Below, piece after piece: positions 1-51,315 of a DNA stretch of 51,315 bases; position 1 is the first letter of the stretch, and every line of letters begins with the position of its first letter. The translations under genes were made by a program, and so were the position numbers. The stretch comes from Flavobacteriales bacterium (GTDB taxonomy: Bacteria; Bacteroidota; Bacteroidia; Flavobacteriales_D; Sanyastnellaceae). Below the pieces are notes generated by a model. That model made no database searches. It was not told where the DNA came from and was given only the letters and a program-made list of their open reading frames with translations. The stretch is from positions 1 through 51,315 of the forward strand of contig JAIXWX010000027.1 of assembly GCA_027491075.1 (NCBI GenBank). The letters are read 5' to 3'.

Positions 1-342
1 GCAAGCAACTACAACCCTGCAGCAACAGTAGATAATGGAACATGTATCATTCCTGGATGCACAAACCCTGTGGCAAGCAATTACAACCCTGCAGCAACAG
101 TAGATAATGGAACATGTATCATTCCTGGATGCACAAACCCTGCGGCAAGCAATTACAATCCTGCAGCAACAGTAGATAATGGAACATGCATCATTCCTGG
201 ATGCACAAACCCTGCGGCAAGCAATTACAATCCTGCAGCAACAGTAGATAATGGAACATGTATCATTCCTGGATGTACGAACCCTGTGGCTTGTAATTAT
301 AATCCATCAGCAAATCAAAACAATGGATCATGTATTCTACCA
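1..342 (+). repeat. 72-bp coding minisatellite
   Basis: Four near-identical 72-bp units lie at 1-72, 73-144, 145-216 and 217-288, followed by a diverged partial unit at 289-342. They differ at only a few third-codon positions (aac/aat, tgt/tgc, gtg/gcg), which suggests recent duplication. Each unit encodes 24 residues with two cysteines. The array runs off the left edge, so total copy number is unknown. Confidence 0.95.
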
Positions 343-1824
343 TCGATTTATTTTATTGATAATGATGGCGATGGTTTTGGAAACCCATCTATTTCTACTA
401 CTTCGTGCACACCGCTGATTGGTTATGTCGTGAACAGTTCCGATTGTAACGACAGTAATTTTAATATCAAACCGGGAGCGCAAGAAACATGCGGTGACAA
501 TGTAGATAATGATTGCGATGGTTTGACCGACGAAGGTTGCAATGGAGTTTTTGCTGCAAACGACTCCTACATCAATGCTACGTCCGTTGTTGTTGGCAAT
601 CCCAACGTTTGCTCTACCATTACCGGCGACTTGACATTGGCCTCTCCATCTTCAGAGTGTGAATCCACTTGTGTGACAGGAGAAGATTTGTGGTACACAT
701 TTACTGCTCCAACATCAGGTATTCGCATAAACGTTCAATCCAATGCATGCAACATTTTGATAGAAATTCAGGATGCAAGCGGAAATATGATTGACTGGGA
801 AAATCTTCAGGGTTCTATAGGAAATGAGATCTTGAATTTTGGAAACCTCACTCCTGGTTCCTCCTATTTTATTGCAGTTAGAAATTACAATTCATCACAA
901 GGAAATGGCACATTTAATTTGTGCTTAAGCAGAATGATGGAGTCTACTTGTGATCTCGGATACGGTCCATATTCTCTATGCAATCAGTTTAAGGCAGATT
1001 GGACAGGAACCAGTAATTATCAATTTGTATTCGAGCCAGCAGAAGGAGGTAGTCCATTGACGTTCACACAATGGGGTTCAACAAGAGTGCTTTTGGGATC
1101 TGTCGTTGGGTTGGCGTATAACACAGAGTACATTGTTTCAGTGAATGCGATTTACTCTATGAGCAATGGACTTGGGCAGATGGAAAACGTCTACGTGACG
1201 GGCACGAGCACTTGTATTATTGGCATTGGCTCTACTCCTTTGATGACTTTGCGCAATATTGATGTTTGCCCTGCGGTGAAGCAAGCAGGACAGTGGATTC
1301 AAGCAGGTCCTAGAGTATGTGGTGCGAACCAATATGAATGGGAGGTACAACGAGCTGATCAGTCATCTGTCGCCGTTTATGCATTTAGCCAAAACGGAAG
1401 TAGATTTTTACAAATCAGCGGTGCCAATGGCTTCATTAGCCCTGGGCAATACACTGTCCGAGTGCGACCAGTAGTGACGTCTTCAATTGAAATTCCTTTT
1501 GGACCTGCGCAATGCGTTACAGTAGCGGGCAATGCTCAAGGACAAACCATTATTGACCTTTCAAATAGCTCAGTACCCGATATCCAGATATTCCCGAACC
1601 CAGCCTCCAGTCAAATATTTATATGGAGTAACAAGTTCAATGAACATCTACAGGTCGAACTGTATGATATGAACGGAAGGATCATGGACGCGAGACTTTT
1701 CGTCCGCCAAGAATCAGGGGCTATAGAGCTTAATGGCTTGGACGCTTTGTCTAACGGTCTTTACATGGTAAAGATCACAACGGATGAAAAAACGTTCGTC
1801 CAGCGCTTAGTAGTTCGCCACTAA
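1..1824 (+). CDS. T9SS type A cargo protein with tandem repeats and a MopE-like motif (5'-truncated)
   Basis: The frame is open from base 1, so the true start lies upstream; the GTG at 70 is only an internal codon. The visible 607 residues hold about five 24-residue repeats of the type GCTNPAASNYNPAA (residues 1-114), then an Asp/Asn/Cys-rich segment (about 120-180, DNDGDGFGN...CDGLTDEGC) resembling the MopE-type metal-binding motif. A pre-peptidase-C-like beta domain follows (about 183-305), then a fibronectin-like stretch. The C-terminal 80 residues (IQIFPNPASSQIFIW...GLYMVKI) form a type A T9SS sorting domain. This is a surface or secreted protein exported by T9SS and probably calcium-stabilised. 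The substrate or partner is unknown. A terminator follows directly. Confidence 0.88.
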   Translation, partial: ASNYNPAATVDNGTCIIPGCTNPVASNYNPAATVDNGTCIIPGCTNPAASNYNPAATVDNGTCIIPGCTNPAASNYNPAATVDNGTCIIPGCTNPVACNYNPSANQNNGSCILPSIYFIDNDGDGFGNPSISTTSCTPLIGYVVNSSDCNDSNFNIKPGAQETCGDNVDNDCDGLTDEGCNGVFAANDSYINATSVVVGNPNVCSTITGDLTLASPSSECESTCVTGEDLWYTFTAPTSGIRINVQSNACNILIEIQDASGNMIDWENLQGSIGNEILNFGNLTPGSSYFIAVRNYNSSQGNGTFNLCLSRMMESTCDLGYGPYSLCNQFKADWTGTSNYQFVFEPAEGGSPLTFTQWGSTRVLLGSVVGLAYNTEYIVSVNAIYSMSNGLGQMENVYVTGTSTCIIGIGSTPLMTLRNIDVCPAVKQAGQWIQAGPRVCGANQYEWEVQRADQSSVAVYAFSQNGSRFLQISGANGFISPGQYTVRVRPVVTSSIEIPFGPAQCVTVAGNAQGQTIIDLSNSSVPDIQIFPNPASSQIFIWSNKFNEHLQVELYDMNGRIMDARLFVRQESGAIELNGLDALSNGLYMVKITTDEKTFVQRLVVRH

Positions 1825-1834
1825 TAATGATAGC

Positions 1835-1885
1835 ACTCACACACGAGGAGAACCTTGAAATCCTTGCGTGTGAGTTTTTTTTTTT
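1835..1885 (+). terminator. Rho-independent terminator after the truncated cargo gene
   Basis: The stem ACTCACAC (1835-1842) pairs with GTGTGAGT (1868-1875), followed by a run of 11 T. It starts 10 bases after the TAA stop of the upstream gene. Confidence 0.85.
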
Positions 1886-1889
1886 ATTT

Positions 1890-2255
1890 CTAGTGTTTTA
1901 AAGACTCTACAAGGTTATCGATTAGAATTTTTTCCAAGATAACTTTTCGATGGAGATTTTTGTCACAGACGATTACTTGAACATCTGTTTCGTACTCAGA
2001 CTTTTTTCTGAGTTTTATGGTCATTCCAAAGCCCAAAATATGCGACGCATCAATCACCGTTTCATTGGCTCGATTTTGAATGGAGTCGAGTGTAAACTTC
2101 ATGTTTTCAACTCGAAGGTTCATGGCTGTTCGGATAATGTACATTAGTTTTTCTTCCATATACTCCATTGCATATGGAAAGGCTCTTTCAGAATAGGCTT
2201 CGGAAAACCGAATTAACAATTTGCGTGAAAACGCAGTATTCGCTAGTATGCCCAT
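1890..2255 (-). CDS. Hypothetical protein downstream of tsaD
   Basis: I do not recognise this 121-residue protein. The frame stays open to 2342, but that longer form would begin with TTG and overlap tsaD by 29 bases. The first ATG is at 2255, 58 bases after the tsaD stop, so I chose it. The protein has no signal peptide, no membrane segment and no cysteine-rich motif. It looks mixed alpha/beta, with an Arg/Lys- and Glu-rich middle (AYSERAFPYAMEYMEEKL) and a basic KLRKKSEYETDVQVIV strand region. It may be co-transcribed as the last gene of an apbE-like/tsaD operon. It could be a spurious frame, but its length and ordinary composition make a real gene more likely. Confidence 0.5.
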   Translation of the reverse strand: MGILANTAFSRKLLIRFSEAYSERAFPYAMEYMEEKLMYIIRTAMNLRVENMKFTLDSIQNRANETVIDASHILGFGMTIKLRKKSEYETDVQVIVCDKNLHRKVILEKILIDNLVESLKH

Positions 2256-2313
2256 GTTCGTTGTAATTAAGGATGTCCTAATTACGCAAAAAATAATCGA
2301 ATTGTCAAGTGCA

Positions 2314-3327
2314 CTAGAGACTTGCTTTTGGACTTGGAACAAGGTTCAATTCTGCGAATCTATTGTCTAGAAACTCGAAATAGGCAGATATTCCAATCAT
2401 CGCAGCATTGTCAGTTGTGAATTCGATTGGTGGGATATAACATGGAATATTCAATTGTGAAGACAATTCAGAAAAAAGATAACGGAGACGTGAATTTGCG
2501 CTAACTCCTCCCGCTAATGCAATTGATTTTGGCTTAACTTGAGTACATGCTTTTTTCAGTTTTATAAGCAAGTAACTGACCACTGCCTCTTGAAAAGATG
2601 CACAGATATCTGAAATATTATCTTCAATGAAACACTCGTTTTTTTCTTTTTCCTTTCTTAAGAAATATAACAAAGAAGTTTTTAAGCCACTAAAACTGTA
2701 TTTAAGATCTGGTGTCTCAGGAAATGGAAATTTGAATTTTTGAGGATTGCCGTTCTTGGAATACTTGTCAATCATTGGTCCACCTGGATATGGCAGTCCC
2801 AGCACTTTTGCAGCTTTATCAAAAGCTTCTCCAGCGGCATCGTCGATGGTTCTTCCTATTTCTTTCAATTCATTAGGCGAAGAAACTAAGACGAGCTGAG
2901 TATGTCCACCAGAGACGGTTAAACAAAGCATTGGAAATTCAGGTAGTGGCGTTCCGCTATCGATGAAATGAGCTTGCACATGCGCCTTCATATGATCAAC
3001 TGCAATCAGCGGCACATTCAATCCCATCGAAAGGCTTTTTGCAAATGAAATCCCCACCAGCAACGCTCCAGAAAGACCGGGACCCGCAGTTACAGCGATG
3101 GCAGAAAGATCAGAAAATGAAATCCCGGAGTCATTCAATGCTTTTTGAATAGTAGGGACGATATTTTGTTGATGCGCCCTACTAGCCAATTCAGGCACTA
3201 CTCCGCCGTATTGTTCGTGTACCTTTTGTGTCGCAATCACATTGGAAATCACCTTTCGACCTTGCAGCACCGCCACACCTGTTTCATCGCAACTTGATTC
3301 TATGGCAAGGATTACCGGTTCTTTCAC
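2314..3327 (-). CDS. tsaD: tRNA N6-adenosine threonylcarbamoyltransferase TsaD
   Basis: TsaD transfers the threonylcarbamoyl group from threonylcarbamoyl-AMP to A37 of ANN-decoding tRNAs, working with TsaB/TsaE in the cytoplasm. The 337-residue length is typical. The N-terminal ASKHA signature (ILAIESSCDETGVAV), the metal-binding histidines in DHMKAHVQAH (H112, H116), SGGHTQL and the C-terminal TTDNAAMIG motif are all present. The start is GTG at 3327, inside a GTGA 4-base overlap with the stop of the ApbE-like gene, so the two are translationally coupled. Identification is secure. Confidence 0.97.
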   Translation of the reverse strand: MKEPVILAIESSCDETGVAVLQGRKVISNVIATQKVHEQYGGVVPELASRAHQQNIVPTIQKALNDSGISFSDLSAIAVTAGPGLSGALLVGISFAKSLSMGLNVPLIAVDHMKAHVQAHFIDSGTPLPEFPMLCLTVSGGHTQLVLVSSPNELKEIGRTIDDAAGEAFDKAAKVLGLPYPGGPMIDKYSKNGNPQKFKFPFPETPDLKYSFSGLKTSLLYFLRKEKEKNECFIEDNISDICASFQEAVVSYLLIKLKKACTQVKPKSIALAGGVSANSRLRYLFSELSSQLNIPCYIPPIEFTTDNAAMIGISAYFEFLDNRFAELNLVPSPKASL

Positions 3328-4355
3328 TGTTCCTCCTCTGCAATTTTTGAAATGATCATTTCATTGAACCCCTCTGTCGATGCGGAAGAAATTTCATTTT
3401 CGTTCTTATAAAACACCCAGCTATGAATATTGGTGTCCTCGTTTTCTTCATACCAAACAAATGCTTGTTCGATTCCCATGATTAGAAAAGCTTCTGAAAA
3501 AATTTCTGCATCCACAGCTCTGCTTGAGGCGACAGCTGCATACAACATTTCATTGTCTACTGGATATCCATAGGATGGATCAATCATATTCCTTTTTTCC
3601 TTTGTGGTCTTATATGAAAAAGCACCATTTATTAGTCGTATGCTCTTATCAGCAGTATCAGTGGTGATATTCATTCGCACTATGTTCAAGGAGTCTATTA
3701 TTGCACCATGACAAACAGTTAAGTAATCAACATTGATGCGATATTGGGTTGCGCCCAGAGAAGACAACAAGCTGCTAATTGCATCCGCCCAATAGGCCAC
3801 TGCTATCGACGTTAGATCCAATTCCGACCTTGGATCTTTTTTTCTAATCAAACTCTTAAAATACTTGTTTGAGTCATCGTGAATTTCGTTGAGATCAAAA
3901 TTGTCATTGAATCCAACGAATTGAAAAAGTGAATCCAAATTAGGCTCCCCGCCTACTCCACTAAAAGATCGTGAGTACCATTCTCGGCGAATTGGGTTTA
4001 ACGTAGGATCCCAGCTAGTTTTTGACTTTCTATTCGCTTCTTTTGCTAGGTCGAATACTATTCCAAACACCAATGTCGAATCATAGAACGCAAAAGAACT
4101 ATCTGTGCTTTTGTAAGCGTTCAATCTGCCAATCACTGAGTTAGGACTGTATGGATTAAAGTTTTTTGCGAAAAGCAAATTAAGACTGTCTATTTGATCT
4201 GCCAGATCCAAAGTATCTCCTATTACATCAATGGAATAACTTTTGCCGAGAATAGTTCCGGTATATTGTCGTCCTTGGAAAGAAGCATTCTTCTTGCTGC
4301 ACGAACAAACAAGTATTATAAACCCTATGAACAGAAGAAAACTTCTATTTTTCAT
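3324..4355 (-). CDS. ApbE-like (FAD:protein FMN transferase family) lipoprotein, divergent active site
   Basis: This 343-residue protein has a lipoprotein signal peptide (hydrophobic residues 4-16, Cys at 17 or 19, then SKK). Its layout follows ApbE: an early EIDSLNLLFAKNFNPYSPNS region, DPTLNPIRREWY, DLTSIAVAYWADAISSLL, MIDPSYGYPV and SSRAVDAEIFSEAFLIMG. Canonical ApbE proteins attach FMN covalently to Thr of RnfG/NqrB-type subunits in the periplasm. Several usual signatures are altered here: the expected DLGGIAKGYAVD is DLTSIAVAYWAD (the Lys is lost), and the Gly-Gly of the VNIGGE segment is replaced by INVDYL. It may therefore be a non-catalytic or specialised homologue. It overlaps tsaD by 4 bases. 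Confidence 0.75.
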   Translation of the reverse strand: MKNRSFLLFIGFIILVCSCSKKNASFQGRQYTGTILGKSYSIDVIGDTLDLADQIDSLNLLFAKNFNPYSPNSVIGRLNAYKSTDSSFAFYDSTLVFGIVFDLAKEANRKSKTSWDPTLNPIRREWYSRSFSGVGGEPNLDSLFQFVGFNDNFDLNEIHDDSNKYFKSLIRKKDPRSELDLTSIAVAYWADAISSLLSSLGATQYRINVDYLTVCHGAIIDSLNIVRMNITTDTADKSIRLINGAFSYKTTKEKRNMIDPSYGYPVDNEMLYAAVASSRAVDAEIFSEAFLIMGIEQAFVWYEENEDTNIHSWVFYKNENEISSASTEGFNEMIISKIAEEEQ

Positions 4356-4418
4356 GCGGCGAAATTAACCACTAACTTTGATTCTTCCTTTTCTGTTTGT
4401 TTTAATACGCTTGATGTT

Positions 4419-5681
4419 ATGAACCACTCGTTTTTGATTTCTTTCTTTTTGATATTTAGTTACTTAAATTCTCTTTCACAAGGCCAAGCTATTGAGAACA
4501 GGATCTTCACCAATGCCATTCGTACTCCTTTGGTTCATCCAGTAGGAGATCCACTAGGAGATGCGTACACCAGTTTTCCCGGCGGAAATACTTTAGAATT
4601 TCACTTTGATGAGTTAGGCACCGAAAGAAAAGACTATCGATTTGCTGTTTATCACTGCGATAGACTTTGGAATATTTCCGACTTAAACTCCTCGGAATAT
4701 TTACAAGGTTTTTTTATCCAAGACATCAACAACGTGGAATATAGTTTTAATACACAATTAGAGTTTTTACACTACACCTTCACATTTCCAGATGTGATGA
4801 GCAAGCCTACTCGTTCGGGAAACTATGCAATTGTTGTTTATGAAGATGGCGAGCCTTTGGATCAACCTGTTATAACCTACCGTATCGTGGTGGCGGAATC
4901 GGCAGTGAATGTTCAAATGTGGCAAACTCAAAATAGTTCCGTATCAGAGCGGTTCCAAAGACAGGAGCTTGATTTTAGAATAAATGCTAAGGACATTCAA
5001 CTTATCTCTCCAGGCCAGAATCTACACGTTACCTTAATGCAAAACAACGACTGGAACACCGCAATAACTGAGCTGAAGCCTTCATGGTCCGTGGATGGTG
5101 TGTTTACATATGACTACAATGGAGAAAATAGCTTTCTATCCGGTTCAGAGTTTCGATTTTTTGAAGTTAAAAGTGTAAAATTTGCGAGTATTGAAGTGAG
5201 TCAGCTGGTTCAGCAAGAAGATGGATTTCACGTCTATTTACGTCCAGATTTATTGACTGGTAATCAACCCTATGTAACGAACTTCGACCTCAATGGCCGA
5301 TTTCTGATTCGCAATGATTTGGCAGATAATCCACATTTAGAGTCCGAATATTTGATTACTCACTTTAGTTTGCCTACCATTCCTTTTTATGAGGCCGATA
5401 TGTATATTGACTGTTATGAATATGACTTTCGAAGAGAACTCTATAAATGCAGTTACAACGACAAAACAAAAGCCTACGAAGCTACTATTCCGATTAAGCA
5501 AGGGTATTTCAATTATAGATATATCCTATTTGATCGTTACCATCCCAAAGGTGACTGGTCTGTAACCGAAGGCAATTTCCATGTAACGGAAAATGAATAT
5601 CGATTAATCGTTTACTACTACGATCGCCTGATAGGTTCCGACAGGGTTTTATCATCTACGATCTTCAGCACCAGACAGTAG
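4419..5681 (+). CDS. Type IX secretion system plug protein (DUF5103 family)
   Basis: This is a 420-residue periplasmic protein with a signal peptide (residues 2-20, MNHSFLISFFLIFSYL). The body matches the DUF5103 family: an N-terminal strand-rich domain with the hallmark YRFAVYHCDRLWNISDL, an Ig-like central region, and a C-terminal TFVD-like domain ending in YRLIVYYYDRLIGSDRV. In Flavobacterium the plug closes the periplasmic side of the SprA translocon when no substrate is bound. The frame is open back to 4194, but the ATG at 4419 is the only start that gives a signal peptide. It fits the many T9SS cargo genes nearby and converges on the next gene with no spacer. Confidence 0.85.
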   Translation: MNHSFLISFFLIFSYLNSLSQGQAIENRIFTNAIRTPLVHPVGDPLGDAYTSFPGGNTLEFHFDELGTERKDYRFAVYHCDRLWNISDLNSSEYLQGFFIQDINNVEYSFNTQLEFLHYTFTFPDVMSKPTRSGNYAIVVYEDGEPLDQPVITYRIVVAESAVNVQMWQTQNSSVSERFQRQELDFRINAKDIQLISPGQNLHVTLMQNNDWNTAITELKPSWSVDGVFTYDYNGENSFLSGSEFRFFEVKSVKFASIEVSQLVQQEDGFHVYLRPDLLTGNQPYVTNFDLNGRFLIRNDLADNPHLESEYLITHFSLPTIPFYEADMYIDCYEYDFRRELYKCSYNDKTKAYEATIPIKQGYFNYRYILFDRYHPKGDWSVTEGNFHVTENEYRLIVYYYDRLIGSDRVLSSTIFSTRQ

Positions 5682-6446
5682 TTAATCTTGATCAAACTCA
5701 TAGTCAGAATCTTTGAAGAAGATCTCCTTTCGTTTTTGAATCTTATAATCCTTAAACTTTTCTTTTACATAAATGAGAAAATCATATTGGGAAGAGGATT
5801 TCAAAAAATCATCGCTAACATTCAAATACGTTATAAAATCATCAAATTGCTCATTAGAAAGTTGAATGATGTCGTAGTCCACATAGTGATGAAACAAGTC
5901 TTTAAGTAAGGCCCTTTTTTTATCTTCATTTTCAAGTCTAGCCTTTTCACGGATACTTGCCTCTCTTTTACTAAATTGTTGATATAAGAAAGTAATTGGA
6001 CTCACCACGGCACTAATTCCAGAGATCATATAATCTTCCTCATTGTATCCTAAATCTTCAATTTCTTTTTGAATTTGCTCAAGATCTTTTGGTGCAAAAA
6101 TTTCGACGGTTGCTAAAGTCTCTGTTCGAAAGTCGAGATAGGTTACAGGACGATATACCTCTCTAGGAATGGAGTCTTTGAAGGATATTTTTCTCGAGTA
6201 ATATCCTAGGGAAGTTATAACCAAAGTATCCGATTTGAAGCAACTAACAGTATAGGAACCATCTGCCTTACCAAACGCTCCAGTTTTGGTTCTTTGGTTG
6301 ATGACAATCACATTCGATATGGGTTGGCTATTTTCTTCTTTTATTCTACCGGAAACCTGGATTATAGTGCTATCTACCTGAGAGTGAGATACTAAGGCAA
6401 AAAATGGAAGAAATAATATAAGAAATTTCCGCGGATTTAACGTCAT
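5682..6446 (-). CDS. Exported protein with a carboxypeptidase-regulatory-like domain
   Basis: The 254-residue product has a signal peptide (residues 8-22, FLILFLPFFALVSHSQ). A CarboxypepD_reg-like beta-sandwich follows (about 28-100, SGRIKEENSQPISNVIVIN...LVITSLGYYSRKI). The C-terminal half is charged and probably helical, with Lys/Glu-rich stretches and no sorting domain. In Bacteroidota such proteins are common periplasmic or outer-membrane-associated factors of unknown role. No beta-barrel follows the regulatory domain, so it is not a TonB receptor. The start at ATG 6446 is supported by the signal peptide. Its stop abuts that of the plug-protein gene, tail to tail. Confidence 0.75.
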   Translation of the reverse strand: MTLNPRKFLILFLPFFALVSHSQVDSTIIQVSGRIKEENSQPISNVIVINQRTKTGAFGKADGSYTVSCFKSDTLVITSLGYYSRKISFKDSIPREVYRPVTYLDFRTETLATVEIFAPKDLEQIQKEIEDLGYNEEDYMISGISAVVSPITFLYQQFSKREASIREKARLENEDKKRALLKDLFHHYVDYDIIQLSNEQFDDFITYLNVSDDFLKSSSQYDFLIYVKEKFKDYKIQKRKEIFFKDSDYEFDQD

Positions 6447-6521
6447 GGTTTTGCCAAAATCAACTTTTGTGCCTGCAAATTACAGACAATGAATTCAATA
6501 AAAAGTTACAATTTTTAGTAA

Positions 6522-6549
6522 TTGTACAAAATACACTTAGTTATCTTTG
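6522..6549 (+). promoter_or_regulatory. Bacteroidota-type promoter
   Basis: A TTG at 6522-6524 lies 17 bases upstream of TATCTTTG (6542-6549), matching the Bacteroidota TTTG / TAnnTTTG pattern. The predicted transcript would start about 15 bases before the ATG at 6571. Confidence 0.6.
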
Positions 6550-6570
6550 AAACAGATAACCAAACGCATT

Positions 6571-8586
6571 ATGAAAAAATCTCTATTCTTATTTTTAGCA
6601 CTTGTTTTTCTTGGAGCATTTAGTTCCCAATCTCAAACCAATCAGATCACGCTCAAGGTCAACATGAGCGATCAAACAGTATCACCAAATGGTGTTCACG
6701 TAGCGGGCAGTTTTCAAGATTGGAATCCTTCATCCACTCCGATGATCGATGAAGGAAATGGTATTTATTCTTACACGTTTGAGGCAAGCGAGTTTGCCAA
6801 TTTGAATTTTAAATTTATCAATGGTAATGATTGGCCTCAATCAGAAGCTGTGCCCGCTGCATGTGGGCTTCCAGATGGCTTTGGAGGGTATAATAGAATT
6901 TTAGAAACAGGTGGAGTCGATGTTATCTATGGTCCCGTCTGTTTTGGAGAGTGTGTTAATTGTATTTCTGTCGTTGAGCTAACCACTGTAAACTTAACGC
7001 TTCGCGTAAACATGAGTGAGCAAACCGTTTCTCCAAACGGAGTGCATGTTGCTGGTAATTTTCAAGAATGGAATCCGTCTTCAACTCCGTTGACCCCTGT
7101 AGGCAATGGTGTTTATGAAGTGACTGTGGAAGTTCCTGCCAATGAAGATGCAGTTTTCAAGTTTATCAATGGGAATGATTGGCCACAACAAGAAACAGCT
7201 CCTTTGGACTGTGCAGTTGGAGATGGTTTTGGTGGAAGCAATCGTGTTTTAGCTGTTGCTGACATGGATATGACCTTTGGTCCTGTTTGTTTTGGAGAGT
7301 GTCAAGACTGTGCTCCTATAGTTGACCCTAATTTGGTTACTGTAGTCTTCCAAGTGAATATGAGCAATACCAATGTGAGTGCCAATGGTGTTCACCTTGC
7401 TGGCAATTTCCAAGGCTGGAATCCGAATGGAACGATTATGAACGATTTAGGAGGTAGCATTTATGAGATCGCGTACGAAGTAGAGGCCAATAGTACTATT
7501 GAGTTTAGATTCATTAACGGAAGCGAATGGGCAGATGCCGAAATAGTTCCTGCTGAATGCGGGATAATCAATGATTTTGGAGAGTACAACAGAACGCTCA
7601 ATGTTGGAGACAGCAATCAGGCATTTGGCCCAGTATGCTTTAGTGAATGCAGTGACTGCGAAATTGTGGTACCCACGATGGTTATTTTCCAAGTAGATAT
7701 GTCCAACGAAACGGTTTCAACCGAGGGCGTATATATCGCTGGAAGCTTTAATGACTGGGACCCCACAGCGACGCAGCTTGTGGATGGAGGAAACGGATTA
7801 TACCAAGGAATTGCATTTATCAATCCTGGGACTACGGTTCAATATAAGTTCTTGAACGGTCCAGCTTTCGCAGGAGAAGAAACTGTACCGATGGAATGTG
7901 GCGTTATCAATGATTTTGGTGGGTATGATAGACAAATAGAGGTAGGAACGGAAATGATCACCACGGAAATGGTTTGTTTTGGAACTTGCTCTGCTTGTGT
8001 TGTGATACCCAGCGTTGAGCTCACCTTTAATGTTGACATGACTGGTCAGGTAGTGAGCGCGCAAGGTGTTCATGTGGCCGGAACATTCAACGACTTCTCC
8101 CCTTCCTCTACCATCATGACCAATGTTAGCGGAAACCTATACAGTGTAACTGTTTCAGCACCGCAGAATCAAACTATACTTTACAAGTTTATCAATGGAA
8201 ATGACTGGCCTTTTGTGGAAAGCGTTCCATTTGAATGTGGCGTAAGCGATGGTTTTGGTGGATACAATCGCAGCATTGTTACTGATGATGTAGATATCAA
8301 TCTTCCAACTGTTTGTTTCAGTTCTTGTGTAGCCTGTGTTCCTGATGCGGTGAACGAGGTTTCTAACGAAATGCTTTCATTTTATCCAAATCCGGCTTCT
8401 TCAGTGATTACAGTTCAAGGAAATTATAGAGGTAATTTCAAGATAGTTAATTCCATTGGAAGCTTGGTGGCTATGGGAACGATGAATAGTGAATTTCAAC
8501 AATTAGATCTTTCTGGCTTATCCGAAGGACTTTATATTATTTATACTGATAAGCAAATGGAACTCGGCCGTTTCATCAAAGAATAG
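6571..8586 (+). CDS. T9SS-secreted protein with five CBM48-like/glycogen-binding-type repeats
   Basis: The product has 671 residues with a signal peptide (1-21). Five tandem domains of about 114 residues start near 25, 140, 255, 369 and 482, each opening with VNMSxQTVSxxGVHVAGxFxxW. This is the E-set fold seen in AMPK/CBM48 and CBM20-type carbohydrate-binding modules. Each domain ends with a distinctive tail: NGNDWPxxExVPxxCG, DGFGGYNR, then CFxxCxxC. The four cysteines per domain probably form disulfides. The last 75 residues (LSFYPNPASSVITVQG...GLYIIYTD) are a type A T9SS sorting domain. I infer a secreted glycan-binding protein with no visible catalytic domain. The frame opens earlier with a TTG inside the promoter, so ATG 6571 is the start. 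Confidence 0.85.
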   Translation: MKKSLFLFLALVFLGAFSSQSQTNQITLKVNMSDQTVSPNGVHVAGSFQDWNPSSTPMIDEGNGIYSYTFEASEFANLNFKFINGNDWPQSEAVPAACGLPDGFGGYNRILETGGVDVIYGPVCFGECVNCISVVELTTVNLTLRVNMSEQTVSPNGVHVAGNFQEWNPSSTPLTPVGNGVYEVTVEVPANEDAVFKFINGNDWPQQETAPLDCAVGDGFGGSNRVLAVADMDMTFGPVCFGECQDCAPIVDPNLVTVVFQVNMSNTNVSANGVHLAGNFQGWNPNGTIMNDLGGSIYEIAYEVEANSTIEFRFINGSEWADAEIVPAECGIINDFGEYNRTLNVGDSNQAFGPVCFSECSDCEIVVPTMVIFQVDMSNETVSTEGVYIAGSFNDWDPTATQLVDGGNGLYQGIAFINPGTTVQYKFLNGPAFAGEETVPMECGVINDFGGYDRQIEVGTEMITTEMVCFGTCSACVVIPSVELTFNVDMTGQVVSAQGVHVAGTFNDFSPSSTIMTNVSGNLYSVTVSAPQNQTILYKFINGNDWPFVESVPFECGVSDGFGGYNRSIVTDDVDINLPTVCFSSCVACVPDAVNEVSNEMLSFYPNPASSVITVQGNYRGNFKIVNSIGSLVAMGTMNSEFQQLDLSGLSEGLYIIYTDKQMELGRFIKE

Positions 8587-8613
8587 GAATCTTCAAATTA
8601 ATATTAGATTAAC

Positions 8614-8645
8614 AAATATACCCTCCAAAAAAGAGGGTATATTTG
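8614..8645 (+). terminator. Perfect hairpin terminator, with a TAnnTTTG element in its 3' arm
   Basis: A 12-bp perfect stem pairs AAATATACCCTC (8614-8625) with GAGGGTATATTT (8633-8644) across a 7-base A-rich loop. The U-tract is short (ATTT), so termination may be modest. The right arm plus one base forms TATATTTG (8638-8645), a match to the Bacteroidota -7 element, placed 20 bases before the next ATG. Confidence 0.65.
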
Positions 8646-8665
8646 CTTTATACTGTAATGAGATC

Positions 8666-10303
8666 ATGAAACCTGCGTCCTTTATTATTTTACTCTTTAT
8701 GGCATATAGCCATGCCTCAAAAAGTCAAAATCTGTTCATTAATGAGATTATATCAGAGAATATAGCTGGTGAAATGGACGATTTCTTTCAACGAGAAGAT
8801 TGGATAGAGATTTACAACACGGGCGGAATTACCAATTTGGCGGGCTATTACTTAAGTGATAACCCAGACTCTTTGGATCGATGGAAAATTCCCGCTACCA
8901 ATGCTGGGGTGACTACCATACTTCCCAACAATCATTTGATTTTTTGGATTGATAGAGACCCAGAGCAAGGACCAGATCATGCTGATTTCAATTTGAACCC
9001 AGACGGCGAAACAGTCTTTTTGGTAGCACCCGATGGAGTTACCATAATTGATTCTATAACTTATCCTCCGATGGCTGCCGATATCAGCTACGGAAGAGTC
9101 TGCGACGGTTGCGACGGTTGGCAGTTTTTCAATAATGTCACTTTTGATGATGACAATACAGAAATTCTTCCTTCAACTGCATTTGTTTTGATAAATGAAG
9201 TGCAAGCCAATAATGTCAGCTATTTTAGAGACAATGCATTGGATCATGACGCATGGTTAGAGATCTACAATCCAAATCCTCAACAGGTTAATTTGGCGGG
9301 ATATTCAATAACGCTAAATGGAACCCAAACATGGACCATGCCGACGCAGGATCCATTCCATACTGCAATTCCAGCGGGCGAGTTTAAAGTATTTTGGTTA
9401 GACAATGAACCATTAGAAGGCGGTCACCACGGGACTTTTGAACTTCCTTTGAACGGTGGAACTTTGACCCTTCGAAGCTCTAACAATACTCTTTTAGACA
9501 CCTACACTTATCCAAGTACTGCCGCTAATGCGAGTTACGGCAGGTCTACGGATGGTGCTGCAAACAGTATAGTTTTCAATGCACCTACCCCCGACTTGAC
9601 CAATTCATTGGTCATGATTGATCCTCCGACCTTGTATATCAATGAGGTTTTGAGTGTAAATATTAATGATGTATTAGACAATGCTGATCAAACTGAAGAC
9701 TGGTTTGAGATTTACAACCCCAATAACTTTCCTGTAAATATTGGAGGCTATTACTTTTCTGATAACCCAGAAAATCCGAGAAAATGGCCCGTACCTAGCT
9801 TTTATCCTGATAGCGTCACTATTCCTGCGCAGGGCTGGATCCTTTTTTGGGCGGATGAAGATATGGGGCAAGGAGTGATGCATGCTAGTTTCCGTTTGAG
9901 CAATAATCTAGAAAGTCTGCGATTCACCTCTCCAGATGGTATTACATTGATAGATGAAATATCTTGGCAAGGAATGGATCCCGACACTTCTTTAGGACGA
10001 TTTAATGATGGTTCACCCAACTGGGTTTTCTTTTTAGAAACGACACCAGACGATAGCAACAACGGAGCACTTGTGACTGTAAAAGAAACTTTGACTTCGC
10101 GCTTGGCTTTGGAAGTCTATCCAAATCCAACTTCAGGTGAAATTCGATTTAATCGACCAGTAAATGCAGTCATTTACTCTTCTGATGGCAAATTAGTGGA
10201 TAGCATTTTAAACGTTAACACGTATAATTTTGATCGCATCGAAAGTGGTGTATTCATTATTAGAGAAGAGCAAGGCGGAGTCGTTCGAGTGGTTAAACAC
10301 TAG
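8666..10303 (+). CDS. T9SS-secreted protein with three lamin-tail (LTD) domains
   Basis: The 545-residue product has a signal peptide (residues 1-20). Three lamin-tail-domain repeats occupy about 21-150, 172-300 and 320-455. Each opens LFINEI/VLINEV/LYINEV and carries DWIEIYN...NLAGYYLSDNP, followed by GxxxFWxDxxPxQGxxHxxF and SYGR-type ends. The C-terminus (LEVYPNPTSGEIRFNR...GVFIIREE) is a type A T9SS sorting domain. LTDs in bacterial exoproteins often accompany nucleases or CotH-type proteins, but no enzyme domain is present here, so a structural or adhesive surface role is inferred. A 9-bp duplication (tgcgacggt twice, near 9100) inserts CDG in the first LTD. Its stop overlaps that of the convergent downstream gene. 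Confidence 0.85.
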   Translation: MKPASFIILLFMAYSHASKSQNLFINEIISENIAGEMDDFFQREDWIEIYNTGGITNLAGYYLSDNPDSLDRWKIPATNAGVTTILPNNHLIFWIDRDPEQGPDHADFNLNPDGETVFLVAPDGVTIIDSITYPPMAADISYGRVCDGCDGWQFFNNVTFDDDNTEILPSTAFVLINEVQANNVSYFRDNALDHDAWLEIYNPNPQQVNLAGYSITLNGTQTWTMPTQDPFHTAIPAGEFKVFWLDNEPLEGGHHGTFELPLNGGTLTLRSSNNTLLDTYTYPSTAANASYGRSTDGAANSIVFNAPTPDLTNSLVMIDPPTLYINEVLSVNINDVLDNADQTEDWFEIYNPNNFPVNIGGYYFSDNPENPRKWPVPSFYPDSVTIPAQGWILFWADEDMGQGVMHASFRLSNNLESLRFTSPDGITLIDEISWQGMDPDTSLGRFNDGSPNWVFFLETTPDDSNNGALVTVKETLTSRLALEVYPNPTSGEIRFNRPVNAVIYSSDGKLVDSILNVNTYNFDRIESGVFIIREEQGGVVRVVKH

Positions 10304-12873
10304 TTTTGTATTCCAGCAAAGATCCGGAATGTGTCGTTTCCTATTCTAACGATTAAGAGTTGATTGCTCCATTTAGCTATCGGTAAAGAGCCGTTTCTTT
10401 GATCGGAATGAAACAATAGCTGGCCCGTTGTAGTGAATACCTTTATCCCCATGTATTCAATACTACTTTGCCAATACAATTGCTGCTGCCATGCATATGC
10501 CTTGGATGCTTTTGCACTAATTTCTTCGGAAGAAGTAATCAGTTCAATTAAAATTTCCCCTTCCAATTCACATCCGTTGTTGTCATAAAGGACATAAACA
10601 TACTCCCCTGAAGGCAAGGCGAGTGACCCGGTGGAATTTATAATTTCTCCTAAATCAATGCTGTATGGAGGCATGCCACCACTTGCATACCAATTCAAAA
10701 TTCCCAATTCAAAATCCGTTGCAGGAAAAACTTCTAGATCCAGAAATAAGCTATCTGGAATTTGAACTTCCAATTCGAAAGGTGTAATACAGCCCAGCGT
10801 ATCGATCAATTCGATGGTATGAAAACCTTCAGGAAGAAAAAAATTTGAGCTCGCATGGTTTAAAATGGAATCAAGTCCTGTACTACTTATCTTAACAAGA
10901 ATAGAGTCAGATGTGGCGCATGGTAATTCTTCCATGACCACATCGAATTCCAAGTGTGGTGTCATATCAACAAGAACCGAATCTTGATAGATGCAACCAC
11001 TTTCTGAAGTAATTGAAAAATGATATGTATCGGCTATCAAGCCATCTCGCAACCACAGCGAATCGCTGATAAGGTCCGACCATATTATATGCAATGCTTC
11101 ATCAAAATCAGCCGTCACCAAAATTTCTCCTGTCGCCTCATCTAAGCATGAAGCAGTAGTGGTGACAATCACATTTGCTATTTCATCCTCCAACACCATA
11201 AGGGTATCTGTTCGTATGGAAAATCCTTCGCTGAAATAGATATCAGCCCAATAAGCGCCAATTGAATCAACGGGTAGATGGTTGCCTGTTGAACCTGTGT
11301 TCCACACAACTGAATCACTGCCCGCTGCAAAAATGGTCGTTGTTTGTCCTGGACAAATATTACCGTCTTCTACCTGCAAGTTTTGGAAGGATAACAATGA
11401 ATTTCCCTCTACAAAATGCCATAGCGTATCAGCTTCGAGGTCGTAGTATCGCTCCACCAACCCTCTTGGCCAGTATATTACCAGTGAGTCCACCGAATAG
11501 ATATTCGGTCCAAGTCCAAAGAATTCTTTCGCAGAGTTTTGAGCTAAGAAACTTTCTCCTGATAAGAGCTGGCGCACCTGTTGTAGCGTATCTGCAAATA
11601 GCTCTATTCTTGCACCAACGGCTGAATGGTGACTGTATGTCCCCTCTAGAGAAATCGATACAAAATGATTGGATTGTGCGGTATTTTTCCAAAGTCTACT
11701 AGGTCGTGGGTCATTGTTGTTGTTATAGTAATCAACGTATCCATCGTTGTTTATATCTCCAATGATGTTGCAGAAAGTGGGATCTACATCAGGAAGAGCA
11801 CCAAAAAGAGATAAGTCGTTGGTAAAGGTTTTGTTTCCATTGTTTACAAACCAGAAGTTAATTGTAGCGTTGAACCACGCGTTAGTGGCACCTACGAATA
11901 AGTCCTGATAACCGTTGTTGTCTTGATCTACCCAATTGGCACCCCAGCAAACGAGGTTGCAAAGTACTCCTGCTGAAGCTGCGATGTTTACGTAACTACC
12001 GCTATCATTTTCCATGAGCCAATTTCCTTCAATGGTATTAGAAATAAACACATCTTCATCTAAGTCATTGTCCATGTCTCCAATGGTTGCAGACATAGCA
12101 TCTATGGCCATTTCTAATCCATTGAGATTATTAAAAGTGGTAAAAGTACCGTCACCGTTGTTGAGAAAAAACTCATTGGGATAAGCATATCTATCTATTA
12201 CAAAATATACGTCTGGCCAAAGATCTTTATTAAAATCGGCAATTACTGGTTGGAAATTTGGCCTTGGCTCAAACAGCAGTCCCACACTGGAGGTCATATC
12301 TGTGAAATAACCATCTCCATCATTTCTATAAAATCGAGCAGAATGAATTTGATCCGTGCTGATTTCAGGGTTGTGATAAATAGAAACGATGATGTCCAAA
12401 TCCCCGTCTCTATCTGTGTCACCTGTCGCTGCGCCGAAATAATTTTTTGCGATGGCTGGAAAACCGACTTCTATTCCTACCTCGGTGAAATTGAATTGTC
12501 CATCATTCCTAAACAAAAGCAACCTCCCACCCCATTGCGTCACAAGCAAGTCCTCGTCTAGGTCATTGTCATAATCTATCCACAATACACCAATGATTTG
12601 ACCTGAGAAAGTAAAATTGATCGAGATACTATCGGAAATGAAATCACCATTTCCATTGTTTAAATAAAATCGAATCGCATCACTTCCATCAGCGGAGGTG
12701 ATGTCATCCCATCCATCATGATTAAAATCCTTGAATGACGCACCGTTTCCCCATACAGTACCTTCATTGACTATAAAAATTCCCTGTTGTGTTGAAACGT
12801 CGATGAACTGACCGTAGGCCTTACCTACCAGCATATGCAGTAGTACAAAGAAGAATCTTTGCAGTCTATTCAT
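10300..12873 (-). CDS. FG-GAP/VCBS repeat protein with ASPIC/UnbV domain, probable T9SS cargo
   Basis: The 857-residue product has a signal peptide (residues 5-21). At least seven calcium-binding FG-GAP/VCBS motifs lie in residues 45-390 (DFNHDGWDDI, DYDNDLDEDL, DTDRDGDLDI, DFNKDLWPDV, DMDNDLDEDV, DQDNNGYQDL, DINNDGYVDY) and probably build a beta-propeller. An ASPIC/UnbV domain follows (about 400-475, HFVSISLEG...SVDSLVIYWPRG), the CRTAC1-family arrangement. The second half has Ig/SprB-like beta repeats (ICPGQTTTIFAAGSDSVVWNTG). The last 70 residues resemble a weak type A sorting domain (GIKVFTTTGQLLFHS). It is inferred to be a secreted surface protein. Its stop codon shares CTAG (10300-10303) with the convergent LTD gene. 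Confidence 0.82.
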   Translation of the reverse strand: MNRLQRFFFVLLHMLVGKAYGQFIDVSTQQGIFIVNEGTVWGNGASFKDFNHDGWDDITSADGSDAIRFYLNNGNGDFISDSISINFTFSGQIIGVLWIDYDNDLDEDLLVTQWGGRLLLFRNDGQFNFTEVGIEVGFPAIAKNYFGAATGDTDRDGDLDIIVSIYHNPEISTDQIHSARFYRNDGDGYFTDMTSSVGLLFEPRPNFQPVIADFNKDLWPDVYFVIDRYAYPNEFFLNNGDGTFTTFNNLNGLEMAIDAMSATIGDMDNDLDEDVFISNTIEGNWLMENDSGSYVNIAASAGVLCNLVCWGANWVDQDNNGYQDLFVGATNAWFNATINFWFVNNGNKTFTNDLSLFGALPDVDPTFCNIIGDINNDGYVDYYNNNNDPRPSRLWKNTAQSNHFVSISLEGTYSHHSAVGARIELFADTLQQVRQLLSGESFLAQNSAKEFFGLGPNIYSVDSLVIYWPRGLVERYYDLEADTLWHFVEGNSLLSFQNLQVEDGNICPGQTTTIFAAGSDSVVWNTGSTGNHLPVDSIGAYWADIYFSEGFSIRTDTLMVLEDEIANVIVTTTASCLDEATGEILVTADFDEALHIIWSDLISDSLWLRDGLIADTYHFSITSESGCIYQDSVLVDMTPHLEFDVVMEELPCATSDSILVKISSTGLDSILNHASSNFFLPEGFHTIELIDTLGCITPFELEVQIPDSLFLDLEVFPATDFELGILNWYASGGMPPYSIDLGEIINSTGSLALPSGEYVYVLYDNNGCELEGEILIELITSSEEISAKASKAYAWQQQLYWQSSIEYMGIKVFTTTGQLLFHSDQRNGSLPIAKWSNQLLIVRIGNDTFRIFAGIQN

Positions 12874-12921
12874 TGGTTAACAAGGTTTGTATTCACGACG
12901 CCGTCCAAAAGAATAGTTGTT

Positions 12922-13512
12922 CTATCCCTTTGCGATTGCCTTTAATGTGCTCCAAAGAATTTTTATGTCCGTTAAAAAACTCTTGGAATCAATGTACCTC
13001 AAACTTAATTCAATTTTCTTAGGAAGTATCTCTTCGATGTACGTTTTTTCTGGAGTTGGCGACTTGGACAGGATGTCGTTTTCATTAACAAATTCTATGC
13101 TTGCAAAATCTGTAAGTCCGGGTTGAACCGACAATACTCTTCTTTGCTCTGGACTGTAGTATGCGACATATTTCGGCACCTCAGGACGCGGCCCAACGAG
13201 CGACATTTCACCTTTTAACACATTCCATAGTTGAGGCAGTTCATCTAGTTTATACTTTCTCAAGAAAAAACCAGATGTTGTGATCCTCGGATCGCGCATT
13301 CCTACGGTCAATTGTCCTGCAGCTTCACTTGCTTGCCGCATTGTTCTAAACTTATGCAATCTGAAGAGTTTTCCATTCTTTCCTACTCTATCTTGATGAA
13401 AGAAAGCCCCCCCCTTTGAATCGTTGATTATGATCAATACGAGAGCTAGAAATAAAGGGCTGAAAAGCAAAAGGAATACGGAAGCAACTACTATATCGAA
13501 GATCCTTTTCAT
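12922..13512 (-). CDS. PglC/WcaJ-type phosphoglycosyl transferase (sugar transferase)
   Basis: This 196-residue monotopic enzyme transfers a phospho-sugar to undecaprenyl phosphate, the first step of a surface glycan or O-glycan. The N-terminal membrane helix (MKRIFDIVVASVFLLLFSPL) is followed by FFHQDRVGKNGKLFRLHKFRTM, the catalytic Asp-Glu pair in KLDELPQLWNVLKG, and MSLVGPRPEVP. The frame is open to 13560, but ATG 13512 starts the canonical MKRIFD and forms an ATGA overlap with the aminotransferase stop, indicating translational coupling. The length matches the minimal PglC class. A run of eight G on the coding strand at codon 33 could allow slippage. Specificity is probably an amino-sugar made with the upstream aminotransferase. 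Confidence 0.88.
   Translation of the reverse strand: MKRIFDIVVASVFLLLFSPLFLALVLIIINDSKGGAFFHQDRVGKNGKLFRLHKFRTMRQASEAAGQLTVGMRDPRITTSGFFLRKYKLDELPQLWNVLKGEMSLVGPRPEVPKYVAYYSPEQRRVLSVQPGLTDFASIEFVNENDILSKSPTPEKTYIEEILPKKIELSLRYIDSKSFLTDIKILWSTLKAIAKG
13407..13414 (-). repeat. G8 homopolymer inside the sugar-transferase gene
   Basis: Eight consecutive C on the plus strand read as G8 on the coding strand, spanning the Lys-Gly-Gly codons near residue 33. The tract is in frame here. A one-base slip would abolish the enzyme. Confidence 0.7.
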
Positions 13513-14729
13513 TTCGAGAAAACCTGTTGAGTGCACTCTATTACGTTTTCTGCGATCCACAGAGCGTCCGCTTCGGATAGATCAAAATAAACCGGTAGAG
13601 AAATCTCCGACTCATATTGACTCCATGCATTTGGAAAGTCGTTGATACGAAAACCTTGATTTTTATAATAAGTAAGAAGAGGAAGTGGTTGGAAATGAAC
13701 ATTTGTAGAGATTCCCCTCTCAGCGAGCCGCTTTATAATGCTGTCTCTTTGTTCCTCTGAAGCGTTTTTTACTCTTAGCATGTAAAGGTGAAAGCAAGAG
13801 TCTGCAAATTCATTGTGAAATTCAGGAAGAACAAAGAGATTGTGCTTTGAAAACACTGAATTATATATTTCGCAGATGCTCTCTCTCTTGTCCAAGGTTT
13901 CTTGATATCTCTCCAATTCTACCAAGCCGATTGCAGCATGTATATCGGTCATATTGCATTTATAACCCGCTTCAATAATATCGTATCTCCATTGCCCGGC
14001 TTGAGTCTTAGAAAGGGCATCCTTCGTTTGGCCATGGAGGGCTGAAATATTTATAGAGGCACGTATTTCAGCATTCACAAATGGTTCTGGGAGATTAAAT
14101 ATCAGAGCTCCACCTTCCGCTGTGGTAAGATTTTTCACTGCATGAAAAGAGAAGCCAGCCACATCGCATTGTGTGCCAACACGTTTGCCTTTATAATTTG
14201 CACCAAATGAATGCGCTGCATCGCTTATTACGAGAATTCTTCCAAGATTCTTTTGATTTTCTCCTTTCGGTTGAAAAAGTTGCTTGACCTCTGGGAGACG
14301 CACTAAGTCCATGAACTGTTCATAATCTACAGGCATTCCACCTATATCCACGGGCATTATGACCTTTGTTTTCGAAGTGATTTTCTCCTTTATTGCTGCT
14401 GCAGAAACCAAAAAGCTATCCTTGTCACAATCCACCAATACAGGAGTAGCGCCCACGTGAAATACGATGTTTCCAGTAGCTGAATACGTGTATGCAGGAA
14501 CAATCACTTCATCCCCTGGGCCTACACCGAACCATCGCAAAATGAGTTCAACGGCATTGGTCCAAGAGTTCAGACACAAAGTCGCCTCAGCTTTACAATA
14601 ATCAGATATTTTTGACTCCAGCAACCTTGTCTTTGGACCGGTAGTGATCCAACCGCTTTGAAGCACCTCAACGACTGCATTGATGGTTGTTTGATCCACT
14701 CTTGGGGGTGAAAATGGGATATTCCGCAT
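13509..14729 (-). CDS. DegT/DnrJ/EryC1/StrS family sugar aminotransferase
   Basis: This PLP-dependent aminotransferase acts on nucleotide keto-sugars (PglE/WecE/VioA-like) to give amino sugars for surface glycans. From ATG 14729 (MRNIPFSPPRV) it has 406 residues; the open frame continues 7 codons further upstream without family support. Visible features are SGWITTGP, the cofactor-binding ISDAAHSFGA (Asp170), the internal-aldimine Lys199 in FHAVKNLTTAEGG, and the C-terminal CFHLYMLRV/GISTNVHFQPL motifs. It overlaps the PglC-like transferase by 4 bases (ATGA), forming a two-gene operon. The dehydratase and acetyltransferase that usually complete such a pathway are not in the window. Confidence 0.9.
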   Translation of the reverse strand: MRNIPFSPPRVDQTTINAVVEVLQSGWITTGPKTRLLESKISDYCKAEATLCLNSWTNAVELILRWFGVGPGDEVIVPAYTYSATGNIVFHVGATPVLVDCDKDSFLVSAAAIKEKITSKTKVIMPVDIGGMPVDYEQFMDLVRLPEVKQLFQPKGENQKNLGRILVISDAAHSFGANYKGKRVGTQCDVAGFSFHAVKNLTTAEGGALIFNLPEPFVNAEIRASINISALHGQTKDALSKTQAGQWRYDIIEAGYKCNMTDIHAAIGLVELERYQETLDKRESICEIYNSVFSKHNLFVLPEFHNEFADSCFHLYMLRVKNASEEQRDSIIKRLAERGISTNVHFQPLPLLTYYKNQGFRINDFPNAWSQYESEISLPVYFDLSEADALWIAENVIECTQQVFSK

Positions 14730-14833
14730 GCTGGCGAAATTAAGAAACATAAATGGATGTTACGAAGTACTTTTGCAAAGCGAACATTGAGAGATTCATT
14801 TTGTAATTATCCATGTTCATTTGACCTGTTGTT

Positions 14834-17398
14834 ATGAAAAGAATTCTTTTACCATTGCTGTTGTTGTTATTCCTTTCTTCCGTCTTGGCCATTGGTCAAG
14901 GGAGGCCTGGAAAAGGTCCTGGGGCAACAGGAAGAATTTATGGTAAAGTCCTCGACGATCAAAAGAAGCCCGTAGAATATGCGATTGTGAAAGTACTGGA
15001 AGTGCAAAAAACACCAGAAGGGAAGTTAGAGGAGAAGCTAATTCAGGGGGCGCTTACCGCTTCAAACGGAGATTTCAGTGTTGATAAGGTACCGATCGGC
15101 GTTCCCCTTTTAGTAACTATAGAGCTTATTGGATTTGAGTCTAAAAAGGTGAATGCTCAACTTAGTCCTACCTCTTTTCCTGTGGAAAAAGACATGGGTA
15201 ACATCGTGCTTTCTGCTGGAGAGTTGAAACCTGCGGTAATTATTGAAGGCGAGCGTCCTTCGGTGCGACTAGAGTTTGATCGCCGTGTTTTTGATGTAGA
15301 TAAAAACCCCATGAATGCCGGAGGTACAGGTGAAGATGTTTTAAGAAACATCCCCTCCGTTCAAGTAGATATCGATGGAAATGTCAGTTTGAGAAATGCT
15401 GCGCCTCAAATTTTCGTCGATGGCAGACCAACTACATTGACCTTGGACCAGATTCCAGCAGATGCTATTCAACGAGTAGAACTGATCACAAATCCTGGAT
15501 CCAAGTATGATGCAAGTGGCGGTGGTGGTGGAATCATCAACATCATCATGAAACACGATCGTTCCAATGGCTACAATGGCAGTGTGAGAGCGGGAGTGGA
15601 TAAACGCGGCAGAGCCAACGGTGGAGGTGATTTTAGTTTTAGAGAAGGCAAGTTCAATTTCTTCATTAATGGTAATTATAATAGAAGAAAAAACTTAACG
15701 AACGGAGAAACAGAAAGGTTCGATCTCACCACGGAGCCCACGACCTTTTTGCTCCAACAACAAAACACCAATAACCAGGGGTATTTCGCTAATGGCAGAG
15801 CTGGAGTAGACTGGTTCTGGGACAATAGAAACACCCTTACACTTTCTCAGTCGTTCACCGCTGGTCAATTTAATCCTCTTGATAATTTAGAAACCACAAC
15901 AGATTCTAGTGAGAACGTCAATGACTTTCCATTGAGTTTTTATTATCGTACTTCAGAGACCAACCGACAATTCAGGAATTTTGGATCAAGTCTTCAGTAT
16001 AAGCATTTGTTTACTAAAGAAGGAACGGAGCTTACTGCCGATATCAATGTCAACGCGATTAGCAGCGATTTCATTGGTGATTATGGGAATTATTACGACA
16101 ATGGGTTTACCTCCATTCAGCGACAAATAGGAGGTGCAAGGCAACAACTTTATACCGCTCAAACGGATTATGTATCTCGAATTTCTGAAAAGTATCGGTT
16201 CGAGGCAGGGCTGCGAGGATCACTAAGAGATTTCCAAAGTATCTACGAGAATAAGAATTTAATTGGAGATGAATTCGTAGTGATTCCTTCGCTTAATGTG
16301 AACTATCATTTCATCGATCAGGTTTATGCTGCCTACAGTAATATTGCTCGAGACGGTGAGAAATGGAAAACCCAGTTTGGTCTGCGTATAGAAAGCAGCG
16401 ATTATCGAGGAGAACTTCTTGATACCACCGTTACTTTCAGAAACACCTTCCCATTAAGTATATTCCCTTCTGCTTACATTACTAAAGTTATCAATGAAAA
16501 GCAGGATATTCAGTTTGCGGTGAATCGAAGGATCAATCGCCCGAGCTTCATGCAGCTTATTCCATTCACAGACTATAGTGATTCTCTCAACGTCACCAGA
16601 GGGAATCCATCATTGAGGCCAGAATTTACATACAATACCGAATTGTCCTATCAATACACGTTGAGTTCAAAGTCGGTATTTATTGGTGCACTTTATTATC
16701 GGATTACCACCAATAGCACCGTTCGTTATTTATTTAACGAGTATAGCCCCGTTTTGGACAATGAAATCGTTGTTAGCACTTATGCGAATGCGGACTTTAG
16801 TAGCGCCTCAGGATTAGAGTTGGTTTTCAAAACAAGCCTAACCAAATGGTTAGAAATGACTGCGAATTTTAATCTGTACAACTCGACCATCGACGGAAGC
16901 AATATAAGTGACAACCTTACTAATAGTGTGAATACCTTTTGGGTAAAATCCAATTTCATTGCTAAACTTCCAAAGAACTTTACAGCTCAGGCCAATTTTG
17001 ATTATACCAGCAGAAGAGCATTGGAAGTTGGAAGTGGAGAAAGAGCAGGCAGTATGGGCGGCGGCGGCGGCGGTGGGTTTGGTGGTGGCGGTGGAGGTTG
17101 GGGAGGAACCAATAATACAGTACAAGGATATATAGAACCCGTTTACGGCTTAGACTTGTCTCTTCGAAAAGATTTTCTTAAGAATAAAAATCTCACTGTC
17201 ACACTTAGCATGAGCGATGTGCTTCGCTCAAGAATAACGGTAACACATGCGGAGAGTGCGTTTTTTATTCAAGAGTCCTTCAGGAGACGGGATCCACAAT
17301 TGTGGAGAATTCAATTGGCGTGGAAATTTGGTAAGATGGACGCGACGCTATTCAAGCGGAAAGTCATGCGTTCTAATGCAGAAGGCATGGAGGGATAA
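14834..17398 (+). CDS. Outer-membrane beta-barrel (TonB-dependent-receptor-like) protein
   Basis: The 854-residue product has a signal peptide (1-21). A carboxypeptidase-regulatory-like domain follows (about 35-125, GRIYGKVLDDQKKPVEYAIVKV). Next is a plug domain (about 150-235, NAGGTGEDVLRNIPSVQVD...GRPTTLTLDQIPADAI and ELITNPGSKYDASGGGGGIINI), then a long 22-strand-type barrel. This matches the Bacteroidota outer-membrane beta-barrel family (OMP_b-brl_3) related to SusC/TonB receptors. No SusD partner is adjacent, so the ligand is unknown. A glycine-rich loop (about 740-757, from GGC/GGT repeats at 17056-17104) is probably extracellular or periplasmic and may vary in length. TACTTTTG at 14768-14775 could be its -7 element. 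Confidence 0.85.
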   Translation: MKRILLPLLLLLFLSSVLAIGQGRPGKGPGATGRIYGKVLDDQKKPVEYAIVKVLEVQKTPEGKLEEKLIQGALTASNGDFSVDKVPIGVPLLVTIELIGFESKKVNAQLSPTSFPVEKDMGNIVLSAGELKPAVIIEGERPSVRLEFDRRVFDVDKNPMNAGGTGEDVLRNIPSVQVDIDGNVSLRNAAPQIFVDGRPTTLTLDQIPADAIQRVELITNPGSKYDASGGGGGIINIIMKHDRSNGYNGSVRAGVDKRGRANGGGDFSFREGKFNFFINGNYNRRKNLTNGETERFDLTTEPTTFLLQQQNTNNQGYFANGRAGVDWFWDNRNTLTLSQSFTAGQFNPLDNLETTTDSSENVNDFPLSFYYRTSETNRQFRNFGSSLQYKHLFTKEGTELTADINVNAISSDFIGDYGNYYDNGFTSIQRQIGGARQQLYTAQTDYVSRISEKYRFEAGLRGSLRDFQSIYENKNLIGDEFVVIPSLNVNYHFIDQVYAAYSNIARDGEKWKTQFGLRIESSDYRGELLDTTVTFRNTFPLSIFPSAYITKVINEKQDIQFAVNRRINRPSFMQLIPFTDYSDSLNVTRGNPSLRPEFTYNTELSYQYTLSSKSVFIGALYYRITTNSTVRYLFNEYSPVLDNEIVVSTYANADFSSASGLELVFKTSLTKWLEMTANFNLYNSTIDGSNISDNLTNSVNTFWVKSNFIAKLPKNFTAQANFDYTSRRALEVGSGERAGSMGGGGGGGFGGGGGGWGGTNNTVQGYIEPVYGLDLSLRKDFLKNKNLTVTLSMSDVLRSRITVTHAESAFFIQESFRRRDPQLWRIQLAWKFGKMDATLFKRKVMRSNAEGMEG

Positions 17399-17417
17399 TT
17401 GATATTCTTTTGAATCT

Positions 17418-18317
17418 TTATTTGTTTAAAATCTCAATCGCTTGCTCTAGTAGATTTTTGCTTTGAGCATCTATGGAGTGTATGGACGAATCTCTTCTCC
17501 AGTAGGTCATTTGCCTTTTTGCATAATTGCGTGAATGCTGCTTTATTTTTTCAATGGCCACTTCCCTACTCCAAACACCATCGAAATAATCAAAAAACTC
17601 CTTATAACCAACGGTATTCAGTGCATTCAGATGCTTATAGGAGATGAGACCTCTTGCCTCCTCTTCCAGCCCTTCAATGATCATTTGATCCACGCGAGTA
17701 TTTATTCGATCGTAAATAAATTCTCTTTCTGCGGTGAGTCCCAGCTTGACTACCCTGGCAGCAACCTTATCTATTTCTCCTTTTCTGAGTTTAGAAAAAG
17801 GGCTATTTGTAATACGAATGACTTCCAGAGCACGAATGATCCGGTGCGGATTTTCTTTATCTACTTTTTCGAAATAGAAAGGATCTTTCTCCTTTAATTC
17901 ACTTTGCAGTTGTTGTAATCCTTTTTGATGCCATTCATTGATAAGCATTTTTCTGACATCTTCATCATGCGGAAGATCGTCGAAGCCATTGAGAAAAGCG
18001 TCTAAATACAATCCGCTTCCACCAGCACAAACAACGACATCATTTTTAAGGAACAATTGAGCAAGTAATCCTCTCGCTTCTGAGGCAAATTGACCCGCGC
18101 TAAACTTTTGGTGAATTGAAAGAAAGGCAATAAAGTGATGCGGTACAGCATTCAGCTCGGCAACATTGGGGCGTGCAACACCGATGTTTAGTTCTTTAAA
18201 AAACTGACGTGAGTCTGCCGATATAATCTCAGTGCCGAATTGCTGCGCGAATTGAATGGCCAACGCCGTTTTACCTATACCTGTGGGACCAGTAATTACG
18301 ACGAGCGTTTTGTCCAT
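17418..18317 (-). CDS. miaA: tRNA dimethylallyltransferase MiaA
   Basis: MiaA attaches a dimethylallyl group to N6 of A37 in tRNAs reading UNN codons, the first step toward ms2i6A. The P-loop GPTGIGKT (residues 10-17), the ISADSRQFFKELNIG motif, the GGSGLYLDAFL motif and the C-terminal TVGYKEFFDYFDG and KQHSRNYAKRQMTYWRRD segment are all diagnostic. The 299-residue length is normal. It starts one base after the nusB stop, as the last gene of a leucine dehydrogenase-nusB-miaA operon. It converges on the outer-membrane barrel gene with a 19-base spacer lacking a visible hairpin. Confidence 0.97.
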   Translation of the reverse strand: MDKTLVVITGPTGIGKTALAIQFAQQFGTEIISADSRQFFKELNIGVARPNVAELNAVPHHFIAFLSIHQKFSAGQFASEARGLLAQLFLKNDVVVCAGGSGLYLDAFLNGFDDLPHDEDVRKMLINEWHQKGLQQLQSELKEKDPFYFEKVDKENPHRIIRALEVIRITNSPFSKLRKGEIDKVAARVVKLGLTAEREFIYDRINTRVDQMIIEGLEEEARGLISYKHLNALNTVGYKEFFDYFDGVWSREVAIEKIKQHSRNYAKRQMTYWRRDSSIHSIDAQSKNLLEQAIEILNK

Positions 18318-18318
18318 T

Positions 18319-19266
18319 TTATTCCTCCAATAATCCTCTGCCTATCTTTTTAATTTTTCCCTCGTGAATCATTTTTGGAATCAAAGTATCCAGTACGCCG
18401 TTGATGAACGTGGCACTTTTTGGAGTGCTGTAATACTTAGACAATTCGATATACTCGTTCATGGTCACTTTAACGGGAATAGAATCAAACGTTTGTGCTT
18501 CAGCAAAAGCCATTTTAAGAATGATCATATCCATGATCGCAATTCTATCCGCTTCCCAGTTGGGTGTATTTTGAGCGATCACCTTTTGATTTTCTTCTCC
18601 CAATGCCAGCGTTTGTCTGAAGAGCTTTTTGCAATAATCATTTTCATCCTCAGGATCCTTCCACAGTGGCAGGAACTCAACATCCTCGTCGTTCTCATTG
18701 ATTTGCTTCAATGTTCTAAGCACCATACTAGCGCAGAGATCTAGGTCATCATTCCAGAAAATTCCCTGATCTTCTAGAAATTCATGCATTGACTCATCGT
18801 TGACCAAGTGGCGTCTGAAGAAACGAAGAAGATATTCCTTGTCATGTTCAAAGCCTCTCTTTTTCGAGTCCATGTATTCTTTATAGTCATCCGTTTCGGT
18901 GAGCATTTTAAACATGGCTTTGAGCAAGTCCTTGTTGTCTTTCCATCGGATATGAATCTCCTTTGATGCCTTATCAAGTTTTTTTGAATTGGCAATAATT
19001 CTTAATAGACTATTTGTAACAAACTTCGTGTTGGGATGCAAGTCCTCTTTCGTAGGAAGTTTCTTATTCATCCCCGCTTCGATTTTTTCGATAGCAAGCC
19101 CCTGCATTTCTCCTAAAAGAAGAATAAACGATACATAAAGCTCTCTGAATCGATCGATGCTTTCAAAGAGCATCTTTTCGTAGGCCGCTGCATTGGGTTT
19201 TTCATCGCTATAATAAGCGAACAAGATTTGGAGAACTTTAATTCGAACGTGCCTTCTGTTGAGCAT
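18319..19266 (-). CDS. nusB: Transcription antitermination factor NusB, long Bacteroidota form
   Basis: NusB with NusE (S10) binds boxA RNA and promotes antitermination on rRNA operons. The C-terminal part (about 190-315) carries the NusB fold signature: NWEADRIAIMDMIILKMAFAE, PVKVTMNEYIELSKYYSTPKSATFINGVLD. The N-terminus MLNRRHVRIKVLQILFAYY is the typical first helix. The 315 residues are about twice the E. coli length because of a helical insertion between the first helices and the C-terminal bundle, as is usual in Bacteroidota. It lies 4 bases after leucine dehydrogenase and 1 base before miaA, so the three are probably co-transcribed. Confidence 0.93.
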   Translation of the reverse strand: MLNRRHVRIKVLQILFAYYSDEKPNAAAYEKMLFESIDRFRELYVSFILLLGEMQGLAIEKIEAGMNKKLPTKEDLHPNTKFVTNSLLRIIANSKKLDKASKEIHIRWKDNKDLLKAMFKMLTETDDYKEYMDSKKRGFEHDKEYLLRFFRRHLVNDESMHEFLEDQGIFWNDDLDLCASMVLRTLKQINENDEDVEFLPLWKDPEDENDYCKKLFRQTLALGEENQKVIAQNTPNWEADRIAIMDMIILKMAFAEAQTFDSIPVKVTMNEYIELSKYYSTPKSATFINGVLDTLIPKMIHEGKIKKIGRGLLEE

Positions 19267-19270
19267 GATT

Positions 19271-20365
19271 TTAAAATGAGAGTTTTACATTACCGATTGC
19301 GTGAATACGAGCCTCTGCCAATAAGTTTGCCGCGAGGTACGTCGGAATATTTTCTGATTTAGATTTTTCGAAAATTTCTAGTGTCTTATCATAAATACCC
19401 TCCGCCTGCTCCAAAGCTGCTTCTCTGCTATATCCGATGATTTCCCAATAACAGTTTATTATTCCACCTGCATTTACTAGATAGTCTGGAGCATACAATA
19501 TTCCTTTTTTCTGAAGCTCAGCGCCATGAATTTGTTCATTGGCCAATTGATTATTGGCGGCACCGCAAATTATAGAGGCTGTTAATTTATTAATGGTTTC
19601 GTCATTAATAGTAGCACCCAGCGCACAAGGGCTATAGATATCTATTTTCTGATCATATACATGACTTACATCCACCGCCTTCACTCCGTATTTAGAAAGG
19701 ATTTTCTTAATACGATCTTCATAGATGTCAGATACTATTACCTCCGCATTTTCTTTAACTAAATGGTCCACTAAGTGTTCACCAACGTTTCCAACACCTT
19801 GCACTAACACTTTCTTACCAGCAAGGCTATCACTCCCTGTCATTTCTTTTACAGAAGCCTTCATTCCCATGTAGACTCCATATGCAGTAACAGGGCTAGG
19901 ATCTCCACCTCCACCTAGGAAATCAGGTAGACCAACAACATGGTCTGTTTCCATTTTCACGAACTCCATGTCCTTGGTTGAAATACCCACATCCTCTGCA
20001 GTGATATATTTTCCTCCAAGGCTATTTACAAACTTTCCAAATCTTCTCAGTAGCGCCTCAGACTTATCTTTTCTTGCGTCACCTATAATCACCGCTTTTC
20101 CACCACCAATATTCAAACCAGCGAGTGCATTTTTATAAGTCATGCCTCTTGATAGGCGCAGCACATCGGTTACAGCATCTTCTTCAGATGTATATGCCCA
20201 CATGCGAGTACCACCTACGGCGGGACCTAATACTGTGTTATGTATGGCGATTATTGCTTTTAATCCTGTGGATTTATCTTGACAAAAGACCAATTGTTCG
20301 TGGTCAAAAGTGGACATCTTGGATGTCAAAGAGGCTCCGTTGGCCTTTTCAATGGTATCAATCAT
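19271..20365 (-). CDS. Leucine/Glu-Phe-Val-type amino-acid dehydrogenase
   Basis: It oxidatively deaminates leucine or other branched-chain amino acids with NAD+. From ATG 20365 it has 364 residues, matching Bacillus leucine dehydrogenase; the frame extends to a TTG at 20401, but a -7 element at 20410-20417 would leave that start almost leaderless. Visible features are GPAVGGTRMW, the substrate-binding Lys78 (MTYKNA), catalytic Lys90 (NIGGGKAVI), the ITAEDVGIS segment, and a Rossmann motif VLVQGVGNVGEHL. ICGAANNQLA is the usual NAD-domain motif. It is the first gene of the operon with nusB and miaA. Confidence 0.92.
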   Translation of the reverse strand: MIDTIEKANGASLTSKMSTFDHEQLVFCQDKSTGLKAIIAIHNTVLGPAVGGTRMWAYTSEEDAVTDVLRLSRGMTYKNALAGLNIGGGKAVIIGDARKDKSEALLRRFGKFVNSLGGKYITAEDVGISTKDMEFVKMETDHVVGLPDFLGGGGDPSPVTAYGVYMGMKASVKEMTGSDSLAGKKVLVQGVGNVGEHLVDHLVKENAEVIVSDIYEDRIKKILSKYGVKAVDVSHVYDQKIDIYSPCALGATINDETINKLTASIICGAANNQLANEQIHGAELQKKGILYAPDYLVNAGGIINCYWEIIGYSREAALEQAEGIYDKTLEIFEKSKSENIPTYLAANLLAEARIHAIGNVKLSF

Positions 20366-20409
20366 TGTGAATGCAGGTTGTACTCCTTGATTCTTCGTCA
20401 AAGGAGCGG

Positions 20410-20417
20410 CAAATGTA
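20410..20417 (-). promoter_or_regulatory. Candidate -7 promoter element for the leucine dehydrogenase operon
   Basis: The minus strand reads TACATTTG, an exact TAnnTTTG match, 44 bases before the ATG at 20365. No clear TTG -33 box sits at the right distance, so this is a one-box prediction. Confidence 0.4.
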
Positions 20418-20471
20418 GAGTATTACTCTAAAAGTAAAAACTTAAATACTAATTTCTTCTTAGAAAAAAAA

Positions 20472-20705
20472 CTATTGCAGAATCTCGTCAATGGCCAATG
20501 CCAATTTTCGGTCTTTATCTGTTACAATATCGCCTGCATCGTGTGTACTCAATTCAATCTTTACATAGTTGTAAACATTGAACCACGCTGGGTGATGATT
20601 GATTTTCTCGGCAATGAAAGCCACTCTTGTCATAAACGTAAACGCTTCTTGAAAATCTTTAAAACGAAATTCTCGAACTAGTTTGTTGTCTATTTCGCGC
20701 CACAT
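20472..20705 (-). CDS. 4a-hydroxytetrahydrobiopterin dehydratase (pterin-4a-carbinolamine dehydratase)
   Basis: The product recycles the 4a-carbinolamine formed by aromatic amino acid hydroxylases. The 77-residue form from ATG 20705 ([13 protein letters not shown]) carries [17 protein letters not shown], the catalytic EKINHHPAW (His37, His38) and [17 protein letters not shown], which match the PCD/DCoH family closely. The frame extends 7 codons to a TTG at 20726. It is shorter than the roughly 100-residue mammalian enzyme because it lacks the N-terminal helix. It follows the giant adhesin gene by 32 bases on the same strand. No phenylalanine hydroxylase is in the window. Confidence 0.9.
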
Positions 20706-20737
20706 ACGGTTTGAATTTATGGTCAAAGGTACAAAAC

Positions 20738-23700
20738 TTACCTTACTAAAATGACATGGCCAGTGTATTCACGCTCTTTATCGCTTCCTTTTAACTGTAC
20801 TTTTACCAGCCAATTGTAGACATCGTCTTTAGCAAACCCATTTCCTCCCCTCACATCGCCGATCCATGGAAGTTCTGGATCGTTTGTGTCAAACAAAACA
20901 GTGCCCCAACGATCAAACACCGTAAACGAATATTTCTCAATCAGGCTAAAGCCTGTTAACATAGGCTTAAAGTACTCGTTGATCCCATCTTGATCGGGAG
21001 TGAATGAATTCGGAACATACAAGTTAAATATATCTTGAATAACCAAAGTTCTCGACACTGTATCTGAGCAGCCGGGACCAGACTCAACAATTAAAGTAAC
21101 ATTAAAAGAACCTCCTATCTCGTACAAGTTTTCTGCGTTGAAGTTGAAGCTGACATTTCCATCACCAAAGCGCCATTCGGCATTTTCAGCCCCCCACGAA
21201 TCATTGATGAAAAGGACGTTGGGATTGTATATATCGGTTGCCTCAGGAAACATACTAAAGGAAGCAATGGGGTTAGCAAATGCCTGAACTGCTTCATCAG
21301 CACTTAAAGTATCCGTGCAACCTTCTACACTCGTTGCGATAAGATCCACATCGTATAACCCTGCAACCGAATAAACATGGATAGGCTCTGTGGCGTTGCT
21401 GGTTGATCCATCACCGAAATTCCAAGTATATGTTGCCGCTCCTGAGGAAGTATTCAGGAACTCCACTAAAAGAGGGACGCAGCCTTCAGCTGGTAAAATA
21501 CTCATCTCTGCTGTTGGACTTGGATGCACTTCATAGAGAACAGTGCTCGTGGAGGCACAGCCAAATTGATTGGAGGCAGTTAAGCTAATTTCATAATCTC
21601 CTACTGCGTCAAAAGTGAAAGAAGTATTCGTTTCATCTGCAACTGGCTCGTCGTTTATTTCCCAATCATATCCATTGGCAAACTGCGATGTGTTTGAAGT
21701 GCTAACGTTTACAGGGAAGGAGCAGGACTCTTGGGATGTTAAAATGAAAGAGCTCATCGGTTGAGGACTTACCACAATATCCATCTCCATTGTATCAGAG
21801 CACAATTGTAAATTTTGAACTACCAATGAAACCGTATACGCCATTGGTACTCCACTTACATTGACGTAGGTATTACAGGCGTTTTCATCGTTATCCGTAT
21901 TTCCATCACCAAAATCCCATTCGTAAAAAAGGCCATCAATGGATGCATTGGCAAAGCATGCTGTAAACGGACTACATCCTACTGGATTTGGTAGTGCAAA
22001 TGAAGCATCTGGTGAATCTATCACCAATAGATCGTCGCTAATGGTGGTCGTGCAAAGGTTATCGCTCACTCCTGTCAAAGAAACGGTATATGGACCAGCA
22101 CTCACATAAGCATGTTCTGGAGAAGAAAGTCCTGAAGTATTTCCATCACCAAAATCCCAGAAAAGACTAACTGCATCTTCGAACTCAGGGATAAAGGTGA
22201 AAGTTTCATTTTCACATAAAGATGGATCATCTATCGAGAAAGAAAGTTCTGGAGAGGAAAAAACTTCAATTACTATTTGCGCAGTATCATAGCTGCATCC
22301 ATTATCAACATATTGATATATAGTGAAAACTCCTGCTTCATCAAAAATATAAGTTGGATTTGCCTCACCTGTAAATACATTATTTCCAAAATTGTATACT
22401 ATTTGATTTCCACCTTCACTAAAATCAGTAAACTCTACTTCTAAAGGCGAACAGCCTTGAGTAATGCTCGTATTGAAAAAAGCTGTAACGGTATTTGGCA
22501 AAACAGTGATGGTGTATTGGGCAGTATCCAAACCGCACTCATTGCTCAAGTATAAAAAAATAGTATAGTCAGTGGGTAGCGTGTCCGTGGTAAAGACATG
22601 GCTAATGGGTTCTTCTGTAAACACAGAAGTGCTTCCGTCTCCAAAATCCCATTCGAATGTATCGGGCTCACCAACGGAAGTATTATTAAATATGACAGTA
22701 AATGGCGAGCAGAATACGTCCATATTGGTTCCAAAAGAAGCTGCCGGTTGAGGATTTACGGTTACCATATCATTATCTACATCGCTCCCGCAAAAATTGG
22801 TTACTGTGAGGGAAATGGGATAGTTAACAATACTATCTCCTTGCTGGTAAATCAGTGAGGCTGGCACTTGATCGGTAGAGGTTTCTATGGCCAAATCCCA
22901 ATTATAAGTCACGTATTGGCCGATACTATTGTTTTCAAATGAAACGCTTAATGGTGCGCAACCTTCATTTGGAAGTACTCCTAAACTAGACGTTGGAGGA
23001 TCAATGATCTCATTACTTGCATTAGCTGTATCACTGCAACCAAAACTATTCGAAGCCACTAATTCAATATCAAAAAATCCTTCTGTTGGATATACATAGG
23101 CTGGTTCAAAACCATTAAGCACTGTGCCATTTCCAAAGTTCCATGCATATTGAGTAGCACCAAGAGAAGTGTTATCCAAGTTCACGTTTGCATTGGTGCA
23201 TCCCAATGGTGCAAGTGTAAAGGACGCATTCGGAACAGGACTGACATTGACTATTTTAGATGATGTATCTGCGCACCCCGTTAATGGATCTAAATACCAG
23301 TACTCAATGGTGTAAACCCCCGCGCCAATTCCTGGGTCAAATAACCCCGTAATCGATGACTGAATTCCAGTTCCTTCCCAAGTACCACCAGTGATAGGCG
23401 TATTGCCTGTCATTATAAATGGGCTTTGATTGCCACAAACTGTTTGATTCACACCAGCATTCACTACTGGCAGAGGCAATACTTCAACACTCGTTTGATC
23501 AGCTGTTAAGCATGTTCCACTTCCAAAAGTTAGGGTGATGGTATGGTTTCCTACTCCCGCAACAGAGGGATTAAATACTGGCGCAGCGCTATTGGCTATT
23601 CCAGGCCCCGTCCAACTTCCACCTGCACTAGGAACAATTGGGGAGAACGTGTGAAGCGGCTCGTTCAAGCACAAGGTGACATCAGGCCCCGCATTGGCAA

Positions 23701-26700
23701 TGACAGGGGGATTTACAACTACTTGAATCGAATCTACATTCGAACATGCATTTCCACCTGCGGTAAATTCATAGAACAACCAATAAGTGCCAACTCCAGG
23801 GCTGATAAATTGACCATTCGAATTTGTTATACCTGGCCCACTCCAAGATCCGGTGCCTCCGCTCGTTGGAGAAAATCCAGTCAATGTCTCCACTATAGGT
23901 TGATCGCACAAAGTAAGGTTGACTCCGGCTTCTACTATCGGAAGCGAGTTTACTGTTACAATTAGGTTGTCTGAGCCAGAACAAGAGTTTGCGTCTGTAA
24001 CCGTCAGTAAATAGTTTGTGGTTACAGAGGGAAAAACTGAAACATTTAACCCTGAGGGATTAGACACGGTCGTTGGAAAATTCCATAGCACAGCATATGG
24101 ACCTTGCCCACCCGTGACCACCGCATTCACCAAAGCGCTATCATTCAGACATATGGTTTGATTGGGGCCCGCATTTATAGTAGGTAGGCCAAACACATTG
24201 ACTGTAATTTGATCACTTGTTTGACATGTGCCAATACCGACAGTGTATGTGAGAGTATAGGAGCCTACTGTGTTCGGATTAAACTGGCCCGTAGTACTTA
24301 CAAGTGGATTGGGTGACCAAGTTCCTCCAGGAGTCGGGGGATTTAACGTCAGAACAGGAGCGTTCTGACAAACCGAAACGTTTTGACCCGCATTGGCTTG
24401 CACAGGATCTATGACTGTGACAAGCAATTGATCAGAATTTGTACACGAAGTAGTTGGGTTTGTATACGTGTAGGTGAGTGTAAATGCTCCAGTACCGTTG
24501 GGGGTTATTGTATTTCCTACAATATTTAAGCTACCAGAGGTAGACCAAGTTCCTCCAGCGGGCGAAAATCCTGAGAGCGTAGTTGCAACGGGTTGGTTAC
24601 ATAAATTCAAGTCCAATCCAGCATTTACCAAGGGAAGAGGATTTACCGTGATAGTTGCTTGATCTTGTGCATTGCACCCTTCTGAATCGACGATGGTCAT
24701 ATTGTAAATACATGAACCTACTGTAGGAGTGATGGTCGGAGTCAATGTATTTCCAGCAACAATTCCTCCGCATACACCCGACCAAGAAATAGTCTGAATT
24801 GGGCCATTAGGGCTTGTTCCTGTCCCGTTCATTACTACACTTTGTGTTGCACAAAGTCCATTAACATCCGCACCTGCATTGGCAGTTGGCAAAGGGAGTA
24901 CCGTTACTACCACCTGATCGCTTGTTTGACAAGATCCGGTGCCAACGCTAAAGTTCAATGTGAACGTTCCAACAGTAGTGGGAGTAAATTGATTTGCGCT
25001 AACATTAGGACCAGTCCATGTTCCGCCTGAAGGAAGGGCTATAGGAGTGGATCCTAAACACTCATTGAAATCAGGGCCTCCATTAGCGGCAGTTGGATCG
25101 ATAACACAAACTTGTACCACATCTGAATTGGTGCATCCGGTGGTTGAATTAGTAAATGTGTATGTCAGGTTAACACATCCAACAGCTGATGGAGTAAACG
25201 CTCCTGTTGGGGTCACTCCTACTCCTGACCAAGTTCCCGTTCCTCCTGTTATTGGCGAAAAGCCTGTCAATGGAGTTGAAACCGGTTGGTTACACAGAAC
25301 GATATCCGTTCCTGCATTGACGATCGGAAGTGGATTAACGGTCAAAGGAATCAATCCTACACCAACACAACCATTCTGATCCGTTACACTAACGGAGTAA
25401 TTTAATGACGTGGTAGATGAAGAAATAGGATTGGCAATATTGGATGCACTTAGAGTTGAACTGTTATTCCAAACGTAGTTGGAGTAAGGAGGACTTCCTC
25501 CTGTAACACTCACTCCCATTTGCTCGGTTTCTCCAACACACATCACAAAACTGCCAGATGGTGTTACTTGAGGAAGTGAATTCACAATTACGGTGATCGT
25601 TTCCGTATCACTGCATGTTCCATTAAATCCTGTCACCGTATACGTTGTGGTAGAAGATGGAGCAGCGGTTACAGAAGTACCAGAGGTGGACGACAATCCC
25701 GTTGAAGGCGTCCATGAATAAGTTGTTGCATTGGATGCTGTAAGCACCGTTGAACTGTTTAAACAAATGGAAGGCCCTGCGCTGCTTACTATTCCCACAT
25801 TTGGTGGAGAAAGTACTGAAACGCTCGTTGTACCAGTGCTTACCCCACAACCATTGGTGACGCTCAGTGTAACAGTGTAATTTCCTGGATTTGCATATGT
25901 TACAGGGCCAGGAATGGCTCCTGTAAAAGAGGAAGGTGTGCCGCCAGGGAATGACCAATTGTAAGCAGTGATAGGCAGGTTACATCCATTGACAACTGCA
26001 CTCGGGCTCACAGAACTTCCTGCGCAAATAACCGGCAGTGCAGAAAGCTGAACAACGGGAACTGTATTCACCGTGACCGTTTCAGTGTCAGTAAAAAGAC
26101 CACATGAATTTTGTTGTCGCAATTGGATCGTATAGACTCCTGGATTACTCAATAGAATTTGTGGATTAATGGAAGAAGCATTGGTTCCTCCCACAAAAGA
26201 ATGAGTGCCAACATTGGGTGTACAAGAAAGCGGAGAGTAATTCACTTGCCAGTTATAGGGAGCACCGCAAGATGCGAAACTGGTTGAAGAAGTATTATTC
26301 ACCGGAACAGTCATCGGTACGCATCCCACCGTCTGAGGGATGGTGAATGAAGGAGCCGGCGGCTGTTCAATACAAATCGTTTGCGTAAAAACATCCGTTC
26401 CACACGACAACACAGAACTACCCGCATTGCCGGTGGTAAGAGTGACGGTATAGGTGCCAGGCTGAGCAAAAACGTGTGTAGGATTCGCGGCGGTACTCGT
26501 GTTATTTGCACCGCTTGCAGGATCACCAAAATTCCATTGATATGTAATTCCACCATTACACCCTAGGTTAAAGCCAGGAATACTTTGATTCGTAAAAGGA
26601 ACCGATGTGTTTACGCACGCTGCTGCTGGTGCACTGAACTGAGATGAAGGTGCAGTACCGATTTGAATGGGAAAAAAGTTTGCAGTCGACGGAGTACAAT

Positions 26701-27808
26701 TGTTATCTGCGGTGATACTGAAAGTGTAGTAATTTGGGCTACCCCCACAAGCAGATGTATTGTAGGTATGGCAAATAGACGGTGGCGGCGGATGATTCAA
26801 TACTACCGGTGTGCTACCATCACCGAAGTTCACTGTGTAAGTCGTTGTTGTATAATTATTATTTGTATTGGTAATTGCGAAGCAAAATTCTACGGGTCCA
26901 CATTGAAGCGTATTACCAGGATTAGCAGTACCTACTGAGGGGTTCGTGATATTCGTCACCTCGTAGGTTTGAGTGTCAACACAACCGTTGTTACCAGTGA
27001 CTGTGTATGTAAGGGTCCAAATATCAATACCATTATAATTGTGTTGCAACGAAGCAGGCGGTGTTGAGCTGGAGTAATTCGGCGAACCATCTCCCCAGTT
27101 GATAGTGTAATTGCTATTAGAGGCAGGCGTGGATTGGTTGGTAACGAACGCCTCGAAAACTCCTGCTCCTAAACATTGTGTAAAATTTACATCCTCGGAG
27201 AGCACCGCATTTGGAGATTGTAAAACACCTACCGTTTGAGTTACAACCGTCTCGCATCCATTTGCTGCCGTGGCGGTGAAGGTGACGGTAAAGTTTTGTG
27301 TCGACCCTCCATTTGCAACAAAGACATGCGAGGCATTCAATGTGTTGGCGGTATTCGAAGAGCCTGAAGCTGGATTTCCAAAGTCCCATTCATAAGTGCA
27401 GCTCGCACAACCTGTAACATTCGCATTGAAATTAATACTCGTACCAGCACATTGATTGTTGGGAGAAAAAGTGAATGAAGCGTTAGGCGAAGGATTTACG
27501 GTGACTTGAACCGTCTCTGTTTCGTTGTTACAGTTGCCACCGTTGACTACCAGTGTATACGTTGTAGTAGAAGTTGGACTCACTGTTGGGTTTGCAACAT
27601 CCGCTACCCCTGTGTTGGTCCAATCATAGGTGACCGCAGACGAGTTTCCTGAAACTGTTGGACTGCTTCCTAATTGCACCGATTGGCCGCTACAAATTGT
27701 AACATCATTTCCAGGGTTGACGATGCATTGAGAATTGCCTATTTGAACATAAAAAATGCACAGAACCAGTGTCCACCAATGATAGTGCGATAAATTCTTT
27801 ATGGTCAT
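20738..27808 (-). CDS. Giant PKD-repeat adhesin with gliding-motility-associated type B T9SS C-terminus
   Basis: The product has 2356 residues from ATG 27808; the open frame runs 41 codons further, but only this start gives a signal peptide ([21 protein letters not shown], mature end near 27). Residues 27 to about 828 are PKD/Ig-like beta domains ([25 protein letters not shown]). About 828-1525 holds nine related units (NAGxDxxLCxQPxxxxLxGFSPxxGGTGxWSG). About 1528-2240 holds nine more PKD domains ([23 protein letters not shown]). The last 100 residues ([20 protein letters not shown]...[11 protein letters not shown]...GHVILVR) are the CHU/gliding-type type B sorting domain. It is a T9SS-exported surface adhesin, possibly SprB-like. 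The ligand is unknown. Many cysteines suggest one disulfide per domain. Confidence 0.9.
23250..25330 (-). repeat. Nine-unit internal repeat block of the giant adhesin
   Basis: Nine diverged units of roughly 65-95 residues recur, each opening VNAGxxxxxC and most carrying GGTWSG/GGTWTGP and a T.C..SDQ...V end. Some neighbouring units ([45 protein letters not shown]) are closer to each other than to the rest, pointing to duplication of two-unit or three-unit blocks. Confidence 0.75.
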
Positions 27809-27847
27809 AATAGGTTTTGGTATCAACCGGGTTTTCTGAAAGGAGGA

Positions 27848-27855
27848 CAAATGTA
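27848..27855 (-). promoter_or_regulatory. Candidate -7 element for the giant adhesin gene
   Basis: The minus strand reads TACATTTG, identical to the elements before leucine dehydrogenase and rpsO, 39 bases upstream of the ATG at 27808. A matching -33 box is not obvious. Confidence 0.4.
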
Positions 27856-27963
27856 CAAAGATGAAGGTTGCTTTCCCTTCGGTGATAGAAGGATTTCTTA
27901 CGACCAGTGCCAAAAACAATAATTGTGACAATCAAACGTATGTACGTACTTTGCAACACTTTT

Positions 27964-29451
27964 ATGCGCGTTACTCTAATTACATCTTTTTTAATCGTTT
28001 TTGTTGCTGCATACCTTTCCTCATGCAGAAAAGAGCGATTTAGAGACAGTTCAAGCGTTGAACTTCGATTCGATCAAGACACCATATTATTTGATACCGT
28101 ATTCTCTACCATTGGAAGCACAACCAAGTTTCTCAAAGTTTACAATCCGTATGACGAGAACATTCGAATAGATGAAATTCGTTTAGAAGGCGGCACATCT
28201 TCTCAATTTAGAATCAATGTCAATGGAGACAATGGGCCGTTGCATACAAACATTGAAATCAGACCTAACGACAGTCTTTTCATTTTTGTAGAAGTTACGG
28301 TTGACCCGGGGAACATCAATACTCCATTCATCGTTGAAGACTTCATACGTTTTTCTTTGGGAGAAAAAGAGCAAAAAGTAGTGCTCAATGCATGGGGCCA
28401 AGACGCTTACTTTCATGGCGGTTTAGGCTCCCTTTTTGTGCTCCCTTGTAGTGAAGTGTGGAACAATGATAAACCACACGTTATCTATGGAATAGTCGCG
28501 GTAGATGAGAATTGTGAGCTCACCATCAATGCGGGCACTCAAGTTTATTGTCACGCAAAATCTGGATTGTATGTTTTTAAAGGTACATTGGACATCAATG
28601 GACAATTGGGCCAAGAAGTCGTTTTTCAAGGAGATCGATTAGAAGCGTCCTATCAGGATCTTCCCGGTCAATGGGGCATTCAATTAGAGTTTTTAGTGGA
28701 AGCAGGCGGTGCACCCACCCTTGCTTCCATTGCTCGCGGTGGTATTTGGATTGTACAAAGCGATGATTCGGAGATCGATTATGCCATTTTGAAAAATGGG
28801 GGCATGGGTATTCAAGTAGACTCCGTAAATGCGCCATTGACCTCCAATACATATGCACTAAGAGTGAGTAATACCATCATTCAAAACATGAGTGGTATTG
28901 GCCTATGGGGACAAGGTGGTGCAATAAAAGGCACTAATCTCTTGGTTGCAGACTGCGGTGAAGGTTGTGCTTATTTTTCCATCGGTGGAAAATATACGAT
29001 GGACAACTGTACGTTCGCTAATTATTGGGATCAAGGTACCCGCACTGCTCCTGCGTTTGCGCTCAACAACTACTACGAAGATATCAACGAGGTTATTCAA
29101 GTGAGAAGTTTGGTAAATTGTAGATTTACCAATTGCATTCTTTTCGGCAGCAATGCATTTCTCAGTGAATTTAGCGAAACCATTTTAGACTTGAATACGC
29201 CAGAATCTCAAGACATTCAATTCACCTCATGCTTGGTAGACACCGATATCAATGTAGACCAAGACGGCCGATTTGTAAACTGCGTCAACGGTCAAGCACC
29301 GCCCTTTTGCAGTGCTTCTGAAAGCAATTTCAAATTATCTGGAAACAGTAATCTTGTATTAGGTATTCCCAATGGTGTGCCTTCAGACATTCGAAATGAG
29401 TCCACAGGCGACTTTAAAGGATGTTATGACTACCTACCCGGCTGTAATTAG
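27964..29451 (+). CDS. Exported lipoprotein with probable right-handed beta-helix
   Basis: I do not recognise a named family. From ATG 27964 the 495-residue product has a lipoprotein signal peptide (MRVTLITSFLIVFVAAYLSSC, Cys21 followed by RKE). Residues about 30-140 look like an Ig-like/DUF1573-type domain (VELRFDQDTILFDTVFSTIG). The rest has short strand-turn repeats with N-rich and G-rich turns (AILKNGGMGIQVDS, NTIIQNMSGIGLWGQGG, YTMDNCTFANYW), typical of a parallel beta-helix. It would sit in the outer membrane or periplasm, possibly surface-exposed. It diverges from the giant adhesin gene across 155 bases, so shared regulation is possible. The longer frame to 27907 lacks a signal peptide. 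Confidence 0.7.
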   Translation: MRVTLITSFLIVFVAAYLSSCRKERFRDSSSVELRFDQDTILFDTVFSTIGSTTKFLKVYNPYDENIRIDEIRLEGGTSSQFRINVNGDNGPLHTNIEIRPNDSLFIFVEVTVDPGNINTPFIVEDFIRFSLGEKEQKVVLNAWGQDAYFHGGLGSLFVLPCSEVWNNDKPHVIYGIVAVDENCELTINAGTQVYCHAKSGLYVFKGTLDINGQLGQEVVFQGDRLEASYQDLPGQWGIQLEFLVEAGGAPTLASIARGGIWIVQSDDSEIDYAILKNGGMGIQVDSVNAPLTSNTYALRVSNTIIQNMSGIGLWGQGGAIKGTNLLVADCGEGCAYFSIGGKYTMDNCTFANYWDQGTRTAPAFALNNYYEDINEVIQVRSLVNCRFTNCILFGSNAFLSEFSETILDLNTPESQDIQFTSCLVDTDINVDQDGRFVNCVNGQAPPFCSASESNFKLSGNSNLVLGIPNGVPSDIRNESTGDFKGCYDYLPGCN

Positions 29452-29969
29452 AACTCCGACATTTGCGTGGCGTGTTCGATGAGGCGATTCAAATCCGCCT
29501 CCGACGTGAATAGGCCATCAGCATCAAGTACTTTATCTACATGACTTATTTTTAATTTGTTGTAGTGCACAAACATCTTCAAGTATTGAAAGATTCCCGT
29601 TAAGTGTTCTTGGCCACGAAGATTTCCCGCTTGACCACTGCTCACTCCAATAAGGCCAACTTTTTTGGTATGAAAAAATTTAGGAGGAATACCGTCAATA
29701 AATGTTTTTACCACTCCTGGAAAACTGCCATTGTATTCAGGGATGATGAAAACAAACTTATTAACAGGTACTACCATTTCATCTAGAACAGACTGAAATT
29801 CAGAAGACCTATTCCCATACAAATCGCTGGAAATAAAATCCTTTGGCAAATCTTCAAGAGAAAAAAAGCGGACCTCCTCCCCCATTTCTTTTAATATTTT
29901 GGAGTATTGATTTGCTACTCGCTTTGTGTAACTGTCTAATCTATTGGTACCGGAAATAACCGTAATCAT
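29448..29969 (-). CDS. NAD(P)H-dependent FMN reductase family protein
   Basis: This is a 173-residue flavodoxin-fold oxidoreductase (FMN_red family, ArsH/azoreductase-like). The phosphate-binding loop ISGTNRLDSYTKRVA opens the protein, PEYNGSFPGVVKTFIDGIP is the flavin-binding signature, and GLIGVSSGQAGNLRG is the third loop. It reduces flavins or quinone-type substrates with NAD(P)H in the cytoplasm. The physiological substrate cannot be read from sequence. It stands alone on the minus strand. Its TAA stop overlaps that of the convergent lipoprotein gene (29448-29451). Confidence 0.88.
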   Translation of the reverse strand: MITVISGTNRLDSYTKRVANQYSKILKEMGEEVRFFSLEDLPKDFISSDLYGNRSSEFQSVLDEMVVPVNKFVFIIPEYNGSFPGVVKTFIDGIPPKFFHTKKVGLIGVSSGQAGNLRGQEHLTGIFQYLKMFVHYNKLKISHVDKVLDADGLFTSEADLNRLIEHATQMSEF

Positions 29970-30104
29970 ACTTTGTAATCTTTAGAATGAATAGATTCCT
30001 TTGGCTGTTAACTTACTCTATATCAGCAAAGGACTTTTTTATTAACCTACTTTCAACATTTTCCGTGTGTAAAACTTTGAATCATAAAAAAATGTTCTCT
30101 TCAC

Positions 30105-30154
30105 TGTTTCACGGTATTTTCGCAATCAACAATCGATGGCGTCTGTGTTTCACG
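30105..30154 (+). promoter_or_regulatory. Two parS-like half-sites upstream of parA
   Basis: TGTTTCACG occurs at 30105-30113 and again at 30146-30154, in the same orientation and 41 bases apart. This 9-mer equals the left half of the bacterial parS palindrome (TGTTTCACGTGAAACA). The second half is missing at both places. The spacer before parA (30196) otherwise shows no gene. Confidence 0.4.
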
Positions 30155-30195
30155 ATTTGCAGCAGAGATTGTGTTAAAAAAATTCGATCAAAGAA

Positions 30196-31008
30196 ATGGG
30201 AAAAATTATTGCGATGGCCAACCAAAAAGGCGGCGTAGGAAAGACCACTTCAGCCATAAGCCTGGCAGCGTGTCTTGGAGTATTGGAATACAAAACACTT
30301 TTGGTAGATGCCGATCCACAAGCCAATGCCACGAGTGGTGTGGGAATCGATCCCAAAACGGTGAAAACAAGTATTTACGAGTGCTTGGTAAATGACATCA
30401 ACCCTAAAGACATTATCATCGGCACAGAAAATCCAAATTTGGATTTGATTCCCTCGCATATTGATTTGGTGGGTGCCGAAATCGAATTGATCAACATGCC
30501 CAACAGAGAATACATGATGCGTGGCGCGTTGACACCTTTGAAAGAAGATTACGATTTTATCATCATTGATTGTTCTCCTTCATTGGGTTTGGTAACCGTA
30601 AACTCTCTCACAGCGGCCGATTCAGCCATCATTCCTGTTCAATGTGAGTATTTCGCCTTAGAAGGATTGGGCAAGCTTCTCAACACAATTAAAATTGTTC
30701 AGCAGAAGCTCAACCCCGAACTCACCATTGAGGGAATACTATTGACCATGTACGACACACGTCTGCGATTGAGCAATCAGGTGGTCGATGAAGTGCGCAT
30801 GCATTTCCAAGAAATGGTTTTTGACACCATCATCAATCGCAATACTACTTTGGGAGAAGCGCCGAGCTTCGGGCAGACCATTATTATGCACGATGCGAGC
30901 TCCAAAGGATCTATCAATTACCTCAACCTTGCTAGAGAAATTCTCCAAAAAAACGATATGACGAAAATGAAGGGTGAGGATAAATATATAAATGTTGACA
31001 ATGGCTAA
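30196..31008 (+). CDS. parA: Chromosome-partitioning ATPase ParA (Soj)
   Basis: ParA is a nucleoid-binding Walker ATPase that moves ParB-parS complexes during chromosome segregation. The deviant P-loop KGGVGKTTS (residues 11-19), [14 protein letters not shown] (Walker A'), [12 protein letters not shown] (Walker B) and the 270-residue length match the Soj class without an N-terminal HTH, as expected for a chromosomal copy. ATG 30196 opens the canonical [13 protein letters not shown]. It overlaps parB by 8 bases. The gene order parA-parB-DUF5683-dapB-lepB is a familiar Bacteroidota arrangement. Confidence 0.97.
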
Positions 31009-31930
31009 GAAGCAAGCACTCGGAAGAGGATTGAGCGCACTTTTAGAAAATGCGCCTTCCATGGGAAAAGATAAAAATGATGTCGCAATCGCAACGGCGG
31101 AGCGCGATGTGAAAGACACGAAACAAGAGAATAGCATTGGTCATGTTGCTGGTCCTATTTCCTTGATGAAGATTGCTCAAATTGAAGCCAATCCTTTTCA
31201 ACCTCGCCAGGAATTTGATCGTATGGCAATGGACGAGCTTGCGCAAAGCATTCGCGAGCTAGGCCTCATACAACCTATTACAGTTCGTAAACTGTCCGCA
31301 CAAAAGTATCAGATCATTAGCGGTGAACGGAGATTTAGGGCCGCTCAAATGGCTGGTCTCGACGAGGTTCCAGTATACATCAGAACTGCCAACGACCAAA
31401 GCATGCTGGAAATGGCCTTGGTTGAGAACATTCAAAGAGAAAATCTCAACTCCATTGAAGTGGCCATCAGCTACAAGCGATTGATGGAAGAGTGTAATCT
31501 CACGACGGAAAAGCTTGCGGAACGTGTTGGAAAGGACAGAACAACAGTAACGAATTATGTTCGACTTTTAAAATTACCGCCCGAAATTCAAATTGGTATC
31601 ATAGAGAAAAAAATCTCCATGGGCCACGCAAGAGCTTTGATCAATACTGAACCTGAAGCAAAACAATTAAAGATCTACAAGCAAATTCTTGAGAAAGACT
31701 TGAGTGTTCGTCGCGTTGAAGAAATGGTTAAAGAAGATGATACACCGAAGCTTTTCAAAACAGAGAAGGTATTTCTTCCTATAGAATTTCAAAAAATGCA
31801 AGCTGACTTGCGACTCAAGTTTGGAAAGAAAGCGAAGCTTCAACGCAATGAACACGGTTTGGGAAAAATAGAACTGCCTTTTGCCACCGATGATGACTTG
31901 CAGCGCATCCTTGATATGCTGGATTTATAA
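31001..31930 (+). CDS. parB: Chromosome-partitioning protein ParB
   Basis: ParB is a parS-binding CTPase that loads and spreads at the origin region. The 309-residue product from ATG 31001 ([15 protein letters not shown]) is preferred over ATG 30992, because this opening is the usual ParB start. It carries [12 protein letters not shown], the CTP-binding [24 protein letters not shown], the [27 protein letters not shown], and a C-terminal dimerisation region. It overlaps the parA stop by 8 bases (ATGGCTAA), indicating coupling. Confidence 0.96.
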
Positions 31931-31933
31931 GAA

Positions 31934-32560
31934 TTGATACCACGATTATTCATAACACATTATAACACGCGCAGGGCCCTTTGGACCCTGCTCTTGTTTT
32001 TTGCGTTCTCTCTCGCCAAGGCGGACTCGACGATTGTCATCATTGACTCTACAATTGTTGCATCTGATTCTACCATGAATCCGGGAAATCCAAAAGGTTT
32101 TAAGCAAAAGTGGAACATGAAACCACATTCTCCACTAAAAGCTACTATTTATTCTACCGCTATTCCTGGTATGGGGCAGATTTATAATGGAAAATGGTGG
32201 AAGAGCATCATTGTTTATGCTGGATTAGGCACTTGCGTCTATTTTATCTCCGACAATACTCGCAATTATCGCGCATATAGATCTTCTTATGTAGCACTGG
32301 TTGACAATAACCCGTCTACTGTCCCCACCCTCGAGGGTGATTCAGACTTTCTCAATCGCGCGCAAGACCAATACAGACGATGGTTGGATATTAGCTACAT
32401 GGCTCTCCTCGGAGTGTATGTACTCAATGTCATTGATGCCAATATCGATGGTCATCTTTTCTATTATGATGTTTCACCGAAGATACAACTCCATGTCCAG
32501 CCATCCTTATGGTTTTCCGAAAGAGTAAATACGGGTTTTAGTTTAGCTTTGAAGTTTTAA
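31934..32560 (+). CDS. DUF5683 domain membrane protein
   Basis: The 208-residue protein follows parB by 3 bases and seems to use a TTG start, since no ATG occurs before residue 48. An N-terminal hydrophobic stretch (TLLLFFAFSLAKADS) looks like a signal peptide. The DUF5683 signature follows: HSPLKATIYSTAIPGMGQIYNGKWWKS, then two hydrophobic helices (SIIVYAGLGTCVYFI and YMALLGVYVLNVIDA). The family is restricted to Bacteroidota, usually next to parB and dapB, and has no assigned function. An inner-membrane or envelope role is inferred. Confidence 0.82.
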   Translation: MIPRLFITHYNTRRALWTLLLFFAFSLAKADSTIVIIDSTIVASDSTMNPGNPKGFKQKWNMKPHSPLKATIYSTAIPGMGQIYNGKWWKSIIVYAGLGTCVYFISDNTRNYRAYRSSYVALVDNNPSTVPTLEGDSDFLNRAQDQYRRWLDISYMALLGVYVLNVIDANIDGHLFYYDVSPKIQLHVQPSLWFSERVNTGFSLALKF

Positions 32561-32583
32561 TTTAGTCACGTAAACAAGAAGCC

Positions 32584-33294
32584 TTGAAAATAGCACTGAT
32601 AGGATACGGAAAAATGGGCAAGGAAATCGAAGACATTGCCCTGCAGAGAGGACATGAAATCGTTTTCAAGAGTTCTTCAAAACTTACCGACTCCTCCCAT
32701 GGTTTGGAGCTTGCAGATGTGGCAATAGAGTTTACGCGCCCCGATGCCGCTGCTGATAATATTCTTCATTGCTTTGAGAAGAAAGTACCAGTTGTTGTAG
32801 GCACAACAGGCTGGTATCAGCGCCTTCCTGAAATCAAAGAGGTCGCCTATCATCACAACGGAACCCTCCTCTATTCTACCAATTTCTCTATTGGAGTTAA
32901 TATCGTATTTCACCTCAACGAGCTTCTTGCGAAGCTCATGGACAAGAACGGAGAGTATTCTGCGAGCATCACGGAAATACATCATTCTCAAAAACTGGAC
33001 AAGCCTAGTGGCACCGCCATCACTCTGGCAGAAGGAATTCTAGCCAATATTGCAGCGCTCAAGGAGTGGAAATTGGATATTGAAACAATGGAAAGTATTT
33101 TACCCATTCACAGCAAGCGAATGGGTGATGTGCCTGGAACACATATCATTTCTTATGAAAGCGATGTCGATAAAATTCAAATAACACATGAGGCTAAAAG
33201 CAGAAAAGGCTTTGCTTTGGGCGCCGTAAAAGCAGCTGAATGGCTGCACGGAAAAAATGGTGTTTATACCATGAAAGATTTTTTAAAGTTTTAG
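32584..33294 (+). CDS. dapB: 4-hydroxy-tetrahydrodipicolinate reductase DapB
   Basis: DapB reduces HTPA to tetrahydrodipicolinate in the lysine/meso-diaminopimelate pathway, using NAD(P)H. The start is TTG 32584, giving MKIALIGYGKMGKEIE, the Rossmann GxGxMG. VVGTTGW, STNFSIGVNI, the catalytic EIHHSQKLDKPSGTAI and the C-terminal KAAEWLHGKNGVYTMKDFL are all present. At 236 residues it is the short Bacteroidota form, shorter than the E. coli enzyme. It sits 23 bases after the DUF5683 gene and 3 bases before lepB. Confidence 0.96.
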   Translation: MKIALIGYGKMGKEIEDIALQRGHEIVFKSSSKLTDSSHGLELADVAIEFTRPDAAADNILHCFEKKVPVVVGTTGWYQRLPEIKEVAYHHNGTLLYSTNFSIGVNIVFHLNELLAKLMDKNGEYSASITEIHHSQKLDKPSGTAITLAEGILANIAALKEWKLDIETMESILPIHSKRMGDVPGTHIISYESDVDKIQITHEAKSRKGFALGAVKAAEWLHGKNGVYTMKDFLKF

Positions 33295-33297
33295 ACT

Positions 33298-34995
33298 ATG
33301 CATCTACCCGAAATATTTCTTCTTCTCCTAATTGTGGTGTATTGTATTACACTGCCTTCATTGTTGAAAAGAGCCGGTCACAGTTCTGTGCTGTCTTACA
33401 TTCCGATTCTTCAGTTTATTCCTTTCTTAAAAGCCATCAAAAGACCGTGGTACTGGTTTTTACTTCTTCTAATTCCGGGAGTGAATCTTTTGATGATCGT
33501 CATCATCAACGTAGAATTGGCCATTGGCTTTAATAAAAGAAGCACACTCCAACAGTGGATTTTTGGAGCATTGCCTTGGTATGCCTTTGTTGACTTGGCA
33601 TTTAAAGATAAGAGCGCTGGATTTGTAGGTCCGCGCGATTGGACCGGGAAGAAAAAAAGTTTCGGTCGTGAATGGGGAGAAGCAATCCTATTTGCTGTCA
33701 TCGCTGCATCTGTAATACGTAGCTTCTTTCTAGAGGCATTCACTATTCCCACACCCTCTATGGAAAGAAGCATGCTGGTGGGCGACTATCTCTTCGTGAG
33801 CAAATTCAGCTATGGAGCAAAATTGCCTCAAACACCGGTTTCGATTCCATTCGTGCACAATGCCATTCCAGGCAGCATGATCAATAGTTATGTCGACTGG
33901 TTTTCACTTCCCTACTATCGCCTACCTGGTTTTGGCGACGTAGAACGATTCGATCCAGTGGTGTTTAATTTCCCGCACGGGGATACGATTGTAGTAGATC
34001 CATATTACGCAGGACACGATTATTATGGCTTATTGAGAAATGAAGCTCAGTATATTTTTCAAAAAGAAAATCCTGGAATCATGAGGAGCGATACGAGCTT
34101 GACTAACTGGATTCATTTGTTTTCAGAAAAAGAGTCCATTTATCTAGCAAAGGCTCGGGAAAATTTTGATGTAAAGAAAATTTGCCAGCACTGCAATAAT
34201 AGCAAAGGAAGCGGCGGTTTACCTGTTGGCGGATTACGCGCCAGACCTGCGGATAAAAAAGAAAACTACATCAAACGCTGCATTGGAATGCCTGGTGATT
34301 TGTTGGAAGTCAAAGACAGACAGGTTTACATCAATGGCGTTGCTATTGAGAATCCTGAAGGTCTGCAATATGAATACATAGTAAATATCACATCCAGCTA
34401 TTCAAATGAACAAGTGAAGTCGGCTGTGATGAAAATCGCAGAAACCCATGAGTTGAACTATCAAGAAATGGGCTTTCGAGAGGGATCTCTTTTCATGACC
34501 ATGACAGAGAAAATTGCAGAAGATGTGGCGAAGCTTTCCTACGTGGATAGCATTTATGTGGTAAATACACCTTCCTTGGAAAATAATTTCCTACAGTACT
34601 TCCCCAACATCAACATGGAACCATACAACCACTGGAGTGTCGACAATTATGGTCCCGTGCACATCCCTGCAGCTGGTGAAACGGTACAACTTACCGACCT
34701 GAACCTTCCCATGTATCTCAGAGCTATTCGAGTATATGAAGGAAATGCGGTGGAGGTAAAGGATGGAAAAATATTCATCAATGGAACCGAAACCAACACG
34801 TATACCTTCAAACAGAACTATTATTGGATGATGGGAGACAACCGTCATCATAGCGCGGATTCACGAATTTGGGGATATGTTCCAGAGGATCACGTAGTCG
34901 GTAAAGCTGTATTCACTTGGTTCTCTAAGGAAGACCCAAATTATCGCAATAGTTCAAAGATTCGTTGGAACCGTATGTTCCGCTTGGTGGATTGA
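33298..34995 (+). CDS. lepB: Signal peptidase I, long Bacteroidota form
   Basis: LepB cleaves signal peptides of exported proteins at the periplasmic face of the inner membrane. The 565 residues exceed the usual 200-325. The N-terminal part holds three or four hydrophobic helices (about 5-110), then the catalytic box IPTPSMERSMLVGD (Ser154), an inserted region, a general-base Lys326 in ENYIKRCIGMPGD, and the C-terminal MMGDNRHHSADSRIWGYVP. A large insertion between Lys box and GDNR (about 350-500) is common in this phylum. It starts 3 bases after dapB and ends 1 base before the WbqC-like gene. Confidence 0.95.
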   Translation: MHLPEIFLLLLIVVYCITLPSLLKRAGHSSVLSYIPILQFIPFLKAIKRPWYWFLLLLIPGVNLLMIVIINVELAIGFNKRSTLQQWIFGALPWYAFVDLAFKDKSAGFVGPRDWTGKKKSFGREWGEAILFAVIAASVIRSFFLEAFTIPTPSMERSMLVGDYLFVSKFSYGAKLPQTPVSIPFVHNAIPGSMINSYVDWFSLPYYRLPGFGDVERFDPVVFNFPHGDTIVVDPYYAGHDYYGLLRNEAQYIFQKENPGIMRSDTSLTNWIHLFSEKESIYLAKARENFDVKKICQHCNNSKGSGGLPVGGLRARPADKKENYIKRCIGMPGDLLEVKDRQVYINGVAIENPEGLQYEYIVNITSSYSNEQVKSAVMKIAETHELNYQEMGFREGSLFMTMTEKIAEDVAKLSYVDSIYVVNTPSLENNFLQYFPNINMEPYNHWSVDNYGPVHIPAAGETVQLTDLNLPMYLRAIRVYEGNAVEVKDGKIFINGTETNTYTFKQNYYWMMGDNRHHSADSRIWGYVPEDHVVGKAVFTWFSKEDPNYRNSSKIRWNRMFRLVD

Positions 34996-34996
34996 T

Positions 34997-35617
34997 ATGA
35001 GCATTCTTCCGTTGTGTTTATTTCCCAATGTTTATTGGTGGAGTATTTTTCTTCAACAGCAAGATGTGTTTATTGATATTTCAGAAAACTACCAAAAGCA
35101 GACCTATCGAAATCGCTTTAGAATTCTCTCCGCCAATGGGCCTTTGGATATAAGTGTTCCTGTTCAAAGCACCCAAGGAGAAAAGAAATCGATTTCTGAA
35201 ATCATCGTTTCTGAAGAGTTCAATATTCGAGGAACTTTGGAAACCATTCGCTCTGCATACGGCAGATCCGCATTTTTTGAGTTCTACTTTTCTGATGTAG
35301 AACACATGCTTCTAAATGCTCGGTCAAGTCGTTTATTGGACTTGAACACCCAGACATTTCAATGGTGCCTCAAGCAATTAAAAATATCAGAGGTCCAACC
35401 CTTTAGTACTGAGAAGTTCCTCTTTAATATCGACCCAAAGGATTATCGCAGTGCATTCAAAACAGCAACATGCAACATGGAATTTAAAACCTATCCGCAG
35501 GTATTTTCCGACCGCTTTGGCTTTGTCAACAATCTATCGATAATAGATCTTTTATTTAATATGGGGCCAAAAGCGTTAGACTATATAGTTTTGGAGAAAA
35601 ATGGAGGGAACTTATGA
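34997..35617 (+). CDS. WbqC-like family protein
   Basis: This 206-residue cytoplasmic protein matches the WbqC family by CLFPNVYWWSIFLQQQDVFIDISENYQKQTYRNR, SVPVQSTQGEKKSISEI and AYGRSAFFEFYFSD. WbqC-type proteins occur in O-antigen clusters and elsewhere. Their biochemical role is not settled. Here it sits one base after lepB inside the parA-lepB run, the usual Bacteroidota location, which suggests a housekeeping envelope role rather than an O-antigen role. ATG 34997 is the only reasonable start. Confidence 0.85.
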   Translation: MSILPLCLFPNVYWWSIFLQQQDVFIDISENYQKQTYRNRFRILSANGPLDISVPVQSTQGEKKSISEIIVSEEFNIRGTLETIRSAYGRSAFFEFYFSDVEHMLLNARSSRLLDLNTQTFQWCLKQLKISEVQPFSTEKFLFNIDPKDYRSAFKTATCNMEFKTYPQVFSDRFGFVNNLSIIDLLFNMGPKALDYIVLEKNGGNL

Positions 35618-35654
35618 CCATTCATAAAGTTATCTCCTCACCTTTGCATTTGCC

Positions 35655-37397
35655 ATGAAGAATAAGAGAAATGATCTTTTTAGACTAGTTGTGTCCATTG
35701 GACTTATTTTTTTAGGTGCATTTATTATGTCTTTCTTTTTCTTCAAATTAGATCTTACAGAAGAAAAAAGACATACGCTCACAGGCGCTACCAAGGAAAT
35801 GCTAGGGACCTTGGAGAATAAAATGTATGTCCGTTGTTATTTAACTGGAGAATTTCCAGCAGGCTTTAAGCGCCTTGAACAAAATATTAAAGAGCGGTTG
35901 GATGAATTTCGCGATTACTCCGATAATCAAATTGAATACGAGTTTATTGATCCTTATTCCTCTGGAGATAAGAAGCAAATAACCGATATCGAAAATGCTC
36001 TATTTGAGAAAGGACTGAAGTTTACTCGTTTGTCCTTTGAAGAAAACGGAGCACAGCAATACAAACTTATATGGCCAGGCGCCATTATTGAATACAACGG
36101 AAGAGAATATCCCGTTCAGTTTTTCAAGAGCGATATGCCCGAACCGAGTGATGAAATGATCAATTCATCAGTCAACAACTTGGAGTTTGAGCTCGCCTCG
36201 AATATTCGAAAGATCATGCGACGTGAGAAGCCCGCCATTGCCGTTATTCAAGGACATGGAGAGCTGAGTCCCATTGAAATGGCTGACTACTTAACCGCCC
36301 TCGAACAGAATTATGCGATCGATTTTGTGACCATTGATGAAAGAGTGAATGCCTTCAGTGATAAACTCGAAGCATTCGATGATCGTAAAAACAGATACGA
36401 TGCAATTATCATCGCTAAGCCCGACAGCATATTCAGCGATAAAGACCGCATGATCATTGATCAATTCATCATGAATGGTGGAAAGGTCCTGTGGATGATT
36501 GATCCAATTCTAACGGACCTAGATAGCTTAAGAGTGCAGCAACAAACCATGGGGGTGAGCAATGAAATGGGTTTGTATGAAATGCTATTTGAATACGGTG
36601 CCCGACTGAATCGCAATATGGTGATCGATTATCAAGCAGCACCAATTGCTTTTGATGCTGGACCAGTGGGTAATCAACGAAACATTCAAATGTTTACTTG
36701 GTATTTCGCCCCTGTGTGTTTGCCTCCACCAGATGCGCATCCCATTATTGCCAATCTCGATCCAATAAAGTTGGAATTTGCGAGCAGCTTGGATACGGTG
36801 AATCCCAATCCCGAGGTCAGAAAAATTCCGTTGCTGCGAAGCAGCGAATTGTCAAAGGCACTCAAAACTCCGGTGCGAATAAATACAAGTGTAGTGGATC
36901 TTGGTATTGATTATTTTAAGGACGGAGCAAAACCAAATCAAATCATGGCTTTGATTATGGAAGGAAATTTCCCTTCTGCTTTCAGAGACATGGTTCCAAC
37001 AGAGTTTCGTAACAACAAAGAAATTGCATATCGTGACAAGAGTAAATCTACTTCAATGATCGTCATTGGAGACGGTGATATCGTGAGAAATAATGTCATG
37101 GAAACGCCTCAAGGACCCGCCCCGCAGGCGTTGGGTTACGATCGTTATGCCAAACGCGTGGTGTATGACAACAAAGAGTTCCTTTTGAACTGCATGAATT
37201 ACTTATTGGATGATAAAGCTTTGATTTCTGTTAGATCAAGAACCATCAAACTAAGAAAGCTTGATGACAAGCTGGTTTCTGAACATAGAACACGCATACA
37301 AATCGAAAACGCCGCATTGCCTATTGTTGCTGTAATGGGTTTGGGTGGCGTATTGGTTTATTTCAGAAAAAAACGTTGGACAAAGTCGAAAGCCTAG
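35655..37397 (+). CDS. gldG: Gliding-motility/ABC-type auxiliary protein GldG
   Basis: GldG is the periplasmic-facing component of the GldAFG ABC-type transporter linked to gliding motility. The 580-residue product has an N-terminal membrane helix (about 8-32), an ABC_transp_aux region (TLTGATKEMLGTLENKMYVRCYLTGEFPAGFKRL, IRKIMRREKPAIAVIQGHGELSP, GGKVLWMIDPI), and a C-terminal anchor (about 553-572, ALPIVAVMGLGGVLVYF) before basic residues. The usual partner permease GldF is not adjacent: the upstream gene is WbqC-like. The gene follows it by 37 bases and is 1 base ahead of the DUF4340 gene. Confidence 0.88.
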   Translation: MKNKRNDLFRLVVSIGLIFLGAFIMSFFFFKLDLTEEKRHTLTGATKEMLGTLENKMYVRCYLTGEFPAGFKRLEQNIKERLDEFRDYSDNQIEYEFIDPYSSGDKKQITDIENALFEKGLKFTRLSFEENGAQQYKLIWPGAIIEYNGREYPVQFFKSDMPEPSDEMINSSVNNLEFELASNIRKIMRREKPAIAVIQGHGELSPIEMADYLTALEQNYAIDFVTIDERVNAFSDKLEAFDDRKNRYDAIIIAKPDSIFSDKDRMIIDQFIMNGGKVLWMIDPILTDLDSLRVQQQTMGVSNEMGLYEMLFEYGARLNRNMVIDYQAAPIAFDAGPVGNQRNIQMFTWYFAPVCLPPPDAHPIIANLDPIKLEFASSLDTVNPNPEVRKIPLLRSSELSKALKTPVRINTSVVDLGIDYFKDGAKPNQIMALIMEGNFPSAFRDMVPTEFRNNKEIAYRDKSKSTSMIVIGDGDIVRNNVMETPQGPAPQALGYDRYAKRVVYDNKEFLLNCMNYLLDDKALISVRSRTIKLRKLDDKLVSEHRTRIQIENAALPIVAVMGLGGVLVYFRKKRWTKSKA

Positions 37398-37398
37398 T

Positions 37399-38451
37399 AT
37401 GAAGAAAAACCTAATCCTGCTCATTGCCCTTGCGCTCCTCGCAGTTGTCGCTTGGTACCTCATTCGAATCAAAGACTCCAGTACGCTTACGGATAATCCA
37501 TTCACTCAATTCGCTATAGAAGATACGGCGTCTATTACGAAAATATTTATTACGGATCTGAATGGCAATTCTGTTTTATTAGAGCGTCAGGGACCGAACA
37601 AACTGTGGAAAGTAAATGGAAAGCACGATGCGCGCAAAGACGCAACGGATTTGATTTTAGATACATTCAAGAGAGTGCGAGTGCGGGGAGGAATGAATAA
37701 AGCAATGCGCGACAACATGATGAAGATCATGTCTACCGCAGGCAAGAAAATAGAAATTTATCAGGGTGGCGACGAGCCTTCAAAAATCTATTATGTAGGA
37801 ACGGCGACATCAGATCACCAAGGCACAATCATGCTGTTGGAAACTCCTGAAGACGGAAAGTCCCCAGAACCCTACATCACCCATTTAGAAGGATTCACTG
37901 GCTTCTTGAATCCGCGTTTCTTTATTGATGAAATGGAATGGCGCTTTACTGGATACTTTAATTATCCTGCGCTGGACTTCAAAGAGGTTCGTATTCTAGA
38001 CAATTACAACCCCGCCAATTCATTTGCTATCAAATATCTTGGAGGAAATGATATTTCCTTGCAATCGGGATTCAACCCCGGATTGGATTTATTCACTGCA
38101 CAGGAAAATAACTTTGACTCACTGAAAGTAAAAGACCTATTGCTTCAGTTTAAAAAAGTACACTTTGAATCTTACAATACCATGCTTCGCTATGAAGCTA
38201 TCGACAGCATGAACAAAGTGGTACCGGCCTATACCATTGCAGTAACAGGTCATGATGGCCGTATCAAATCACTGGATGTTTTCCTCAAAAGAGCTGCGCG
38301 CCGTCAATTTGACGATGCTGGAGTCGAATCTCCTTGGGATTTAGATTATTACTGGGCAAAAACGGAATCAGGGGAATATGCATTGGCTCAAAGATTTGTA
38401 TTTGCGCCCATGCTCCAACCGCTTTCTTTTTATTTACGTCAAGGCTCTTAA
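37399..38451 (+). CDS. DUF4340 domain protein downstream of gldG
   Basis: From ATG 37399 the 350-residue protein has one N-terminal membrane helix (NLILLIALALLAVVAWYLI) and a large periplasmic body. The DUF4340 signature is seen as ITKIFITDLNGNSVLLERQGPNKLWKVNG and the preceding DNPFTQFAIEDT. This family is frequent next to GldG/ABC_transp_aux proteins, and the coding regions here are one base apart, so it is inferred to work with GldG at the inner membrane. No catalytic motif is seen. Its stop overlaps that of the convergent methyltransferase gene (38448-38451, TTAA). Confidence 0.8.
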   Translation: MKKNLILLIALALLAVVAWYLIRIKDSSTLTDNPFTQFAIEDTASITKIFITDLNGNSVLLERQGPNKLWKVNGKHDARKDATDLILDTFKRVRVRGGMNKAMRDNMMKIMSTAGKKIEIYQGGDEPSKIYYVGTATSDHQGTIMLLETPEDGKSPEPYITHLEGFTGFLNPRFFIDEMEWRFTGYFNYPALDFKEVRILDNYNPANSFAIKYLGGNDISLQSGFNPGLDLFTAQENNFDSLKVKDLLLQFKKVHFESYNTMLRYEAIDSMNKVVPAYTIAVTGHDGRIKSLDVFLKRAARRQFDDAGVESPWDLDYYWAKTESGEYALAQRFVFAPMLQPLSFYLRQGS

Positions 38452-39170
38452 GTCCTTACAAAAGAAAACATAAGTATCCCGGCAGCTACCGCAGCATTCA
38501 ACGACTCTGCTCCTCCTCCGCCTGGAATAGTAATTTTTTGATCAATATAGGACATCGCTTCCTCTCGGATACCATGGCTTTCACTGCCAATGACAAGCAT
38601 CCGCTTGCTTTCTAACGCACACTCCAACACATTTTTTCCCTGAAGTACCGCGCCATATACCCCATAGTCCTTGGTATTCAATACATCCTCAGCATTGCAA
38701 TACATCAATGAACAACGAAAGATGCTTCCCATTGTAGATTGAATGGTCTTGGGATTGTAAAGCTCCACCGTGTCATTGCTGCAGTAAATCTCATTTATAC
38801 CAAACCAATCCGCTGTGCGCAAGATGGTTCCAAGATTGCCTGGATCACTAATTCCATCAAGAAAGAGTATTACCTTGCCCTTCGGAGATTGAAAACTATT
38901 CGATGTGCTCCTTAATACGGCCAAATATCCTGAAGGAGTAGACATCGAAGACATTTGTTCCATCTCTTTCGCACTGACCAGAATGGTATCCTTATACACA
39001 CTTTTGAACGACGGGTCTGTTGAAAATACAGCATACACCTCGAAATCAGACTGGATCGACTCCTCTGTCATTTTCTTACCTTCGACCACGAAAAGACCCA
39101 GTTCTTTTCGGAACTTTTTTTGCATTAGCGATCGAACAAGTTTAATATCCTTTTTTGAAGGCTGATCCAT
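38448..39170 (-). CDS. SpoU/TrmH-family RNA 2'-O-methyltransferase
   Basis: This SPOUT-fold enzyme methylates 2'-OH groups of rRNA or tRNA with SAM. The 240-residue form from ATG 39170 has an N-terminal substrate-binding region (KKFRKELGLFVVEGKKMTEE), then LDGISDPGNLGTILRTADWFG, the knot motifs LVIGSESHGIREEA and ITIPGGGGAESLNAAVAAGILM. These match RlmB/TrmH-like proteins. Exact target (23S or tRNA) cannot be assigned. The frame extends 14 codons past 39170 without family support. It diverges from tamL with only 17 bases between the two start codons. Confidence 0.88.
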   Translation of the reverse strand: MDQPSKKDIKLVRSLMQKKFRKELGLFVVEGKKMTEESIQSDFEVYAVFSTDPSFKSVYKDTILVSAKEMEQMSSMSTPSGYLAVLRSTSNSFQSPKGKVILFLDGISDPGNLGTILRTADWFGINEIYCSNDTVELYNPKTIQSTMGSIFRCSLMYCNAEDVLNTKDYGVYGAVLQGKNVLECALESKRMLVIGSESHGIREEAMSYIDQKITIPGGGGAESLNAAVAAGILMFSFVRT

Positions 39171-39187
39171 AGACAGCCGCAAGATAC

Positions 39188-41719
39188 ATGATGAAGAATA
39201 AATGGACTCCATGGAAAGTGAATTTGTTGCTATTGATAGTAGCCAGCACTATTCATTCGTGTACCATTTTCCATCGTGTCAAAGAAGGCGAAACGTATTT
39301 CAAAAGGCATTCGATTAAGGTGCATGATGCTCCTTCTGAATACAAAGTATCGCAGTCTGAGTTAATCAACCTGACAAAGCTGAAGCCCAATCGCAAGATT
39401 TTATTTGCGAGATTCAATCTCGGTATCTACACACTTGTACCTGAGAACGCTCTGCGAAGAAGTGAAGACAGAATGGCGAGAAAATGTCCTGAAGTAAATA
39501 AGAAGAGAACCCAAAAAGGAAAAAGACCAAGAGACTGTCAGAACTTTTGGATGTGGATGGCCTACACCGTTGGCGAACCACCCGCGCAACTGGACTCTTC
39601 CAAAATGGAAAGAGGAGCAGCACAAATGAGTACTTATTTAACCAAACGCGGCTTCTTTAACAACAAAGTAATTCCAACGGTCATTTATAAAAACAAGGGA
39701 CTTGTTTTTTGGAGAAAGGGTAAAAAATGCCGCGTAGTCTATGAGGTGTATCCCAACGCCCCATATCACATTCGCAATCTGGAATATAAGATTGAAGACC
39801 CCATGATGGCCAAGCGTTCGCAAGAATTGATTGATGGAACACTTTTGAAAACAGGAAGTCTTTTTGACGTTGATTTTTTTGATAAGGAGCGCGAACGAAT
39901 AGCGAATTTCTTCAACGATCGTGGCTATTATGAGTTCACTAAAGATTATATCACCTACGATGTGGACTCTACCATCGGCAATAACTTAACCGACGTAGTA
40001 TTGAGGTTGAGAATGCCACAAGCATCAAACTCTGTCTCAAAAGACAGTCTCACCTTTATTCCCCATAAAAAATTCTTTATAGGAAATGTGTATGTCTATA
40101 CCGATAGCGATCCCTTGAACCCCGAGGAAGCATTTAAAGACACACTCCATTACAGAGGATTGAGGATCATCAGCAACGGCACGCCCAATGTAAAAGAATC
40201 ACTACTGGAATATACTACCTTGTTTGGGCCTGGAGAGATTTACAAAAAAGACAGAGTGGATCTCACCTACCGTCGTTTCACCCGATTAGGAACTTTCAAG
40301 GCTGTAAATATTCAATTATTGCCTCGCACTTTTGTTGACTCCACCGGTATCAATTATTTGGATGCTTATATCCGACTCAATCCTGCAAAAAAACAATTGT
40401 TTGGTGTCGATCCTCGAATTACCAATCGTGCGGGAAATAACGGATTGTATGGAACACTTCTGTATCGTCATCGGAACGTGTTTCGAGGAGCGGAAAGTTT
40501 TGAAATGCGAATAATAACTGGTTTTGAAGCTACCAGAGCCATCACCGAAGAAAGTTTTAATGAAACGGGTGGACAGGAAGTGAGAAGATCCTTTCAATTA
40601 AACACGTTTGAATTGGGTCCGGAGATTTCACTTCGTATCCCTCGCATTTTTGGCGCGCCCTTCATTGAAATGAAAAAGAACAGCGAGCCATTTACCAACT
40701 TTAGTATTGCGGTCAATTATCAACGCAGACCTGACTATGAGCGCACGCTGACACTCTTCAGAACGCAATGGGGCTTCACGGAAAACAAAGACAAAGGCAC
40801 ACAATTTTTCCCGCATTGGGATTTATCCGTCATCACCATTCAGAAATCCCCGCAATTCCAGGCTTTTCTTGACCGATTAGACGATAGTTTTCTATCCAAT
40901 TCTTACCAAAATCACTTGGTGCATTCTGCAGGAATCGACTTCGTTCAAAACACCCAAAAAACCCGCTTTCAACGGTTTTATTTCTTTCATAAATACGGCT
41001 TTGAATTGGCGGGAAAAGTACTGCCTCCCCTATTGGCGCGCGCCTTTTCCGCACAACAAGACGAATTGGGACGGTATTACTTTGGAGGAAATCAATATGC
41101 CGATTATGTGAAAATAGACGGCGACTCTCGATTTTACTACAGCGTAAACGAACGCAATACCGTAGTGTTTAGAGCAAGCGGAGGCGTTGGATTTGCAGGT
41201 AAAAATTTACCAGCTCTCCCTTTTGAAGAAAGCTTCTTCTCTGGTGGTGCCAATGGTATTCGTGCATGGCAAGCGAGAACACTCGGGCCTGGTTCTTTCA
41301 GAGATACAACCACCTTGAGAACGTTCAACAATATTGGTGATGTACAAATCGAGTTCAATTTTGAATACCGATTTAAAATGACGCAAATGTTTCAAGCAGC
41401 ATTTTTTGTTGATGCAGGAAATATTTGGTTGTTGAGCGCTGACAATTCTCGACCGGGTGCGGAGTTCAGAAGCAATACATTTATTGGAGAAATCGCCATC
41501 GGTAGCGGTTTAGGATTGCGTTTGGACTTTGAGTATTTCCTGGTTCGACTGGATTTGGGTTTGCAGCTAAAAGATCCTCTAAAGATCGAAGGCGAGCGTT
41601 GGTTTTGGCAACCCAAGGATGAATTCAATACATTCCTTCGAAGTATTGACAACACCGAACTTGCCGCACGCTACGTGCCTAACAGAGTCCTGAATTTCGG
41701 TATTGGTTTCCCATTCTAA
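39188..41719 (+). CDS. tamL: Outer-membrane assembly protein TamL (lipidated TamA/BamA-type)
   Basis: TamL is the Bacteroidota lipoprotein version of TamA, an Omp85 protein in outer-membrane biogenesis. The 843 residues start with a lipoprotein signal (VNLLLLIVASTIHSC, Cys at 25, TIF). A series of POTRA-like segments follows (YHIRNLEYKIEDP, FDVDFFDKERERIANFFNDRGYYEF), then a 16-strand barrel with Bac_surface_Ag features (FFSGGANGIRAWQARTLGPGSF), ending in the terminal Phe typical of outer-membrane proteins (FGIGFPF). ATG 39188 is followed by a second ATG; either is possible. No tamB-like gene is adjacent. Confidence 0.88.
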   Translation: MMKNKWTPWKVNLLLLIVASTIHSCTIFHRVKEGETYFKRHSIKVHDAPSEYKVSQSELINLTKLKPNRKILFARFNLGIYTLVPENALRRSEDRMARKCPEVNKKRTQKGKRPRDCQNFWMWMAYTVGEPPAQLDSSKMERGAAQMSTYLTKRGFFNNKVIPTVIYKNKGLVFWRKGKKCRVVYEVYPNAPYHIRNLEYKIEDPMMAKRSQELIDGTLLKTGSLFDVDFFDKERERIANFFNDRGYYEFTKDYITYDVDSTIGNNLTDVVLRLRMPQASNSVSKDSLTFIPHKKFFIGNVYVYTDSDPLNPEEAFKDTLHYRGLRIISNGTPNVKESLLEYTTLFGPGEIYKKDRVDLTYRRFTRLGTFKAVNIQLLPRTFVDSTGINYLDAYIRLNPAKKQLFGVDPRITNRAGNNGLYGTLLYRHRNVFRGAESFEMRIITGFEATRAITEESFNETGGQEVRRSFQLNTFELGPEISLRIPRIFGAPFIEMKKNSEPFTNFSIAVNYQRRPDYERTLTLFRTQWGFTENKDKGTQFFPHWDLSVITIQKSPQFQAFLDRLDDSFLSNSYQNHLVHSAGIDFVQNTQKTRFQRFYFFHKYGFELAGKVLPPLLARAFSAQQDELGRYYFGGNQYADYVKIDGDSRFYYSVNERNTVVFRASGGVGFAGKNLPALPFEESFFSGGANGIRAWQARTLGPGSFRDTTTLRTFNNIGDVQIEFNFEYRFKMTQMFQAAFFVDAGNIWLLSADNSRPGAEFRSNTFIGEIAIGSGLGLRLDFEYFLVRLDLGLQLKDPLKIEGERWFWQPKDEFNTFLRSIDNTELAARYVPNRVLNFGIGFPF

Positions 41720-41720
41720 C

Positions 41721-42140
41721 TTAAGGAGTAGCCGATATCCAATGATGTCCGTCGTTGTAAACCTCTTTCTTCCAAATAGGAATTTCGGTTTTTAATTTTT
41801 CTAAAAGAAAAGAACACGCTTCAAAGGCTTCCTTTCGATGAGGAGCGGCGATACCAGCGATTACCGCTGTTTCACCAATTTCTACTTTTTCGATTCGGTG
41901 ATGTAAAAGTACCTTGTGCACTCCAAAACGTTCCTGTATGTATCTGCCCCATTTCTCCAGCTCTTTTACCACCATTTCTTCATACGCTTCGAATTCAAGG
42001 TGGCTCACCTCTTTGCCTCTATTCGCAGAACGCACATTGCCTACAAAGAGCACTACTCCACCATCCGACGCGCTGCGGAGCCATTCGTTGCATGACTCTA
42101 TATCTAAGTGGTTCGATGAAATTTGAAAGTTCATTTCCAT
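41721..42140 (-). CDS. moaE: Molybdopterin synthase catalytic subunit MoaE
   Basis: MoaE inserts sulfur into cyclic pyranopterin monophosphate using the MoaD thiocarboxylate. The 139-residue product shows GGVVLFVGNVRSANRGKEVSHLEFEAYEEMV, HHRIEKVEIGETAVIAGIAAPHR and the conserved Lys-Lys of PIWKKE. ATG 42140 is used; ATG 42134 is two codons in. It follows moaD by 1 base, so the two subunits are co-translated. Confidence 0.95.
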   Translation of the reverse strand: MEMNFQISSNHLDIESCNEWLRSASDGGVVLFVGNVRSANRGKEVSHLEFEAYEEMVVKELEKWGRYIQERFGVHKVLLHHRIEKVEIGETAVIAGIAAPHRKEAFEACSFLLEKLKTEIPIWKKEVYNDGHHWISATP

Positions 42141-42141
42141 A

Positions 42142-42384
42142 TCAACCTCCGCTTGCAGGCGGAATAATCGCCACTTCGTCGAGTTCTTTTAGGAGAAAAG
42201 CATCGAGCTCATACACATGATTCACCGCAATTCGATAACTCAATAATTCAGAAAGCGCGGGGTATCTATTCGCAAGCAATTCTTTTAAATGTTCCACCGA
42301 ACAATCATTCGGTACTTCCATTTTCAAAGTCCTGCTTCCGCAGATTTCCGCGGCAATACCAAACGATTTTATAGTAATGATCAT
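42142..42384 (-). CDS. moaD: Molybdopterin synthase sulfur-carrier subunit MoaD
   Basis: The 80-residue ubiquitin-fold protein ends in the required Gly-Gly (IIPPASGG), the site of thiocarboxylation, and has MIITIKSFGIAAEICGSR and VNHVYELDAFLLKELDEVAI typical of MoaD. The frame extends far upstream, but ATG 42384 matches the family start and forms an ATGA overlap with the TauE stop. It is followed 1 base later by moaE. MoaA, MoaC, MoeA and MoeB are not in the window. Confidence 0.94.
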   Translation of the reverse strand: MIITIKSFGIAAEICGSRTLKMEVPNDCSVEHLKELLANRYPALSELLSYRIAVNHVYELDAFLLKELDEVAIIPPASGG

Positions 42385-43112
42385 AATACTTTTACAAATA
42401 TACGGCATGCAGCAAAGAGCAATATCCCAGCGGTAATCATGCGCACTGCATTCTGATCCAACCACTTGATGCTCCAGCGCGAACCTATCCAGCCGCCCAC
42501 CAACACCGCAACGGGCAGTATCCAAAAGCTCCAATGATGCTCCTCGTAGCTCCATGTACCTGACCTCGCGAGCAAGCCGGTTAAGGAGTTTACAAAAATG
42601 AACAGCGCCGACGCACCAGCGATTTCCTTAGGTTTTCCCCATCGTGTCAGGTAGAGCAGTGGAGAAAGATATACCCCCCCACCTATTCCCGTTATTCCTG
42701 CAATCAAACCGATCGCCGGTACTAAGACATAGACCATCGTGCTGGGCACCGCTCTGGAGACTTCCGCAGTTTTTCTTTGAAAGAAAATCAATAAGCCCGC
42801 TACTGTCAATGCAGAAGCGAGTGCTAGGAAAAAATGCTCTTGATCTATTTTCCAAGTAGAAGCCCAGAAAGAAAATGGGATGCTCAACAAGATAAACGGC
42901 CATACTCTATTGAGCTGAACAGCTTGTGAACGCAAGAAATGCATAGACCCCAATCCAGAAACCAAAAGATTACACGTGAGCGCCATGGCAATCATCCATG
43001 AAGGATCCAGCCCAGATGAGGATAAGATCGCTAAATAAAGACTGCCCCCGCCAAATCCTGCGCTGCTATATACCAAGGCTACCAAAAGAAACAAAACAAT
43101 ATTGATGTACAT
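42381..43112 (-). CDS. TauE/SafE-family (TSUP) sulfite/sulfur-compound exporter
   Basis: This 243-residue inner-membrane protein has about eight hydrophobic helices and the TSUP signatures SSAGFGGGSLYL (first half) and GITGIGGGVYLSPLLYL (second half). Members move sulfite, sulfoacetate or other sulfur-containing or organic acids. ATG 43112 is the likely start; a TTG in frame lies one codon upstream. The ATGA overlap with moaD puts it in the same operon. A C7 plus-strand run at 42674-42680 encodes the GIGGG loop. The molybdenum-cofactor context leaves the transported substrate open; the CstB-like gene nearby favours sulfite or thiosulfate. Confidence 0.82.
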   Translation of the reverse strand: MYINIVLFLLVALVYSSAGFGGGSLYLAILSSSGLDPSWMIAMALTCNLLVSGLGSMHFLRSQAVQLNRVWPFILLSIPFSFWASTWKIDQEHFFLALASALTVAGLLIFFQRKTAEVSRAVPSTMVYVLVPAIGLIAGITGIGGGVYLSPLLYLTRWGKPKEIAGASALFIFVNSLTGLLARSGTWSYEEHHWSFWILPVAVLVGGWIGSRWSIKWLDQNAVRMITAGILLFAACRIFVKVL

Positions 43113-43138
43113 CAATGAAATGGGAATAGGGTCTAGTA

Positions 43139-43146
43139 TACTTTTG
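43139..43146 (+). promoter_or_regulatory. Candidate -7 element upstream of the pirin gene
   Basis: TACTTTTG matches TAnnTTTG and ends 26 bases before the pirin ATG, in the 60-base divergent spacer with the TauE gene. No clear -33 box was found. Confidence 0.35.
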
Positions 43147-43172
43147 AACCGTAAATAAAGCTATTAAATGCC

Positions 43173-44042
43173 ATGGACAGAAAAGACTTTTTGAAGAAGA
43201 GCGTACTTGGAACAGGTGCCATTGCTGCAACCGCTGTAGCAGCAGGAGCTCTTGCCAACAGCAGTGATGACAATGCGTCGGTGGAAAAACAGGTTGGCTT
43301 CAACCACATTCCCCCAGCTACGGCAGAGAAAAAGGGCAATTTTATCATTCATCGAGCAAATACAAGAGGACATGCCAACCACGGATGGCTCGACTCCCAT
43401 CACACTTTTTCTTTCGCCAATTATTACAATCCAGAAAGAATGAACTTTGGTGTGTTGCGCGTACTCAATGACGACATGATTGCCGGCGGCACAGGATTCA
43501 ATACGCATCCGCATAAAGACATGGAAATTATTTCCATTCCCTTGGAAGGTTCTCTGAAGCACAAAGACAGCATGGGCAATGAAACCGTCATTAAAACTGG
43601 CGAAATTCAAGTGATGAGCGCAGGCACTGGTGTGCAACACAGCGAATTCAACGGCAGTGCAAAGGATCCTGGCAAATTCCTTCAGATTTGGGTTTTTCCA
43701 AACAAGAAGAATGTTGCACCACGGTATGATCAAATTTCTTTAGTAGAAAAAGAAAATGAGTTGAACCAAATACTTTCCCCCAATCCCAACGATGCGGGAG
43801 TTTGGATTCATCAAAACGCATGGTTCAACTTGGGCACTCTTCAAAAGGGCAAGTCCATTGAACACGCTTTACGCGCTCCTGCTACCAATGGAGTTTATGC
43901 TTTCGTAATCGAAGGAGAAGCGAAAATCAATGGCGAAGTGCTCGGCAAACGCGATGGAATGGGAATTACTGGTGTAACCACCCTGTCTATCGAAGCTCAA
44001 ACGAATGCACGTCTTCTTCTTATGGAAGTTCCTTTAGTGTGA
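43173..44042 (+). CDS. Pirin-family cupin protein with a Tat-like leader
   Basis: The 289-residue bicupin matches pirin/YhaK: HSFSFANYYNPERMNFGVLRVLNDD-type motif (here HTFSFANYY), the metal site HPHKDMEIISIPLEG and GEIQVMSAGTGVQHSEFN. The family includes quercetin dioxygenases and redox-regulated transcription partners. Unlike cytosolic pirins it has an N-terminal extension MDRKDFLKKSVLGTGAIAATAVAAGALA, similar to a Tat signal but with Arg-Lys instead of Arg-Arg. Export is therefore likely but unproven. TACTTTTG at 43139-43146 is a possible -7 element. It converges with the CstB-like gene, overlapping by 9 bases. Confidence 0.85.
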   Translation: MDRKDFLKKSVLGTGAIAATAVAAGALANSSDDNASVEKQVGFNHIPPATAEKKGNFIIHRANTRGHANHGWLDSHHTFSFANYYNPERMNFGVLRVLNDDMIAGGTGFNTHPHKDMEIISIPLEGSLKHKDSMGNETVIKTGEIQVMSAGTGVQHSEFNGSAKDPGKFLQIWVFPNKKNVAPRYDQISLVEKENELNQILSPNPNDAGVWIHQNAWFNLGTLQKGKSIEHALRAPATNGVYAFVIEGEAKINGEVLGKRDGMGITGVTTLSIEAQTNARLLLMEVPLV

Positions 44043-45413
44043 TACCAATAGGTTTTTAATCGCTCCCCATCCGCCTTCCACGTTGGTGAGTCGAGTAAAA
44101 CCTCTTGCCTGAAGAATACTGATATAGATCAAAGAACGATAACCTCCTGCACAATGGATGTAGTGAGGTTTTTCTTTGTCTACTTGATTCATTTGCTCAT
44201 TGATAAAGTCAAGAGGCAAATTCAGCGCGTGATCCAAATGCCCGCCTTCGTACTCAGAGGGTTTGCGCACATCTATGACACTCGATGAACGCGTGGTTAC
44301 CTCTTCGACAAATTTTTCCGCCGTCACCGATTCCACCGTCGATAAATCCTTTCCACTGTTCTTCCACGCTTCTACTCCCCCTTTGAGATAACCCAAGGTG
44401 TTGTCATAGCCTACCCGACTCAATCTGGTCACTACTTCTTCCTCTCTTCCTTCAGGAGCAATAAAGAGAATGGGCGTATTGATATCGGTGATCAAAGCTC
44501 CTACCCATGGCGCAAAGCCTCCATCAATTCCAATAAAAATACTATTGGGAATGTGTCCCGCGATAAACTCGGTAGTGCTTCTTGTATCCAGCACCAGCGC
44601 GTCTTCCGCATTGACGATTGCTTCAAACTCTTCCGGTGAATGTCCTACTGCACCGCGCTGCATAATTGCGTCCAGACTTTCGTATCCCGTTTTATTGATC
44701 ATCGCATTCTTCGCGAAATATTGCGGAGCGGGTAAAATCCCAGTAGTGAGTTCTTTGACAAACTCTTCTTTGGTCATGTTTGCACGAAGCGCGTAGTTCG
44801 TGTTCTTTTGATTGCCAAGCGTATCAAAAGTTTCTTTGCTCATGTTCTTTCCACAAGCGCTGCCGGCACCGTGCGCTGGATAAACGATGACCTCATCCGG
44901 CAAGGTCATGATCTTGTTTCGCAATGAATCGTAAAGCATTCCTGCTAAATCTTCTTGAGAAAGTCCATTCTTGATAGCCAAGTCGGGGCGACCTACGTCT
45001 CCAATAAAAAGCGTATCTCCAGTAAAAATGGCGTGCGGCTTACCTGATTCATCCAAGAGCAACCAAGTGGTGCTTTCCAAGGTGTGACCTGGCGTGTGTA
45101 TGGCTTTAAGCTTGACTTTTCCAATCTCAAACTCTTGCCCGTCTGTAGCGTTGTATATTTCGTATTCCGTTGAAGCTTCGGGGCCGTATATTATGGAAGC
45201 ACCCGTTTTTCTAGCCAAATCAATATGCCCACTTACAAAGTCCGCGTGAAAATGGGTTTCAAAGATGTACTTTATCTTGGCATTGGCGTCTTTTGCTTTT
45301 TTAATGTACGGAGCGACCTCTCTCAACGGATCAATGATCGCCGCCTCGCCCTCACTTTCAATATAATAAGCGCCTTGTGCTAGACAGCCGGTGTAAATTT
45401 GTTCGATTTTCAT
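44034..45413 (-). CDS. CstB-like persulfide dioxygenase with two rhodanese domains
   Basis: The 459-residue product has an N-terminal metallo-beta-lactamase/ETHE1-like domain (about 1-240) with THFHADFVSGH (His54, His56, Asp58), HTPGHTLES, FTGDTLFIGDVGRPDL and YPAHGAGSACG. Two rhodanese domains follow. The first (about 255-355) has no active-site Cys (LFIAPEGREEE). The second (about 360-455) has HCAGGYRS with the Cys. This MBL/pseudo-rhodanese/rhodanese order is that of CstB, which converts persulfides plus sulfite to thiosulfate. ATG 45413 gives the usual MKIEQIYTGCL start; a TTG at 45422 is alternative. TauE lies two genes away, matching the CST sulfur-detoxification theme. Confidence 0.87.
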   Translation of the reverse strand: MKIEQIYTGCLAQGAYYIESEGEAAIIDPLREVAPYIKKAKDANAKIKYIFETHFHADFVSGHIDLARKTGASIIYGPEASTEYEIYNATDGQEFEIGKVKLKAIHTPGHTLESTTWLLLDESGKPHAIFTGDTLFIGDVGRPDLAIKNGLSQEDLAGMLYDSLRNKIMTLPDEVIVYPAHGAGSACGKNMSKETFDTLGNQKNTNYALRANMTKEEFVKELTTGILPAPQYFAKNAMINKTGYESLDAIMQRGAVGHSPEEFEAIVNAEDALVLDTRSTTEFIAGHIPNSIFIGIDGGFAPWVGALITDINTPILFIAPEGREEEVVTRLSRVGYDNTLGYLKGGVEAWKNSGKDLSTVESVTAEKFVEEVTTRSSSVIDVRKPSEYEGGHLDHALNLPLDFINEQMNQVDKEKPHYIHCAGGYRSLIYISILQARGFTRLTNVEGGWGAIKNLLVSH

Positions 45414-45581
45414 ACTTGACAAAGTTCGGTACAGATCACTTTCACAAGCAAAGCGTTTTTGAAAAAAAGATTAATTTATTGCGAATTAAGCCATAACTAT
45501 TTTATTTACATTGTATTACTAGCTTAAAAGTAGGCGTAAAAACGCCTTGCAACGCCGGAGGATCGAAGAAATTATAAATCC

Positions 45582-45611
45582 TTGGATAAGCCAAAAAAAG
45601 TCGTACATTTG
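45582..45611 (+). promoter_or_regulatory. Strong Bacteroidota promoter for rpsO
   Basis: TTG at 45582-45584 and TACATTTG at 45604-45611 are separated by 19 bases, matching the TTG-N19-TAnnTTTG consensus. The transcript would have a leader of about 65 bases with a small AGAGC/GCTCT hairpin (45626-45640), before the rpsO ATG at 45685. Such leaders are candidate sites for S15 autoregulation. Confidence 0.65.
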
Positions 45612-45684
45612 CAAACCTTTTATTAAGAGCTTCATGCTCTAAATGATAAGGACTACATAATAATTACCAAAAAAGAGTATTGGC

Positions 45685-45954
45685 ATGTACCTTACGACAG
45701 AATCAAAAAAGCAAATCTTCGCCAAGTATGGCAAGTCAGAAACCAACACGGGATCTGCTGAGGGTCAAATCGCCCTTTTCACCACAAGAATTAACCACTT
45801 AACAGGCCATTTGAAGGTTCACAAAAAGGACTTCGGAACGCAGCGTTCTTTGATCAAGTTGGTAGGTAAGCGCAGAAGTCTTTTGGACTATTTGTACAAA
45901 ACTGATATTACTCGTTACAGAGCAATCGTAAAAGAACTTGACCTCCGCAAATAA
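45685..45954 (+). CDS. rpsO: 30S ribosomal protein S15
   Basis: S15 binds 16S rRNA helices 20-22 early in 30S assembly. The 89 residues match the family length and carry [38 protein letters not shown] and [23 protein letters not shown]. It is the first gene of rpsO-pnp-rpoD, an order common in Bacteroidota. It has its own promoter upstream and a strong terminator before pnp. Confidence 0.98.
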
Positions 45955-45981
45955 GACATTCATATATTGAATTCATACTGC

Positions 45982-46020
45982 AAAGGGCAATTGTCACAAT
46001 TGCCTTTTTGCGTTTTTTTT
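45982..46020 (+). terminator. Rho-independent terminator between rpsO and pnp
   Basis: A 12-base stem (45982-45993 with 45997-46008, core GGCAATTG/CAATTGCC, 3-base loop) is followed by a T-rich tail ending in eight T (46013-46020). It would separate rpsO from pnp, or attenuate read-through. Confidence 0.8.
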
Positions 46021-46049
46021 AAGTACACAATTTATCCGCAATAGAAGAA

Positions 46050-48191
46050 ATGAATTACGAATTATTTACCAAGACCATTGACCGTGGAGACGGCCGCCCA
46101 ATCATCATTGAAACGGGCAAACTCGCCAAACAAGCCAACGGATCAGTGGTGGTAAGACAAGGTGATACCATGTTGCTCGCAACTGTGGTAGCATCTGAAG
46201 AAGCCAAAGAAGGAATCGACTTCCTTCCACTCACTGTAGAATACAGAGAAAAATACGCTGCCGCTGGTCGTTTCCCTGGTGGATACTTCAAGCGTGAAGC
46301 TCGCCCTTACGACGATGAAATCCTCGTTGCCCGATTGATCGACCGCGCTCTCCGCCCTATGTTCCCAGATGATTTTCACGCAGAAGTACAGGTGATTGTC
46401 ACCCTTATCTCTGCTGACAAATCAAACATGTCTGATAGCCTTGCCGGCCTTGCAGCTTCTGCTGCTATCGCCGTTTCTGATATCCCCTTCAATGGACCGA
46501 TCTCTGAAGTTCGCGTAGGAAGAGTAAACGGTGAATTCGTTGTCAACCCTACCAGAGAACAATTGGATATCCTCGATCTTGAACTCATGGTTGCTGGAAG
46601 TGATGACAGCATCATCATGGTGGAAGGTGAAATGAATGAGGTGTCTGAAGAAGAGATGATCGCTGCGCTCGAAATTGCACACGCTGCCATTCGCGAACAA
46701 GTGAGAGCTCAATCGGAACTCGCTGCGAACGTTGCGAAGTCTCTCGTGAAAAGAACTTATGACCACGAGCCAAAAGACGAAGAGCTGAAAAAAGCAATCT
46801 GGTCTGACTGTTATCAGAAATATTATGATGCCGCTAAAAAGCCTTCCGCTAAAAAGGAAAGAGGTGCTGCATTTGCTGAAATAGAAAAAGAATTCAACGC
46901 AAGATTCACTGAAGAAGAAATCACTGAAAAGAAATTCCTCTTCAAAAAATACCATCACGATTGCGTGAAGGAAGCCATGAGAAACATGATTCTCAATGAA
47001 GGCATCCGCTTGGATGGTAGAAGCACCGAACAAATCAGACCCATTTGGTGTGAAGTGGATTACTTGCCAGGTGCACACGGATCAAGCGTTTTCACCAGAG
47101 GTGAAACACAATCACTCACTTCCTTGACCTTGGGAACCAAACTCGACGAACAATCGATCGACAGCGCAGTGCATCCAAGAACAGACAAGTTTTTGTTGCA
47201 CTACAACTTCCCTCCTTTCTCCACTGGAGAAGCCCGTCCGATTCGCGGAACGAGCAGAAGAGAAATTGGTCATGGAAACTTGGCACTCCGCGCATTGAAG
47301 CCTGTGTTGCCTCCAACCAATGAATGTCCTTATACCCTTCGTATTGTTTCTGACATCCTTGAGTCCAATGGATCTTCTTCCATGGCGACCGTTTGCGCAG
47401 GAACATTGGCGTTGATGGACGGCGGTGTTCAAATCAAAGGAGCTGTTTCTGGTATTGCCATGGGATTGATCACCAATGAAGACAACTCCAAGTATTCTAT
47501 TCTTTCAGACATCCTCGGCGACGAAGATCACTTGGGAGACATGGACTTCAAAGTAACCGGTACCTCCAAAGGAATTACCGCTTGTCAAATGGACATCAAG
47601 ATCAAAGGATTGAGCATGGACATGGTGAAGAATGCTTTAGAACAAGCACGTCAGGGACGTTTGCACATCTTGGGTGAAATGCTCAAGACGATGGACAAGC
47701 CTCGTGAAGACTACAAGCCACATGCGCCACGTATTGTTTCCTTCGATATTCCGAGCGACATGATCGGACCAGTGATTGGTCCTGGTGGAAAGGTGATTCA
47801 GGAAATTCAGAAGACTACCGGTGCTACCATTTCTATCGAAGAAAAAGATGGAAAAGGCATTGTGGAAATTGCTTCTTCCAATAAAGAAAGCCTCGATGCA
47901 GCAGTTGCGCGTGTTAGAAACATCGTTTGGCCTCCACAAGTAGAGATCGGTGAGATCTACGAAGGTCCAGTGAAAAACATCCAAGCATTTGGAGCATTTG
48001 TAGAAATACTTCCCGGTCAAGACGGATTGATCCACGTTTCAGAATTGGAATGGAGACGCGTTCAAGACGTTCGTGAAGTGTTGAAAGAAGGAGATATGGT
48101 GAAGTTTAAAGTAATTGGTAGAGATCCGAAGAATGGAAAGTTGAAGCTTTCTAGAAAGGCTCTATTGCCAAAGCCAGAACAGGCAGAATAA
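46050..48191 (+). CDS. pnp: Polynucleotide phosphorylase
   Basis: PNPase degrades RNA 3' to 5' by phosphorolysis and is part of RNA turnover. The 713 residues contain two RNase PH domains (about 10-230 and 320-545), with [57 protein letters not shown] and [17 protein letters not shown] domain follows ([19 protein letters not shown], about 568-625), then a C-terminal S1 domain ([20 protein letters not shown]...GLIHVSEL, to about 705). Length and order are typical. It lies 29 bases after the rpsO terminator T-tract. Confidence 0.98.
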
Positions 48192-48290
48192 CCGAAAAGG
48201 TGTTAAGTTTGGCTTTAGGCGAAACATTACCCTACCCGTTTGACGTTTACTTTATTAACCCGCAAGCGAAAGCACCATTTATAAAGAAGA

Positions 48291-49160
48291 ATGAGACAGT
48301 TAAAAATTACCAAGCAGGTCACCAATCGCGAAACCGCTTCTTTGGATAAGTACTTGCAGGAAATCGGTCGAGTGGACTTGATTACTGCAGAGGAAGAAGT
48401 GGAATTAGCGCGCCGCATTAAAGCTGGCGACCAAGTGGCATTGGAGAAGCTCACCAAAGCCAACCTGCGTTTCGTGGTGTCTGTATCAAAGCAATATCAA
48501 AATCAGGGTTTATCCCTCCCCGACTTGATCAATGAAGGGAACTTAGGTTTGATCAAAGCCGCACAGCGATTTGATGAAACCCGAGGTTTCAAGTTCATCT
48601 CCTACGCCGTATGGTGGATTCGTCAATCGATTCTACAGGCTTTGGCCGAGCAGTCGCGTATTGTGCGTTTGCCGTTGAACAAGATCGGTTCCATCAACAA
48701 GATCAACAAGGCCTTTGCCAAGTTAGAGCAAGAGTTTGAGAGACCACCAACACCGGCAGAACTAGCAGAAGTGTTAGAGATGACCTTGGATGAAGTAAAG
48801 CAATCGTTGCGCAACAGCGGACGTCACGTATCCATGGATGCACCGTTGAAAGACGGCGACGACAGCAGTTCCACGATGTACGATGTACTTCAGACCAACG
48901 ACACTCCCTCACCCGACACCGATTTGTTGCATGAGTCATTGAGAAAAGAAATCGAGCGATCCTTGCGCACCTTGACCAGCAGAGAAGCCGACGTGATACG
49001 ATTGTATTTTGGATTAAATGGAGAGCATCCATTGACGTTAGAAGAGATCGGAGAGCGATTTGATTTGACCCGTGAGCGCGTGCGTCAGATCAAAGAAAAA
49101 GCCATCAGAAGATTGAAGCACACAAGTCGAAGCAAGATTCTTAAATCCTATCTCGGCTAA
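48291..49160 (+). CDS. rpoD: Primary RNA polymerase sigma factor (RpoD/SigA-type)
   Basis: This is a 289-residue group 1/2 sigma-70 without the long region 1.1, the Bacteroidota primary form. Region 1.2 is [22 protein letters not shown]. Region 2 contains [58 protein letters not shown]. Region 3 is [11 protein letters not shown]. Region 4 has the [30 protein letters not shown]. Promoters of the TAnnTTTG type in this window are those this sigma class is known to recognise. It follows pnp by 99 bases and ends in a strong terminator. Confidence 0.96.
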
Positions 49161-49181
49161 GACTTTTTCAAAAGAGCATAT

Positions 49182-49221
49182 AAAAAAACCTCATCACAAG
49201 TATTTGTGGTGAGGTTTTTTT
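49182..49221 (+). terminator. Bidirectional terminator after rpoD
   Basis: A stem of about 18 pairs (AAAAAAACCTCATCACAA at 49182-49199 with the complementary arm 49204-49221, one G-U, 4-base loop) leaves T-tracts on both strands. It can terminate rpoD and also the minus-strand zinc-ribbon gene, whose stop is at 49303. Confidence 0.85.
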
Positions 49222-49302
49222 ATGGCGTGCAAGATACCAAGAAGCAATTAGGTTAAAACTACATGCACAAACAGAATGAATAAAGCCTCGTAGGTCAACG
49301 AA

Positions 49303-49686
49303 TTACTGCCGTCGGTTTCTCTCCTTCTTAATGATTCGGATATGAGCATCGTCCATCTTGGAATAACCAATATCATAACAGAAGAGGTAAGCTGCGCCCG
49401 TTTTCAAGTTTTGAATACTTGTAAAATAATTAAAATTGAATCCAGATTGAAGCATCAACTGATGCGTGGTTTCTGTCACACCTTTTTCCCAGAATGACTC
49501 GAGTATCTGGTAATTTTTTAAAAGTACTTTATTCACTGCCCTTACTACCCTGAGCGTACCTTCATTTCGGAGATTGTGAAATGCAGTGCGACAAGAGGCG
49601 TTGCAGAAGCGCTTGTCACTTCTACCTTGAATAGGCTCATTGCAATTTTGGCAGCGAGGCTTTACTCTATCCTTGGTGTTATCCAT
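49303..49686 (-). CDS. Small zinc-ribbon protein divergent from the tyrosine recombinase
   Basis: The 127-residue protein from ATG 49686 (an in-frame TTG at 49692 is weaker) opens with a four-Cys zinc ribbon: RCQNCNEPIQGRSDKRFCNASC (Cys12, Cys15, Cys28, Cys32), related in style to MYM/DUF-type ribbons in small DNA- or RNA-binding proteins. The middle is basic and helical (RVVRAVNKVLLKNYQILE), and the tail is Lys/Arg-rich (RIIKKERNRRQ). I do not recognise a named function. It is separated from the recombinase by a 130-base spacer with phased boxes, so it may be a regulator or a directionality factor of that recombinase (inference). Confidence 0.7.
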   Translation of the reverse strand: MDNTKDRVKPRCQNCNEPIQGRSDKRFCNASCRTAFHNLRNEGTLRVVRAVNKVLLKNYQILESFWEKGVTETTHQLMLQSGFNFNYFTSIQNLKTGAAYLFCYDIGYSKMDDAHIRIIKKERNRRQ

Positions 49687-49702
49687 TTTCAAGAGAATTA
49701 TG

Positions 49703-49764
49703 TGTTTGTATGCGTTTATATACGTTTATAGATATTACTAACCATTTATAGACGCTTATAAACG
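49703..49764. promoter_or_regulatory. Phased CGTTTATA boxes in opposing orientation
   Basis: Direct boxes TGTTTGTA (49703-49710), CGTTTATA (49713-49720) and CGTTTATA (49723-49730) are spaced by exactly 10 bases. Reverse boxes TATAGACG (49747-49754) and TATAAACG (49757-49764) are likewise 10 bases apart. The two groups face each other across 16 bases. Helical phasing suggests cooperative protein binding at an operator or recombination accessory site. Confidence 0.6.
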
Positions 49765-49806
49765 TTTGCGAAGCAGTATGATTCAATTCTTTCGGCATCT
49801 TTCCTG

Positions 49807-49817
49807 AAAAAAAAAAA
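49807..49817 (+). repeat. A11 homopolymer fused to the recombinase start codon
   Basis: Eleven consecutive A run from 49807 to 49817, and the last A is the A of the ATG. The tract lies where a ribosome binding site would sit, so a length change would alter initiation spacing rather than the reading frame. Confidence 0.75.
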
Positions 49818-51256
49818 TGACACATCAAAGTTTTCGCCATCAGAAGATGGTTTATGTTCGAGAAATCGAGCATGCGGGCAAGAAATTTTTCTCATATACA
49901 TTTAAAAAGGATAAAGATTTATTTGCACGAATGCTCCAATTCCCTCAACTGAAATATCTCAAAAATGAGAAATTATTGATTAGTTCTGCGGATCCATATA
50001 TTCTTGAATATTTGGAGTTAAACAACAACGGAGAGTTTAGGATTGTCCGCTCAGGATTGTATGATCGAGAAGTTCGACAGGTATCACATAGCATTGGAAA
50101 CAATGTTGAAAAGGTTGAAATTCCTAAATTCAATTTGGCTTATAAAGCAGAATTAAAGCGTATAAAATATGAGGAAAGGGATTATTTTATGTTGGTTACA
50201 GATCACGCTCTCTACCTAAAAGAGGTGTTAAGAGATTTGGATTCAGTAGTTTTTCATCGAAAGTTTGCAGCATTTCTATTACCATTCTCAGAAAAGTATT
50301 TGCTAACTATTCTCGAAGCCTGCAAAGGAAAGATACAGATTCTCATTCATCAGACAGTAAAGCTTCAAAGTCTATACGTTCATTCCAGGTTTTGGCTTCA
50401 AACATATAGTGTAGAGATTTCATTTGATAATGAGTATCTATCTCACCTGAAGTCTCGAAATCGCAGCATGAGTACCATACAAAACTACTTTAACAGTTTT
50501 CTGCAATTTTGTTATTTCTGTCAGAAAAAGAATATAGACAAGAAAGAATTAGACGGGACCCAAGTCAATAAGCTCGTTTTGGAATTATCCACGCGCAACA
50601 AGTATGGTATCAGTATGCGGCATTCACTAATCAATGCAGTACTGTATTATTATAAGAATGTTCTTGGACGATTCGATTACAAAAATGGCATCATTAGACC
50701 CAAAAAAGATAAGGAATTGCCCCATGTGCTGTCCAAAGAGGTGGTTCAGGCAATTTTAAGGAATTGCGAAAATTTGAAGCATCGAACGATGTTGAGCCTC
50801 ACCTATGCTAGTGGATTAAGGGTTGGTGAGGTTTTAAAGTTGAAGGTAAGTGACATCGATAGCAAACGCATGTTGATTACTGTGAGAGGTGGAAAAGGCA
50901 AAAAGGATAGAATTGTAATGTTAAGTGAAAAAATCTTAGTGCTATTGCGAGATTATTTTAAACAGTATCGACCATCACATTATCTCTTTGAAGGGCAATA
51001 TGGAGGCGTTTACTCCGAAGCTTCATTAAGAAAAGTATTGAACAACGCCTGCATAAAAGCAAAGCTTTTGGAGCGCCCAACGCTACATTGGTTACGTCAC
51101 TCCTTTGCGACTCATCTTTTGGAAGCAGGAACAGACATCCGGTACATTCAGCAGTTGCTTGGTCACGCTAGTACGAAGACTACAGAAATATACACTCACG
51201 TGAGTAACAAGCACATTGGTATGATTAAGAGCCCATTGGATCATTTGGATATTTAA
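49817..51256 (+). CDS. Tyrosine recombinase with a long N-terminal extension
   Basis: The 479-residue product ends in a full catalytic domain: Arg335 (ASGLRVGEVL), Lys360 (RGGKGKKDRI), His424/Arg427 (HWLRHSFATHLL), His450 (LLGHAS) and the nucleophile Tyr459 (EIYTHV). A SAM-like core-binding domain lies at about 200-290 (NEYLSHLKSRNRSMSTIQNYF). The C-terminus ...YTHVSNKHIGMIKSPLD resembles integron integrases, but the extra IntI-specific insertion before the second catalytic box is absent. Residues 1 to about 190 have no domain I recognise and make it roughly 150 residues longer than XerC/D. ATG 49817 follows an A11 run; ATG 49850 is a second possible start. Confidence 0.88.
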   Translation: MTHQSFRHQKMVYVREIEHAGKKFFSYTFKKDKDLFARMLQFPQLKYLKNEKLLISSADPYILEYLELNNNGEFRIVRSGLYDREVRQVSHSIGNNVEKVEIPKFNLAYKAELKRIKYEERDYFMLVTDHALYLKEVLRDLDSVVFHRKFAAFLLPFSEKYLLTILEACKGKIQILIHQTVKLQSLYVHSRFWLQTYSVEISFDNEYLSHLKSRNRSMSTIQNYFNSFLQFCYFCQKKNIDKKELDGTQVNKLVLELSTRNKYGISMRHSLINAVLYYYKNVLGRFDYKNGIIRPKKDKELPHVLSKEVVQAILRNCENLKHRTMLSLTYASGLRVGEVLKLKVSDIDSKRMLITVRGGKGKKDRIVMLSEKILVLLRDYFKQYRPSHYLFEGQYGGVYSEASLRKVLNNACIKAKLLERPTLHWLRHSFATHLLEAGTDIRYIQQLLGHASTKTTEIYTHVSNKHIGMIKSPLDHLDI

Positions 51257-51280
51257 AAATTAGGTGTAATTTTAAGTCAG

Positions 51281-51305
51281 ATAAATGCACCACGGGTGCG
51301 GTTAT
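51281..51305. repeat. Dyad-symmetric sequence downstream of the recombinase
   Basis: ATAA, two bases, GCACC, ACG, GGTGC, two bases, TTAT: a 25-base near-perfect inverted repeat beginning 25 bases after the recombinase stop. No T-tract follows, so it is a poor terminator. It is the last structure before the window edge and could be an attachment or cassette-type site. Confidence 0.45.
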
Positions 51306-51315
51306 GAAATAGTTA

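Follow-up and report, generated by a model that had tools for sequence, protein, structure and literature searches.

The DNA analysed here (the window) is a stretch of 51,315 nucleotides from a Flavobacteriales bacterium and makes up the entire contig C20. At its right-hand end, a zinc-ribbon gene and a tyrosine recombinase gene diverge from a spacer with repeated boxes, and the recombinase is followed by a short element containing a dyad. The zinc-ribbon gene (49303..49692, minus strand), found as an open reading frame and by its homologs beside recombinase relatives, encodes a 129-residue protein with a CxxC...CxxxC arrangement and a weak DUF2116-like character, a probable accessory regulator. 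The spacer holds 10-bp-phased, operator-like boxes CGTTTATA / TATAAACG (49713..49764). The recombinase of 479 residues (49817..51256, plus strand) was delineated by its open reading frame, profile searches, and alignments, and we regard it as an integron-type integrase distinct from IntI. An attI-like entry site (51254..51315, plus strand) begins at its stop codon, encloses the dyad ATAAATGCACCACGGGTGCGGTTAT (51281..51305; a perfect 5-bp GCACC/GGTGC core with ATAA/TTAT flanks), and ends with GTTA (51312..51315, plus strand), the presumed crossover core. Thus, the four parts named in the initial annotation (zinc-ribbon gene, phased boxes, tyrosine recombinase, and dyad) are all present in the window. 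The contig stops inside the attI-like site at this GTTA, and therefore the window's own cassette array is out of view. Some other contigs stop at the same point; several end exactly at the core and several before or after it.

The recombinase begins with two repeats. The first (49844..50050, plus strand) was recognised with hhalign, its profile matching those of the second and of single-repeat relatives at a probability of 96.9% and E 1.3e-10. The second (50159..50371, plus strand) is suspected to be DUF5710-like from a comparison of the repeat alignment, in which 5/10 members reach E≤1 against DUF5710 (best 1.1e-4) and the window's own member matches nothing. A core-binding, SAM-like domain (50435..50671, plus strand; PF13495 at residues 207-285, E 3.6e-5, under the curated cut-off) and a catalytic domain (50726..51211, plus strand; PF00589 at residues 304-465, E 6e-40) follow. 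R335, K360, H424, R427, H450, and Y459, which we take to be the catalytic residues of a tyrosine recombinase, are unchanged in all ten alignment rows, the window included. In the predicted structure (mean pLDDT 52.7, pTM 0.29), residues 1-203 have pLDDT values below 50.

The additional domain of integron integrases is absent from the C20 recombinase by three measures. The IntI model TIGR02249 passes over positions 186-238 when matched to it, and alignment with VchIntIA places an insert of about 42 residues in the latter. Furthermore, the distance from box I to HxLRHS is 91 residues in the C20 recombinase and 91 to 94 in 33 of the 37 family rows (the other four not being measurable); the same distance is 133 to 135 residues in 8/17 IntI rows, L108 among them, where eight further rows were not measurable and L135 read 73 through a motif slip. 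In joining core-binding and catalytic domains without the insert, the protein resembles XerC, XerD, and XerA, and its top curated model is NF040815 XerA_Arch (197.5 bits, cut-off 220). It nevertheless scores below the cut-offs of all three dimer resolvases (XerC 180/335 and XerD 175/330 bits, besides XerA), and two other Xer-like genes lie elsewhere in the genome. The new family differs from Xer in mostly carrying N-terminal repeats and in its position at cassette arrays. In a tree built by a quick method, L107 and the viral integrase L127 fall within the family, but with branch values of 89-90 and long branches it does not place the family firmly with respect to Xer and IntI. The XerA match and these two members would suit an integrase of the Xer or phage type that belongs to a single mobile element, with the hairpins described below being terminators, REP-like repeats, or other structures.

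The attI-like site has an 81% copy at C25:259376 and a 78% copy at C1:420. Its motif at 51258-51284 occurs four times in the 3.02 Mb genome (up to three mismatches allowed, all four exact), and a reversed control pattern is not found there. The three further attI-like sites, on C1, C7, and C25, each open a co-directional cassette array and keep the dyad arms in part. A conserved site also follows the recombinase stop in relatives, so that, at the level of sequence, a putative attI adjoins the integrase gene. The dyad alone would be a weak signal, as judged without a chance test; it matters because it is part of an element of about 60 nt present four times in the genome. The initial annotation had taken the dyad for a repeated target, with an array of target sites to the right of the window. 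Arrays are indeed found downstream of the recombinase in relatives, but the target is not the dyad: a 19-base dyad pattern (up to three mismatches) occurs once, and the related element occurs four times, as entry sites. The repeated targets are instead other, folded sites at the cassette ends. This confinement to entry sites argues against a self-contained module that has the dyad as its repeated target and the zinc-ribbon protein as directionality factor.

Across Bacteroidia, relatives of the recombinase precede cassette arrays, in which tandem, mostly co-directional cassettes start at the attI-like site; complete Rufibacter and Pontibacter plasmids carry regular arrays. In the C20 genome, the C1 and C25 arrays hold anti-phage genes. 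G529 carries a related TIR+SLATT cassette (81% DNA identity) with another attC and its own, exactly complementary ends. A search of C25 cassette DNA against plasmids gave two records, both TIR-gene matches from lactic acid bacteria. Group IIC-attC introns are described as inserting at attC in the orientation opposite to the cassettes (PMC7923331). The C25 array has an RF00029 match on the cassette strand, which is the other orientation, and a Chryseobacterium plasmid has an intron reverse transcriptase gene on the strand opposite to its cassettes.

In 21/25 loci, the first cassette opens with bases reverse-complementary to those with which it closes, versus 65/600 swapped pairs, and none of 10000 permutations reached 21 loci; the exceptions are L090, L097, L105, and L107. 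At the swapped rate of 10.8%, two or three chance pairs would be expected among the positives, and L056 and L100 look like such pairs. For 11 chosen of the 21 first sites, an alignment of the fold has 23 pairs, 93.3% of cells paired, and two-sided changes at 18 pairs; ten sites were left out, so the corresponding covariation (0.625, versus 0.168 when shuffled and 0.053-0.096 when slid) speaks for the chosen type. In these 11 sites, an unpaired A and an AAC...GTT frame are invariant, and the sites have the build of an attC, i.e., an imperfect inverted repeat with R and L boxes and predicted folding as a single strand. The attC consensus R' GTTRRRY is full in 2/10 complete alignment rows, and GTTR is present in 11/11 rows (by eye). 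The hairpins were also considered as a known RNA family; Rfam searches of 10 loci gave one gathering-score match, a group II intron, and none at the cassette-end sites. Neither terminators nor a single element would be expected to combine compensatory changes with an invariant unpaired A and AAC...GTT frame, to have self-complementary cassette ends, or to accompany different genes running in one orientation. Therefore, the reading as the Xer- or phage-type enzyme of a single element appears very improbable.

A model of the attC-like sites, R1, connects them to the recombinase. All 11 training sites are among its 66 best matches, along with 55 others; these matches lie in 30 loci, and 59 of them fall in loci with a mapped recombinase. 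All 59 lie downstream of this recombinase and share its strand. R1 has no match in 155.6 kb from 12 control sources, the window included. On the C20 genome, where 150 of 789 candidates were scored, 8/8 matches at E≤1 sit in three arrays, each of which begins with an attI-like site. The closest relatives (L014, Rufibacter, and Pontibacter) have shorter sites missed by R1 at E≤0.01, with one Pontibacter match at E 0.1. Since the short sites of these relatives miss R1 while the arrays of the C20 genome match it, one integrase type appears to go with two site types. Taken with the anatomy, we consider the locus to be, very probably, that end of an integron-type gene-cassette platform which carries the integrase, here one distinct from IntI.

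Recombinase homologs (E≤1e-60) were found in 183/396 Bacteroidia genomes and IntI above the cut-off in 2/396, and at least one attC-like site in 287/396. Such sites are present in 167/183 genomes with the recombinase versus 120/213 without a strong homolog (odds 8.1). These 120 genomes, together with the resemblance of the sites to those of integrons, would fit ordinary integron arrays moved by canonical IntI in trans, the neighbouring recombinase being unrelated. However, that IntI is scarce across the class and does not appear above the cut-off in the C20 genome, the mapped sites lie without exception downstream of the recombinase and on its strand, and the attI-like sites elsewhere in the genome resemble what follows its stop codon. 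Accordingly, we hold this explanation to be most unlikely. Bacteroidota are counted among the integron-bearing phyla (PMC8618304, PMC9668308), and for Bacteroidetes proper the IntegronFinder 2.0 paper names one complete integron, that of Salinibacter ruber (PMC9024848). The additional domain that IntI has near patch III is taken as defining for integrons in PMC9668308, and at least one survey retained only integrases with this domain or patch (PMC2426708). By that filter and that definition, the family of the C20 recombinase would have been missed.

The anatomy of the locus, its recurrence, the cassette self-complementarity, the folded-site covariation, the genomic linkage and orientation, and the absence of the IntI insert were computed here; recombination itself, with its exact crossover base and strand choice, is proposed on this sequence basis. 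The recombinase gene reads towards the array, and the enzyme would act at the attI-like site just past its own stop codon. Circular cassettes would be inserted at a G|TT(A/G) core, and the attC-like site at each cassette end would fold as single-stranded DNA; the bases at the two ends of the cassette would together form its R box, alongside an L stem, an unpaired A, and a tip that varies. The N-terminal repeats may bind DNA. The same integrase probably serves the three distant attI-like sites in trans.

Such a platform shares with integrons a tyrosine recombinase adjoining a putative attI-like entry site, co-directional cassettes of mostly one or two genes each, self-complementary cassette ends with a folded attC-like site and GTT core, several arrays carrying insertions of the IS110 family and of group II introns, and cargo that includes toxin-antitoxin and defence genes. 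It departs from them in an integrase with DUF5710-like N-terminal repeats but no IntI-specific insert, in an integrase gene oriented towards the array and followed by attI, in several attI-like sites in one genome, and in an optional neighbour, either the zinc-ribbon protein with its operator or an SSB. As in CALINs, arrays lie apart from the integrase, and those of C1, C7, and C25 could receive their cassettes in trans. Besides, attG sites are arbitrary genomic sites used as secondary integron insertion sites, whereas on C1, C7, and C25 the sites are diverged copies of the attI beside the integrase.

If active, the platform would give a whole bacterial class an unrecognised gene-collecting engine, and integron-like recombination would be possible without the domain held essential for it. 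The platform type spans a class, Bacteroidia, with few integrons reported to date, and the arrays of the C20 genome are loaded with anti-phage genes. More tentatively, and with somewhat less than even confidence, we suggest that Bacteroidia own a major integron class, present in about half of the species or more. Its integrase would recognise folded attC in the absence of the IntI domain, dealing with single-stranded DNA through tandem N-terminal DUF5710/HARP-like repeats, sometimes together with a dedicated SSB. The same problem would then have been solved separately, and one integrase could feed several chromosomal attI sites as stores of anti-phage genes.

The zinc-ribbon protein has the cysteine spacing C14-x2-C17-x12-C30-x3-C34; its homologs repeat the cysteine pattern along with a GR.DK.FC...CR motif, and Pfam gave weak matches only, none reaching the cut-off. 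The spacer matches itself at 20/24 positions at lag 10, the top value among lags 6-30, equalled in 0/2000 dinucleotide shuffles. The CGTTTATA/TATAAACG box lies beside the zinc-ribbon gene exactly in 4/9 loci (the window, L014, L188, and L189) and in 8/9 with one mismatch allowed (adding L055, L123, L124, and L190), a count made without a chance control; L048 has no copy beside the gene at up to one mismatch. The zinc-ribbon gene adjoins relatives of the C20 recombinase at other loci, and the recurrence of gene, boxes, and recombinase together, as the initial annotation expected, does favour a self-contained module. That pairing is nonetheless limited to some loci: tblastn matches near the recombinase were found in 5/67 compared locus entries, the window's own counted, where some entries are one gene entered twice and many end short upstream. 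Since most relatives have no zinc-ribbon gene nearby, it is an optional accessory of the recombinase locus. In Adhaeribacter, the zinc-ribbon gene and boxes are kept in an 18-kb stretch with no detected recombinase of this family. Hence, of the two roles proposed initially, regulator seems likelier than directionality factor, for which nothing was found in support, and the self-contained module as a whole is unlikely. The protein probably represses its own gene, the integrase gene, or both by binding the phased boxes. Considered as possible integrase sites, the boxes partly resemble GATAAACG, an attI arm of the site on C7.

All four parts named in the initial annotation are present at the right end of the window, which is contig C20 in full (51,315 bp) of a 3.02-Mb draft genome in 34 contigs. 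The gene for a four-Cys (Zn) protein of 129 aa lies on the minus strand at 49303-49692, a tyrosine recombinase of 479 aa is encoded at 49817-51256, and the spacer between the two genes carries boxes with a 10-bp repeat (lag-10 self-match 20/24, reached by 0/2000 shuffles). The dyad (51281-51305) lies inside the 59-base tail that follows the recombinase to the contig end at a terminal GTTA. On the left, a strong inverted repeat with a T run (49180-49223) after a sigma-factor-like ORF (48291-49160) is an ordinary terminator and the left border of the module. Judged from sequence, we infer that this locus functions as an integron-type platform with an integrase other than the canonical integron integrase, IntI.

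In relatives, the recombinase stop is followed by a short site whose last bases are GTT(A/G), and the sequence past it is exactly reverse-complementary to the end bases of the first gene unit, as in locus L045 (GTTATAGGGC...GCCCTATAAC). Among the 25 loci with at least 700 nt downstream, 21 showed own-end complementarity by 9-mers, versus 65/600 for swapped loci; none of 10000 permutations reached 21, the maximum being 11. The first-cassette ends of L090, L097, L105, and L107 were without self-complementarity in this 9-mer test, and in L056 and L100 the complementarity probably arose by chance. Self-complementary ends would be the expected trace of integration at G|TT that divides the one site of a circular cassette.

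The folded, attC-like site at cassette ends was aligned over 142 columns using 11 sites (131-141 nt) in which a stem was evident, chosen from 21. The ten excluded sites were shorter (L014, L017, L100, L102, L106), longer (L056, L089, L104), or similar in length with another sequence type or a poor fold (L055, L103). The consensus fold, predicted from the same 11-site alignment on which pairing was scored, has 23 pairs with two-sided changes in 18; 93.3% of cells were paired vs 67.7% in shuffled and 28.5-39.1% in slid alignments, and covariation was 0.625 vs 0.168 upon shuffling. The polarity of the site comes from an unpaired A that never varies (column 24) and from a spacer whose length differs between the two sides (1 nt versus 5 nt). 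AAC...GTTR occurs in 11/11 sites, and the full consensus GTTRRRY in 2/10 complete rows. A covariance model of the site (R1) returned 103 matches at E≤1 in 30 loci. The best 66 have E up to 1.3e-4, and 55 of them are non-training sites; the 37 weaker matches, among them many of these sites again on the complement strand, were excluded from the counts. Fifty-nine of the 66 fall in loci with a mapped recombinase, all 59 downstream of it and on the same strand, and the remaining seven in L016 (recombinase gene unmapped), L020 (the array on contig C25 of the window's genome), and the stretch L021. R1 gave no match on 12 control sources (155.6 kb including the window), nor any at E≤0.01 in an E. coli plasmid or in G507 and G508, two genomes from other groups.

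The 62-base stretch that starts at the recombinase stop has matches at two other places in the window's genome (81% and 78%). A search pattern designed on the four attI-like entry sites already known matched at C1:424, C7:480, C20:51258, and C25:259380, and its reversed control nowhere; the telling part of this search is that no fifth site appears in the genome at up to 3 mismatches. Thus, the dyad, previously proposed as a repeated target of an array expected rightward, belongs instead to an entry site with four occurrences genome-wide. Each of the three distant sites (C1, C7, C25) opens a run of genes, and all 8 R1 matches in this genome at E≤1 fall within these runs (150/789 candidates scored). 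Minisatellite-like runs (CCCATTCCCGTT-type and ACTAGTC-type) immediately precede the distant attI-like sites, and one lies after the C25 array (L020 about 9080-9370 and 18698-18722; L021 1-385; L118 about 270-450).

Arrays also occur on complete plasmids. Full-length relatives of the recombinase are encoded in Rufibacter tibetensis (NZ_CP012644.1; 99% of query, 37% identity) and Pontibacter kalidii (NZ_CP111080.1; 98% of query, 36% identity), followed by co-directional, mostly hypothetical genes with short hairpin sites between them and an IS110 gene. Gene-unit starts matched their own ends (at least 8/9) in 5/8 Rufibacter units (other pairs, 3/56) and in 5/7 Pontibacter units, with the IS110 gene as one unit (other pairs, 2/42). 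The sites in both arrays are short (about 55-70 nt); R1 found none at E≤0.01, with one Pontibacter match at E 0.1. On NZ_CP041688.1, a Chryseobacterium plasmid, the relative covers 57% of the query and is annotated as 'site-specific tyrosine recombinase/integron integrase'; the stretch examined holds five R1 sites, which share the strand of the recombinase, as well as IS110 and the RT gene of a group II intron. Elements of the IS1111/IS110 group that target attC are known. Of five annotated plasmids examined around a recombinase or Zn gene, four (L123, L124, L125, L188) have an IS110-family transposase within the array or adjoining it, and none was found in the stretches examined of Persicobacter psychrovividus (L190, L191).

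Against the XerA and integron integrase models, the window recombinase reaches similar scores (197.5 and 195.2 bits, respectively), both below cut-off. The latter model aligns over positions 7-185 and 239-315, and the stretch between, the IntI insert, is absent; an alignment to VchIntIA (PDB 2A3V) likewise shows the insert missing. Box I and HxLRHS are 91-94 aa apart in 33/37 family rows (four not measurable) and 133-135 aa apart in 8/17 IntI rows, L108 among them; the motif failed in other IntI rows, and the value of 73 for L135 is a motif slip. A quick tree places all 17 IntI rows together on one side of a branch (SH-aLRT 96); the 37 family rows lie elsewhere, together with L107 and L127 (labelled Xer), with branch order uncertain deeper. 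The N-terminal 200 aa hold a domain in two copies (hhalign probability 96.9%, E 1.3e-10), as in both plasmid relatives, and the other seven aligned relatives have one. DUF5710 was weakly matched by 5/10 members of the repeat alignment (best E 1.1e-4), and the AlphaFold model of this region is without a resolved fold. In the closest relative, L014 (Flavobacteriaceae MAG, 83% identity), the integrase contains a TGA in frame at 1084-1086, reflecting either a pseudogene or an assembly error. PMC8138268 describes the insert as not fully conserved within its 'integron-like' subgroup; therefore, members of this recombinase family may already sit there, their arrays unrecognised. Integrons of this non-IntI type in Bacteroidota had no description among the literature matches listed, which lay outside preprints and most subscription journals.

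Loci L014, L048, L055, and L098 have a Zn-gene homolog adjacent to the recombinase, as do Rufibacter and Pontibacter, where the two are divergent. With the Pontibacter Zn protein as query, 72,556 plasmid records gave 5 matches, four adjoining the recombinase (Pontibacter, Rufibacter, and two Persicobacter). In the fifth, Adhaeribacter swui, boxes directly precede the Zn gene and no recombinase of this family was detected in an 18-kb stretch. The exact 8-mer TATAAACG/CGTTTATA occurs in 4/9 spacers (window, L014, L188, L189) and, with at most one mismatch, in 8/9 (all except L048), as a raw count. In each of the four spacers tested, a 10-bp period ranked first or close to it; its score was reached by 0 (window), 124 (L014), 3 (L123), and 12 (L124) of 2000 shuffles, and because of these 124 the period in L014 is not significant. 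The boxes are probably the operator of the Zn protein. A small SSB gene replaces the Zn gene beside the recombinase in L044, L045, L047, and L071, and accompanies it in L098; such a neighbour would fit an enzyme with a single-stranded substrate, possibly tied to the folded attC.

Homologs of the L045 recombinase at E≤1e-60 occur in 183/396 evenly sampled Bacteroidia genomes (requested completeness ≥90%; up to 5 candidates scored in each), of which the weakest need not be of the same type, e.g., L107 (G151), with no array signal. IntI was above cut-off in 2/396. At least one attC-like site was present in 287/396 genomes (8 candidates scored per genome, stricter filters), namely 167/183 with the recombinase vs 120/213 without it (odds 8.1, species not independent). 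At E≤1e-50, the window's taxonomic family had a homolog in 15/114 genomes, its own included, and none in the two other genomes of its genus.

Contigs end at GTTA just past the recombinase in the window, L046, and L096, and at the GTTA of an attC in L094; others end before the core (L044, L047, L054, L060) or past it (e.g., L051, L053, L068, L070, L086, L098, L099). Ten of the best 30 class-wide loci are cut short downstream of the recombinase, seven of them within 260 nt of the stop, and all 30 keep at least 1020 nt upstream. We infer that assemblies break off at points where the following cassette varies.

The C25 array carries Abi_alpha, PD-Lambda-5 A+B, and a ThsB-like TIR with SLATT, and several further proteins there had no Pfam match; the C1 array carries DUF3800 and SIR2-STAND, with HigB/HigA past the last detected site, and the C7 array a regulator-propeller and unknown proteins. 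PD-Lambda-5 A+B, a two-gene anti-phage system, lies within one cassette (L020 10824-13030). The TIR and SLATT genes form the third C25 cassette, and their counterpart in genome G529 (81% DNA identity), accompanied by an additional gene, follows another core and has a different attC and exact complementary ends of its own (GTTACCACC / GGTGGTAAC); this is related cargo in another frame. Besides, two repeat stretches of ~400 nt (93% and 87%) follow attC-like stems in the C25 array (L020 15847-17712), and the cassette strand has a match to a group II intron domain at L020 16273-16348; the attC-like sites here probably hold introns that have degenerated.
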